A stretch of DNA of 48,192 nucleotides from Thiotrichaceae bacterium. Its GTDB lineage: Bacteria; Pseudomonadota; Gammaproteobacteria; Thiotrichales; Thiotrichaceae. A program made the position numbers and the translations under genes. Shown here one piece after another: positions 1-48,192 of the stretch. Location: assembly GCA_026991755.1 (NCBI GenBank), contig JALXAX010000135.1, positions 1 to 48,192 of the forward strand. Direction: 5' to 3'. Position 1 is the stretch's first letter; each line of letters starts with the position of its first letter. The notes below the pieces were generated by a model, which was not told the origin of the DNA, searched no databases, and was given only the letters and a program-made list of their open reading frames with translations.

Positions 1-117
1 GGGTTGCTCTATAGGCTGTAGCGCCTTCACTCTATAAGTGAAGATAGATAAAGCGGCTTACTTTATTACTATCAGTAGTTTATTTAATACTGGAAGCGGT
101 TAACTGAGGAATTTAGG
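1..117. repeat. Family A palindromic element, one end only (cut by window edge)
   Basis: Bases 1-117 match 4112-4228 almost base for base, apart from a small divergent patch around 55-80, and end in the same inverted-repeat terminus (GAATTTAGG). The base after it begins TTCAA, as in the other copy. The complete copy at 3994-4228 shows that the missing left half lies before this window. A small hairpin, CTTCACT/AAGTGAAG, sits near 27-45. No coding potential is seen. The rest of the gap to 236 holds nothing recognisable. Confidence 0.8.
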
Positions 118-236
118 TTCAATAAATTAGGAAAAACAGGAGTGATAGCAATTTGAAAACCTCCCTCTTGCTCCACTTTATGCCGTAGCGAATCTATATT
201 GAAATCGGTTATTCTCATTAGGCAAACCCTTGAAAC

Positions 237-1244
237 TCAAATAACCCTGGGCTCTGGCTCCAAAGTAAGTGCAAATTTATCTTCGACTGATCTGATGACC
301 GACTCAGCTACTGCCCACAAGTCTGCACCCGTAGCACCACCGTAATTAACCAAAACCAGGGCATGCTTATCATACACCCCTGCACTACCCTGCTTTTTAC
401 CTTTCCATCCACACTGATCAATTAACCACGCCGCAGATGTTTTAACACGCTGATTGTCTTGTGGATAGCCTGGCAGGTCTACATATTTAGCTTTAAGCAC
501 TTGCCACGCCGATTCACTCATGACAGGATTTTTGAAGAAACTACCCGCATTACCGATAACCACAGGATCAGGTAGCTTGCTCTGCCTTATTGCTATAATC
601 GTGTCACTGATTAATCGAGATGATAATGCTTTACCCTCCAGCTCATCCTTAACACCTGCATAAGCCACTTTCCACTCAGGCTTATGTGGCAAACGAAACG
701 TAACCGCAGTAATTAAATAGCGCCCCAAGCCGACAGACTTAAAATAGCTATCGCGATAACCTAGCTGACATTCAGCCACATCAAACTCACGACTCTTTCC
801 TGTCTCTAAATCCACCGCCTCAACCAAATGCAACCGATCAACTAATTCGATACCATAAGCACCAATATTTTGTATAGGCGCAGCCCCAACTGTACCGGGT
901 ATCAACGATAAGTTCTCCAAGCCTGCCATGCCTTGATCAATTGTCCACCGCACAAACTCATGCCAGTTCTCACCCGCTCCAGCACGTACGTAGTTCGCAT
1001 CGCTATCTGTAGCTATAACCGCCTTACCTTTTAAACGTATATGTGCAACCAGCCCTTGATAGTCATTTTTGAAGAGCAGATTACTCCCACCACCCACTAA
1101 TAAATACCTCAAGTCATGCTGCTGATGCCAAGTTATCAGCTCATCAATATCCTTCCTACTCTCAATTTCAGTAAAGTACTGCGCTATTGATGCTACGCCA
1201 AAGGTGTTGTAGGGCTTGAGAGATACTTGCTCTATGATGTCCAT
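237..1244 (-). CDS. murB: UDP-N-acetylenolpyruvoylglucosamine reductase MurB
   Basis: Cytoplasmic FAD enzyme that reduces UDP-GlcNAc-enolpyruvate to UDP-MurNAc with NADPH, the second committed step of peptidoglycan precursor synthesis. The 335-residue product shows the FAD-binding PYNTFGV and VGGGSNLLF segments in the first 60 residues, the GTVGAAPIQNIGAYG loop near 120-130, RDSYFK near 165, the catalytic serine motif GNAGSFFKNP near 235, and the terminal EPEPR glutamate. The length and the RDSYFK insertion fit the type I (E. coli-like) enzyme. Its ATG directly abuts the stop codon of the dehydrogenase gene upstream, so the two are probably co-transcribed and translationally coupled. Nothing looks damaged. 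Confidence 0.97.
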   Translation of the reverse strand: MDIIEQVSLKPYNTFGVASIAQYFTEIESRKDIDELITWHQQHDLRYLLVGGGSNLLFKNDYQGLVAHIRLKGKAVIATDSDANYVRAGAGENWHEFVRWTIDQGMAGLENLSLIPGTVGAAPIQNIGAYGIELVDRLHLVEAVDLETGKSREFDVAECQLGYRDSYFKSVGLGRYLITAVTFRLPHKPEWKVAYAGVKDELEGKALSSRLISDTIIAIRQSKLPDPVVIGNAGSFFKNPVMSESAWQVLKAKYVDLPGYPQDNQRVKTSAAWLIDQCGWKGKKQGSAGVYDKHALVLVNYGGATGADLWAVAESVIRSVEDKFALTLEPEPRVI

Positions 1245-2165
1245 TTACGAAGCCCCTGCCCTTTTATTCTTTTTATTATTTAGCAAATGATCATCAAACT
1301 GCCGAATTAACACCGAAGTATCATCTCGATGACAGCCTTTTGCTTGTAGCCGTGCATAAGTCGCATCCACGCTTTTAGCTAGAGGCAAATCCAAGCCATG
1401 TTTCTCGGCTTCATCCAAACAAATGCCCAAGTCCTTACGCATCCAATCCACCGCGAAGCCAAAATCAAACTCACCCTTCATCATGGTTTCAGCTCTATTC
1501 ACCATTTGCCACGAGCTGCCTGCACCATGCTGTAGCGCATCTAATACAAGCTCTGCACTAAAGCCTGATTTTTTCGCCAAAGCCAAACCCTCTGACAAGC
1601 CTTGAAGCACACCCGCCACACAAAGCTGATTGACCATTTTACAGCGCTGACCATCACCTGACTTCCCAACATGGCTTACCGTTTTTGCATAAGACTCAAT
1701 AACTGTTTTCGCCTGATGATAAGCATGCTCATCACCCCCCACCATCACGGTCAAAATACCTTTCTCTGCCCCTGCTTGCCCGCCTGAAACAGGTGCATCT
1801 AAAAAATAAGCATCGTACTTTTCAGCCTTGCTCGACAAGTATTCTGCTACGGTTGCAGAGGTCGTGGTGTGATCAATAAGAATCGTTCCTTTCTGCATAA
1901 CATTCTGTAAAACATCGAAGATATCGCCATAAACACCTTTAACGTCATTATCATCACCTAAACAGGTAATCACTACATCGGCATCACTTACCACTTCTGC
2001 CAAATTAGTCTCAATATGGCCTTTACGATCTTTATAGCCTGACGCCCATTTTTCAGCAACAGAAAAAGTTCGATTATAGGCTGTCACTTCAAAGCCTTTA
2101 TTTAATAAATGCCCTGCCATGGGGTAGCCCATCGTGCCTAAGCCAACAAAGGTGACCTTCTTCAT
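1245..2165 (-). CDS. NAD(P)-dependent beta-hydroxyacid dehydrogenase (3-hydroxyisobutyrate dehydrogenase family)
   Basis: 306-residue oxidoreductase of the 3-hydroxyisobutyrate / tartronate-semialdehyde reductase family. The N-terminus carries the Rossmann motif GLGTMGYPMAGHL. Around residue 125 is the substrate-binding signature DAPVSGGQAGAEKG, and near 175 the GDGQRCKMVNQ segment holds the catalytic lysine. The C-terminal half is the all-helical dimerisation domain, with RKDLGI near 245. The exact substrate cannot be read from sequence: succinate-semialdehyde/glyoxylate reductase (GLYR-like), GarR-like or HIBADH are all possible. It overlaps rnfH by one base and abuts murB, so it is in the middle of a four-gene leftward run starting at ratA. 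Confidence 0.9.
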   Translation of the reverse strand: MKKVTFVGLGTMGYPMAGHLLNKGFEVTAYNRTFSVAEKWASGYKDRKGHIETNLAEVVSDADVVITCLGDDNDVKGVYGDIFDVLQNVMQKGTILIDHTTTSATVAEYLSSKAEKYDAYFLDAPVSGGQAGAEKGILTVMVGGDEHAYHQAKTVIESYAKTVSHVGKSGDGQRCKMVNQLCVAGVLQGLSEGLALAKKSGFSAELVLDALQHGAGSSWQMVNRAETMMKGEFDFGFAVDWMRKDLGICLDEAEKHGLDLPLAKSVDATYARLQAKGCHRDDTSVLIRQFDDHLLNNKKNKRAGAS

Positions 2166-2515
2166 TAAGCACTAGCCTTCACATTTTTGGTGCTTTTAGG
2201 CACATCCGCTTTGCCACCACCCTTGCCCATTTTCTTTCCCTCAGCCGCACGCTTCTTGCGCACTTCTTTCGGGTCAGCAATTAAGGGGCGATAGATTTCA
2301 ACCCGATCTTTATCACGTAATATTTGACTGAGTTTAGTTAGCTTTCCAAACAGACCTACTTTATTTTTACTCAAATCAATCTCTGGGTACTCTTCCAGCA
2401 CCCCTGATTGCGTAATCGCCTCTTCAACGGTCACCCCTTCATCGACTTGCAATGACAATAAGCTTTGCTTATCTGCCAAGCCATACACTACTTCTACTTG
2501 TATTTGATTAGACAT
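2165..2515 (-). CDS. rnfH: RnfH family ubiquitin-like protein
   Basis: Small (116 aa) beta-grasp protein of the RnfH/YfjF family, usually found next to ratA in gammaproteobacteria; its function is unclear despite the name. The N-terminal 85 residues show the family pattern IQVEVVYGLADKQ, a GVTVEEAI helix, KVGLFGKL and DRVEIYRPL. The last 30 residues are a lysine- and glycine-rich tail (KKRAAEGKKMGKGGG) that is probably disordered. The gene overlaps ratA by 8 bases and the dehydrogenase by one base, so these genes are likely translated from one message. Confidence 0.93.
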   Translation of the reverse strand: MSNQIQVEVVYGLADKQSLLSLQVDEGVTVEEAITQSGVLEEYPEIDLSKNKVGLFGKLTKLSQILRDKDRVEIYRPLIADPKEVRKKRAAEGKKMGKGGGKADVPKSTKNVKASA

Positions 2516-2939
2516 AAATATTCTTCGCTCGCTCTACAAAAGCATCCACCATCGAATTTGCGATCTGGTTAAAAATAGGCCCAATCGCCATACTCACTAA
2601 GCCATTGGTAAACTCAAATTCCAAATCTAAAGAGATTTTACACGCTTGTCCTTTGATATCCTCAAAACGCCAGCTACCTTTTAGGTATTTAAAGGGGCCA
2701 TCAACCAACTCCATTTCAATCTCTTTATTGATATCCAATGTGTTTTGAGTAATAAAGGTTTTATTCACTGGCCCTTTAGCAATGGTCACTGAGGCTTTAA
2801 CAGAGCTACCCTCTACATCCAGCTTCTCTGAAGCACCACACCACGGTAGAAACTCAACATACTTATCAACATCATTCACGATTTCAAACATCTGCTCTGG
2901 TGAAAACGGTACCAGCGCACTGCGATTTATGGTTGGCAT
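2508..2939 (-). CDS. ratA: RatA / COQ10-type START-domain protein
   Basis: 143-residue single-domain member of the polyketide cyclase/START superfamily. The opening PTINRSALVPFSPEQMFEIV and the VDKYVEFLPWC segment are the family signature. In E. coli RatA was described as a toxin that blocks 70S assembly; the eukaryotic homologue COQ10 binds coenzyme Q, and a ubiquinone role is the more common reading for such proteins. Head of the ratA-rnfH-dehydrogenase-murB run. Divergent from smpB, a conserved gammaproteobacterial arrangement. The promoter would lie between 2940 and 3189, where a palindromic element has entered. Confidence 0.92.
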   Translation of the reverse strand: MPTINRSALVPFSPEQMFEIVNDVDKYVEFLPWCGASEKLDVEGSSVKASVTIAKGPVNKTFITQNTLDINKEIEMELVDGPFKYLKGSWRFEDIKGQACKISLDLEFEFTNGLVSMAIGPIFNQIANSMVDAFVERAKNIYV

Positions 2940-2981
2940 AACACTCCTTGCTTGTTGGATATAACAGTTCTCATTACCTAT

Positions 2982-3151
2982 CTAGGAGGCTGCCTGAGAA
3001 CTAAAAAGCTACTGCAAATCCCATGAGCATCATAATCTGAGCTTATTGAAATCGTTAAATAGCTATGGCTATTCGCCTTTTCCAATAATCTCACCTTATG
3101 ATACTCCTGTGATTTTCGCTACGCTTCAAATTCTCGGACAGCCTCCTAGGA
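2982..3151. mobile_element. Family D palindromic element (MITE-like) in the ratA-smpB spacer
   Basis: The ends are inverted repeats: CTAGGAGGCTGCCTGAGAA at 2982-3000 and its near reverse complement at 3131-3150. The interior is also an imperfect palindrome: AAATCCCATGAGCATCATAA on the left pairs with the reverse complement of the segment ending TGTGATTT on the right, with the turn near 3055-3080. No open frame is present. The size, full-length hairpin and lack of coding fit a non-autonomous transposon remnant. Only this copy is in the window, so the exact ends are uncertain by a few bases. Confidence 0.7.
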
Positions 3152-3207
3152 GTTAAGCTGAGCAGTTATACTGTAATCCTGCTCTCGTTATGCTATATAA
3201 TATCCGA

Positions 3208-3690
3208 ATGGCTAAACGAAAGAAAAAAAAAGGTCATGGCGGCGTAACAATTGCTCTCAACAAAGCAGCCCGTCATAACTTCTTCATAGAAAACACCTTT
3301 GAAGCAGGACTCGTACTGGAAGGCTGGGAAGTCAAAAGTCTAAGAGACGGTCGTGCCCAACTCAAAGAAGGTTATGTTCAAATACATAAGGGCGAAGCGT
3401 GGCTATATGGCGCACACTTCTCACCTTTACTGTCAGCATCTACTCACATCAATCCAGATCCTGTACGCACTCGCAAGCTATTGCTACACGCTCACGAGAT
3501 TTCCCGTTTAATTGGTGCAACCGAGCAAAAAGGCTATACCATCGCGCCGCTTGCGCTGTATTGGAAGAAGAATCGCGTCAAGCTAGAAATTGGCCTGGCT
3601 AAAGGTAAGCAACAGCATGACAAACGCGCCTCCGAGAAAGAACGTGATTGGAACCGTGAGAAACAACGAGTGATGAAAAACGACTACTGA
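3208..3690 (+). CDS. smpB: SsrA-binding protein SmpB
   Basis: 160-residue partner of tmRNA in trans-translation. It brings SsrA to stalled ribosomes. Family hallmarks: [20 protein letters not shown], then [19 protein letters not shown], and the basic C-terminal tail [17 protein letters not shown] that enters the decoding site. The start at 3208 ([12 protein letters not shown]) is preferred to an in-frame ATG at 3190 because family members begin with this lysine cluster. A TATAAT at 3196-3201 also lies between the two ATGs, which would give a nearly leaderless message; this is inference. Neither start has a clear Shine-Dalgarno. No ssrA gene was seen nearby. Confidence 0.95.
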
Positions 3691-3709
3691 TTATTGCTAT
3701 TAAAGAACC

Positions 3710-3739
3710 ATCAAAGCTTTAAGAGACCTTGATTTTTTC
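3710..3739 (+). terminator. Weak rho-independent terminator after smpB
   Basis: ATCAAAG at 3710-3716 can pair with CTTGAT at 3729-3734 (one bulged base), followed directly by a run of six T. The stem is short, so this is only a plausible terminator. Confidence 0.45.
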
Positions 3740-3809
3740 TCTGTTATATCAACACTCTTAAAGTAATAAGCCATCGTTACTTGGTTCAACTCTATAATCT
3801 ATCTTTAGC

Positions 3810-3873
3810 ATAGGGCACCTCTATTAATTCTAGCCTCAGCAAAACGAACCATAAATTAATAGAGATGCCCCAT
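3810..3873. repeat. Short hairpin repeat related to family B
   Basis: The arms GGGCACCTCTATTAATT and AATTAATAGAGATGCCCC pair over about 18 bases around a loop reading CTAGCCTCAGCAAAACGAAC. The loop matches the family B interior (CTAGCCTCAGAAAAACGAAT at 30841-30860), and the arms resemble the family B ends (GGAACCTCTGATTAAG). It reads as a shrunken family B copy between smpB and the channel gene. It could also act as a transcription terminator. The rest of the 3691-3933 gap shows nothing else apart from the weak terminator. Confidence 0.6.
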
Positions 3874-3933
3874 AGTAGATCTAACGAACCCTACCCCCTC
3901 AATAAATCTGTCAGTTAATCAGGGCGTCTCTCA

Positions 3934-5010
3934 ATGAAATTAACACAGCTACAAGAAAAATTTCTCAGACTTCGTAAGCATGGTTTATTTCAACCTAAAT
4001 CCTCAGTTAAACAGCCTATAGAGTGATTCTCTTCGGTTGAATGGCGTAGTAAAAAAAGGAATTAATGGTTGATCCTTAATGAGTTTTTTTACATAGCCAG
4101 TCAGCTGAAGAGGGTTGCTCTATAGGCTGTAGCGCCTTCACTCTATAAGTGAAGATAGATAAAGCTACTTATTTTAATACTATCAATAATTTACTTAATA
4201 CTGGAAGCGATTAACTGAGGAATTTAGGTTCAAGCCTTTGTAATTACCGTTATCGTAACCTCCGCACTGGTAATTGGCGCACAGACTTATGAAATACCTT
4301 CATGGTCACTTCCCATCATCCATGCGCTCGACTGGTTTATTACTATTTTCTTTTTATTAGAAATCATGATCAGGTTAGTGAGCAGCGAGAACATTAAAGC
4401 CTTCTTAAAAGACCCTTGGAATATTTTCGACTCACTGATCGTTATCATTAGCTTGATCCCTCTCACCGGTAGCGAAACCGTGCTACTAGGACGACTACTT
4501 AGAATCTTCCGTGTATTACGATTGATTTCAGTCATTCCTGAATTACGCATTTTGCTAAATGCCTTCTTTGTAGCAATACCTCGCATGGGCTACGTCTCTT
4601 TATTAATGTTTATTATTGTCTATATTTATGCAGCAGTAGGCTCGATCTTCTTTGCTGAAATCAATCAAGCATTATGGGGAAATATCAGCATCTCAATGCT
4701 AACCCTATTTCGCATTGCCACCTTTGAGGGCTGGACTGAGATTATGTACGAAACCATGCAGGTACATCCTTTAAGTTGGATGTATTACCTCTCTTTTATT
4801 TTTATTGTCGCATTTGTTTTCTTAAATATGATGATTGGAATTGTAGTCGGTACGCTTCAAGAAGAACATGAAAGAGAGAGCAGAGAAACAGGTAAAGGAG
4901 AAGCTGGAGAAATTCATTGGATCAAGGAACGCACATCTGAGATGCAACTCAAACTAGAACGTATTGAGAAACTACTTGAGGAGCAAGCCTCTCGCAACCT
5001 ATCAAAATGA
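3934..5010 (+). pseudogene. Bacterial voltage-gated cation channel (NaChBac/BacNav type), disrupted by an insertion
   Basis: The N-terminus (ATG at 3934, MKLTQLQEKFLRLRKHGLFQ) runs into an inserted element after codon 20. The frame resumes at 4234 with AFVITVIVTSALVIGAQTYE, a normal S1 segment. Removing the 235-bp element and one TTCAA copy restores one frame of 278 residues, a usual BacNav length. Downstream are S2, S3, an S4 with arginines every third residue (GRLLRIFRVLRLI), S5, the pore helix with filter TFEGWTEIM, S6 (FIFIVAFVFLNMMIGIVV) and a C-terminal coiled coil (MQLKLERIEKLLEE). BacNav filters are usually TLESW; TFEGW resembles calcium channel repeats. Initiation at 4366 would lack S1, so the gene is probably inactive, yet the rest is undamaged, which suggests a recent event. 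Confidence 0.85.
3994..4228. mobile_element. Family A palindromic element (235 bp, MITE-like) inserted in the channel gene
   Basis: The left end CCTAAATCCTCAGTTAA (3994-4010) is the inverted repeat of the right end TTAACTGAGGAATTTAGG (4211-4228), with one base missing on the left. TTCAA flanks it on both sides (3989-3993 and 4229-4233), a 5-bp target duplication. Subterminal segments AGCCTATAGAG (about 4013) and CTCTATAGGCT (about 4119) also pair. No transposase is encoded, so movement would need an enzyme from elsewhere. The right half recurs at 1-117, also followed by TTCAA, which suggests a preferred target or that part of this sequence belongs to the element. Confidence 0.85.
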
Positions 5011-5130
5011 TACATCGCACATTAAAAGTGAATCATAAGACTTAATCTGCATAAGAGCTTCATAATTCAATGTAATACAAAAAACCACTGAGTTAGCCTC
5101 ATCGATGCACTAGTTAGGGTTTTCAGCTAT

Positions 5131-5280
5131 TTACGAACTTCCATGTATCAGCACTATCAAAATTTTTAACTGGTATTTTTTAGTAATTGAAAACTCTTCC
5201 ATTTTTGCATTTATTACCATTTGCTTACCCTTTTCATCATCCGAACTGTAATGTGTTGTACAACCACATTCAGCCGTGAA
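5131..5280 (-). pseudogene. Possible small gene or frameshifted remnant, unrecognised
   Basis: Reading leftward from an ATG at 5280 gives about 49 residues starting MFTAECGCTTHYSSDDEKG. After a run of six A (rc of 5174-5179) an alternative frame continues plausibly as PVKNFDSADTWKFVNS. A single base lost in the A run would explain this. The gene has no recognised family and no convincing ribosome site. It lies just after higA on the same strand. The rest of 5011-5282 holds nothing I can identify. Confidence 0.25.
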
Positions 5281-5282
5281 CA

Positions 5283-5741
5283 TTAAGCTACTCTAAGATT
5301 GAAAAATGATGCAGGATCTAGATTAAATTTTGTTGAAACCTTCGCTATATGCTCTTTAGTTAAATTTCTTTTGCCATTTAAAATCATTGATACTAATGAT
5401 TTTGAACCAATTTCATCTTTAAAATCAGTAAGCTTTAAATTGTGTTGACTCATTAATACCCTAAGTACAGATATTTCCTGACTTGTATTATTTGCTTCTT
5501 TATCAAAGGCTACAATGTCTTCTTGTCCTGCTTCATATTTTGCTATTGCTTTTGAAACTATTTCAATCAAATCATTTAGTGGATCATCTTTTGCATCTTC
5601 TGCGATTGTAAATAGATACTCCATTGTTTCAAGTGCATCTTTATAATCTTGTTCTGTTTTTATATGTAAGATACTTGATGCTTCTGAAGCAAACCCTAGA
5701 AAAGAGCTTGTTAGAGCCTCAGGTTTTAAAACTAACATCAT
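5283..5741 (-). CDS. higA: HigA-type antitoxin, XRE helix-turn-helix
   Basis: 152-residue antitoxin of a type II toxin-antitoxin pair. The N-terminal half is helical and would wrap the toxin. The C-terminal half, about residues 92-150, is a Cro/CI-type DNA-binding domain: SVLRVLMSQHNLKLTDF, then GSKSLVSMILNGKRNLTKEH and KFNLDPASFF. It is second in the operon; its ATG overlaps the toxin stop by four bases (ATGA), so its synthesis is coupled to the toxin. By family precedent it represses its own promoter, which should lie just before higB. Confidence 0.88.
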   Translation of the reverse strand: MMLVLKPEALTSSFLGFASEASSILHIKTEQDYKDALETMEYLFTIAEDAKDDPLNDLIEIVSKAIAKYEAGQEDIVAFDKEANNTSQEISVLRVLMSQHNLKLTDFKDEIGSKSLVSMILNGKRNLTKEHIAKVSTKFNLDPASFFNLRVA

Positions 5742-6049
5742 ATTTCTCCTTTCTTATATCTCTGTGTCAGTTTGTCATATTCTGAGTGGGTAACAACATG
5801 CTTGACGAATACTTTTTGTGTTACAAAAAGTATAACTGCCATTAGCCTTAAATTATTACCGCCTATGTCAATGACCCACCATTTATCTTTGTATTTAAAG
5901 TTATAAAGTGAAGCAAATGTTTCTTTAAGTGCTTGTGGTGTTTCAAATGTACCTTTTCTAAGTACGTTATAAACATCAATGATAGATTCTCTATCATTTG
6001 GGTATTTTTCTGCCGCTTCCGTAAATGGCTTCTTTGAAATAACATGCAC
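5738..6049 (-). CDS. higB: HigB-type mRNA interferase toxin
   Basis: 103-residue toxin of the HigB family (RelE-like fold), a ribosome-associated or free mRNA endonuclease in characterised relatives. Typical features: HVISKKPFTEAAEKYPN at the N-terminus, then YNFKYKDKWWVIDIGGNNLR in the middle and KVFVKHVVTHSEYDKL near the end. The start is a GTG at 6049, chosen because homologues begin M-H-V-I-S and a strong AAGGAAG ribosome site lies eight bases before it; longer in-frame ATGs up to 6130 add residues not seen in the family. Toxin-first order is standard for higBA. Confidence 0.85.
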   Translation of the reverse strand: MHVISKKPFTEAAEKYPNDRESIIDVYNVLRKGTFETPQALKETFASLYNFKYKDKWWVIDIGGNNLRLMAVILFVTQKVFVKHVVTHSEYDKLTQRYKKGEI

Positions 6050-6193
6050 AATATGCTTCCTTGTATTCACATATTGTGAACTATAGCACATAGGGAAAAA
6101 TTTACAACGTGTGAACTTTGCGACCACCAAATTAAGGGCTTTTTTTGAGATTGAAGCACTGAACTTAAAGCTACAATAAACTCACAGAATACA

Positions 6194-6313
6194 ATGAGTG
6201 TAATCAAGTTGAGTTGTTGGTTAAAACAATTGATTGATCGCCGAGGCACAAAATGTGCAGCAGTTGCCTTAGCGAATAAAACCGTTAGAACCGCCTATGC
6301 CCTGTTAACATAG
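6194..6313 (+). pseudogene. IS110-family transposase, C-terminal remnant
   Basis: A rightward frame ending at 6313 reads WLKQLIDRRGTKCAAVALAN followed by KTVRTAYALLT and a stop. This is the conserved C-terminus of IS110-family transposases (RRG..AAVALANK..R..WALL). Nothing of the preceding RuvC-like or Tnp20 core remains upstream. So this is the broken tail of an insertion sequence whose 5' part was lost, perhaps during arrival of the higBA pair. Confidence 0.75.
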
Positions 6314-6571
6314 GCAACAAGCATAAAGCTCCGCCCTTATAAGCTGAACCACCCATCACCACTAAATGCCTGAAGTTGAGATGAGAAATCAGCCATTAGA
6401 GTCAGCCTTTGACTCAGAGTTTAAAATTCGCAGTTGAGTTGTGACTAAATAATCCGCGTAATTATCAGTGAATCGAGGTAGACCCTCATTTGAGTTCGTA
6501 CATAAGTCCGCATTTATTCTTTTTTTCCTTGTCTTTGATGTTGACAGAGAGGAGTCCACATAGGGGCAAAC
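6314..6571. other. Non-coding stretch downstream of the IS110 remnant
   Basis: About 260 bases without a credible gene. The first part would be the 3' non-coding flank of the former IS110 element. In this superfamily such flanks can encode the bridge RNA, but no structure could be confirmed by eye. GTCAGCCTTTGACTC near 6402-6416 is a small dyad. Nothing else recognised. Confidence 0.4.
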
Positions 6572-6659
6572 GATTCGAGGGTACTGAAGCTAAACCACGT
6601 TTAACTATCAGAATTTGTGGAACTTAAATTCACCACTGAGATAGTTTATCCCTTCGAAT
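6572..6659. repeat. Imperfect inverted repeat next to the stop codon of the 513-aa gene
   Basis: GATTCGAGGG at 6572-6581 is inverted as CCCTTCGAAT at 6650-6659. Within it, GTTTAACTATC (about 6599) and ATAGTTTA (about 6641) also pair. The right arm touches the TAA stop of the leftward gene ending at 6659. It could be a terminator, or another small palindromic element of the type abundant in this window. Confidence 0.45.
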
Positions 6660-8200
6660 TACTTATGCTCGCAGGATTTGGCTTGGTGAGATGAAATTAT
6701 ACTTTTTAGCTTTGAAATATTTGGTTTTACAAAAAAAAGATACCTAACATAGTTTGATAAATATGAACGCCAATAGTACTCACCATTCTCATCTTCACCC
6801 CTAGCAATTTTACTAATATCCCCATGAGCAAGAGGATTTCTTCTTTGCGCCATCTCTCTAACTATTTCAATTGTATTTACTAATATTTTTTTATCAGAAT
6901 CGTCTAAATCAAGTCTTTTCTTAAGATCAGTGAGGACGAAGGGGATATTACCCAATGTCAAAAATCCAGAAAAAATTCTTTGCTTCTTATTTATTTTATT
7001 TAAAATTTCTTTTGCTTTATCTTTATCTATTTCTAGCATATTCTGTAATACCAGTGCCGCTTTATTATATCCATTTATATTATTCTTAATAGACCTGTAA
7101 TGTGGCTCAAGGATTGATCCAAATTCTCTTTCTACCTTTGTATAGGTATTGAGGAAGAATGATGTAAGTGAACGATTATTACCAAAAACAACCCATTTAT
7201 ATAAAATTCGCAAACGCTCTACAGAAATATCAAAGTCCTCGGAGTTAAAACTTTCAAAAATTAAATAGAAATGGTTCGATACCTCCTTAGTATATTGGTC
7301 AACAATTGAGTTTTGGGTAGTTTGAAGTACTACGTTATTCTTAGAGCAATCATGTTTTATAATTAGGTTATAAACACAGTGTTCTTTCCTTAATGTAATA
7401 TCCCTTTCATTATTAGAGCGCCAGTCATGCGTCTCATCACGTATTCTGCTCTGTGAAATATAGGTAGTTGACCCATACTCTAAGTCTACAGGATGATCTT
7501 TATGTATCAATTCGAACATCTTATCTAGAGCTGTAGATAAATTATCTAAATCTGCTTTTATTATTATTCCTTTTTTACTGTTAGTATGATACCTATAGAA
7601 AGAAACAAAATTTATATCTTTCAGCGCATTCTCCTCACTCAATATATTCTTTTCAATTAGCCCCAGAGCATCTTCACGAAACGCATGGGAGTAATCGACA
7701 AAGATCCAAACTTTGAAAGAACTACCTAAACTCATATCTGAATTTTGTTTAATAGCTGGTGGTAATAATTTTAATTTGTTTGGGGGAAAGTCAACCGCCT
7801 CAAATCCATCATTTGAAATAATAGCATTAATTTCTTTTTTTTCTAGGCAGATAATGGGGTCAGACAATCGCCTCTCATACCATGTATTAGTATTACGTAT
7901 CAATATTATTCGGAAATTACTAATACTATCAACCGTTTTAAATCTACTTTCTAGCTCCGCCAACCTTTCTTCACAAATCCAGATTTTCAATAAGATATCA
8001 GTTTCCCCAATTATAAAATAAGAACATTGACTTTCAAGCTCCAGATTTATTTTTGCATGAAGCATATCACTTCCTGTGATAATATCTGTAATCTCATCCT
8101 GTGCTTTCTTTAAGCTAGATTTTATAGAGATGAGAATGAAATATAGCCTTCGTCCATTTAATATGTGACAGATAGGGTGGTAGTAATATCTCTTTTTCAT
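6659..8200 (-). CDS. Unrecognised 513-aa protein with HEPN-like C-terminus, partner of the Cap15-like protein
   Basis: No family could be assigned. Residues about 20-95 (RRLYFILISIKSSLKKA to IIGETDILLKIWICEERLAE) and about 165-245 (FKVWIFVDYSHA to IIIKADLDNLSTALDKMF) each look like alternating beta-alpha units, possibly ferredoxin-like or RAM/ACT-like modules; this is a weak visual inference. The C-terminal third is helical and contains RRNPLAHGD, an RNxxAH motif (R454 to H459) typical of HEPN ribonuclease domains. No GS...DxD nucleotidyltransferase motif or GGDEF-type catalytic loop was found, so a cyclase is not evident. Translation is coupled to the upstream gene by an ATGA overlap. It is much richer in A+T than the flanking housekeeping genes, which suggests acquisition. 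Confidence 0.85.
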   Translation of the reverse strand: MKKRYYYHPICHILNGRRLYFILISIKSSLKKAQDEITDIITGSDMLHAKINLELESQCSYFIIGETDILLKIWICEERLAELESRFKTVDSISNFRIILIRNTNTWYERRLSDPIICLEKKEINAIISNDGFEAVDFPPNKLKLLPPAIKQNSDMSLGSSFKVWIFVDYSHAFREDALGLIEKNILSEENALKDINFVSFYRYHTNSKKGIIIKADLDNLSTALDKMFELIHKDHPVDLEYGSTTYISQSRIRDETHDWRSNNERDITLRKEHCVYNLIIKHDCSKNNVVLQTTQNSIVDQYTKEVSNHFYLIFESFNSEDFDISVERLRILYKWVVFGNNRSLTSFFLNTYTKVEREFGSILEPHYRSIKNNINGYNKAALVLQNMLEIDKDKAKEILNKINKKQRIFSGFLTLGNIPFVLTDLKKRLDLDDSDKKILVNTIEIVREMAQRRNPLAHGDISKIARGEDENGEYYWRSYLSNYVRYLFFVKPNISKLKSIISSHQAKSCEHK

Positions 8201-8736
8201 TTATAAACCTTTACTAAATTAACTACTCCATTAGATGGTAATGATGTGAAATATGACCCAATAAGCTTATCTTTCTTTAGATTATTATCATACCTCAGTT
8301 CACTAAAACCTTTAGAGTTTTGAAAATCATAACTATACGATAGTAGAATTAAATTCTTATCATTTATTGTAATATTTGCACTATCAGAAATTGAACGCAC
8401 ATACGTGTCTTTATCTTCAAGAATGATAGAAATCTGCGACCATGTTTGTGTTATATATACGTTTACTTTTTTTGGATTATCCATTTCAGAAGAATTAATA
8501 GTACCACCCCAAGTTCCATTAAAGTTTGGCACACTAAGAAACTTATAAAAAAAATTGATTTTCCAAATATACTTATCAAACAGCCAAAATATGATAGAAA
8601 ACATTGTGACTATCATAGTTACTAATAGGTTAGGGTTTATATATTTTGTTAATAAAATATATAAACCAACACTACTTAAAGCAAAAAAAAGCACTACTTT
8701 TTTTCTTATATCTTTGTTTATAGAATAATTAATCAT
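8197..8736 (-). CDS. Cap15-like 2TM-beta membrane effector (S-2TMbeta family)
   Basis: 179 residues. Two hydrophobic segments occupy about residues 12-31 and 36-52, followed by the aromatic-basic linker FDKYIWKINFFYKFL. The soluble part is beta-rich: VPNFNGTWGGTI, VNVYITQTWSQISIILED, then ILLSYSYDF and KLIGSYFTSLPSNG. This layout and the NGTW...QTWS...LxGxYFT pattern match Cap15 / SMODS-associated 2TM-beta effectors, which bind cyclic nucleotides through the beta-barrel and disrupt the inner membrane during phage infection (CBASS), or are held inactive by them (Panoptes). It is the first gene of a two-gene unit; its partner is not a recognisable CD-NTase. The start has no strong ribosome site. 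The family call is firm, the mechanism here is not. Confidence 0.85.
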   Translation of the reverse strand: MINYSINKDIRKKVVLFFALSSVGLYILLTKYINPNLLVTMIVTMFSIIFWLFDKYIWKINFFYKFLSVPNFNGTWGGTINSSEMDNPKKVNVYITQTWSQISIILEDKDTYVRSISDSANITINDKNLILLSYSYDFQNSKGFSELRYDNNLKKDKLIGSYFTSLPSNGVVNLVKVYK

Positions 8737-8886
8737 AATAGAATTTTAGGCTTGTAGATGTACAAGGAATTGTAACCTTCGGGTAAAAATACATCAAGCC
8801 AATTAATTTTGATTATGGTGTCTATATTTCATGGGTAGCTTGTAGCATAACAGATTAGTAGATGACCTAAAGTCCCTTTCTTTTAG

Positions 8887-9051
8887 AACACCACCGTTGC
8901 TTATAATTTCATATTACAGTTAAGAGTTCGTTATTACGATAAACCTTTCCAACAAATACACCCTAAAACTCGAAATTACTACGACACTATCGAAAATAGT
9001 AACATGCTTATTAAATTAGCAAGCACTACCCAATTGAACTTGGGAGGCTAA
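8887..9051 (+). pseudogene. Unrecognised C-terminal gene fragment
   Basis: A frame open from 8887 to a TAA at 9049 reads sensibly (YYDKPFQQIHPKTRNYYDTI, then NMLIKLASTTQLNLGG) but has no start codon, ribosome site or upstream continuation beyond a stop at 8884. It has the composition of a real protein tail, perhaps from a transposase, but I cannot name it. It marks the right edge of the accessory segment. The rest of 8737-9056 shows no feature. Confidence 0.3.
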
Positions 9052-9056
9052 CAGCC

Positions 9057-9269
9057 TTATAATCTAGTTAGACTTTCTCGCCACTGAGTTGAAGCCTCTT
9101 CTTTTAACACTTTCACCGAACGCCCCACTTCGTTCTCGTACCAGCCTTTATGAAACTCATTAGGCTCATGCTCATAAGCCCACCACGTTCCATCGGCATC
9201 TTGTGCAAGCCATCGCGCCCAAGCGGGTGATACGTTTTTTAGCCGTTCGATACTAGATTGATCGCCCAA
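9057..9269 (-). CDS. Small conserved hypothetical protein overlapping the NSS transporter gene
   Basis: 70 residues, acidic and rich in tryptophan: SPAWARWLAQDADGTWWAYE followed by HEPNEFHKGWYENEVG. It is soluble, without signal or membrane segments. It starts 31 bases inside the 3' end of the transporter gene in another frame, so it is likely translated from the same message. The well-formed WARWLAQDADGxWWAYExEP pattern suggests a genuine conserved protein, but its role is unknown to me. Confidence 0.7.
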   Translation of the reverse strand: MGDQSSIERLKNVSPAWARWLAQDADGTWWAYEHEPNEFHKGWYENEVGRSVKVLKEEASTQWRESLTRL

Positions 9270-10624
9270 TCCATTGCTCCCGATACTTTAAGCATGACGA
9301 TTAGCACACCAATAATCGCTACGTATTTTACTAAGAATGACCAGATGCCATATAGCACCCCAGAAAGCCCCAATTCTTCTTGCGAGCTTTTCTTTCGCAT
9401 AAGCCAACCCGCGAAGACTGCAATTAATAAGCCACCTAAGGGCAACATGATATTTGAGGTTAGATAATCCATCCAATCGAAGAAGGTTTTATCAATAAAG
9501 GTGGCGTCACTCCACACATTAAATGAAAGTATGGAGCCAATACCTAGAAGCCATGTCGCCCCTCCCATTAGAGCGGTTGCTCTTAAGCGAGTGACACCTG
9601 TTTTTTCTACCAACCATGCGATAGCAGGCTCGATTAAGGAAATAGCCGAACTCCATGCGGCAAAGATGAGTAGTAAAAAGAAGATCGACGCAAATATATT
9701 GCCATAGGGCATCTGCCCAAAAGCAATGGGCAAGGTGGTGAAAATAAGCCCTGGACCTGAACTTGGCTCTAAGCCATTGGCAAAGACAATAGGGAAGATT
9801 GCCATCCCTGCTAGCAAGGCAACAGCGGTATCTGCCAAGGCTATGGATATACCCGCACCCGCTATAGATACATTTTTAGGAAGGTAAGCACCATATGCCA
9901 TGATGGCTCCCATTCCTAAGCTCAGGGTAAAGAAAGCGTGACCCATGGCGATTAAAGCGGATTCTTTTGTCAGTTTGGAAAAATCGGGAGTAAAGAGGAA
10001 ACTCAAGCCTTTCTGGAATGAATCTGTTTGCATAGCATACCCAACCATTACTAACAGCAAGATAAATAAGGCGGGCATTAGTACTGTCACCGCTTTCTCT
10101 AGACCGCCACGCACACCTTTAGAAACCACGTACAACGTTAGCCCCATAAACATAGTGTGCCAACCCAACAAGGTATCCCATGAACCCACTAACGAGCCAA
10201 AATGATCGGCTGATTCTTTTGCCGTAATGCCGTTGAAAACACCTGTAGTTGCTTCAAAAAAGTAGGATAGCGCCCAGCCCGCTATGACGCTGTAATAGGA
10301 TAAAATCATCATTCCTGTGATGACGCCCATTACTCCAAGCCACTTCCAGTTTGATGATGCACCCTCTTCTAATGACAGTGTTTGCATGGTAGCAATAGGG
10401 TTTTGCCTACCACGTCGACCTAGCATAACTTCCGCCATCATAATGGGAATACCAATCATTGCTATACACAGCAGGTAAAACAGCACGAAAGCGCCGCCGC
10501 CGTTTTCACCCGTTATATAAGGAAACTTCCAGATATTCCCCAAACCAACGGCGGACCCTGTAGCTGCCAGAATAAAGGCTAGTCGACCTGACCATAAACC
10601 GTGTATAGATTTCCTTTCTGTCAT
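9239..10624 (-). CDS. Sodium-dependent transporter, NSS (SNF) family
   Basis: 461-residue inner-membrane symporter of the neurotransmitter:sodium symporter family (LeuT fold). TM1 carries the unwound sodium/substrate site GSAVGLGNIWKFPYITGENG; TM6 region reads LSLGMGAIMAYGAYLP; about eleven to twelve membrane helices are visible. Bacterial relatives import amino acids; the substrate cannot be told. It lies between a small protein gene that overlaps its end and the AGCS symporter gene on the same strand, suggesting paired sodium-driven amino-acid uptake. The spacer to the latter holds a family B repeat. Confidence 0.93.
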   Translation of the reverse strand: MTERKSIHGLWSGRLAFILAATGSAVGLGNIWKFPYITGENGGGAFVLFYLLCIAMIGIPIMMAEVMLGRRGRQNPIATMQTLSLEEGASSNWKWLGVMGVITGMMILSYYSVIAGWALSYFFEATTGVFNGITAKESADHFGSLVGSWDTLLGWHTMFMGLTLYVVSKGVRGGLEKAVTVLMPALFILLLVMVGYAMQTDSFQKGLSFLFTPDFSKLTKESALIAMGHAFFTLSLGMGAIMAYGAYLPKNVSIAGAGISIALADTAVALLAGMAIFPIVFANGLEPSSGPGLIFTTLPIAFGQMPYGNIFASIFFLLLIFAAWSSAISLIEPAIAWLVEKTGVTRLRATALMGGATWLLGIGSILSFNVWSDATFIDKTFFDWMDYLTSNIMLPLGGLLIAVFAGWLMRKKSSQEELGLSGVLYGIWSFLVKYVAIIGVLIVMLKVSGAMDWAINLVSNG

Positions 10625-10674
10625 GATGATCTCATCCTCGTATAAGTGAAGGCAGATAAAGCAGGCTAACTCGT

Positions 10675-10750
10675 TTAGGAAACTCTGAATAAGTCGGGTG
10701 GAATTTCAGCTTCCAGAAAACCGCTCATGACTTGTTCAGAGGTTTCTTAA
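10675..10750. repeat. Family B palindromic element, short copy (76 bp)
   Basis: The left end TTAGGAAACTCTGAATAAG and the right end CTTGTTCAGAGGTTTCTTAA are inverted repeats. The interior is shortened to GTCGGGTGGAATTTCAGC and flanks. It abuts the TAG stop of the AGCS gene at 10752. Just before it, TATAAGTGAAGGCAGATAAA (10641-10660) resembles an internal piece of family A (about 35-54). Confidence 0.75.
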
Positions 10751-10751
10751 G

Positions 10752-12128
10752 CTATTTTCTAGTAGCAGTCTTAGCGGTCTTGGAATAGTAATCTTTAGTC
10801 AATCTATAAACCACAGGGCTTAACACCACCAAGGCAATCAAGTTAGGGATCGCCATTAAGCCATTTAAGGTATCTGCTAGTAACCACAATAATTTTACCG
10901 AAGCATTTTCATTGGCCGCCAATGCACCCAAGGGGATGGCGACAATCCATAGCAATCTAAACGGCAAGATAGATTTTGTACCGAAGATGTACTCAGCACA
11001 ACGCTCACCGTAGTAGCTCCAACCCAGAATAGTAGTGAACGCAAAAACAATTAAACCAAGCGTTACCACATAACTTCCAAAACCTGGCAAACCTGTGTTG
11101 TAAGCTAATGTAGACAATGCTGATGATGTCTCACCGCTTGTCCAAGCACCTGATAGCACGATAACTAATGCGGTCATCGTACAAATCAAAAGGGTATCAA
11201 TAAAGGTACCTAGCATCGCAATAGTGCCTTGCTTAACAGGACTGTTGGTTTTCGCAGCGGCATGAGCCATGGGTGCACTCCCCAAGCCTGCTTCGTTTGA
11301 GAACACACCACGCGCCACACCAAAACGAATCGCCATCCACACACCTGCACCAGCAAAACCACCCGTTGCGGCTGTGCCTGTGAAAGCATCGTTAATAATC
11401 GTCATAAAGGCATCAGGTACGCCACTTAAATTTGTACCAATCACCACCATCGAACCTAAGATATAAAGAACTGCCATAACGGGTACTAGCTTTTCTGCCA
11501 CTTTACCGATTCGACGCACACCCCCTAAAATAACGATCCCAGCTAACACTGCCATCATCACTCCCGTAATCCAATTGGGGATACTAAAATGCTCGGAAAC
11601 TGCTAATGCAACTGAGTTTGATTGAATTGTATTGCCGATACCAAACGACGCTAACATACCGAATAAAGCAAACAAAAAGGCTAACCAGCCCCAGTTTTTG
11701 CCCATGCCTTTGCGAATGTAGTACATCGGCCCACCGATATGGTCACCTCGATCGTCTACCTCACGATAATGTACAGCTAGCACGGCTTCTGAATATTTGG
11801 TTGCCATGCCGAATAAGGCCATTACCCACATCCAGAACACAGCACCAGGCCCACCTAATGCTATAGCGGTTGCTACACCTGCAATATTACCTGTACCTAC
11901 GGTTGCTGATAACGCTGTCATCAATGCCTGAAAGCCGGTTATATCGCCTTCTGCTTTTGTCTCGTTGCGGCTAGAAAACAAGTTATAAACTGCATCAGGT
12001 AATTTTCGCCAGGGTATGGCCTTGAGGATAAAAGTTAAATAAACCCCAACCCCCATTAGGAATGCCAACATGATGGACCCCCAAACAAAACTACTGATGC
12101 TTGATAACAATGACTCTATAACTTGCAT
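10752..12128 (-). CDS. Alanine/glycine:cation symporter (AGCS family)
   Basis: 458-residue inner-membrane sodium:amino-acid symporter of the AlsT/DagA/YaaJ family. Characteristic segments: ALSATVGTGNIAGVATAIAL near residue 72, GGPGAVFWMWVMALFGMATK after it, then GGPMYYIRKGMG, RGVFSNEAGLGSAPMAHAAA near 275, and GWSYYGERCAEYIFG near 370. Around ten to eleven transmembrane helices. It would import alanine or glycine with sodium. Same strand as the NSS transporter and downstream of engB. No glycine riboswitch fits in the 64-base spacer before it. Confidence 0.95.
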   Translation of the reverse strand: MQVIESLLSSISSFVWGSIMLAFLMGVGVYLTFILKAIPWRKLPDAVYNLFSSRNETKAEGDITGFQALMTALSATVGTGNIAGVATAIALGGPGAVFWMWVMALFGMATKYSEAVLAVHYREVDDRGDHIGGPMYYIRKGMGKNWGWLAFLFALFGMLASFGIGNTIQSNSVALAVSEHFSIPNWITGVMMAVLAGIVILGGVRRIGKVAEKLVPVMAVLYILGSMVVIGTNLSGVPDAFMTIINDAFTGTAATGGFAGAGVWMAIRFGVARGVFSNEAGLGSAPMAHAAAKTNSPVKQGTIAMLGTFIDTLLICTMTALVIVLSGAWTSGETSSALSTLAYNTGLPGFGSYVVTLGLIVFAFTTILGWSYYGERCAEYIFGTKSILPFRLLWIVAIPLGALAANENASVKLLWLLADTLNGLMAIPNLIALVVLSPVVYRLTKDYYSKTAKTATRK

Positions 12129-12192
12129 ATTTTCTCCTTTGATAGCACTACTTTTTGCAACTACCTAATTCTCCGACAGGACAAGACTTGCT

Positions 12193-12852
12193 TTACTTTT
12201 TACTGTCGAGCTCATCTGCTTCACCGAGGCTCTCCTCGTTTAGCTCCTCATACAACCAGCTGTCTAACAATGACCATAAAACTTCCAGTCCATCGCCTTT
12301 GCTAGCTGAAAATGTTTGTACCGTCATGGGTGCAGATTCAACCGTATTATATGTTTTAAGTTCTTTCTTAACGCTCATCAGCGTATTATTAATTTGGCCT
12401 CGTTTTAACTTGTCAGACTTATTCAATAATACATGAGTGGGGAGTTTTTTATCTGTCGCCCACCTTAGCATTAACTTGTCATATTCTTTAAGGGGGTGGC
12501 GAATATCCATCACCAACACAAGCCCTTTTAAGGTAAAGCGTGTGTCTAAGTAGGTCTCAATAAAACGTTTCCATGTTCGTTTAACCTTGTCGGGTACTTT
12601 GGCATAGCCGTAACCTGGCAAATCCACTAAATAACGCCCTTCAGGAATCGCAAAAAAGTTAATTAACTGAGTTCGACCTGGTGTTTTACTCGTTCTTGCC
12701 AAGCTCTTCTGCTGACACACTCGGTTTAAGGAGCTGGATTTCCCCGAATTAGAACGACCTGCAAACGCAACCTCAAATCCAAACTCAGGTGGTAAAGAAG
12801 CGGGACTTGACGCACTTAGCGAAAATTTTGCCTGATGATAGTTTTTATTCAC
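12193..12852 (-). CDS. engB: Ribosome biogenesis GTPase EngB/YihA
   Basis: 219-residue GTPase of the TrmE-Era-EngA-YihA group needed for 50S assembly. The P-loop is GRSNSGKSS (near residue 32), the switch-I region has TSKTPGRTQLINFF, the G3 motif is DLPGYGYAKVP, and the G4 motif is NKSDK near 145; SASKGDG supplies G5. The C-terminal tail is long and acidic. Divergent from the cytochrome c4 gene, a common neighbourhood in gammaproteobacteria. Nothing unusual. Confidence 0.96.
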   Translation of the reverse strand: MNKNYHQAKFSLSASSPASLPPEFGFEVAFAGRSNSGKSSSLNRVCQQKSLARTSKTPGRTQLINFFAIPEGRYLVDLPGYGYAKVPDKVKRTWKRFIETYLDTRFTLKGLVLVMDIRHPLKEYDKLMLRWATDKKLPTHVLLNKSDKLKRGQINNTLMSVKKELKTYNTVESAPMTVQTFSASKGDGLEVLWSLLDSWLYEELNEESLGEADELDSKK

Positions 12853-13074
12853 ACTGGGGCGTCCTTTTATTGAGAGTTATATAACTCTTTGCAATCAGTT
12901 TAGTTAAAGTAGTTTATTTGTAACATCGTTGAGTTACAATACGAAACTGCGAATTAAGCACCCTGTAAAATGATGCAAGATTTGCCAATGTATTCTCGGA
13001 TATGGTATATACATGCCACGAAATTTAACATGATCCCTTACTTAATACTGGAACTTATACTGGACATAATCGAA

Positions 13075-13710
13075 ATGAAAACTTCTTTAAAAATCACTTT
13101 AGCCAGTCTTGCGCTATTATCTGCCACTTGTAGTTTTGCTAATAGCGAAGCAACTGAAGCAAAATCGACAGGTGATGCTGCAAAAGGCAAAACAAAATCA
13201 GCAACCTGTGCAGCTTGTCATGGCGCTGACGGTAATAGTGGAAACCCACTTTGGCCAAAACTAGCAGGTCAACACTCTGACTATATTGAAAAGCAGTTAA
13301 CCGATTTTGTTGAGAAAAAACGTAATGATGCAACCATGACTGCAATGGCTGCACCCTTATCACCTGAAGACATCAAAGACCTCGCTGCTTATTTTTCAGG
13401 ACAGGCTACTAAACCAGGTTCTGGTAATGAAGAGAAAGTAGGTTTAGGTAAAGACATCTATAAAGGTGGCAACCTAACCACTCAAGTAACAGCATGTGCA
13501 GCATGTCATGGCCCTACTGGTATGGGTAACCCTGCCGCTAAGTATCCACGCGTTAGTGGACAACATGCCGCCTATATTACTAAACAGCTAAAAGACTTTA
13601 AAAGTGGCACTCGTGCTAACGACGGCTCAAGCATTATGAGAAGCATTGCTAAACGCATGAGTGAAGAAGAGATCGAAGCTGTTGCAGAGTATATGTCTGG
13701 GCTTCATTAA
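13075..13710 (+). CDS. Periplasmic di-heme cytochrome c4
   Basis: 211-residue precursor with a cleavable signal peptide (KTSLKITLASLALLSATCSFA) and two similar c-type domains. Heme sites are CAACHGAD and CAACHGPTG; the probable distal methionines are in MTAMAAPLS and in MRSIAKRMSEEEIE. Cytochrome c4 shuttles electrons from the bc1 complex to terminal oxidases. The start at 13075 is chosen because it gives a proper signal peptide; an in-frame ATG at 12970 would add a 35-residue extension without sense. Followed by a small hairpin (AGCAACTTA/TAAGTTGCT near 13729-13755). Confidence 0.94.
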   Translation: MKTSLKITLASLALLSATCSFANSEATEAKSTGDAAKGKTKSATCAACHGADGNSGNPLWPKLAGQHSDYIEKQLTDFVEKKRNDATMTAMAAPLSPEDIKDLAAYFSGQATKPGSGNEEKVGLGKDIYKGGNLTTQVTACAACHGPTGMGNPAAKYPRVSGQHAAYITKQLKDFKSGTRANDGSSIMRSIAKRMSEEEIEAVAEYMSGLH

Positions 13711-13761
13711 GACTTGGTAATTAGCCAACCAGCAACTTAACATTAATATAAGTTGCTACTA

Positions 13762-13922
13762 CCTGAATCCGTGACTTCAATGCGGATAATAGGGGATAAG
13801 AGATTGGTTTAGCACGGGATTTTAAAAAATCTTAGCTTCACCCTTCGTTAAGCGGGCATTTTTTAAACCCGTGATGAATCAATACCTTATTCCCTATGCC
13901 GTAGTGAAGTCACGGATTCAGG
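13762..13922. mobile_element. Family E palindromic element (161 bp, MITE-like) with TA flanks
   Basis: CCTGAATCCGTGACTTCA (13762-13779) is repeated inverted at 13905-13922, and TA occurs on both sides (13760-61, 13923-24), matching a TA target duplication. Inside, CACGGGATTTTAAAAAA pairs with the segment TTTTTTAAACCCGTG. No coding frame. It fills the first half of the long cytochrome c4-dsbA spacer. Confidence 0.75.
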
Positions 13923-13936
13923 TACTAATTACAATC

Positions 13937-13973
13937 AGCCAAACCATCCTCTTTCACTGTGGTGGTTTGGCTT
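13937..13973. terminator. Strong hairpin, probable terminator
   Basis: AGCCAAACCATC (13937-13948) pairs with GGTGGTTTGGCT (about 13961-13972), then TATATAT. The U-tract is weak. It probably ends the cytochrome c4 transcript, now displaced from the gene by the family E element. The remaining bases up to 14115 hold the likely promoter of the dsbA-like gene but no clear motif. Confidence 0.5.
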
Positions 13974-14115
13974 ATATATCATCCCACCGATTTACTACCT
14001 TAGCGTGAATCTAATGAACCTTTAGCACTGGCTATTGTCTTCAACTGTACTTAAAATTAATTATTAAATTTAGAAACTAATTAAATTATTTAGATTACTC
14101 ACAGGAATAATAAAA

Positions 14116-14817
14116 ATGAAAAAAACGCATTTAAAGATGGCGACCGTCATGCTGTTAGCATTTTTCGGGCTTATAGGCTGCTTATCTACTGAAGGTCAAG
14201 CTGACTCAAACAGCACAGAAACCACTTCTACTACGACAAAAATCACTCAACCTCAATTTATTGAAGGTAAGCATTTTGTAGAAATTTTTCCTGAAATGAA
14301 TACGGATGTTGGCGAAGGAAAAATAGAAGTTGTTGAATTATTCTGGCTAGGCTGTCCTCACTGTTACTCACTTGAACCTACCATCCAAGAGTTTGTGAAA
14401 AACAAAGCAGATGACGTTCAATTCCGCCAAGTTCCTGCGGTTCTTAACCCTCAGTGGGGATTTCATGCAAAAGCTTTTTACACAGCGAAAATTCTGGACA
14501 GCAAAAACGAGAAAAATCTTGTCGAGAAACTCTTTAAAGAAATACACGATAAGAAAAATCGCTTAAACACCCCAGAAGCACTAAAAACTTTTTTCACAGC
14601 ACAAGGCTATAGCGAAACACAATTCAACAACACGTTTAATTCGATGGCATTAAATGCTGCAATGAGCAATGCACGTACTATCAGCGCAGACTCACAAGCA
14701 ACGTCGGTTCCTACTATTATTATTAATGGTAAATACCGCACTAGCCCTTATATGGCAGGTGGCGAAGAAAACTTAATGAAAATTATGGATATGCTCATCA
14801 AGAAAGAGAGAAAATAA
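14116..14817 (+). CDS. dsbA: DsbA-like thiol:disulfide interchange lipoprotein
   Basis: 233 residues. The N-terminus has a hydrophobic stretch ending in the lipobox LIGC, so it is likely a lipoprotein, not a free periplasmic protein. A threonine-rich linker leads to a thioredoxin fold with the active site CPHC (LFWLGCPHCYSLEP, near residue 85), a helical insertion, and the cis-proline loop TSVPTIIING near 200. It would introduce disulfides in exported proteins, possibly cytochromes. AGGAA precedes the start by eight bases. It is followed after two bases by coq7, suggesting an operon. Confidence 0.9.
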   Translation: MKKTHLKMATVMLLAFFGLIGCLSTEGQADSNSTETTSTTTKITQPQFIEGKHFVEIFPEMNTDVGEGKIEVVELFWLGCPHCYSLEPTIQEFVKNKADDVQFRQVPAVLNPQWGFHAKAFYTAKILDSKNEKNLVEKLFKEIHDKKNRLNTPEALKTFFTAQGYSETQFNNTFNSMALNAAMSNARTISADSQATSVPTIIINGKYRTSPYMAGGEENLMKIMDMLIKKERK

Positions 14818-14819
14818 TC

Positions 14820-15464
14820 ATGCGTGCTTTCTCACTAGTCGACAACATCATCAGTGAAGTTGATCAATCACTTAGAACAATCTTCGCAACAGCGCCTACA
14901 ACCGAGCGCCCCTATCCTGCGAAAGATATTAGTGAGGCTGCACCACTAACAGATGACGAAAAAAAGCTATCTGCCCAACTCATGCGTATTAACCATGCGG
15001 GTGAGATTGCAGCACAAGGACTGTATCGAGGCCAGGCATTAACGGCTAAGCGAAATGATATTCGCGAGCAAATGCAACGTTCAGCGATGGAGGAGAATGA
15101 TCACCTCAATTGGTGTGAAACTCGCATTAAAGAACTAGACAGCCATAAGAGTTTTTTCAACCCTGTATGGTATGTTGGCTCATTTAGCATTGGTGCTGCG
15201 GCTGGCTTAGTAGGAGATAAATGGAGCCTAGGTTTTGTTAAAGAGACGGAAGATCAGGTGGTTCGACACTTAGAAAGTCATATCAACAAACTACCCGCTA
15301 ACGATTTGCCTGCAATGACCATTCTCCAAAAGATGAAAGAAGACGAGCAGCATCATGCTGACGTGGCTGTACAAGCTGGTAGCGCAACGCTTCCCTGGCC
15401 TATCCGTAAAATCACCATGCCTCTCACTGCCAAGGTAATGACAACATTGAGTCGACATATTTAA
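14820..15464 (+). CDS. coq7: Di-iron demethoxyubiquinone hydroxylase Coq7/UbiF-type
   Basis: 214-residue membrane-associated di-iron monooxygenase of ubiquinone synthesis, which hydroxylates 2-polyprenyl-3-methyl-6-methoxy-benzoquinone. Iron ligands are visible in the order NHAGEIAAQGLYRGQ, then EENDHLNWC, then EDQVVRHLESH and EDEQHHADVA. This ferritin-like enzyme replaces the flavin enzyme UbiF in many proteobacteria. It starts two bases after the dsbA-like gene. The ubiquinone assembly factor gene ubiK lies 0.8 kb away, which is a loose thematic cluster. Confidence 0.95.
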   Translation: MRAFSLVDNIISEVDQSLRTIFATAPTTERPYPAKDISEAAPLTDDEKKLSAQLMRINHAGEIAAQGLYRGQALTAKRNDIREQMQRSAMEENDHLNWCETRIKELDSHKSFFNPVWYVGSFSIGAAAGLVGDKWSLGFVKETEDQVVRHLESHINKLPANDLPAMTILQKMKEDEQHHADVAVQAGSATLPWPIRKITMPLTAKVMTTLSRHI

Positions 15465-15533
15465 ATAGATTATGAATCCTATAAGCTATTGTTAAAAATA
15501 AGAAGTTTCAACTACTAACGAGCAACTAAACGT

Positions 15534-15583
15534 GTAACTATTAGCAGCCAGTTATCAGCAACCAGTTATCCTAAAATAGTTAC
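15534..15583. repeat. Tandem and inverted repeat after coq7
   Basis: GTAACTATT (15534-15542) is inverted as AATAGTTAC (15575-15583). Between them CAGCCAGTTAT and CAACCAGTTAT repeat in tandem. It may be a terminator-like structure or an operator for the following gene; no T-run. Confidence 0.45.
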
Positions 15584-15666
15584 CGTAAGACTCCTTAAAG
15601 TTACTCCTGAAGAGCCACCACAACTATGATCATCACTCTTAGAGTTAATCATAGCAATGGATAGAC

Positions 15667-16278
15667 ATGCATATCTCCGCGGAACAAGCAGGCATCAATA
15701 GTGTTAACCCGACCACAACGGCTAACATCGGTGAAAACACTGCCAACACCGCTAATAATGAGATAAATGCCTTATTCGCATCGCTACTTGGCTCATCAAA
15801 CTTGGGTACAAACAGTCAACCTGATGACATTCTTTCGGCCTTGCAACAACTCTCAACACAACTGTCGCAGCAATTACAAGGCTCTAATGATTCTTCTGTT
15901 AATACCGATAATGCAAATAATACGGATGTAGGTAATGCAGATATCTCTTTAGAGAACCTGTCTTTCAGTAATATATCGCTAGAAGATAGCAATCAAGACG
16001 GGGAATTCAATGAAGGCGATACACTCATTGCTACGCTAAATGATGAGTCAGGAAACACTCAGGAAATCAGAATACCTTTGAGCGCTGATGATGTAGAAAT
16101 CCTTAATGAGGCTATTGGTGACCCCGTTGATTTAGCTAGTTCGATCAACGCAGAGTTTATGGATGCCTTTATGCAAGGCTTTATTGAAATGCTGAAAATC
16201 AATATTGTTCAAGCGGGACAAAACATGCAACAGTTCTTGGAAAAAAGCCAAGAAAATACCTACGAGCTTTCTGTTTAA
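15667..16278 (+). CDS. Hypothetical protein with EF-hand-like calcium motif
   Basis: 203 residues, not recognised. The first 110 residues are rich in N, S, T and Q (TANIGENTANTANNEINALF; LQQLSTQLSQQLQG) with a helical Q-rich stretch. Near residue 118 DSNQDGEFNEGD matches a calcium-binding DxNxDGxF loop of EF-hand/dockerin type, inside a beta-rich part. The last 50 residues form amphipathic helices (FMDAFMQGFIEMLKINIV). There is no signal peptide, so export by type I or another leaderless route is possible but unproven. Convergent with ubiK. Confidence 0.75.
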   Translation: MHISAEQAGINSVNPTTTANIGENTANTANNEINALFASLLGSSNLGTNSQPDDILSALQQLSTQLSQQLQGSNDSSVNTDNANNTDVGNADISLENLSFSNISLEDSNQDGEFNEGDTLIATLNDESGNTQEIRIPLSADDVEILNEAIGDPVDLASSINAEFMDAFMQGFIEMLKINIVQAGQNMQQFLEKSQENTYELSV

Positions 16279-16301
16279 AATGCGTTAAAGCACAAGAGAC
16301 A

Positions 16302-16565
16302 CTACGCCTCTTTCTCTGTCGATGTTTGTTTAGCTTCCATCTCAGCCACCTTTTTTTCCAACCCTTCAAGCTTTTCTCTTGTACGCAACAGTACCGCTGA
16401 TTGCACATCAAACTCTTCACGCGTTACTAAGTTCGTCGAACGCAAACCGCTCTCTAGCCCACTGCGCAAATTACTTTCCACATCTTTACGCACATTATCA
16501 ACAGAACCAGGTAGTAATGATGACAAACGTTTGGCCAATTCGTCTATTGGGTTAGATGAGCTCAC
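16302..16565 (-). CDS. ubiK: Ubiquinone biosynthesis accessory factor UbiK (BMFP/YqiC)
   Basis: 87-residue coiled-coil protein of the UbiK family, which with UbiJ helps the soluble Ubi complex work. Key pattern: NPIDELAKRLSSLLPG, DVESNLRSGLESGL, NLVTREEFDVQSAVLLRTRE and a terminal coiled coil LEGLEKKVAEMEA. The start is a GTG at 16565, supported by AAGGAAGG five bases before it. Near coq7, consistent with a role in quinone synthesis. Confidence 0.92.
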   Translation of the reverse strand: MSSSNPIDELAKRLSSLLPGSVDNVRKDVESNLRSGLESGLRSTNLVTREEFDVQSAVLLRTREKLEGLEKKVAEMEAKQTSTEKEA

Positions 16566-16644
16566 GGCACCTTCCTTAATTTATATTCGATAAACCAGTA
16601 TATCAGATGTAAAACACTTGCATCGAACTGCGCATAACATTTAA

Positions 16645-17595
<951 letters not shown>

Positions 17596-17616
17596 GGAGC
17601 GTACATGCAACTAAGG

Positions 17617-18870
17617 TTAGTTATTACCACCTATAGATTTTAACGCGCTTAAAACATTAATCAAGCCATCACCAAATGCATTATCACGGCCTGGTTCGCC
17701 TAAATCTGTAGCGGTATAGCTAAGCATATCTGGATCAATATTTTTTTTCTTTGCCAACAACAATGCCAGACTGCCTGTTACATTAGCCGCTGCAATCGAA
17801 GTGCCTGAAGAAAGCTGATGACGCTCCCCTGGCCCTGTGGTTAAGACACCAACACCAGGCGCAGCGACATCAATATAAGCACCTGTATTTGCTTTTTTGT
17901 AAGCTCTTTTCAAATGATCAACCGCTGTAACAGCCACTACACCGGAAGTTGCCGCAGGGTAGCGTTTCTTATTACTGGAATCATTACCGCATGAGGCTAC
18001 AACAATAATACCTTTAGAAATGGCTTTTTTTACCATTTTCTCCACAACAGGATCATAACCACCTGAAAAGCTGAAGTTTAAAATATCTACTTTTTTAGAA
18101 ATCGCGTTATCAATCGCTTGAGCAATTAAGGCAGTACTACTAGTAAAACCTTTCTTACTCTTTTGTTCAAAAGCTACTACAGAATAGACTTGAGCCTCTG
18201 GGGCAATACCGATTAACGCATTATTGCTAACCAACACACCTGCTACTGCAGTTCCATGCAAGAGACTAGCTACACTTTTTCCACCTGAAGCAACTAATGA
18301 GAATTGCTCTACACGCCCTTTTAAAGAACTATGGTTGGTATCCACTGCACCATCAATCATACCGATTAATACGCCTTTTCCCTTTGAGATCTGTAATGCC
18401 TCATGAGCACCAGTTAAGGACTTTGGATAACCCTCATCATTCAGTAGCTCTTTAGGAACACTTTCAAGCTGGTAAGCATTATTGGTAGCAGCTTCCAGCT
18501 CTTCATAGATTAGGTTGATTTTTTTTGTCAGCTCAAGGGGATCTTGGCCTTTGGTATCCGCTATTTTTAGATCAGCTCCAAGCCCATCTAAACTAGCCTC
18601 ACTCAACTCCTCCAAACCATATTTAACTAATAAGGATTGATAAAGTGCTTTAGGAACATTTTTACTCATCAAAAGGAGTAATTCATCCTTATTATAATCC
18701 GTTCTTTTTTGTGGGATAGGTAAACACAATGAATCATGGATATAACAATCCATATCTCCCACCATTTCAGATTGAGCAGAAAGTGAAAGAAAAGTGAGCA
18801 ATACTAAAAAAAACAGACGCATCGTTATGTGATATTTATTCCACAGCCCAGAATATCTACAAGACAGCAT
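17617..18870 (-). CDS. Subtilisin-like serine protease (S8), exported
   Basis: 417 residues. A hydrophobic signal (MRLFFLVLLTFLSLSAQS) begins at residue 17; the ATG at 18870 is preferred to the one at 18822 because AGAGG sits seven bases before it and it directly follows the anti-sigma stop (TAAATG), implying coupling. Catalytic residues: Asp in GMIDGAVD, His in LLHGTAVAGV, oxyanion Asn in SCGNDSS, Ser in SSGTSIAAANVTGS. The region before the catalytic domain (about 35-150) lacks an obvious I9 prodomain; a prodomain-like fold is instead found at the end of the neighbouring anti-sigma factor. Third gene of an ECF sigma operon, so probably a target or a regulator of that pathway. Confidence 0.93.
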   Translation of the reverse strand: MLSCRYSGLWNKYHITMRLFFLVLLTFLSLSAQSEMVGDMDCYIHDSLCLPIPQKRTDYNKDELLLLMSKNVPKALYQSLLVKYGLEELSEASLDGLGADLKIADTKGQDPLELTKKINLIYEELEAATNNAYQLESVPKELLNDEGYPKSLTGAHEALQISKGKGVLIGMIDGAVDTNHSSLKGRVEQFSLVASGGKSVASLLHGTAVAGVLVSNNALIGIAPEAQVYSVVAFEQKSKKGFTSSTALIAQAIDNAISKKVDILNFSFSGGYDPVVEKMVKKAISKGIIVVASCGNDSSNKKRYPAATSGVVAVTAVDHLKRAYKKANTGAYIDVAAPGVGVLTTGPGERHQLSSGTSIAAANVTGSLALLLAKKKNIDPDMLSYTATDLGEPGRDNAFGDGLINVLSALKSIGGNN

Positions 18871-19608
18871 TTATAGCCCTCTACCAACCAAAAGAATCAT
18901 TTTACGGTCTTTCTCTAAGCGCTGAATTAGGTCATCTATTTGCTGATTATTTCGACTCCCTGATAAAGCTACGGTATAACTTTCACTGCCTTCAGGATGA
19001 CCCACTATCTCCGCACCTATTTCTTCAAAGAGCTTATCAATATCAGTCTGCTTAACCCCTTGCGCAAATTGAAAAATAAGCACTGATTTATCTGACGAGG
19101 CATGAAGACTATTATCAGATGCTTGCGTATATTCAACGCTAGTGCTACTGATAGCACTGTCATCTTCTTTAAGAACGGCTGCCAGAATAGCAACCTGAGT
19201 TACGACAAACAAAGAGAAAGCTATACGTGTCCAATGGGGACTTAACGATTGTAGCAAGCCATCTAAGCGGGACCAATATCGTGTGATGATACGCATAGGC
19301 CAATATACCCAACCCAGCATAGGTTGCGTTGACAGTTTCACCTGTTTACTTTGGCTTGCATCAATCCGTTCTAGCAAGTTACCTAACCGCTGTTCTTGAG
19401 TACGAATGGCAACAATATCTAATACATTAGGATCATTCTTAACCATTCTTGCTATGTTTTTTTGCTGTTCTAGCTCAAGTTGCAAAGCAGGAGACTGGTT
19501 CAATATAGATTCAACTTCTTCCCTTTCAGATACAGAGAGTTGCCCAGTTACATACCAAGGTAATAACAGGCTAGCATGCTCATATTGATATTTTCTCATC
19601 TTACTCAT
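18871..19608 (-). CDS. Membrane anti-sigma factor with S8-prodomain-like periplasmic domain
   Basis: 245 residues. Residues 1-85 form a cytoplasmic sigma-binding region (YEHASLLLPWYVTGQLSVSE) that looks like a degenerate anti-sigma domain without the zinc-binding cysteines. A membrane helix (RIAFSLFVVTQVAILAAVL) lies near 150-168. The periplasmic end (VLIFQFAQGVKQTDIDKLFE, then EEIGAEIVGHPEG, YTVALSG and a final helix-strand) resembles the inhibitor/prodomain fold of fervidolysin-type subtilases. The start at 19608 (ATGAGTAA overlap with the sigma gene stop) is preferred over an upstream ATG at 19674 that would overlap by 74 bases. Its partner protease is encoded next. Confidence 0.85.
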   Translation of the reverse strand: MSKMRKYQYEHASLLLPWYVTGQLSVSEREEVESILNQSPALQLELEQQKNIARMVKNDPNVLDIVAIRTQEQRLGNLLERIDASQSKQVKLSTQPMLGWVYWPMRIITRYWSRLDGLLQSLSPHWTRIAFSLFVVTQVAILAAVLKEDDSAISSTSVEYTQASDNSLHASSDKSVLIFQFAQGVKQTDIDKLFEEIGAEIVGHPEGSESYTVALSGSRNNQQIDDLIQRLEKDRKMILLVGRGL

Positions 19609-20266
19609 AACTTGCAAACCTATCTTTATGAACTCCCGTTCTTGAAAGGATTTTCTTAAAACGTTGACGTGCATAAAACAATCTTGTTTTGACCGTGTTC
19701 TCAGAAATATTTAAGGTAATTGCCATTTCTTTTACAGATAACTCTTTAAAATAAGCCAATGATAATGCTTCACGATGATCGGTGCTCAGCTTATCCATAT
19801 GTCTCATTACATATGAATTTTGTTGCTCATCAGATAATAAAGTTTCTTCTGATGGCGCATGGTTCTCCACGCTTATACGCAATAAATTCTTATCAATCTT
19901 ACTATCAGAATTCTTGCGTAAAAAATCAATTAGCTTATTACGAGCAATTGAATGAATCCATGTAGAAGGTTTTGACCTCCCTGCAAATCTAGCAGCGGAT
20001 TTCCATACCTCAAACATAGCTTCATCAACGATATCAGCCGCTAATGCCACATCACCATTTAACATTCTGGTACAAAAAGGTTGAAGAATGGGAGAGTAAC
20101 GCTTGTACAAAACAGAAAAGGCATCCTGATTGGCGTCAGCAACTAAACCCAATAACTCTTCATCCGTCGTTTCAGACGATAAATGTTCGACAGTGCTTTG
20201 CTGTATTGATTTGCTAGGCATAAATAAGTCGCGAGGCCAAAAGAAATGGTTCATTTTTAGTGACAT
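19601..20266 (-). CDS. ECF-family RNA polymerase sigma factor
   Basis: 221-residue sigma-70 factor with regions 2 and 4 only. Region 2: DAFSVLYKRYSPILQPFC through AADIVDEAMFEVWKSA and RSKPSTWIHSIARNKLIDFL. Region 4: LSTDHREALSLAYFKELSVK and ISENTVKTRLFYARQRFKKI. In-frame ATGs at 20266 and 20221 are both possible starts; neither has a good ribosome site. It heads a three-gene operon with the anti-sigma factor (8-base overlap) and a subtilase, so it probably responds to an envelope signal and may drive its own operon. Confidence 0.93.
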   Translation of the reverse strand: MSLKMNHFFWPRDLFMPSKSIQQSTVEHLSSETTDEELLGLVADANQDAFSVLYKRYSPILQPFCTRMLNGDVALAADIVDEAMFEVWKSAARFAGRSKPSTWIHSIARNKLIDFLRKNSDSKIDKNLLRISVENHAPSEETLLSDEQQNSYVMRHMDKLSTDHREALSLAYFKELSVKEMAITLNISENTVKTRLFYARQRFKKILSRTGVHKDRFASYE

Positions 20267-20398
20267 ATAATGATTAGCGGTACTAAAAATAAAATTAGAG
20301 AAAAAACTATGAACTTAGTTTAACAAATTTCCGACTAGTATGTAGCAGTTTTGGCTGGATTATCATCTAGCCGAAACGACTATCTCCCTCGCAACATT

Positions 20399-20425
20399 GA
20401 GCGGGCTTTATGCCCGCTCCTTTTT
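20399..20425. terminator. Rho-independent terminator between bioF and the sigma gene
   Basis: GAGCGGGC (20399-20406) and GCCCGCTC (20412-20419) form a perfect GC-rich stem followed by CTTTTT on the + strand and preceded by A residues. The adjacent leftward bioF transcript would meet it just after its stop; its T-run favours rightward transcripts. Confidence 0.65.
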
Positions 20426-20449
20426 AATCCTTTAATATTCGCCCCTTAC

Positions 20450-21610
20450 CTATAAACAAGCTTCCAGACTATTTAATAAAATATCTATATCTTTTTTTTC
20501 ATGTAAAGTAGACAATGTTATACGCAATCTATCAGTCCCTTTAGGAACAGTGGGTGGCCTTATTGCTGTCACCATAATCCCCCGTTGCAGCAGCCTTTCA
20601 CTAACCTTTATCGCTTGTTTACTGTCGCCCTGTAAAACAGGTTGAATGGCCGTATCCGAAGGTAATAAATTAAACCCTCTTTGACTCGCTCCTTCTTTAA
20701 ATTGAGCTATCAACTCAAATAACTTATCTCTGCGCCATGGTTCCTGCTGAATGAGTTTCAAACTAGCTCTACTTGCAGCAGCTAGCGCTGAAGGCATAGC
20801 TGTTGAATAAATCCATGTTCTTGCTGTTTGTTTTAAATAATCAATTATTTCAGCACTACCGGCTACAAATGCTCCAGATACCCCAACCGCTTTACCTAGT
20901 GTTGCCATTAGTAAAGGCACATCCGCCTCACTTGCTCCACTGGCTTGAACAAGACCCGCACCGTGTTTCCCCAGCACCCCAAAACCATGCGCATCATCAA
21001 CCATTAACCATGCTTGATACTTCTGACTGAGTTTAGCTAGTGCGCTTATATCAGCAACATCACCATCCATACTAAATACGCCATCTACTAGCAACATGGT
21101 ATTTTCTTTAGCATGTGCTGTTAACTTATCCTCAAGTGACATCATATCGTTATGAGGATATCGCACTAGCTTTGCGCCCGATAACAAACTAGCATCAATC
21201 AACGAAGCATGATTTAACCTATCTTGAAAAACAACATCACCACGACCCATTAAGGCTGAGACCACCCCGATATTCGCCATATAGCCCGTAGAAAACAACA
21301 ACACAGACTCTCTGCCCGTCATCTCTGCAAGCTCCTGTTCAAGTAACTCATGTTCAACAGAATGCCCATTGACTAAATGAGACGCTCCACTTCCTACTCC
21401 ATAACGATGTGATGCTTCAGTAAACGCATCAATAACTTTAGGGTGATTCGCTAAGCCAAGGTAATCGTTACTACAAAAAGATAATACCTCGGTTCCATCA
21501 ATAACCATTTTAGGCTGTTGTGGGGTTGATGATACTTTTGCACGACGATATAAAGAAGCCTGCTTTCTCTTATCAAGCCACCTCTTTATCAATGCTTTAT
21601 CACGTTTCAT
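20450..21610 (-). CDS. bioF: 8-amino-7-oxononanoate synthase BioF
   Basis: 386-residue PLP enzyme joining pimeloyl-ACP (or CoA) and alanine, first step of biotin ring assembly. Features: FCSNDYLGLANHP near residue 45, GVGSGASHLVNGHS near 72, the pyridine-nitrogen aspartate in MVDDAHGFGVLGKHGAG near 200, and the Schiff-base lysine in ATLGKAVGVSGAFVAGS near 235. Related KBL/HemA enzymes are less likely given the length and these motifs. No other bio gene is within the window. Confidence 0.92.
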   Translation of the reverse strand: MKRDKALIKRWLDKRKQASLYRRAKVSSTPQQPKMVIDGTEVLSFCSNDYLGLANHPKVIDAFTEASHRYGVGSGASHLVNGHSVEHELLEQELAEMTGRESVLLFSTGYMANIGVVSALMGRGDVVFQDRLNHASLIDASLLSGAKLVRYPHNDMMSLEDKLTAHAKENTMLLVDGVFSMDGDVADISALAKLSQKYQAWLMVDDAHGFGVLGKHGAGLVQASGASEADVPLLMATLGKAVGVSGAFVAGSAEIIDYLKQTARTWIYSTAMPSALAAASRASLKLIQQEPWRRDKLFELIAQFKEGASQRGFNLLPSDTAIQPVLQGDSKQAIKVSERLLQRGIMVTAIRPPTVPKGTDRLRITLSTLHEKKDIDILLNSLEACL

Positions 21611-21662
21611 AATCCTAAAATCCTTGTGGTATAAACTTAGGAAAGGCAGAATCTTCAGGCAT

Positions 21663-21691
21663 AAAAAAAGGCACCCTAAGGCACCTTTTTT
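21663..21691. terminator. Bidirectional terminator after tusA
   Basis: AAAAAAGGCACC and GGCACCTTTTTT form a stem with a 2x2 internal mismatch and A/T tracts on both sides, suited to ending the leftward tusA transcript. A second perfect dyad TCACTGTaACAGTGA follows at about 21698-21712. Confidence 0.6.
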
Positions 21692-21734
21692 AGCTATTCA
21701 CTGTAACAGTGATTAGTATCAGTATAACTACTGA

Positions 21735-21962
21735 TTAGTTCTTCTTGATGAAGAAAGTAAACTCGCTACCATCTTCAGAAGCTTCTAATAGCTCGTTGCC
21801 AGTCTGCTTACAGAAAGCTTCGAAATCTTTTACTGAACCTGGATCAGTAGCTACAATTTTAAGTACACCACCTGCATCCATACCGTTCATTGCTTTCTTA
21901 CAACGTAAGATAGGTAGAGGACAATTTAAGCCACGTGCGTCTAGTTCTTCATTAAAGTCCAT
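21735..21962 (-). CDS. tusA: Sulfur carrier protein TusA
   Basis: 75-residue TusA/SirA-like protein. It carries the sulfur-accepting cysteine in the signature LNCPLPILRCKKAM near residue 14-27, followed by GGVLKIVATDPGSVKDFEAF and the terminal beta strand FTFFIKKN. It passes persulfide sulfur to tRNA 2-thiouridine synthesis and, in sulfur-oxidising bacteria, to the dissimilatory pathway; no dsr or hdr genes are nearby to favour the second role. AGGAGATATAT precedes the ATG. Followed by a terminator, so probably monocistronic. Confidence 0.94.
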   Translation of the reverse strand: MDFNEELDARGLNCPLPILRCKKAMNGMDAGGVLKIVATDPGSVKDFEAFCKQTGNELLEASEDGSEFTFFIKKN

Positions 21963-22077
21963 GATATATCTCCTGAATCATTATTATCAAATGGGAATTT
22001 ATGGCGCTAACCATACCCGAAAGCACTTAATCAGACAAGATAAAATCTACGGTTGATAAGCTAATGTTATCGAATGA

Positions 22078-22767
22078 CTACCGACTAGCATATTGACGAG
22101 TTAAACGTTCAAAATCACCAATGACGCGTTTAACATAAGTACGTGTTTCACGAAATGGAGGAATACCCTTATACTTCCTAACATTGCCAGGGCCAGCATT
22201 ATAAGCTGCGACAGCAAGATGCATATCACCTGAAAACTCTTTTAGCATTTCTGCAATGTATCTCACACCACCCTGAATATTCTGTTCGGGATTCCATGGA
22301 TTACTAATTTTCATATCCTTAGCAGTATTTGGCATTAACTGCATTAAACCAATAGCACCAACGGGAGACTTAGCTTTCACTTGATAGCATGATTCATTTT
22401 TAATAATCGAATGGACTAATGCCTCATCAACACCATAAATCTTTGAATATATTTCTATAGAACGCCTATATTTGTCCGCACGCTTTTTCACTTTAGTGCT
22501 ACTACAAGTAGAGCGTGCTGACTTAGCTTTGTAATTTTTACTAACTTTTTTGTTAACGACTCTTCGTGTTTTGTACGTTTTTATCAAATGATATTTAGTA
22601 TTGCGCAGACGCGTACTTGTCATTAAGTGACCGCCATCTGGCTTTTGATACACATAAACCATTTTCCAGCTGGAAGCAGAAAAAGCGACTATCGGTTGTA
22701 ATAAAATAGTGGTAAGTACAACCCACTTCATATGTTGCACAACACTGAAGCCATCAAAAAATTTCAT
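22078..22767 (-). CDS. Soluble lytic murein transglycosylase-like protein
   Basis: 229 residues with an N-terminal hydrophobic segment (probable signal peptide or anchor), then a short DUF4124-like stretch (WKMVYVYQKPDGGHLMTSTR), a basic linker, and a C-terminal SLT/GH23 domain. The catalytic glutamate is in IIKNESCYQ near residue 125; further motifs are SPVGAIGLMQLMPNTA and AAYNAGPGNVRKY. It would cleave peptidoglycan glycan strands in the periplasm. Stands alone, divergent from moaC. Confidence 0.92.
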   Translation of the reverse strand: MKFFDGFSVVQHMKWVVLTTILLQPIVAFSASSWKMVYVYQKPDGGHLMTSTRLRNTKYHLIKTYKTRRVVNKKVSKNYKAKSARSTCSSTKVKKRADKYRRSIEIYSKIYGVDEALVHSIIKNESCYQVKAKSPVGAIGLMQLMPNTAKDMKISNPWNPEQNIQGGVRYIAEMLKEFSGDMHLAVAAYNAGPGNVRKYKGIPPFRETRTYVKRVIGDFERLTRQYASR

Positions 22768-22974
22768 ATAAGTTTATGCCTTTTATAATTTTTATTCATA
22801 CATATAGTAAGTAAACTAGCATTGACTAGTTAACAGCCACTAATAAAAACAGACTCATGGTTTTTAACATGAGACAATTGGATAATTAATACCTCCTTCT
22901 CAAGCATCTTATACACCTAAGAACTGACAACCTGAAGAGTATTTGAGCAGAGAATAAAACATTAAGAGTGAACA

Positions 22975-23454
22975 ATGTCTGAATTATCCCATTTCAACAA
23001 AGCTGGTGAAGCTCATATGGTCGATGTCGGCCACAAAGCAACCACTCACCGAGTGGCTATTGCATCAGGTACCATCAGCATGCAACCTGCAACGCTAGAA
23101 AAAATACTCGAAGGCTCTCATAAGAAAGGGGATGTTCTGGGAATCGCACGCGTTGCCGGCATCATGGCTTCTAAGCGCACTTCAGATCTGATCCCTTTAT
23201 GCCATCCATTACCATTAACCAAGGTAGAGATTGATTTACAAACCAATACTCAAGCATCACTGGTTCTTTGTACTGTCACCACAGAAACACTCCATGTGAC
23301 AGGTGTAGAAATGGAAGCACTTACAGCCGTACAAATCACTTTATTAACCATTTATGATATGTGTAAAGCTATCGATAAAGAGATGTGCATTGATAACGTT
23401 AGGATGTTAGAAAAACGTGGTGGTAAATCAGGAAACTGGAAATCATCGAGATAA
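22975..23454 (+). CDS. moaC: Cyclic pyranopterin monophosphate synthase MoaC
   Basis: 159-residue enzyme of molybdenum cofactor synthesis that converts the MoaA product to cPMP. Motifs: [18 protein letters not shown], then [45 protein letters not shown] and [10 protein letters not shown] with the terminal KRGGKSG. The cofactor made here is needed by the NasA nitrate reductase encoded 17 kb away. The leader holds a CTCATG/CATGAG hairpin near 22853-22872 but no Moco riboswitch I could recognise. Confidence 0.96.
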
Positions 23455-23528
23455 ATCTTTACTAACTACCTTTATATTCTTGATTAACTATAACAATATC
23501 CTATAATCCATATTGTTATACGGCAAAG

Positions 23529-23695
23529 TTAAGGAACCTCTGATTAAGTCGGGTGGAATTTCTCGACAGATGAAATTGTTCAGTTTTTACTTAAAAATGG
23601 AGCTAATAGTCGCTCTATTAGGGAGATTTTTAAGAAAAAAATGGGCAATTTCAGCTTTGAGAAAGTCGCTCATGACTTGATCAGAGGCTCCTTAA
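23529..23695. mobile_element. Family B palindromic element, full copy (167 bp)
   Basis: The ends TTAAGGAACCTCTGATTAAG and CTTGATCAGAGGCTCCTTAA are near-perfect inverted repeats of about 22 bases. The interior has a small hairpin, CTAATAG/CTATTAG, near 23610-23625. No credible gene. Copies are at 25429, 30717 and, shortened, at 10675 and 3810. It occupies half of the 23455-23799 spacer; the rest shows only the ribosome site of the next gene. Confidence 0.82.
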
Positions 23696-23799
23696 GAGAA
23701 CTGAACCATTCATGATTCGGTATCTTTGTAGAAAAACTAGCCCCATACCTATTTTCAGCCTATTACAGCTATATAGCATGTAACGCCAAGGAGCTTCTC

Positions 23800-24540
23800 A
23801 TGAAACGCACCCTGTTAACCGCCATGTTGCTTATCAGCAGCCTTTTCTTATCATCATTCGCTTTGGCTACTGCTCAGCTAAAAGTCTACCAAGTCACCAA
23901 CGTGAAACAAGGTGACTCTTTAAACATGAGAGCTTGGCCCAGTATTAAATCACGAGTGGTCGTTGCCCTTCCTCACAATGCGAAGTGGGTCGCCAGTAAT
24001 CGTAGCCCTGTTAAAAAAGGCACTGCTAATTGGCAACAAATCCATTGGAATGGTGAAAGCGGGTGGGTTAATACAAAGTATCTGAAATACGATGCTGCAA
24101 GTACTTATAAAGCAAGACAACGCCGAAACCACCGTGTGAATCAGCAAGGTCACAGCTCAAGAAATGTAACACGTACTGCTCCAGCAAGAAGGGTAGCTCG
24201 AACCGTTGCTAGTAAACCTGCCAGCAAACAGGTCTTTATGGAATGTGGTGGTGCAGCTCCCTTTTGGAATATCAGCATGAACTTTACGGGCAAAAGTCTT
24301 AAAGTTGACTTACGTGATGGAAAGAAATTTACTAGCCCTCTTTATTATCGTAAATGGCTAAAAAAGAGTAACAAAATGGTGGTTAATGGTGGACGTGGAC
24401 GTAATGGCGTTCGTGCAACTCTAACCAAGACCAACGCTTGCACTGACGGGATTACTAATATCAAATATCCCTTTAGTATATCCGCAACAGTTGCAGGTAA
24501 TAAAAAGGTAAGCGGGTGTTGCCGAAGTGTTCAACACTAA
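23800..24540 (+). CDS. Exported SH3-domain protein with COG3650-like C-terminus
   Basis: 246 residues with a clear signal peptide (KRTLLTAMLLISSLFLSSF ending ALA). Residues about 25-95 form a bacterial SH3 domain (GDSLNMRAWPSIKSRVVVAL, ESGWVNTKYLKY). A basic, low-complexity linker follows. The last 95 residues (ECGGAAPFWNISMNFTGKSL to VSGCC) resemble the CxGxxPFW domain seen in COG3650-type periplasmic proteins. The role is unknown; cell-envelope binding is plausible. AAGGAG lies eight bases before the ATG. Confidence 0.82.
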   Translation: MKRTLLTAMLLISSLFLSSFALATAQLKVYQVTNVKQGDSLNMRAWPSIKSRVVVALPHNAKWVASNRSPVKKGTANWQQIHWNGESGWVNTKYLKYDAASTYKARQRRNHRVNQQGHSSRNVTRTAPARRVARTVASKPASKQVFMECGGAAPFWNISMNFTGKSLKVDLRDGKKFTSPLYYRKWLKKSNKMVVNGGRGRNGVRATLTKTNACTDGITNIKYPFSISATVAGNKKVSGCCRSVQH

Positions 24541-24579
24541 TTGCTCTACTATGACTCTCAATAAATCATAATTAGACCC

Positions 24580-24612
24580 AAGCCAGAGAGCAATTAATTT
24601 ACTCTCTGGCTT
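24580..24612. terminator. Shared terminator for convergent genes
   Basis: AAGCCAGAGAG (24580-24590) and CTCTCTGGCTT (24602-24612) form a perfect 11-bp stem between two convergent genes. There is no long T-run, but position and stability suit a shared terminator. Confidence 0.65.
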
Positions 24613-24624
24613 AACAATACAGGA

Positions 24625-25305
24625 TTAATTCAAATCTTTAATAACAACCACTGCACCACGCACTTGACCTTTTTGATAGCCTACCGCTTTATCTTCTGGG
24701 TAAAGCTCAGCTAGTTTTGCAGTAACATCTTCGGCTATATTAGCCCCATGACATTTAAGACAAACATCTACAACAGGTAAAGCTTTCATAAAACGAATCT
24801 GTTTTTTACCTTCATGCTCAACAACTTCAGCAAAGCCCATTTTTGCGACATCTTCACCTTTTGCAGCACGCATATCAAAGTCTTCTAAAACTGCCTTTTG
24901 CCAGTCATTGGGTACATTCAGAGGGTTACGATTTTTTAGACTTACACGACTGATTAAAGCATTCTTTTCTTTAGCAAGCTGCTTCGCAATGGGGGCAGCT
25001 TGTTTATTACACACTGATAAGCCATTGACAGGGCCACCTGATTTCAATGCAGCTTTTAGCTCTGACTTAAGAGCGCCACCAAAAGCTTTAGCAATCATTT
25101 TTGCTTCTGCAACCGCTGCTTTTTTATCAATGCTTCCCGTAGTGCCTGCCTGAGCTACCTTTTCTGTACTTTCTTTTACAACTTCTTTAGTAGCCTCAAC
25201 AGCTTGACCCACTATATCCTTAGCTGAGCCTGTTTTAGTTGAATCAGTATCACCACAAGCAACCATCAGTGCTGACAATACAGAGACTAAAATTATTTTC
25301 TTCAT
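24625..25305 (-). CDS. Lipoprotein with Tll0287-like (DUF3365) c-type heme domain
   Basis: 226 residues. The lipobox LMVACG marks a lipoprotein. After a charged helical linker, the C-terminal 160 residues form a DUF3365-type domain (LSVCNKQAAPIAKQL near residue 100, SLKNRNPLNVPNDWQ near 125, ALPVVDVCLKCHG near 180 with the CxxCH heme site, and GYQKGQVRGAVVVI at the end). Such domains often form sensor or redox modules. The gene is alone on its strand here, so its electron partner is unknown. Confidence 0.85.
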   Translation of the reverse strand: MKKIILVSVLSALMVACGDTDSTKTGSAKDIVGQAVEATKEVVKESTEKVAQAGTTGSIDKKAAVAEAKMIAKAFGGALKSELKAALKSGGPVNGLSVCNKQAAPIAKQLAKEKNALISRVSLKNRNPLNVPNDWQKAVLEDFDMRAAKGEDVAKMGFAEVVEHEGKKQIRFMKALPVVDVCLKCHGANIAEDVTAKLAELYPEDKAVGYQKGQVRGAVVVIKDLN

Positions 25306-25428
25306 GAATAAACTTCCTTTAAGTAATTAAAAATGGATAATTGGAATAAATAAAAGCAGGCGATGGTATCAACAAATACTGATTTGACGAATGACATTCC
25401 TCAATCATTCAGAAGAATTTAGATAAGC

Positions 25429-25563
25429 TTAGATAACTCTGATTAAGCTTGATCGGGAATTTCTGTGACTTAGATGAGCTTTCAACGGATAGAACTTGTC
25501 ACTTTTATAGCTAAAGATGGCGAGTTCTAGCCTCAGAATCATGACTTGATCAGAGGTTCCCTA
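25429..25563. mobile_element. Family B palindromic element, diverged copy
   Basis: The right part AATCATGACTTGATCAGAGG plus TTCCCTA matches family B; the left end TAACTCTGATTAAG is weaker. AGAACTTGTCAC and GTGACTT segments inside allow a hairpin. The right end overlaps the TAG stop codon (25561-25563) of the hydrolase gene. Confidence 0.7.
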
Positions 25564-26364
25564 GAAAAGATAGTTAGAAACATGGTGATAAAAATCTTCA
25601 GGCTGTTGCACATGGGGTAAATGACCCGCATGAGCGATATTAACCATTGAAGCTTTTGGGAAGTATTGAAGTATTTTAGGCTTATGGGCATCCGTAATAT
25701 AGTCCGAATCCTCCCCCTTGATAAACAATACAGAGCTATCAAAAGAAGTGCTCTGTACAGGAAAGCCTGCAATTTTTAGATAATTTGTAGCAATTTCTTG
25801 AAGGTCACATTTCCACTGGTAAACACCTTCTACACGCTTCAAGTTCTTTAATAAAAACGCGCGCTCAAATGCATCATCAAAATTCTCAGCCAGCAAGTCA
25901 TCGGCCTCGTTACGACTTTTGAGTGTTGCTAAAGGTAGTGATAAAAGCGCATAAAAAATAGATTGATGCCACAACGGATAAGCGACAGGCGCAATATCAA
26001 CAACCACTAGTTTTTGGATAATATCTGAATGGTTAAGGGCAAGATACATAGCCACTTTCCCGCCCATTGAATGCCCTAAAAGATGGACTTTTGATAAGCC
26101 TAAATCAGCCAGTAAAGCCAATACATCATCAGCCATTTGCCGATAGCTCATGCCTTTAATATGCGGCGAATTACCATGATTGCGCAGATCAATAGAGATA
26201 ACTTGATAGCCCGCTTCGGCAAAACGTTTAGCTTGGCTATTCCAGTTTTGCAGCTCTCCTAGCATACCGTGTAGAAAGACTAGAGGCTCTCCACTTTTAT
26301 TATTGCCTTCTAGCTCATTACCGAAATGCTGATAATGTAACAATGGATCAGACACAAGCGACAC
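25561..26364 (-). CDS. Alpha/beta hydrolase, YbfF-like esterase
   Basis: 267 residues with the alpha/beta hydrolase fold. Oxyanion motif LVFLHGMLGELQNW near residue 28, IDLRNHGNSP near 60, nucleophile elbow GHSMGG near 97, and the final histidine in IAHAGHLPHVQQPEDF. It resembles the YbfF acyl-CoA/short-ester esterases. The exact substrate is not readable. It overlaps the upstream quinone reductase gene by one base, so they are co-translated. Its stop codon sits in the end of a family B repeat. Confidence 0.88.
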   Translation of the reverse strand: MSLVSDPLLHYQHFGNELEGNNKSGEPLVFLHGMLGELQNWNSQAKRFAEAGYQVISIDLRNHGNSPHIKGMSYRQMADDVLALLADLGLSKVHLLGHSMGGKVAMYLALNHSDIIQKLVVVDIAPVAYPLWHQSIFYALLSLPLATLKSRNEADDLLAENFDDAFERAFLLKNLKRVEGVYQWKCDLQEIATNYLKIAGFPVQSTSFDSSVLFIKGEDSDYITDAHKPKILQYFPKASMVNIAHAGHLPHVQQPEDFYHHVSNYLF

Positions 26365-26942
26365 TAGAAAATTTGGCCTATTGCCACCATTTCATTAAGA
26401 ATTTTCTTGCGTTCATTGTCACTCAAGCCAGGCACATCAAAATAGATTTTATGCTGCACATTATCAATACCACAGAAGCCAAGCGTACCATCAGTGACAG
26501 GACGATGAATTAAAGGCATTGCGTCAGTATTCTCAAAATAATCTTCCGAGCCACCCGCAGTAATCACCACCAAGGCTTTTTTATGCTTGAGCAAACCTTT
26601 AACGCTATCACCTTCAAACCCAAAGGCGACTTGATTGGTAAACACCACATCAAACCAGCCTTTTAAAATAGCAGGACGATCAAACCACCACAGCGGATAC
26701 AAGAAGATCAAGCCCTCAGCCCACAGTAGAACCTCTTGTTCAACTTGAATACGAGAAGGAATTTCGCCTGTTTGCAACACAGCTAAGTCTCCTGCTTTTA
26801 GCACAGGATCAAAGTTTTCTGCATACAAATCTTTTATTTTAACTTCATGACCCGCCGACTCTAAACCCGATACCATAGAGACCAACATGGCATGATTAAA
26901 GCTCTCAGGGTTTGGATGAGCCGTTACGATTAAGACTTTCAT
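26364..26942 (-). CDS. NAD(P)H:quinone oxidoreductase, flavodoxin-fold (KefF/YrkL-like)
   Basis: 192 residues of the NQO1/KefF flavodoxin-like family. VLIVTAHPNPESFNHAM binds FMN/FAD phosphate, FLYPLWWFDRPAILKGWFD near residue 85 is the signature, and ALVVITAGGSEDYF near 130 completes the flavin site. It would reduce quinones or electrophiles with NAD(P)H in the cytoplasm. First gene of a two-gene operon with the esterase. No KefB/KefC potassium channel gene is near, so a KefF role is not supported. Confidence 0.88.
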   Translation of the reverse strand: MKVLIVTAHPNPESFNHAMLVSMVSGLESAGHEVKIKDLYAENFDPVLKAGDLAVLQTGEIPSRIQVEQEVLLWAEGLIFLYPLWWFDRPAILKGWFDVVFTNQVAFGFEGDSVKGLLKHKKALVVITAGGSEDYFENTDAMPLIHRPVTDGTLGFCGIDNVQHKIYFDVPGLSDNERKKILNEMVAIGQIF

Positions 26943-26953
26943 TTTAAATACTA

Positions 26954-27218
26954 GTACTCCAACAAGTTAGGTTTGATGAATACAGCGAGTCAGGAAGCGG
27001 TTAGCCGCTAGGCGCGTCTTGCAGGGAATGGTTGTTCCCTTCACAAAAGGCGCAACAACGCGGATGGCCGCTTCCTGGCTCGCCCGAAGGGAGCAACCCA
27101 AAGCGCTCAATACTACGTTATGGGTCTTGCCAAGGGAACAACCATTGCCTACAACCCATGCCTTGTCTTGAGTGCTTTGGATTGCTCTGTATCCATCAAA
27201 CCTAAGTTGATGGAGTAC
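26954..27218. mobile_element. Family C palindromic element, complete copy (265 bp)
   Basis: GTACTCCAACAAGTTAGG on the left and CCTAAGTTGATGGAGTAC on the right are terminal inverted repeats, extending further in (TTTGATGAATACAG / CTGTATCCATCAAA). TA on both sides (26952-53, 27219-20) fits a TA target duplication, as in IS630/Tc1-like elements. Interior arms AATGGTTGTTCCCTT and AAGGGAACAACCATT pair. The sequence is more GC-rich than the host. A nearly identical copy in the opposite orientation lies at 47933 to the window end. The right end provides the last base of the gatB stop codon. Confidence 0.88.
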
Positions 27219-28651
27219 TAACCCTTGAGCAACTTCATGAGTATTTCATTCACTTGAGCAGGATTTGCTTTACCTTTTGAGGCTTTCATTACCTGCCCTA
27301 CGAAGAAACCAATCAGCTTTTCTTTACCTGCTCTAAACTGCTCAACCTGATTAGGGTTATTGTCGATAACTTCTTGAATCATGCTTTCAATTGCACCCGT
27401 ATCGGTGATTTGTTTTAAGCCTTTCTTGTCAATAATTGAGTCGACATCGCCTTCACCTGTCCACATATCAACAAATATATCTTTAGCAATTTTGCCAGAA
27501 ATGGTGTTGTCACTAATGCGCTGAATTAGCACTGTTAGCATTTCAGCCGAAACAGGAGAATCTTCGATACCTTTATCCTCTCTATTTAACTGTGCAGACA
27601 ATTCACCCATCACCCAGTTAGCAGACAGTTTGGCTTCTCCGCTACCCTTAGCTACTTCTTCAAAATACTCAGCTATTGCACGACTAGCACTTAACTCGCT
27701 GGCATCTTTTTCAGACAAGCCTAGCTCATCCATAAAGCGCTGTTTTTTGGCATCAGGCAACTCTGGCAACGTCTTGCGTACTTCTTCCAGAAATTCATCG
27801 CTAATATCAACAGGCAGCAAGTCAGGACAAGGGAAATAACGGTAGTCATTCGCTTCCTCTTTGCTCCGCATTGAACGGGTTTCATGTTTATCAGGGTCGT
27901 ATAAACGTGTTTCCTGAACCACGCTTCCACCTGCTTCGATCAAATCAATCTGGCGTTCAACTTCAAAATTGATCGCACGTTCTACAAAACGGAAAGAGTT
28001 TAAGTTTTTGATTTCAGCCCGTGTGCCAAACTCTTCTTGCCCAACAGGTCGCACTGAGACATTCGCATCACAACGAAAAGAACCTTCTGCCATATTGCCG
28101 TCACAGATTTCTAAATACTGCACTAATGCATGGATTTTCTTCATGTAAGCAACGGCCTCTTTGGCATTGCTCATTTCTGGCTCGGAGACGATCTCGATTA
28201 AAGGTGTACCTGCACGATTTAAGTCGATACCCGTTTGCCCTTGATAGTCTTCATGTAAAGATTTTCCTGCATCTTGCTCAAGGTGGGCGCGTGTTACGCC
28301 TACTCGCTTGGTTTCGCCATTTTCTAAAGTAATATCCAAATAGCCTTTATCCACCACAGGTAAATCAAACTGACTGATCTGGTAACCTTGAGGTAAATCA
28401 GGGTAGAAATAGTTTTTACGCGCAAAAACTGAGCGGCTAGGTACGATGGCATCCAGCGCTAAACCGAACTTAACGGCCATACGAACCGCTTCTTCATTCA
28501 GTACGGGCAATACGCCTGGCAATGCCAAGTCTACCGCACAGGCTTGCGTGTTAGGCTCTGCCCCATAAGCGATAGGCGCACCTGAAAATAATTTTGATTG
28601 CGTAGAGAGTTGAGCGTGAATCTCAAGACCAATTACTGTTTCCCATGCCAT
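27218..28651 (-). CDS. gatB: Asp-tRNA(Asn)/Glu-tRNA(Gln) amidotransferase subunit B
   Basis: 477-residue subunit that activates the misacylated tRNA and receives ammonia from GatA. Signatures: [20 protein letters not shown] at the N-terminus, [17 protein letters not shown] near 88, the [10 protein letters not shown] region near 122, [16 protein letters not shown] near 145, [16 protein letters not shown] near 205, and the C-terminal YqeY-like tRNA-binding domain ([20 protein letters not shown]). Last gene of gatCAB. The stop codon TAG is TA from the target duplication plus G from the family C element inserted after it. Confidence 0.97.
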
Positions 28652-28663
28652 GACTCTAATCTC

Positions 28664-30118
28664 CTATTGATAATCCGCGGGTGATTGTGTATGCCAGTCA
28701 GTTGCTTGCTGGAACTGATGCGCCACATTAAGCAATTTACTTTCTTCAAAGTAATTGCCAATAATCTGCAAACCAACAGGTAACCCTTCTACTTGCCCCG
28801 CAGGAATCGACATACCTGGCAAACCCGCCAAGTTAAGCGCGATGGTATAGATATCAGAAAGGTACATAGAGACAGGATCATCTTTTTTCTCACCCAGCTT
28901 AAAGGCGGTCACCGGAGAAGTGGGCCCCATAATGACATCTACTTTCTCAAATGCAGCTTTGAAATCATCTGAAATTAAGCGACGAATCTTTTGCGCCTTT
29001 AGATAATAAGCATCGTAATAACCCGCTGAGAGGGTATACGCGCCAATCATAATTCTATTTTTAACTTCCGAACCGAAGGCCTCACCGCGTGAGCGCTCAT
29101 ACATATCGGTTAAGTCTTTAGGATCTTCACAACGATAGCCATAACGCACACCATCGAAGCGAGATAAATTAGAGGAGCATTCTGCGGGGGCGATAACGTA
29201 ATAAGCAGGTATGGCTAAGTGCGTATTAGGCAGGCTTATTTCTACCATTTCTGCGCCAAGCTTTTTGTACTCTTCGATGGCATCTTGGATATTCTTTTCG
29301 ACCGCACTATCCAAGCCTTCACCAAAGTATTCTTTGGGCAAGCCTACTTTTAAGCCTTTTAACGGCTCTGCAAGGTCTGCGGTGTAGTCAGGTACGTCAC
29401 GATCCACACTGGTTGAATCCTTCTCATCAAAGCCCGCCATTTCGCCTAAGACTAATGCACAATCTTCTGCGGAGCGTGCTAGCACACCCGCTTGATCTAA
29501 ACTCGACGCAAAAGCAATCATGCCCCAACGAGATACTCGACCATAGGTAGGCTTGATACCCGTTAAACCACACATAGAAGCAGGTTGACGAATCGACCCA
29601 CCTGTATCAGTTGCCGTAGCAACAGGCGTTAAACGCGCAGCAACGGCTGCGGCACTTCCACCTGATGATCCACCTGGGATGCGATCCAGATCCCACGGAT
29701 TTTTCACCGCACCATAAAAGCTGGTCTCATTAGACGACCCCATCGCAAACTCATCCATATTGAGCTTACCTAGCATTGGCATGCCTGCTGCACCCAGCTT
29801 ATCAATAACAGTTGCATTATAAGGCGCAATAAAGTTATCCAACATTTTTGAGCCACAGGCCGTACGAACGCCCTCTGTACAGAAAATATCTTTCTGCCCG
29901 ATAGGGATGCCCGTCAGCTTACCTGCTTGACCAGCTGCGATTTGCTCATCCGCTTGTTTAGCCATAGCAAGCGCTTGCTCACTAGTCACGGTAACAAAGC
30001 TATTAATGTCGCCATCGTACTGATCAATGCGGTCTAAAAAATAGTGAGTCAACTCGACACTGGACAGGTCACCCGATGCCAGTGCCGCAGATAATTCAGT
30101 TAATGATTTGTTATGCAT
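28664..30118 (-). CDS. gatA: Asp-tRNA(Asn)/Glu-tRNA(Gln) amidotransferase subunit A
   Basis: 484-residue glutaminase subunit of the amidase-signature family, delivering ammonia to GatB. The Ser-cisSer-Lys triad lies in [20 protein letters not shown] (lysine, near residue 75-80), [13 protein letters not shown] (near 150) and [16 protein letters not shown] (near 170-185). Full length and intact. Twelve bases separate it from gatB and 84 from gatC, the latter spacer holding a partial family B end. The presence of gatCAB indicates the transamidation route for Gln- or Asn-tRNA. Confidence 0.97.
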
Positions 30119-30185
30119 AATTTATTTCTTTTTTGTGCTTTATCTTAGTTATTCTTTTGCCGAGCTTAGATTAGATTAAAGGTTA

Positions 30186-30205
30186 CCCTAGGGAGCCTCT
30201 GATTA
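30186..30205. repeat. Solitary family B end beside the gatC stop
   Basis: CCTAGGGAGCCTCTGATTA matches the family B terminus (AAGGAGCCTCTGATCAAG) and touches the gatC TAA stop codon. No second end was found nearby, so it is either a remnant or chance similarity. Confidence 0.4.
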
Positions 30206-30490
30206 TTCAATAACTTTGGGAACTAGAAATAGCCCATCTTCTATAGCAGGTGAGTTTTGCTGAAACTTTTCACGTTGATTCGTTTCAGTCACTACATCCG
30301 CACGCAAGCGTTGCGAAACATCCTGTGGGTGTGCCATGGGTGTTACAGAATCAGTATCTACCGCATCCATTTGTGCAACCAAATCCAAAATCCCTGACAG
30401 GTTATCTGCATAGGTTTGAATATTTTCTTCTTGTATTGAAAGTCGCGCCAGAAACGCAATCTTTTTTACTTCGTCGGCTGTCAAAGACAT
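30203..30490 (-). CDS. gatC: Asp-tRNA(Asn)/Glu-tRNA(Gln) amidotransferase subunit C
   Basis: 95-residue stabilising subunit that wraps GatA and GatB. Family pattern: LTADEVKKIAFLARLSIQEE, NLSGILDLVAQMDAVDTD, VTPMAHPQDVSQRLRADVV and the ending GLFLVPKVIE. A strong GGAGGT precedes its ATG by five bases. It is the first gene of gatCAB and divergent from mreB. Confidence 0.96.
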   Translation of the reverse strand: MSLTADEVKKIAFLARLSIQEENIQTYADNLSGILDLVAQMDAVDTDSVTPMAHPQDVSQRLRADVVTETNQREKFQQNSPAIEDGLFLVPKVIE

Positions 30491-30716
30491 GGACTCACCT
30501 CCACTGTATTATTGTATGTAAAATCAGGCGCACAACTTACCATAGTTCTCTAATTGAGTCTCGCTCATTGGACTTTTGCTTGCTCAATCGTCTATTGATT
30601 GATACATTACGCACGATAAATATTTACACAAATACTTTATCAGGGGTTTTTATACAAAAACTTGCGGTTTCAGACGTAAGATACTGAAAGCTTGCTTAAA
30701 GCTTACTTAGGATTTT

Positions 30717-30884
30717 TTAAGGAAACTCTGAATAAGTCTGGTCGGAATTTCTGAGAGGTAGAATTTGTCAGGTTTTTGATAGAAAAGTTAGCAACAGCCG
30801 TAGCTATTGCTAACTTTTATGGCAAAAAACTGGCAGATTCTAGCCTCAGAAAAACGAATCATGACTTGATCAGAGGTTCCTTAA
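30717..30884. mobile_element. Family B palindromic element, full copy (168 bp)
   Basis: The ends TTAAGGAAACTCTGAATAAG and CTTGATCAGAGGTTCCTTAA are inverted repeats. A central hairpin, GTTAGCAA/TTGCTAAC, lies near 30788-30818, and CTAGCCTCAGAAAAACGAAT is shared with the short copy at 3810. It sits in the divergent gatC-mreB spacer (30491-30953), where it could separate or alter the two promoters. No firm promoter motif was identified in the remainder. Confidence 0.8.
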
Positions 30885-30938
30885 ATAAGAATTAAAGTCT
30901 CAAGAAAGTCTCACCAATGCGTGAGTTATAAAAAATAA

Positions 30939-32000
<1,062 letters not shown>

Positions 32001-32106
32001 CTTATTGATAACATTAGAGATAGTAGCCACACACTACTATCTCACTATTAACTTCACAACTAGCCCGCTACTAAATTTTCACTAACCACAAAAATAAAGA
32101 CTAACA

Positions 32107-32946
32107 ATGCACGCAAAGGATTCGTCGACAACAAAAACACTTCACTTTGCCGCCTTTGCTTTTTTATCTGTATTGTTGATCACCGCAGACTACCGCGACT
32201 CTATTCCTGCCGCCAGAACAGGGCTAAGTATCGCTGTTTACCCTCTTAAAGTAATAGCCGACTTCCCTCATAGAACCACACAAGCCATTAGTGAGTTTTT
32301 CACCTCGCACGAAAAACTCAGTAAAGAGAATAAAGAGTTACGCAAAATGGTAACTATTTATTCAGCCCGAGATCAAAAATATCGCTCAATTGCAGCACAA
32401 AACACACGTTTGCGTGATGTACTCCATATCGCAGAAATGTTTGATGATAGTTATCTACTAGCTGATATTTTAAAAGTAGATAGCGGACATTTCCGCCAAA
32501 CCGTTACCATTAATAAAGGTAGCAAGCAAGGTGCTTATGAAGGTCAAATTGCACTGGCGGGCAATAGTATTTTTGGGCAAATTATTCATGCATCCACACA
32601 GTCATCAAGCGTCATGCAATTATCCGATACCAAGCACAGTATACCTGTACGCAACTCTCGCACAGGAAAGACAGCATTGGCCGTAGGTACGGGAGAGGTG
32701 AATGTGGTTCGTTTGGAACATATTAAGGATATTGATGATATTAAAACAGGAGATTTGTACATAAGCTCAGGCTTAGGATTACTCTTTCCTCCTGACTTTC
32801 CAGTCGCTGTAGTAAAAGAAAAACACTATAACCCCGCAGACTCAATGACAACTATTTCGGCAAAAACAGTCACAGACTTTAATCGCACACGTGAGTTACT
32901 CCTCATCTGGCAAGCGAAAAGAACCCTTGAAGAGCAAGAGAACTAA
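32107..32946 (+). CDS. mreC: Rod shape-determining protein MreC
   Basis: 279-residue bitopic protein linking MreB to periplasmic wall enzymes. One membrane helix near residues 12-29 (FAAFAFLSVLLITADYRDS), a coiled coil near 65-90 (SHEKLSKENKELRKMV), then the two beta-barrel MreC domain (ADILKVDSGHFRQTVTINKG; DLYISSGLGLLFPPDFPVAV). The usual length. Lies 106 bases after mreB and 9 before mreD. Confidence 0.96.
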   Translation: MHAKDSSTTKTLHFAAFAFLSVLLITADYRDSIPAARTGLSIAVYPLKVIADFPHRTTQAISEFFTSHEKLSKENKELRKMVTIYSARDQKYRSIAAQNTRLRDVLHIAEMFDDSYLLADILKVDSGHFRQTVTINKGSKQGAYEGQIALAGNSIFGQIIHASTQSSSVMQLSDTKHSIPVRNSRTGKTALAVGTGEVNVVRLEHIKDIDDIKTGDLYISSGLGLLFPPDFPVAVVKEKHYNPADSMTTISAKTVTDFNRTRELLLIWQAKRTLEEQEN

Positions 32947-32955
32947 TTCATACAG

Positions 32956-33444
32956 ATGGAACATCTAACCCTTCGTTTTTCTGGTGCTATCCTGCTTTCT
33001 TTCTTAGTAGCACTTATTCTTAGCATCATCCATTTGCCTGAGTCACTGCAAGTGTGGCGGCCTGAATGGATTGCCTTAATTATCATCCACTGGGCCATAT
33101 TCTTTCCTAAAAAAATGAATTACCTGACGGTGTGGATTGTAGGACTACTGATAGATACCCTATGGGGTAATACCCTAGGCCAACATGCATTAGGCTTTTC
33201 ACTTATTCTTTTTTTAACCACCCGAATGAGCGAACGTATTACCCCCAAAACCTTGCTTCAATTCTTCTTTCTAGTCTTTATTTCCATAGGCACGTACTTA
33301 TTAGTAAATCTATGGGTTTTAGGGATTACACAGAACAAACCAAATAACTGGTCATACTGGCTTCCTCTAGTTAGTAGCTTGATTACTTGGCCTTTTATCC
33401 ATGCCTTACTCAATCGATTACATATTGCAAAGAAAGGTTTTTAG
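32956..33444 (+). CDS. mreD: Rod shape-determining protein MreD
   Basis: 162-residue inner-membrane protein with five to six transmembrane helices, part of the elongasome with MreB, MreC and RodA. Typical pattern: LPESLQVWRPEWIALIIIHW near residue 28, then VGLLIDTLWGNTLGQHALGF. Closes mreBCD. The downstream gene is convergent with only 26 bases between stops, with no evident terminator. Confidence 0.93.
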   Translation: MEHLTLRFSGAILLSFLVALILSIIHLPESLQVWRPEWIALIIIHWAIFFPKKMNYLTVWIVGLLIDTLWGNTLGQHALGFSLILFLTTRMSERITPKTLLQFFFLVFISIGTYLLVNLWVLGITQNKPNNWSYWLPLVSSLITWPFIHALLNRLHIAKKGF

Positions 33445-33470
33445 TACTTTCCTATTATCCCGTGGAGTTA

Positions 33471-35207
33471 TTACCCTACTCCAAAAAGTCGATAAAGCAA
33501 TAAGCCAATCAACAAGAGTTCTACCGTAGCCACAGCTTGCCAGAATCGTAGTGGATTACGTTGCAACAACGGTCGCTTATCCACTTCTAACAAGCGCTGA
33601 TTAGGCTTACTTAGATCCGAAACAAACTCTGAAAGTAATGCATAACGCTTTTCAGGGTTAGGATGTGTTGCCTTTTTTAAAGCACCATCAATCCAGTCAG
33701 GAACAGACGTATTCCACTGCCTAGCAGGCGTATAATTAAACTTCTTTTTATGCGCTTTTAGCGGGTCAATCTCACCATAAGGTAATTTACCCGTGAGCAT
33801 TTGATAGGTGATGACGCCTAAAGAAAAAATATCTGAGCGACTGCTACCTGGCTCACCTTTAAAATACTCAGGTGCAGAGTAATTAGCAGTACCCACTATC
33901 TGACTATGCTCCTCTACAGATTCTATCTCTGCTAAGCCTGCAATTTTCGTTGATCCAAAATCAAGTATCTTTAGCGTGTTATTTTTATCAAGAATAATGT
34001 TATCGGGCTTTAAATCCTGATGAATCATCTCCATGCGATGCATTACTCGCAAGCCTTTGGTAATTTGTGCAACGGTTCCTCTCACCTGTATTAACGTGGG
34101 ATTTGGGTTATCTTGCATCCATTGAGCCAGTGTTTGACCGTGAATATACTCAACCACTGTATATAAAAAAGTACGCTTTCTATCCGATGCACAGGTTTTT
34201 ATAAGATGCTCAGAGTTAAGCCGCTTACCTACCCACTCTTCATGTAAAAAGTGATCAATATAACCAGGATCATCTTCAAAATTAACGGAGGGCGTTTTGA
34301 TGACGACTTGTTGGGGCTTGCCTGATTCCGCATCTGCCCATGTATCTTCAGCGAGATACACCTGGCTACGCGAAGAAGAAACCAGCTCACGTACAATTTT
34401 ATAACCATCTATAATATTTCCACCCTTTAAATCAGGAGGGAAAGGCAAGCGTGTCAGTTTTTCAAAGAATTCTTCTTTATTCGCCTTGGGAAGCTTCTCA
34501 ATCCTAACGACCTGACAGGTAAGATTATCATTACTTTTATTGGCCAGCGCCGCATCGAGAATAGCCTGAGAGGCTTTTTGCAAATCACCCTGACCTGCCT
34601 CTATCAGCTCTTGTAATTCACTACTACCGATAAAGTCATGGATACCATCGGTACTTAAAAAATAAATATCACCTTCTTCTATAGGGCTGGTTTTATAATC
34701 AATATTAAGATTAATATCAATCCCTAAAGCACGACTTAGATACTCTTTGTCTTTACTGATCCAGATACGGTGATCCTGAGTGAGTTGCTCGAAATCTCCA
34801 CCGCGTAAACGATAAATTCGACTATCGCCAATATGAAAAATATGTAGCGTATGCGATTTAATCACCATCGCACTAAAGGTAGTGACCATGCCTTTAGCAG
34901 AGTCGAATTTCTTTTGCCCTTGACTAAACAGCCAGCTATTCATCGCTGACATCACTTTAGTCACAGCTTTCTTTACAGTCCATGATTGCGAGGTGCTGTA
35001 GTAATCATCCAGAAACATACGCACACTCATTTGGCTCGCTTCTTTACCCCCATCACTACCGCTCATGCCATCAGCGATAGCAATAGCGATACCTTTGCTC
35101 TCTAAAGAGGCATCTTCGGGAATGAACGCACCAAAACAATCTTCGTTATCGGGCTTAACCCCTGCATCTGAAGACTGCCCTAGTGAGATAGACAATGTGT
35201 ATGGCAT
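33471..35207 (-). CDS. Bifunctional PP2C-type phosphatase / Ser-Thr protein kinase
   Basis: 578 residues in three parts. Residues 1-235: PP2C phosphatase with metal ligands in VKPDNEDCFGAF, IADGMSGSDGGKEAS, HIGDSRIYRLRGGDF, STDGIHDF and SNDNLTCQ. Residues about 268-530: Hanks kinase with VVIKTPSV (lysine), IHQDLKPDNIILD (catalytic loop, HQD in place of HRD), ILDFGSTK and GTANYSAPEYF. The end is one membrane helix (AVATVELLLIGLLLYRLFGV), anchoring it from the cytoplasm. It sits right after narK on the same strand; such PP2C-kinase proteins recur in nitrate-assimilation clusters, so a regulatory role on nitrate transport or reduction is likely but unproven. Confidence 0.93.
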   Translation of the reverse strand: MPYTLSISLGQSSDAGVKPDNEDCFGAFIPEDASLESKGIAIAIADGMSGSDGGKEASQMSVRMFLDDYYSTSQSWTVKKAVTKVMSAMNSWLFSQGQKKFDSAKGMVTTFSAMVIKSHTLHIFHIGDSRIYRLRGGDFEQLTQDHRIWISKDKEYLSRALGIDINLNIDYKTSPIEEGDIYFLSTDGIHDFIGSSELQELIEAGQGDLQKASQAILDAALANKSNDNLTCQVVRIEKLPKANKEEFFEKLTRLPFPPDLKGGNIIDGYKIVRELVSSSRSQVYLAEDTWADAESGKPQQVVIKTPSVNFEDDPGYIDHFLHEEWVGKRLNSEHLIKTCASDRKRTFLYTVVEYIHGQTLAQWMQDNPNPTLIQVRGTVAQITKGLRVMHRMEMIHQDLKPDNIILDKNNTLKILDFGSTKIAGLAEIESVEEHSQIVGTANYSAPEYFKGEPGSSRSDIFSLGVITYQMLTGKLPYGEIDPLKAHKKKFNYTPARQWNTSVPDWIDGALKKATHPNPEKRYALLSEFVSDLSKPNQRLLEVDKRPLLQRNPLRFWQAVATVELLLIGLLLYRLFGVG

Positions 35208-35223
35208 AAATACCTATAAGCTG

Positions 35224-35350
35224 AGTAGTTATTAATGATTTCATATGTATTGGCACATACTCATGGAACCGAGACTTCAGTCTCAGCTTAACGGGGCTGA
35301 GTCCCGTCTCCAGATGTATGTCATTACTTTTGAAACCATTAATACTACTA
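35224..35350. mobile_element. Family G palindromic element in the narK-kinase spacer
   Basis: AGTAGTTATTAATGATTTCA on the left is inverted on the right (TGAAACCATTAATACTACT). Subterminal CACATAC / GTATGT and GAGACttcaGTCTC with GGGGCTGAGTCCC give further pairing. The right end contains the narK TAG stop. It may act as a terminator or attenuator between narK and the kinase gene. Confidence 0.65.
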
Positions 35351-36814
35351 TTTTACGTCTATCATCTGTACCGTACCATCAGCAAGCGTTTCAACCATTT
35401 GACCACCTGGCTCTTCCAAGAAGAGTACAATCAAAGCAAATACAGCCGCTGATACGAGACCAATGAATAAGAAGAATTGATTATAGTCTACCAGTGAATT
35501 TGCTGTCAGAAAGATAACTGCACCTACATTACCAAACGCGCCCGCCATACCGGCTATTTGTCCTGTCATACGACGCTGTACTAATGGCACCATCGCATAA
35601 ACAGCACCCGAACCTGCTTTAGAGAAGATACCCGCAACAATACTCAAAGCAACCACCATCCAAACTGACCACTCTCGTGAGATCATACCTAGTGCCAAGA
35701 AGCTAGCGGTAATACCCAAAAAAACAATCATTAAGGTTAAACGTCTACCGATTTTATCACTCAGCCAGCCACCACCAGGGCGTGCGAACAAGTTTATAAC
35801 AGGATAGATTCCCGCCAAGAATGCAGCGGTTACTTTCGGCACATCAAACCATGTTACATATAACATCGCTAACATTGAAACTACCGCTAGTTCAGCGCCA
35901 AATGTCACCAAATAGGCCCAATCTAAAATAGCCACTTGCTTAAATTTAAAACGATGTATTTCTGGTACAGGGTTTTTGAGCATATCTGCATTAACATGCC
36001 AGATTTTCCATGTTTGAATCACAAACATAACCGCCAACCCGATATAAACGGCATACACCGTAGGCTGACCTATCAAGCCCATGTTATTAGGTGATAGTTT
36101 CCATGTAAGTACCGCTAGCGCAAAGTACAGCGGGATATTCATCACTATATATAAAGCTAAATCCTTACCGCTAGTGACTTCCATTGCACCTGATTTTTTA
36201 GGTTTAAAATAGGTAGAGCCTTTAGGCGTATTACTGACAATGAAATAGTAAAGCACACCATATAAAATCGCAGCAGCACTAGCAAAAGTAATTGCATAGC
36301 GCCATCCATTATCACCATACATCACCGCTATAAAGGGCAAGGTCATCGCAGCTCCTGCTGAACCGAAGTTACCCCATCCACCATAAATACCTTGAGCAAT
36401 ACCTGTTTGCTTGGCAGGAAACCACTCACCAATCATGCGGATTCCGACAACAAAGCCACCACCTATAAAGCCTGATAAGAAGCGGATAAGCGCCAACTTT
36501 TCATAGCTATCTGCCCATGCAAAGAGAATGCTGATCAATCCTCCCAAGACTAGAATACTGGTAAACATGATGCGCGGCCCGAGCTTATCTACCAACATGC
36601 CGACGATAATCCGCGCAGGGATGGTCATCGCCACATTTAAGATCAGCAATACTTTAGCTTGCTGATCTGTTAAGCCTAATGCCTCCGTAATAAAGGGCAT
36701 CATCGGGCCAAGGCTTAACCACACCACGAAGGTCATAAAAAAAGCAAACCACGTGTAGTGCAATATTCTGATATTGGCTTTTTTGAAATTAAATAAATTA
36801 AAACTATCAGACAT
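35348..36814 (-). CDS. narK: Nitrate/nitrite transporter NarK (NNP family, MFS)
   Basis: 488-residue inner-membrane transporter with about twelve helices. NNP features: WLSLGPMMPFITEALGLT near residue 35, the MFS loop GMLVDKLGPRIMFT near 73, the nitrate signature GGWGNFGSAGAA near 145 in TM5, and GGGWLSDKIGRR near 345 followed by GMAGAFGNVGAV in TM11. Given the genes across the spacer (nirBD, nasA), it most likely imports nitrate for assimilation. A sigma-54 promoter is present about 105 bases before the start. Its stop lies in a palindromic element. Confidence 0.95.
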   Translation of the reverse strand: MSDSFNLFNFKKANIRILHYTWFAFFMTFVVWLSLGPMMPFITEALGLTDQQAKVLLILNVAMTIPARIIVGMLVDKLGPRIMFTSILVLGGLISILFAWADSYEKLALIRFLSGFIGGGFVVGIRMIGEWFPAKQTGIAQGIYGGWGNFGSAGAAMTLPFIAVMYGDNGWRYAITFASAAAILYGVLYYFIVSNTPKGSTYFKPKKSGAMEVTSGKDLALYIVMNIPLYFALAVLTWKLSPNNMGLIGQPTVYAVYIGLAVMFVIQTWKIWHVNADMLKNPVPEIHRFKFKQVAILDWAYLVTFGAELAVVSMLAMLYVTWFDVPKVTAAFLAGIYPVINLFARPGGGWLSDKIGRRLTLMIVFLGITASFLALGMISREWSVWMVVALSIVAGIFSKAGSGAVYAMVPLVQRRMTGQIAGMAGAFGNVGAVIFLTANSLVDYNQFFLFIGLVSAAVFALIVLFLEEPGGQMVETLADGTVQMIDVK

Positions 36815-36917
36815 TGTTAAATTCTCATTGATTAAATGGCAAGACCTCTAAGCAACTCTGCTCAGATTATTCAGAAATTTCTAAACATATTGATCATTTC
36901 CTTTCAAAGGATTGAAA

Positions 36918-36934
36918 TGCAATTTCTGTGCCAG
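36918..36934 (-). promoter_or_regulatory. Sigma-54 promoter of narK
   Basis: On the minus strand the site reads CTGGCACAGAAATTGCA: TGGCAC-N5-TTGC with the correct spacing between the -24 GG and -12 GC. It lies about 105 bases before narK. Needs an enhancer-binding activator, here probably NtrC. Confidence 0.8.
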
Positions 36935-36952
36935 TTCAAACAGCACTCAATT

Positions 36953-36975
36953 AATTCCACTAGGTTAGTGGAATT
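36953..36975. promoter_or_regulatory. Perfect 10-bp inverted repeat upstream of the narK promoter
   Basis: AATTCCACTA-ggt-TAGTGGAATT. It lies about 20 bases upstream of the narK sigma-54 -24 element. It may bind a dimeric regulator (repressor or IHF-like co-factor not implied). The sequence does not match the NtrC or NarL consensus. Confidence 0.5.
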
Positions 36976-37169
36976 TTATAGTAAAAGTAACGCGACTAAA
37001 GCCACACTTTCTAACCCATGGAAGCGCGATTTTAATCGGACTAAAGCAAGCACACTTTAAAAACAGCTCAATTACAAAAACTATTGAAGAGTACAAACAA
37101 ATTTACATAATCAGTAAATTCTAATCTTCTAATAAGGTCTAGCTGACGACGGTAGCGAGCTATTACAAC

Positions 37170-37186
37170 CGCACTCTTCTAGTGCA
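37170..37186. promoter_or_regulatory. NtrC-like enhancer site between narK and nirB
   Basis: CGCAC-N7-GTGCA matches the NtrC dyad TGCAC-N7-GTGCA with one mismatch. It lies roughly midway, about 220-240 bases upstream of each of the two divergent sigma-54 promoters, so it could serve both. The remainder of the 666-base spacer holds no gene; short open frames there lack ribosome sites. Confidence 0.6.
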
Positions 37187-37406
37187 ACAACCGACTACTT
37201 TGTACCAATAATGACCAGTTAGCTAACGCAGTTTATCGATTGCTCTGTAATTTTACGATCACTTAAAATGATTTGAGCTATGCATATCATCTATACAAAC
37301 TCTCCCACACAATAGCTGTAGACATATCTATACAACAACCTCATACCCCCACAAGAATCAGTAAATGGCTATATTCTAACATTCAATATTTATGCAGTTA
37401 GGAGAA

Positions 37407-37423
37407 TTGGCACAAGAATTGCA
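37407..37423 (+). promoter_or_regulatory. Sigma-54 promoter of the nirB-nirD-nasA operon
   Basis: TTGGCACAAGAATTGCA has the -24 GG (37409-10) and -12 GC (37421-22) at exact spacing. The start of transcription would be near 37434, leaving a leader of about 45 bases that ends in AGGAGA before nirB, too short for an antitermination leader. Confidence 0.88.
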
Positions 37424-37480
37424 TTCTATCTCTTATTAAGGAACCAATAACCTATTTAAAGCGAATTTCAGGAGAGCTTA

Positions 37481-39910
37481 ATGAAACAGAATCTGGTACT
37501 AATCGGCAACGGCATGGCAGGTATGCGCTGTATTGAGGAATTACTCAAGCTAGAGCCCGAAAAATACACTATCACTGTTTTTGGTGAAGAGCCTTACGGT
37601 AACTACAACCGCATCATGCTTTCTCCCGTGCTAGCGAATGAAAAAACTCTTGATGAGATTATGCTCAATGATGAGCAGTGGTATGTCGATAACAATGTAA
37701 CTCTTATTAAAGGCAACAAAGTCACTGAAATCCATCGTGCACGTAAAGAAGTGGTTGCTGAAGATGGAACAACCACCCCTTACGACCGTTTACTGATAGC
37801 CACTGGCTCCACCTCATTTATGTTGCCACTGCCTGGCGCTGACAAATACGGCGTGATCGGCTTCCGTGATGTACAGGATGTTGACACCATGGTTGAGACA
37901 GCAGAACAGTACAAAACAGCAGTGGTTATCGGTGGTGGTTTACTTGGCTTAGAAGCAGCTAACGGCCTAATGAAGCAAGGCATGGATGTAACCGTTGTAC
38001 ATCTTATGGATACCTTAATGGAACGCCAACTCAACGAACCTGCTGCAAAAATGCTACAAGCTTCATTAGAAGAAAAAGGCATGAAATTCCTCATGGATCA
38101 CGCAACGGAAGAAATTCTAGGCGATGACCGTGTAACAGGTTTGAAATTCACTAACGGCACACAAGTTGATGCTGACCTCGTGGTGATGGCAGTAGGTATC
38201 AAGCCTAACTTCGAGCTTGCTCAATCAGCAGGGCTACACTGCGAACACGGTATTGTGGTGAGTGACACGATGCAAACGTTTGACCCTAATATCTATTCTG
38301 TCGGTGAGTGTGTACAGCATCGTGGTGCTACTTACGGCCTAGTGGCTCCTTTATTTGAGCAAGCTAAAGTAGCTGCAAACCATTTGGCAGAATTAGGCAT
38401 AGCACGCTATGAAGGCACAGTTACATCAACCATGTTGAAAGTAACAGGTATTGATTTATTCTCGGCGGGTGACTTCCACGGTGATGATGATACCGATGAA
38501 CTTGTTTTCCACGATGCCTCAAATGGCGTTTACAAGAAAATCGTATTGCGCGACGAAGTCATTGTTGGCGCGGTACTTTATGGTGACACCATAGATGGCA
38601 CCTGGTACTTCCAAATGATGAAGGACGAAACCAATATTTCGGACTTCCGTAACACCGTTCTATTCGGACAAGCTCACTTAGGTGATGCCGGTCACGGTGA
38701 TGAAACCCGCGTAGCCGCCATGAAAGACAGCGACGAAATCTGTGGCTGTAACGGTGTTAACAAAGGTGAGATTGTTAATAGCATTATCGACAAAAAGCTA
38801 TTTACGCTTGAGGATGTTCGTGCACATACCAAAGCCTCTGCCTCTTGTGGGTCATGTACAGGTTTGGTTGAATCTTTATTAGCACACACTTTAGGCGGTG
38901 ACTATTCAGAAGCACCTAGTAAAAAGCCTATGTGTGGTTGTACGGACCTAACACATGATGAAGTTCGTGCAGGTATTCGTAAGCTTGGACTTAAAAACCA
39001 TGAAGAAGTTAGAAGATCACTAGATTGGAAAACAGATGACGGTTGTGCGGTGTGTCGTCAAGCGACCAACTACTACTTACTGTGCGAGTATCCTGATTAC
39101 AATGACCCACAATCTCGCTTCATTAACGAACGCGCCCACGGCAACATCCAGAAAGACGGCTCTTATTCTGTAGTTCCTCGTATGTTTGGTGGCATGTGTA
39201 CACCTGCTGATTTACGTGCGATAGCCGATGTAGCCGACAAATACGAAGTACCTGAAATGAAAGTAACAGGTGGTCAGCGTATTGATATGTTTGGCATCAA
39301 AAAAGAACAACTACCTGCCATGTGGAAAGATTTGTCGAATGCTGGTTTTGTATCAGGTCACGCTTATGGTAAAGCCATGCGTACCTGTAAAACCTGTGTA
39401 GGCGATAGCTGGTGTCGCATGGGAACTCAAGACTCAACCGGTTTAGGTATCAAGCTGGAAGAACTCACCTGGGGCTCTTGGATGCCACATAAATACAAAC
39501 TAGCCGTGTCGGGTTGCCCTAGAAACTGTGCTGAAGCGACGATTAAAGACTTTGGTGTCGTGTGTGTAGATTCAGGCTATGAGTTACACGTCGGCGGAAA
39601 TGGTGGTATTAAAGTGCGCGTGACGGACTTCCTAATCAAAGTAGACACAGAAGAAGAAGTATTGGAATATGCAGGTGCATTTGCTCAGTTCTACCGTGAA
39701 GATGCGCACTATCTTGAGCGTACTGCGCCTTGGATCGAACGTGTTGGATTGCAGAAAATCAAAGATGCAATTGTTGATGATGAAGCCAACCGTAAAGCTT
39801 TGCATGAGCGCTTTAAAGTATCACAAAAACCTTCGCAGATAGACCCTTGGAAGAAGATTGCCGATGGTGCAGAAGCGAATGAATTTGCTGCTATTAAGGT
39901 AACAGGTTAA
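37481..39910 (+). CDS. nirB: Assimilatory nitrite reductase [NAD(P)H] large subunit NirB
   Basis: 809-residue cytoplasmic enzyme reducing nitrite to ammonium. Domains in order: FAD/NAD(P) oxidoreductase (LIGNGMAGMRCIEELL; VIGGGLLGLEAANGL near 150), a first BFD-type [2Fe-2S] module near 420-470 (CGCNGVNKGEIVNSI, SCGSCTGLVE), a second cysteine cluster near 485-530 (CGCTDLTHDEVR, GCAVCRQA), then the sulfite/nitrite reductase half with the siroheme-[4Fe-4S] cysteines in CKTCVGDSWCRMGTQDS and SGCPRNCAEA. Head of the operon with nirD and nasA under a sigma-54 promoter. Confidence 0.97.
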   Translation: MKQNLVLIGNGMAGMRCIEELLKLEPEKYTITVFGEEPYGNYNRIMLSPVLANEKTLDEIMLNDEQWYVDNNVTLIKGNKVTEIHRARKEVVAEDGTTTPYDRLLIATGSTSFMLPLPGADKYGVIGFRDVQDVDTMVETAEQYKTAVVIGGGLLGLEAANGLMKQGMDVTVVHLMDTLMERQLNEPAAKMLQASLEEKGMKFLMDHATEEILGDDRVTGLKFTNGTQVDADLVVMAVGIKPNFELAQSAGLHCEHGIVVSDTMQTFDPNIYSVGECVQHRGATYGLVAPLFEQAKVAANHLAELGIARYEGTVTSTMLKVTGIDLFSAGDFHGDDDTDELVFHDASNGVYKKIVLRDEVIVGAVLYGDTIDGTWYFQMMKDETNISDFRNTVLFGQAHLGDAGHGDETRVAAMKDSDEICGCNGVNKGEIVNSIIDKKLFTLEDVRAHTKASASCGSCTGLVESLLAHTLGGDYSEAPSKKPMCGCTDLTHDEVRAGIRKLGLKNHEEVRRSLDWKTDDGCAVCRQATNYYLLCEYPDYNDPQSRFINERAHGNIQKDGSYSVVPRMFGGMCTPADLRAIADVADKYEVPEMKVTGGQRIDMFGIKKEQLPAMWKDLSNAGFVSGHAYGKAMRTCKTCVGDSWCRMGTQDSTGLGIKLEELTWGSWMPHKYKLAVSGCPRNCAEATIKDFGVVCVDSGYELHVGGNGGIKVRVTDFLIKVDTEEEVLEYAGAFAQFYREDAHYLERTAPWIERVGLQKIKDAIVDDEANRKALHERFKVSQKPSQIDPWKKIADGAEANEFAAIKVTG

Positions 39911-39977
39911 CACTTTAGCCGTACGTTACATGTAAAGAACAAGCACCCAATTAAAGAACAAAACATAGAGAAACATT

Positions 39978-40292
39978 ATGAGCAACTGGTTAGAAATATC
40001 ACCCCTCGACCAAATCCCTGTACTCGGCTCAAGAGTCGTAGAAACAGATAACGAAAACATCGCTATCTTTCGTGGTAAAGATGATAATGTATTCGCCATT
40101 AAAGATAGCTGTCCGCATAAACAAGGCCCTCTGTCTCAGGGCATTATGCATGGCACATCAGTAACCTGCCCTTTGCATAACTGGAAAATTGATCTCAATT
40201 CTGGTGAAGCACTCGGCGCTGACGAAGGCTGTACTAATGTGTTTGAAACCAAAATAGAAAATGGCATCGTATTTTTAAAGTCACCCGCTTAA
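39978..40292 (+). CDS. nirD: Nitrite reductase small subunit NirD, Rieske type
   Basis: 104-residue Rieske-fold subunit of nitrite reductase. Unlike enteric NirD, it keeps all four cluster ligands: CPHKQGPLSQG and CPLHNWKIDL (CxH ... CxxH), so it should bind a [2Fe-2S] cluster. In the centre of the operon, 67 bases after nirB and 13 before nasA. Confidence 0.95.
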   Translation: MSNWLEISPLDQIPVLGSRVVETDNENIAIFRGKDDNVFAIKDSCPHKQGPLSQGIMHGTSVTCPLHNWKIDLNSGEALGADEGCTNVFETKIENGIVFLKSPA

Positions 40293-40305
40293 ACGAGAAA
40301 GTATT

Positions 40306-42510
40306 ATGCTATTTGGTCGTGGTAAAAAGAACCCCATCAAAATTGCCGATAAACAAGTCCATGAGTGGAAATACGCAACCTGTGGCTATTGTTCAACAGG
40401 TTGCGCCATTGAAGTAGGCTTGGATAAAGACGGTAGAGCCGTCTCATCTCGCGGTGTCGGCAATGCGGATGTAAACCGTGGCAAACTTTGCCTAAAGGGT
40501 ATTTTTGAGCACGAGCTGTTTGAGTCAGATGGTCGCGGTACTGAACCTAAAATGCGCGATAGCTATAAGGATGAATGGCAAACCACTGACTGGGATACCG
40601 CGCTGGATAAAACCTACGAAGAGATTCGTCGTGTACAAGAAAAGTATGGGCGCGATTCTGTAGCCGTTATCTCAACAGGGCAAATGCTTACCGAAGAGTT
40701 CTACACCCTCGGCAAGTTAACTCGTGGATTAATCGGCACCAACAACTACGACGGCAACACTACGCTTTGCATGGCATCAGCCGTATCGGGCTATAAACGC
40801 TCCTTCGGATCAGACGGACCTCCCGGATGTTATGAGGATTTCGAGCATACCGACATACTCTTCGCTTGGGGTTCTAACCTGCCAGAGCAACACCCGATTA
40901 TCTACTGGCGCATGAAGGAAGCACAGGAGAAAAAAGGCTTTCCTCTTATCGTTATTGACCCTCGCGTAACCATGTTGGCACAAAATGCAGATCGTCATTT
41001 AACCATTACACCTGGCACTGATGTGGTGTTAATGAACGCCATGATGCATGTAATTCTGGATGAAGGCTTGGAAGACCGTCGCTATATCGAAGCCAACACC
41101 AACGGCATCGAAGAACTAGAAGCAGAAGTGGCTAAATACGACCCAGTAACCGCTGCTAAAATTTGCGGTATCGATGAAGATACGATTCGTGCCGTAGCCC
41201 GTCAATTCGCTAACGCTAAATCAGCTATGCAAATCTGGACGATGGGTATTAACCAAAGCACCCATGGCTCAGATGGCGTAGTAGGCATAAACAACCTCGC
41301 TCTAATCACGGGCAATATTGGCATCCCCGGTGGCACAAGCTTGTCAATTACAGGTCAATGTAATGCCATGGGAACACGCGAATGGTCATCCTGTTCGGGC
41401 TTACCCAACCACCGTTTATTAGAAAACGAGCAAGACCGCGAAGACATCGCCAAATTCTGGAATATCGACCCTGAGTTTTTCCCGAAGAAGCGGGGTATGT
41501 TCCAGACCGATATTTATCAGGCAATGGAATTAGGTCAAATCAAAGGCTTATGGTTAATCGCCACCAACCCGATGAGCTCACTTCCTAACACCGCACGTGT
41601 CCGTAGGGCGATGGAACAATTAGAGTTCTGTGTAGTTCAAGATTGCTATGAAGATACGGAAAGCGCGCAATACGGCACCGTGTATCTCCCCGCTGGCACA
41701 TGGGCAGAAAAAGACGGCGTAATGACTAATACGGAAAGACGCATCAATGTAGTTAAACCCGTTATCAAACCTCACGGCAACTCCAAACCTGACTTGTGGA
41801 TTTTTAACCGTATGGCTGAGCGTTTTAACGTTGATAGTAAGGTGAGTTTCCCTGAAAAAGCAGCTGATATTTTCCTAGAAATGGGAACACTCTCAGAAGG
41901 ACGTTTATCCGATAACTCTGGAATGACCCATGAGTTAATTGAAAAAAACCGTGGTATTCAGTGGCCCTACACTAAACAACAAGCTGAAAATGGCGAAGCA
42001 CCCGCTCAAGGTGGCGTAAGGCTTTATACCGAAGATGGCACATTTCGCTATGCCGATGGTAAAGCGAAATTAATCCCACTGCCTTTTATTGATAACAATG
42101 AAGTGCCTGATGATAAATTTCCGTTCTGGCTCAACACAGGTCGGTTAATTGAGCACTGGCATGGTCGCACCAAGACGGGAAAGCTGGGTAACAATAATAA
42201 ATACAGCCCTATCCCCTTTGCGGAGATGAGCCCTGATGCAGCCAAAGAACTGGGCATTATAGCGGGTGATTATATTCGTATTATCTCCAAACGCTCTGAT
42301 GCCATTGTGATGGCACAGCTGACTCATCGCGTACCTAAGAACATGATATTTGTACCGTTTCATTTCCATGATTGTGTAAATCGCGTGACATTAGGGTTGC
42401 TTGATCCGCATTCGCGGCAGCCTGCTTATAAGCAATCAGCTGTTCGCATTGAACGAATAGATGATCAGAAAGCAGCGGCTCAGACCAGTATGGAAATGCG
42501 CAAGTTTTAG
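40306..42510 (+). CDS. nasA: Assimilatory nitrate reductase catalytic subunit NasA
   Basis: 734-residue Mo-bis-MGD enzyme reducing nitrate to nitrite. The N-terminal [4Fe-4S] motif is CGYCSTGCAIEVG with the fourth cysteine in GKLCLKGI. Later parts: GNTTLCMASAVSGYKRSFG near 145 with the probable Mo-ligand cysteine, GINQSTHGSDGVVGINNLAL near 320, CNAMGTREWSSCSGLPNHR, and the C-terminal molybdopterin domain (LNTGRLIEHWHGRTKTG; RQPAYKQSAVRIE). There is no Tat signal, so it is cytoplasmic. It lacks the C-terminal BFD-like [2Fe-2S] domain of the Klebsiella NasA, so electrons must come from another protein, probably the ferredoxin/DmsC-like fusion encoded downstream. Confidence 0.95.
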   Translation: MLFGRGKKNPIKIADKQVHEWKYATCGYCSTGCAIEVGLDKDGRAVSSRGVGNADVNRGKLCLKGIFEHELFESDGRGTEPKMRDSYKDEWQTTDWDTALDKTYEEIRRVQEKYGRDSVAVISTGQMLTEEFYTLGKLTRGLIGTNNYDGNTTLCMASAVSGYKRSFGSDGPPGCYEDFEHTDILFAWGSNLPEQHPIIYWRMKEAQEKKGFPLIVIDPRVTMLAQNADRHLTITPGTDVVLMNAMMHVILDEGLEDRRYIEANTNGIEELEAEVAKYDPVTAAKICGIDEDTIRAVARQFANAKSAMQIWTMGINQSTHGSDGVVGINNLALITGNIGIPGGTSLSITGQCNAMGTREWSSCSGLPNHRLLENEQDREDIAKFWNIDPEFFPKKRGMFQTDIYQAMELGQIKGLWLIATNPMSSLPNTARVRRAMEQLEFCVVQDCYEDTESAQYGTVYLPAGTWAEKDGVMTNTERRINVVKPVIKPHGNSKPDLWIFNRMAERFNVDSKVSFPEKAADIFLEMGTLSEGRLSDNSGMTHELIEKNRGIQWPYTKQQAENGEAPAQGGVRLYTEDGTFRYADGKAKLIPLPFIDNNEVPDDKFPFWLNTGRLIEHWHGRTKTGKLGNNNKYSPIPFAEMSPDAAKELGIIAGDYIRIISKRSDAIVMAQLTHRVPKNMIFVPFHFHDCVNRVTLGLLDPHSRQPAYKQSAVRIERIDDQKAAAQTSMEMRKF

Positions 42511-42610
42511 TAAACAATGTGCAAGACTTGAGCTTTGAATTTTGTATTACTTCACTCTAAAAAAGAAACAATTAAAGCTAGATTAACGATGTTCAACCTA
42601 CAATAAAAAC

Positions 42611-42943
42611 ATGAACATCAAACAAAAAGCCAGACAACTAAGAGCCCACCAAACTGATGCAGAGCAAGCTTTCTGGAAGTTGGTAAAAGGAAAACAAATA
42701 AACGGTTATAAGTTTCGTAGGCAGCACCCGATTCCACCCTACATAGTGGATTTTATCTGTCCTGAAAAAAAACTAATTATTGAGTTAGACGGAGGGCAAC
42801 ATGCTGAAACAGTTTCTTATGACCAAAAGAGAACAATGTTCTTAGAGTCTAAAGACTATCAAGTTTTACGATTCTGGAATGATGAAGTATTAAAGAATAT
42901 TTCGGGTGTTTATGAGGTATTGGTTAAACATCTGGATGATTGA
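42611..42943 (+). CDS. DUF559 endonuclease-like protein
   Basis: 110 residues of the DUF559 family, a PD-(D/E)XK fold related to Vsr endonucleases. Conserved: ARQLRAHQTDAEQAFW, GYKFRRQHPIPPYIVDFICP and the catalytic-like IIELDGGQH, then VLRFWNDEVLKN. Its function is unknown; such genes are spread by horizontal transfer and often occur beside short GC-rich repeats, as here. It interrupts the nitrate operon between nasA and the Fe-S/membrane gene and has no role in nitrogen metabolism that I can see. Confidence 0.9.
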   Translation: MNIKQKARQLRAHQTDAEQAFWKLVKGKQINGYKFRRQHPIPPYIVDFICPEKKLIIELDGGQHAETVSYDQKRTMFLESKDYQVLRFWNDEVLKNISGVYEVLVKHLDD

Positions 42944-42959
42944 AGGATTAACGACCTGA

Positions 42960-43210
42960 GTTCCCTCCCTTTAGCAAGGGGACGAGCGCATGGAGCAGCT
43001 GCCGAAGGTTAGAGTGGGGATAAGAGATTCAAATACACTTCGGTGCTTGAATCTTTACACCCCCACCCCAGCCCTCCCCCTTTAAGGGGGAGGGAGCTAA
43101 AAGTGCTTAATCTAGAGTAACGATTAAATTAATCACCCCTCTCTATACTTCTTCCGACAGGAAGAAGAACAGTCCCCTCCCTTTTTAAAGGGGAGGGTTA
43201 GGGTGGGGTT
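42960..43210. repeat. GC-rich inverted repeats following the DUF559 gene
   Basis: Three related blocks: 42960-43020 (CCCTCCCTTTAGCAAGGGG ... AGAGTGGGG), 43058-43096 (CCCCCACCCCAGCCCTCCCC then TTTAAGGGGGAGGG) and 43172-43210 (CCCCTCCCTTTTTAAAGGGG then AGGGTTAGGGTGGGG). The second and third are reverse complements of each other; each has an internal CCCT..AGGG hairpin. Additional hairpins: GATTCAA/TTGAATC (43026-43053) and CTTCTTCC/GGAAGAAG (43148-43167). Such blocks can act as terminators or as ends of a DUF559-bearing cassette. Confidence 0.75.
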
Positions 43211-43225
43211 AAACCGAGTAAAAAA

Positions 43226-45124
43226 ATGTTTGAAGTCCGCAAAGACGAACCTGATTACGCTTTCCTGAAAGACACGACCAGTAAAACGGTTAACCGCTAC
43301 GGTACGCCTATTGAAACGGTAACTACCGATAGCGAATTACGGGATCAAAGCCTAAACATCAACGCAGATAGCGACATTGGCGAAAACCCTAATCGTTACA
43401 AACAACACGGCTTCTTCTTTACTGCCGACAACTGTATCGCCTGTCACGCTTGTGAAGCGGCTTGTAGTGAAAAGAACGATAACCCACCACACATAGCTTT
43501 CCGCTCGGTTGGTTTTATCGAAGGTGGCACCTACCCTGATTACCGTCGTCAAAATATGTCAATGGCATGTAACCACTGTGATGACCCCGTGTGTTTAAAA
43601 GGCTGCCCTACTCGCGCTTACACCAAATTTGCAGAATACGGTGCCGTATTGCAAGACCCCGATATTTGTTTCGGCTGTGGTTACTGCACATGGGTTTGCC
43701 CGTATAACGCACCACAGCTTGATCCTGTTAAAGGTGAAGTCAGCAAGTGCAATATGTGTGTAGATCGTCTTGAAGTGGGACTGAAGCCCGCTTGTGTTTC
43801 TGCTTGCCTAGGCAAAGCTTTAGAGTTTGGGGTTATCGAAAACAAGCCAGAAAACAGAACACAGGTAGAAACCCACATTCCAGGTTTTCCTGACACCAAC
43901 ATCACACACCCTAATATTCGTTTTGAGCAAAACAAGACACTCAACCGAGATATGGTTCGCGTAGACTCAACCGCCATTAAATATCACCGCAATGACGACA
44001 AAGACCAACATGAGCCAGTATTAGATAAGAAACACGGTACTAAAAAATCGTGGGGGCTAGCAACGTTATTAGCTTCACATGAAAATGCACACGCGATGTT
44101 TACACTCAGCACGCAAACCGTTATGGGTGCATTTATCTTGCTAGTTATTGGAGCATTTGCATTAGCACCGATTAACGAACTAAAAGCCTCATCAGGTTTC
44201 GTGCCTTTATTATGGGTCATGGTGGCACTCATTGGCTTTGGTTTATTCAAACTCAATATGCACCTGGGTAAGCCCCACCGTTTTTATCGTGGCTTCAACA
44301 ACCTACGCCACTCCCCTGTTAGCCGTGAAATCGCGGGCGTAACTGCCTTCTTCACGGGGTTATCAGGCTATGCCTTCTTTAACCTGTTCGATAATAGCTT
44401 TACGCATCTACTTGCAGGAGCATCTGCCCTATTAGGATTGGTTGGCTTTGTAGCTGGCTCCTACTATATGTATAAACTCTATCGCATAAAGGCGCGCCCC
44501 TTTTGGGATCATTGGCAAACGGCTACCAGCTTTTACGGCACGATGTTAAGCCTTGGTAGCTTATTAATAATGGTAGTAGGTGCTTTTGCTTTAGATAACT
44601 CATTAGCCTTAATCAAAACACTAAGCCTAATCGCCTTTGTAGGGCTGATTATTGAAGCAATAGGCCATTACGCCCACGCAAATGATCTCAAAAAAGGTGC
44701 TGGTGAAGGACAAGCCGCACATTACGAACAAACAACCACATTTGGTAAAACCTACCAGTTACGCAATGCTTTGTTAGCCTTCAATATTGTACTAACACTA
44801 ACGATTACCTTTACGGGCTTATCAGGTGTTTTCGGAATATTAATAGGTTTGTTATTAGCGACTTCATTAATAGTACAAAGCTATTTGGGTCGTATTATCT
44901 TCTATGCCCTAGTCATCCCAACTACTATGCCTGGCGCTTTCTTTTGGAAGAATAAAGGATTTGTAGAGCACGCCCGCGAATCTGGTTTAGCCGATATGCA
45001 ACAGCTGGGGGTGGCTTATGAGAAGCATCATGCCTTTAAGACTGATGAGCTATTGCAAACTATTAAGGAAACTTCAGTTTCAGAAATATTTGCTCAAGCA
45101 AAAGCTGTTGTTACTGGAAAGTAA
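43226..45124 (+). CDS. Fusion of DmsB-type 4x[4Fe-4S] protein and DmsC-like membrane anchor
   Basis: 632 residues. The first half (about 65-215) is a NrfC/DmsB-type iron-sulfur protein with four cysteine clusters: CIACHACEAACSEKN, CNHCDDPVCLKGCPTRA, CFGCGYCTWVCPYNAPQ and CNMCVD...CVSACLGKAL. From about residue 290 follow about eight transmembrane helices of the DmsC type (TVMGAFILLVIGAFALA; LNMHLGKPHRFYRGFNNLRH; SREIAGVTAFFTGLSGYAF). DmsC anchors take electrons from the quinol pool. Next to nasA, it likely feeds NasA, which would make assimilatory nitrate reduction quinol-dependent. A fused B-C subunit is not the standard arrangement. No Tat signal: the clusters face the cytoplasm. Confidence 0.88.
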   Translation: MFEVRKDEPDYAFLKDTTSKTVNRYGTPIETVTTDSELRDQSLNINADSDIGENPNRYKQHGFFFTADNCIACHACEAACSEKNDNPPHIAFRSVGFIEGGTYPDYRRQNMSMACNHCDDPVCLKGCPTRAYTKFAEYGAVLQDPDICFGCGYCTWVCPYNAPQLDPVKGEVSKCNMCVDRLEVGLKPACVSACLGKALEFGVIENKPENRTQVETHIPGFPDTNITHPNIRFEQNKTLNRDMVRVDSTAIKYHRNDDKDQHEPVLDKKHGTKKSWGLATLLASHENAHAMFTLSTQTVMGAFILLVIGAFALAPINELKASSGFVPLLWVMVALIGFGLFKLNMHLGKPHRFYRGFNNLRHSPVSREIAGVTAFFTGLSGYAFFNLFDNSFTHLLAGASALLGLVGFVAGSYYMYKLYRIKARPFWDHWQTATSFYGTMLSLGSLLIMVVGAFALDNSLALIKTLSLIAFVGLIIEAIGHYAHANDLKKGAGEGQAAHYEQTTTFGKTYQLRNALLAFNIVLTLTITFTGLSGVFGILIGLLLATSLIVQSYLGRIIFYALVIPTTMPGAFFWKNKGFVEHARESGLADMQQLGVAYEKHHAFKTDELLQTIKETSVSEIFAQAKAVVTGK

Positions 45125-45135
45125 CATGAACAACG

Positions 45136-45220
45136 TGAGGCCTTTGTATGAAAGTATGAAAGGATGGAAAAAGAAACTAGCATAATTTGAATCCATCATA
45201 TTTTTCGTAGAAAGGCCTCA
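45136..45220. repeat. Imperfect hairpin after the FeS/DmsC gene
   Basis: TGAGGCCTTTGTATGAAA at 45136 is inverted as AAAGGCCTCA at 45211-45220, with further partial pairing (ATGGAA / ATCCAT). Possible terminator for the nitrate operon or a short palindromic element. Between here and 45517 lie the NtrC-like sites and the sigma-54 promoter below. Confidence 0.55.
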
Positions 45221-45321
45221 GCCTATACAGCTTGTATTTAAGGTACAAATAGCGGGCTACGATTGGACTTCTAGAAAACCCACCCTATAAATTAACCCTG
45301 CCTTAACAAAGCTCATTGTTA

Positions 45322-45347
45322 TGCACCATTTGAGTGCGTCACGCACC
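45322..45347. promoter_or_regulatory. NtrC-like enhancer sites upstream of the porin-glnK-amtB promoter
   Basis: TGCAC-N7-GTGCG at 45322-45338 matches the NtrC dyad with one mismatch. It overlaps a second dyad, GTGCG-TCA-CGCAC (45334-45346). The sites lie about 110-130 bases upstream of a sigma-54 promoter, a normal enhancer distance. Confidence 0.7.
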
Positions 45348-45452
45348 ATTATCATACTTTCCTTATCTTGACTGTCTGTTATTTGCTACAAATAAGTGCA
45401 TAAAAACATCAGTTGAAATGAAAAAACTATTATATTCAATATAATATAGGAA

Positions 45453-45469
45453 TTGGCACGTTTTTTGCT
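45453..45469 (+). promoter_or_regulatory. Sigma-54 promoter of the porin (and probably glnK-amtB)
   Basis: TTGGCACGTTTTTTGCT is a full match to the TGGCACG-N4-TTGC consensus. It lies 50-65 bases before the porin start. Together with the NtrC-like dyads it implies induction under nitrogen limitation. Confidence 0.9.
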
Positions 45470-45517
45470 TTAGTAAGATCGTTAATATTTATTTTTACTA
45501 AAATGGAAGACAGACAA

Positions 45518-46192
45518 ATGAACACACGTATCACATTAACTTTATCTGCAGTAGCGGTTGCTGCTGCTCTTGCTACTCCTTCTGTTGCTCTTGCTGGTCT
45601 TAGTGGCAATGTAGGTGTAACTAGTAACTACATTTGGCGTGGTAAAACTCAAACCGATGATGCTGCTGCTATCTCAGGTGGTTTGGATTATGACTTTGGC
45701 AACGGCTTCTCTGTTGGCACATGGACATCAAATGTCGATTTCCCAGGCACTTCTGCCCCAGACAAAGACAAAGGCTATGAGCTTGATCTTTATGGTGGAT
45801 ATGCAGGAAAAATGGGATCACTTGATTATGGCTTAGGCATTACTCACTACGCTTATCCAATTCATGACAATAGTGATCTTGATTTTACAGAATTTTACGG
45901 CAACCTTGGCTTTGGACCTGCAACATTTGGCGTAGCTTATACCTTTAACGCAGATGATGACGATCAGGAAGGCAATATCTATTACTCATTGGGCGCAAGT
46001 ACTGATATCAAAGAAGGTCTTTCTCTAGGTGGTACGGTTGGAAGATACGATTTTGATACAGGAAATGGGGATTACACACACTACCAAGTAAATCTAAGTA
46101 AAGGTGATTTCACCTTTGCAGTCGACGATAACAACACTAGTGACAGTGACCCTGTAGTTAGCGTTTCTTGGGCACATGCTCTAGACCTATAA
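45518..46192 (+). CDS. TorF-family putative outer-membrane porin
   Basis: 224-residue precursor with a signal peptide (NTRITLTLSAVAVAAALATP ending ALA). The mature part is a beta-barrel of about twelve short strands: GLSGNVGVTSNYIWRGKTQT, GGLDYDFGNGFSVGTWTSNV, ELDLYGGYAG, and a C-terminal strand that does not end in phenylalanine (SWAHALDL). The WRG.(S/T)QT motif is typical of the TIGR02001/TorF family. The start at 45518 is preferred to 45503 because a GGAAG lies about nine bases before it and the signal peptide starts properly. Its link to a sigma-54/NtrC control region suggests a role in uptake of nitrogen compounds. Confidence 0.88.
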   Translation: MNTRITLTLSAVAVAAALATPSVALAGLSGNVGVTSNYIWRGKTQTDDAAAISGGLDYDFGNGFSVGTWTSNVDFPGTSAPDKDKGYELDLYGGYAGKMGSLDYGLGITHYAYPIHDNSDLDFTEFYGNLGFGPATFGVAYTFNADDDDQEGNIYYSLGASTDIKEGLSLGGTVGRYDFDTGNGDYTHYQVNLSKGDFTFAVDDNNTSDSDPVVSVSWAHALDL

Positions 46193-46621
<429 letters not shown>

Positions 46622-46633
46622 GGAGCTGTAGTA

Positions 46634-47917
46634 ATGGAAAATAATATTTTCGAATTGCAATACGCAATTGATACTTTTTACTTTTTGGTAATGGGTGCGT
46701 TAGTCATGTGGATGGCTGCGGGCTTCTCGATGCTTGAAGCAGGCTTAGTTCGCTCTAAAAGCACTACTGAAATCTTGACTAAAAACATTGCATTGTACGC
46801 AATTGCTTGTACCGCTTACTTAGTAGTTGGTTACGACATCATGTATGACGGTGCTTTATTCCTTAAAGATATCGCGTTAGACGGCGCTAAAGATGCAGAT
46901 GGCCTAACCGCTGCTGTATTAGCTGAGTCTGCTGAAGCTAAGTTTGGTGGCTCTTCTGTCTACTCAAACGCTTCTGACTTCTTCTTTCAGGTGGTATTCG
47001 TTGCAACTGCAATGTCTATCGTATCGGGGGCAGTTGCTGAGCGTATGAAGCTGTGGGCTTTCTTATTATTCGCTGTTGTTATGACAGCATTCATCTACCC
47101 AATGGAAGGTTCTTGGACGTGGGGTGGAAAATCTGTATTTGGTCTATTCAGCTTAGGCGATGATTTCGGATTCTCTGACTTTGCAGGCTCTGGTATCGTT
47201 CACTTGGCTGGTGCTGCTGCTGCATTAGCAGGTGTTTTACTATTAGGTGCACGCCGTGGTAAATATGGATCAGACGGTAAGGTTCACCCCATTCCTGGTG
47301 CTAACTTACCACTTGCTACTTTAGGTACCTTCATCCTATGGATGGGCTGGTTCGGCTTTAACGGCGGATCTGTACTTAAGCTAGGTGATATCGCCAGTGC
47401 TAACTCGGTTGCAATGGTATTCCTAAATACTAACGCTGCAGCTGCGGGTGGTGTAATTGCTGCTTTGATTGTTGCAAGAATATTATTTGGCAAAGCTGAT
47501 TTAACCATGGCACTGAACGGTGCATTAGCGGGTCTAGTAGCTATTACAGCTGAGCCTTCTACTCCTAGTCCTCTTGCTGCAACTTTAATCGGTGGCGTGG
47601 GTGGTATCCTAGTTGTATTCTCAATCATCTTCTTTGACAAGATCAAGATTGATGACCCTGTTGGTGCTATCTCAGTTCACGGAGTAGTAGGTCTTTGGGG
47701 ATTATTAGCTGTACCTCTTACTAAATCTGATGCTTCTTTTGTTGGTCAACTTGTTGGCGCAGCAACCATCTTTGCATGGGTATTCGTTGCTTCACTAGTA
47801 GTTTGGATGCTTATTAAAATCATCATGGGTATTCGAGTATCGGAAGAAGAAGAATACGAAGGTGTGGATATTGGTGAATGTGGAATGGAAGCCTACCCAG
47901 AATTTACTAATAAATAA
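46634..47917 (+). CDS. amtB: Ammonium transporter AmtB
   Basis: 427-residue trimeric ammonium channel of eleven transmembrane helices. Typical segments: FSMLEAGLVRSKSTTEILTK, FFFQVVFVATAMSIVSGAVA near 115, FAGSGIVHLAGAAAALAGVL near 180 with the first pore histidine, GWFGFNGGS near 235, AGLVAITAEPSTPSP near 295 and AISVHGVVGLWGLL near 340 with the second pore histidine. There is no cleavable signal peptide, unlike enteric AmtB. The C-terminal tail EEEEYEGVDIGECGMEAYPE is the region that contacts PII. AAGGAG precedes the start, 12 bases after glnK. Confidence 0.97.
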   Translation: MENNIFELQYAIDTFYFLVMGALVMWMAAGFSMLEAGLVRSKSTTEILTKNIALYAIACTAYLVVGYDIMYDGALFLKDIALDGAKDADGLTAAVLAESAEAKFGGSSVYSNASDFFFQVVFVATAMSIVSGAVAERMKLWAFLLFAVVMTAFIYPMEGSWTWGGKSVFGLFSLGDDFGFSDFAGSGIVHLAGAAAALAGVLLLGARRGKYGSDGKVHPIPGANLPLATLGTFILWMGWFGFNGGSVLKLGDIASANSVAMVFLNTNAAAAGGVIAALIVARILFGKADLTMALNGALAGLVAITAEPSTPSPLAATLIGGVGGILVVFSIIFFDKIKIDDPVGAISVHGVVGLWGLLAVPLTKSDASFVGQLVGAATIFAWVFVASLVVWMLIKIIMGIRVSEEEEYEGVDIGECGMEAYPEFTNK

Positions 47918-47932
47918 AACACACAACCGCTA

Positions 47933-48192
47933 GTACTCCAGCAACTTAGGTTTGATGGATACAGAGCAATCCAAAGCGTTCAAGACAAGGCTTGGGTTGC
48001 AGGCAATGGTTGTTCCCTTGGCAAGACCCATAACGCAGTATTGAGCGCTTTGGGTTGCTCCCTTCGGGCGAGCCAGGAAGCGGTCATCCGCGTTGTTGCG
48101 CCTTTTGTGAAGGGAACAACCATTCCCTGCAAGACGCGCCTAGCGGCTAACCGCTTCCTGACTCGCTGTATCCATCAAACCTAACTTGTTGG
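47933..48192. mobile_element. Family C palindromic element, inverted copy (cut by window edge)
   Basis: Begins GTACTCCAGCAACTTAGG after a TA at 47931-32 and matches the reverse complement of 26954-27218 nearly throughout, with only a handful of differences. By that alignment it should end five bases beyond the window (AGTAC), the same 265-bp length. It lies 15 bases after the amtB stop. Confidence 0.87.

Follow-up and report, generated by a model that had tools for sequence, protein, structure and literature searches.

Bacterial MITEs are usually viewed as debris left by insertion sequences (ISs), short-lived and confined to particular lineages. REPINs depend on RAYT transposases, and IS1380 transposases are DDE enzymes whose substrate is double-stranded ends. 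Structured bacterial MITEs, which sometimes lie within genes, include Correia/NEMIS, ERIC, QMITE2 of Coxiella, and Chunjie of Geobacter (PMC10969869). The locus described here lies in a stretch of 48,192 nucleotides from a Thiotrichaceae draft genome, referred to below as the window, and consists of a short non-coding element within a predicted voltage-gated cation channel gene. The cellular role of bacterial voltage-gated channels is poorly known, and the window is a natural knock-out of such a channel.

A 235-bp insertion splits a channel gene

Window positions 3994-4228 hold a 235-bp insert that lies inside the channel gene between codons 20 and 21 and has 17-bp terminal inverted repeats (TIRs); the target duplication on either side, TTCAA, is 5 bp long and perfect. 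The features are as follows.

1..117, plus strand: 3' part of a second element copy, cut by the contig start and followed by TTCAA (118-122)
3934..3993, plus strand: channel gene codons 1-20 (MKLTQLQEKFLRLRKHGLFQ), matched by the N termini of the intact homologues L065 and L066
3989-3993, plus strand: target duplication TTCAA, left copy, from the sequence
3994..4228, plus strand: inserted element, 235 bp, in the same orientation as the channel gene; about 80 related copies in the genome
3994..4010, plus strand: left TIR, CCTAAA(-)TCCTCAGTTA, which lacks one nucleotide relative to the consensus of the family, CCTAAAATCCTCAGTTA
4008..4134, plus strand: covarying long hairpin with paired arms 4011-4065 and 4076-4130 and TAGCG foot 4130-4134; covariance model, 126 bits on the plus strand
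4137..4153, plus strand: small second hairpin TTCACTC-TATAA-GTGAA, from the sequence; present in most subfamilies
4154..4205, plus strand: AT-rich spacer of near constant length and variable sequence, from the comparison of elements
4212..4228, minus strand: right TIR CCTAAATTCCTCAGTTA, from the sequence and a TIR search
4229-4233, plus strand: target duplication TTCAA, right copy, from the sequence
4234..5010, plus strand: rest of the channel gene, 258 codons and stop, covering S1-S6 and the C-terminal coil; Ion_trans domain (Pfam) at 4366-5007 with E 3e-37; 81% identity to L065
4366..5010, plus strand: longest remnant with a standard start codon (ATG4366), 214 amino acids, lacking S1 and most of S2

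When the flanks are fused at a single TTCAA, MKLTQLQEKFLRLRKHGLFQ is followed directly by AFVITVIVTSALVIG, and the 20 + 258 = 278 codons are free of stops. At the junction, the intact relative L065 (genome G012, 81% identity) reads MTLVQLQEKFIKLRNHGLFQGFIIAVIVTSALLIG, i.e., MTLVQLQEKFIKLRNHGLFQ-GFIIAVIVTSALLIG, and L066 (genome G017, 76% identity) reads MKLARVQHFFITLRNNGLFQSFIIAVIV, i.e., MKLARVQHFFITLRNNGLFQ-SFIIAVIV; the insert is absent from both. The empty site was seen in other, related genera only, in uninterrupted homologues of up to 81% identity that match both sides of the junction. The first-pass annotation had described a precise 235-bp insertion with a TTCAA duplication and terminal repeats, a 278-residue channel restored in frame by its removal, and a coding sequence otherwise undamaged; the sequence and the intact homologues bear out this description. 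It had also named two contrary patterns, an extra segment shared by homologues and 5' codons that match no N terminus, and neither is seen in L065 and L066. We conclude that this is a transposition-type insertion in one channel gene. Because the element splits the gene after codon 20, the full-length channel cannot be translated.

The insert-free gene and its relatives encode a single Ion_trans domain with S1-S6 and S4 arginines (S4, RLLRIFRVLRLI). Across S1-S6, the intact relative L065 matches NavRh (PDB 4dxw, E 2e-56) and NaChBac (PDB 6vwx, E 2e-46), the likeness that links the locus to these channels; differences are that the gene is split here, that its filter region reads TFEGW (TFEDW in some relatives), and that L065 also strongly matches vertebrate T-type Ca channels in the PDB. 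We regard the channel fold as settled because of this homology, which, ion selectivity aside, identifies the split gene as a NaChBac-type single-domain voltage-gated cation channel. Of the earlier label BacNav, the single-domain voltage-gated channel with kinship to NavRh, NaChBac, and T-type Ca channels stands; the sodium selectivity is not established.

Anatomy and copies of the element

The 235-bp element contains no open reading frame and no transposase gene, and a simple scan of it returned no promoter- or terminator-like site. It shares with MITEs a length below about 500 bp without a transposase gene, inverted ends with duplications, and multiple dispersed copies. The left end of the window copy reads CCTAAATCCTCAGTTAA, with one A missing, and the right inverted end, at 4211-4228, reads TTAACTGAGGAATTTAGG. 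The inner palindrome (4011-4065/4076-4130) is a 55-nt inverted repeat whose arms are 76% complementary. The layout of the family is about 236 bp with ends CCTRRAWNC(CT or GG)CAGTTR and a hairpin of 122-125 nt at a constant position. Conserved outside the stem are (i) TAGCG at its foot, (ii) a TCACCCA-N3-GGTGA-like small hairpin in most elements, (iii) a tail of 100-105 nt, and (iv) AGCG or a similar sequence ahead of the right end.

In the draft genome (3.66 Mb), the element gave 78 blastn matches; about 25 of these are full-length copies with 92-95% identity, and others are 80-82% identical. The terminal repeat, with up to 2 mismatches, matched the genome 164 times versus 0 and 1 for the reversed-pattern control, and the genome therefore holds about 80 elements. 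We sampled 63 distinct elements by locus from the source and related genomes; the 5-bp duplication is perfect in 40 and agrees at 4 of the 5 positions in most of the remainder (consensus TTNAA). The 78 blastn matches, the excess of TIR matches over the control, and these perfect duplications rule out chance. Lengths fall into a main class of 234-238 bp and classes of 272-273 bp (with a 36-bp internal addition) and 320-322 bp; forms shortened by deletion measure 84-163 bp. The 36-nt piece (CTAAGTTTCGCTAAAGCTCAACTAAG), shared by the 272-273 and 320-322 bp variants (L026, L029, L030, L034, L099, and L100), lies in one stem arm and is itself partly palindromic. Internal-deletion derivatives of 84 and 132 bp that have lost the hairpin still show perfect duplications, and the hairpin is thus not strictly needed for insertion.

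Most of the 49 copies surveyed in the source genome lie between genes or at gene edges, and the window copy is the clearest split of a long reading frame among them. The copies show no orientation bias relative to neighboring genes, which gives no hint of a regulatory role. The insertion had initially been taken as recent, a view that the comparison of copies does not favor: with 6 private differences in the alignment, the window copy ranks second among 25 copies, and its nearest neighbor is 94.1% identical, versus up to 99.2% for other copy pairs. As to the channel remnant, it has no excess of unusual residues, and its amino acid divergence does not exceed that of intact relatives in three comparisons. 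The insertion may be young and derived from a diverged source copy, or it may be older. Nor is the seamless excision once envisaged supported; a clean departure from the donor site is not established for IS1380 elements (PMC9330008).

Ends shared with IS1380-family insertion sequences

A scan for TTNAACCTARAWTCCTCAGTTA in 84,980 species genomes returned 24 stretches from Nitrosomonas, Rhodoferax, other Betaproteobacteria, Thiotrichaceae metagenome-assembled genomes (MAGs), and one further gammaproteobacterial MAG. In Nitrosomonas sp. Nm51, 8 contig ends consist of the C terminus of an IS1380-like transposase followed directly by the element end and a TTNAA pentamer. Nitrosomonas Nm33 carries a complete IS of 1,729 bp (L204:1265-2993) with ends CCTATTTTCCTCAGTTA and CCTAAATTCCTCTTTTA and TTTAT on both sides. 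Its transposase of 543 amino acids has IS1380 as its best NCBIfam model (E 5e-38), at 130.7 bits, below the cut-off of 180, and the element ends agree with each end of this IS at 15 of 17 positions. On a Polaromonas plasmid, an IS1380-family IS (L217) has CGGCAGTT ends and is flanked by a TTAAA duplication; in parallel, some of the non-coding elements have CGGCAGTT-like ends. A Rhodoferax locus holds a 643-bp derivative in which a transposase remnant lies between such ends. The duplication is 5 bp long in the element (TTNAA) and in the ISs of Nm33 (TTTAT) and Polaromonas (TTAAA).

A matching autonomous transposase, for which the first-pass annotation had proposed a terminal-repeat search of the genome, was found neither in the assembly nor in the searched genomes of the family; it is present elsewhere, in Nitrosomonas and Polaromonas. 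The plasmid and phage collections contained no copy of the element. Several candidate partners were rejected: (i) IS1380 remnants at C108 and C140, which lack element ends; (ii) a 939-bp element at C181 (L084, 1149-2087), which is an element copy with a nested piece resembling an IS200-type transposase remnant; (iii) a 4.7-kb TIR pair in G005 (L131), which spans housekeeping genes and was attributed to chance; and (iv) a 1,221-bp TIR pair in L176, which contains no transposase. Being non-coding and having no partner in its genome, the element is classed as IS1380-like by its ends alone. Mobilization in trans by an IS1380-type transposase is most likely, and is the best-supported mechanism because ends and target are shared with transposase-bearing ISs.

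A strand-specific hairpin conserved across families

When folded computationally, elements from different genera give the same hairpin of about 122-125 nt with 44-50 pairs and differing letters, identity between subfamilies going down to about 60%. Internal loops recur at fixed distances, many subfamilies share a 1x1 mismatch at pair 11, and a wobble doublet lies near pairs 14-15. In an alignment of 20 sequences, two-sided change with pairing kept was observed at 32 of 39 pairs, and 96.9% of the cells pair, versus 69.0% after shuffling. The covariation score was 0.775, compared with 0.238 for shuffled and 0.09-0.18 for slid controls, and none of 500 shuffles scored as high. Since related sequences without structure can beat shuffle controls through kinship alone, a polarity test and an independent retrieval were added. 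For the polarity test, the stem register was set by Watson-Crick pairs only, a neutral palindrome being expected to show G-T and A-C equally. The lower stem contained 98 G-T versus 5 A-C combinations, and the element strand was the more stable one in all 20 hairpins.

For the retrieval, the covariance model was built from the hairpin without the ends; applied to 143 gammaproteobacterial genomes, it gave matches at E <= 1e-4 in 18 of them. The best match exceeded 68 bits in ten other families, in nine of which CCTRRA-type ends flank the hairpin at its expected position; eight of these nine elements measure 235-239 bp and one 285 bp, and the 5-bp duplication is perfect in several. In the tenth family, one of the ends is degenerate. 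Weak matches below 63 bits (L229-L235) had no ends and were not counted as members. Aligned separately, ten of the new hairpins showed two-sided change at 32 of 46 pairs and 53 G-T versus 3 A-C; the element strand was again the more stable one in all 10, which makes 30 of 30 hairpins over both sets. The family occurs in Gamma- and Betaproteobacteria with a fixed layout, and these data show that compensatory change has preserved a strand-specific structure in different families. No Rfam family reached its gathering score; the sole match, MIR9486 on the minus strand of window positions 4010-4132, was rejected as a chance match of a long hairpin (25 bits versus a cut-off of 100). We read the element as deeply conserved, structured, non-autonomous, and absent from Rfam.

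We hold with considerable confidence that a non-autonomous, IS1380-ended element of a widespread hairpin family split the channel gene and that this family has a single-strand structure of one polarity. An element of about 236 bp would have entered a TTCAA site in the channel gene, so that the 5 bp were duplicated and the gene was broken after codon 20, and an IS1380-family transposase acting in trans, now undetectable in the assembly, would have moved it. The hairpin would be kept as a single-strand structure, most simply as RNA upon transcription of the element; our working guess is that the folded transcript may limit damage to host messages or serve the mobilization of the element. We put forward only tentatively, as a possibility that falls somewhat short of an even chance as a whole, that the strand-specific, fixed-length hairpin is a mobile structured RNA that is active in the life cycle of the element, in mobilization, copy control, or host-message protection, and is under selection across Beta- and Gammaproteobacteria. 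If so, the family would be a long-lived non-coding lineage that parasitizes IS1380 transposases, and not decayed ISs.

The polarity could also arise at the DNA level, where single-stranded DNA likewise tolerates G-T better than A-C. A folded single strand or cruciform, recognized in transposition or replication, would suit the fixed place of the hairpin inside a mobile element and the unbiased orientation of copies to host genes, but IS1380 transposases, as DDE enzymes, work on double-stranded ends, and copies without the hairpin have inserted; we consider a DNA-level role unlikely, though worth keeping in mind. Less probable still is an ordinary MITE, i.e., a decayed IS1380 element with a roleless palindrome kept paired by mutual correction of its arms in replication or repair. 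Such correction would be expected to remove mismatches and wobbles; the 1x1 mismatch and the wobble doublet nevertheless recur at fixed positions, and neither the roughly 20-to-1 excess of G-T over A-C, inexplicable by a double-strand process, nor the constant length and layout across families fits this explanation. It gains from the duplications kept by the hairpin-less 84- and 132-bp derivatives and from the comparison of L149 with L152, in which two-sided changes are clustered and one-sided ones are absent; arm-to-arm correction could explain some such clustered double changes, not the preserved mismatch, the wobbles, or the polarity. That the split reflects an assembly error or a minority population variant, with an intact channel gene in the organism, is hardly credible, for although the draft comprises 207 contigs and several of these terminate within element copies, the perfect duplication and codon-exact continuity mark a transposition product, and the same signature is present at dozens of other copies.

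Other repeats and genes in the window

A second small palindromic repeat family, with ends GGGGCATCTCTATTAATT, occurs at window positions 3812-3871, just 5' of the channel gene; these ends gave 54 genome matches with up to 2 mismatches, versus 0 for the control. Another palindromic element, with ends TTAGGTTTGATG..CATCAAACCTAA and two hairpins, is present in two inverted copies (26963-27210 and 47950-48185). It matches the hairpin model weakly and has the apex motifs GGAATGGTTGTTCC and GGCGCAACAACGC in common with IS1380-type elements; an apex module common to unrelated elements would be of interest. The terminal repeat of the channel-splitting element contains the heptamer TAACTGA, which is reported to form abundant direct repeats in marine Beggiatoaceae (PMC4679880); we claim no link, because the source genome contains no tandem TAACTGA pair. 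At 5283-6130 lies a HigB-like toxin and HTH antitoxin pair that the PD-Lambda-2 A/B models match as well. A Cap15-like gene (CBASS effector type, 2TM) at 8197-8736 adjoins a 513-amino-acid gene without a family match at 6659-8200, and the two genes are a possible defense locus.

Comparison with known elements

We found no literature on an IS1380-ended MITE with such a hairpin or on MITEs of Nitrosomonas, most subscription papers lying outside the search, and the element family is apparently widespread and undescribed. Set against the usual view of bacterial MITEs, it has one layout, hairpin, and length across many families and two classes, with pair-for-pair replacement and strand polarity. 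Whether the persistence of a non-coding element depends on a fold as RNA (or as a single strand) thereby becomes a testable question, and the covariance model is available for annotating such elements.

With the IS1380-family ISs of Nitrosomonas Nm33 and Polaromonas, the element shares CCTA..CAGTTA ends and 5-bp TTNAA-like duplications; it differs in having no transposase gene and in carrying the conserved hairpin, and no further shared sequence was noticed. The MITE in hupL of Candidatus Thiomargarita nelsonii (PMC4853749) likewise interrupts a metabolic gene in related sulfur bacteria, whereas its 10-bp direct repeats and 19-bp inverted repeats place it in a different family. REPINs, or REP-derived palindromic mobile DNA (PMC3116915), are similarly non-autonomous, hairpin-forming, and dispersed; the inverted ends and 5-bp duplications of the present element point instead to a DDE transposase. 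The structured MITEs (PMC10969869) are also short, non-coding, and multicopy, with inverted ends and a stable stem-loop in the transcript, and are mostly intergenic and occasionally in genes or operons. Chunjie, as described, has the same length of 235 bp. What sets the present family apart from these MITEs is its IS1380-type ends and the occurrence, in many families of two classes, of one and the same hairpin with compensatory changes.
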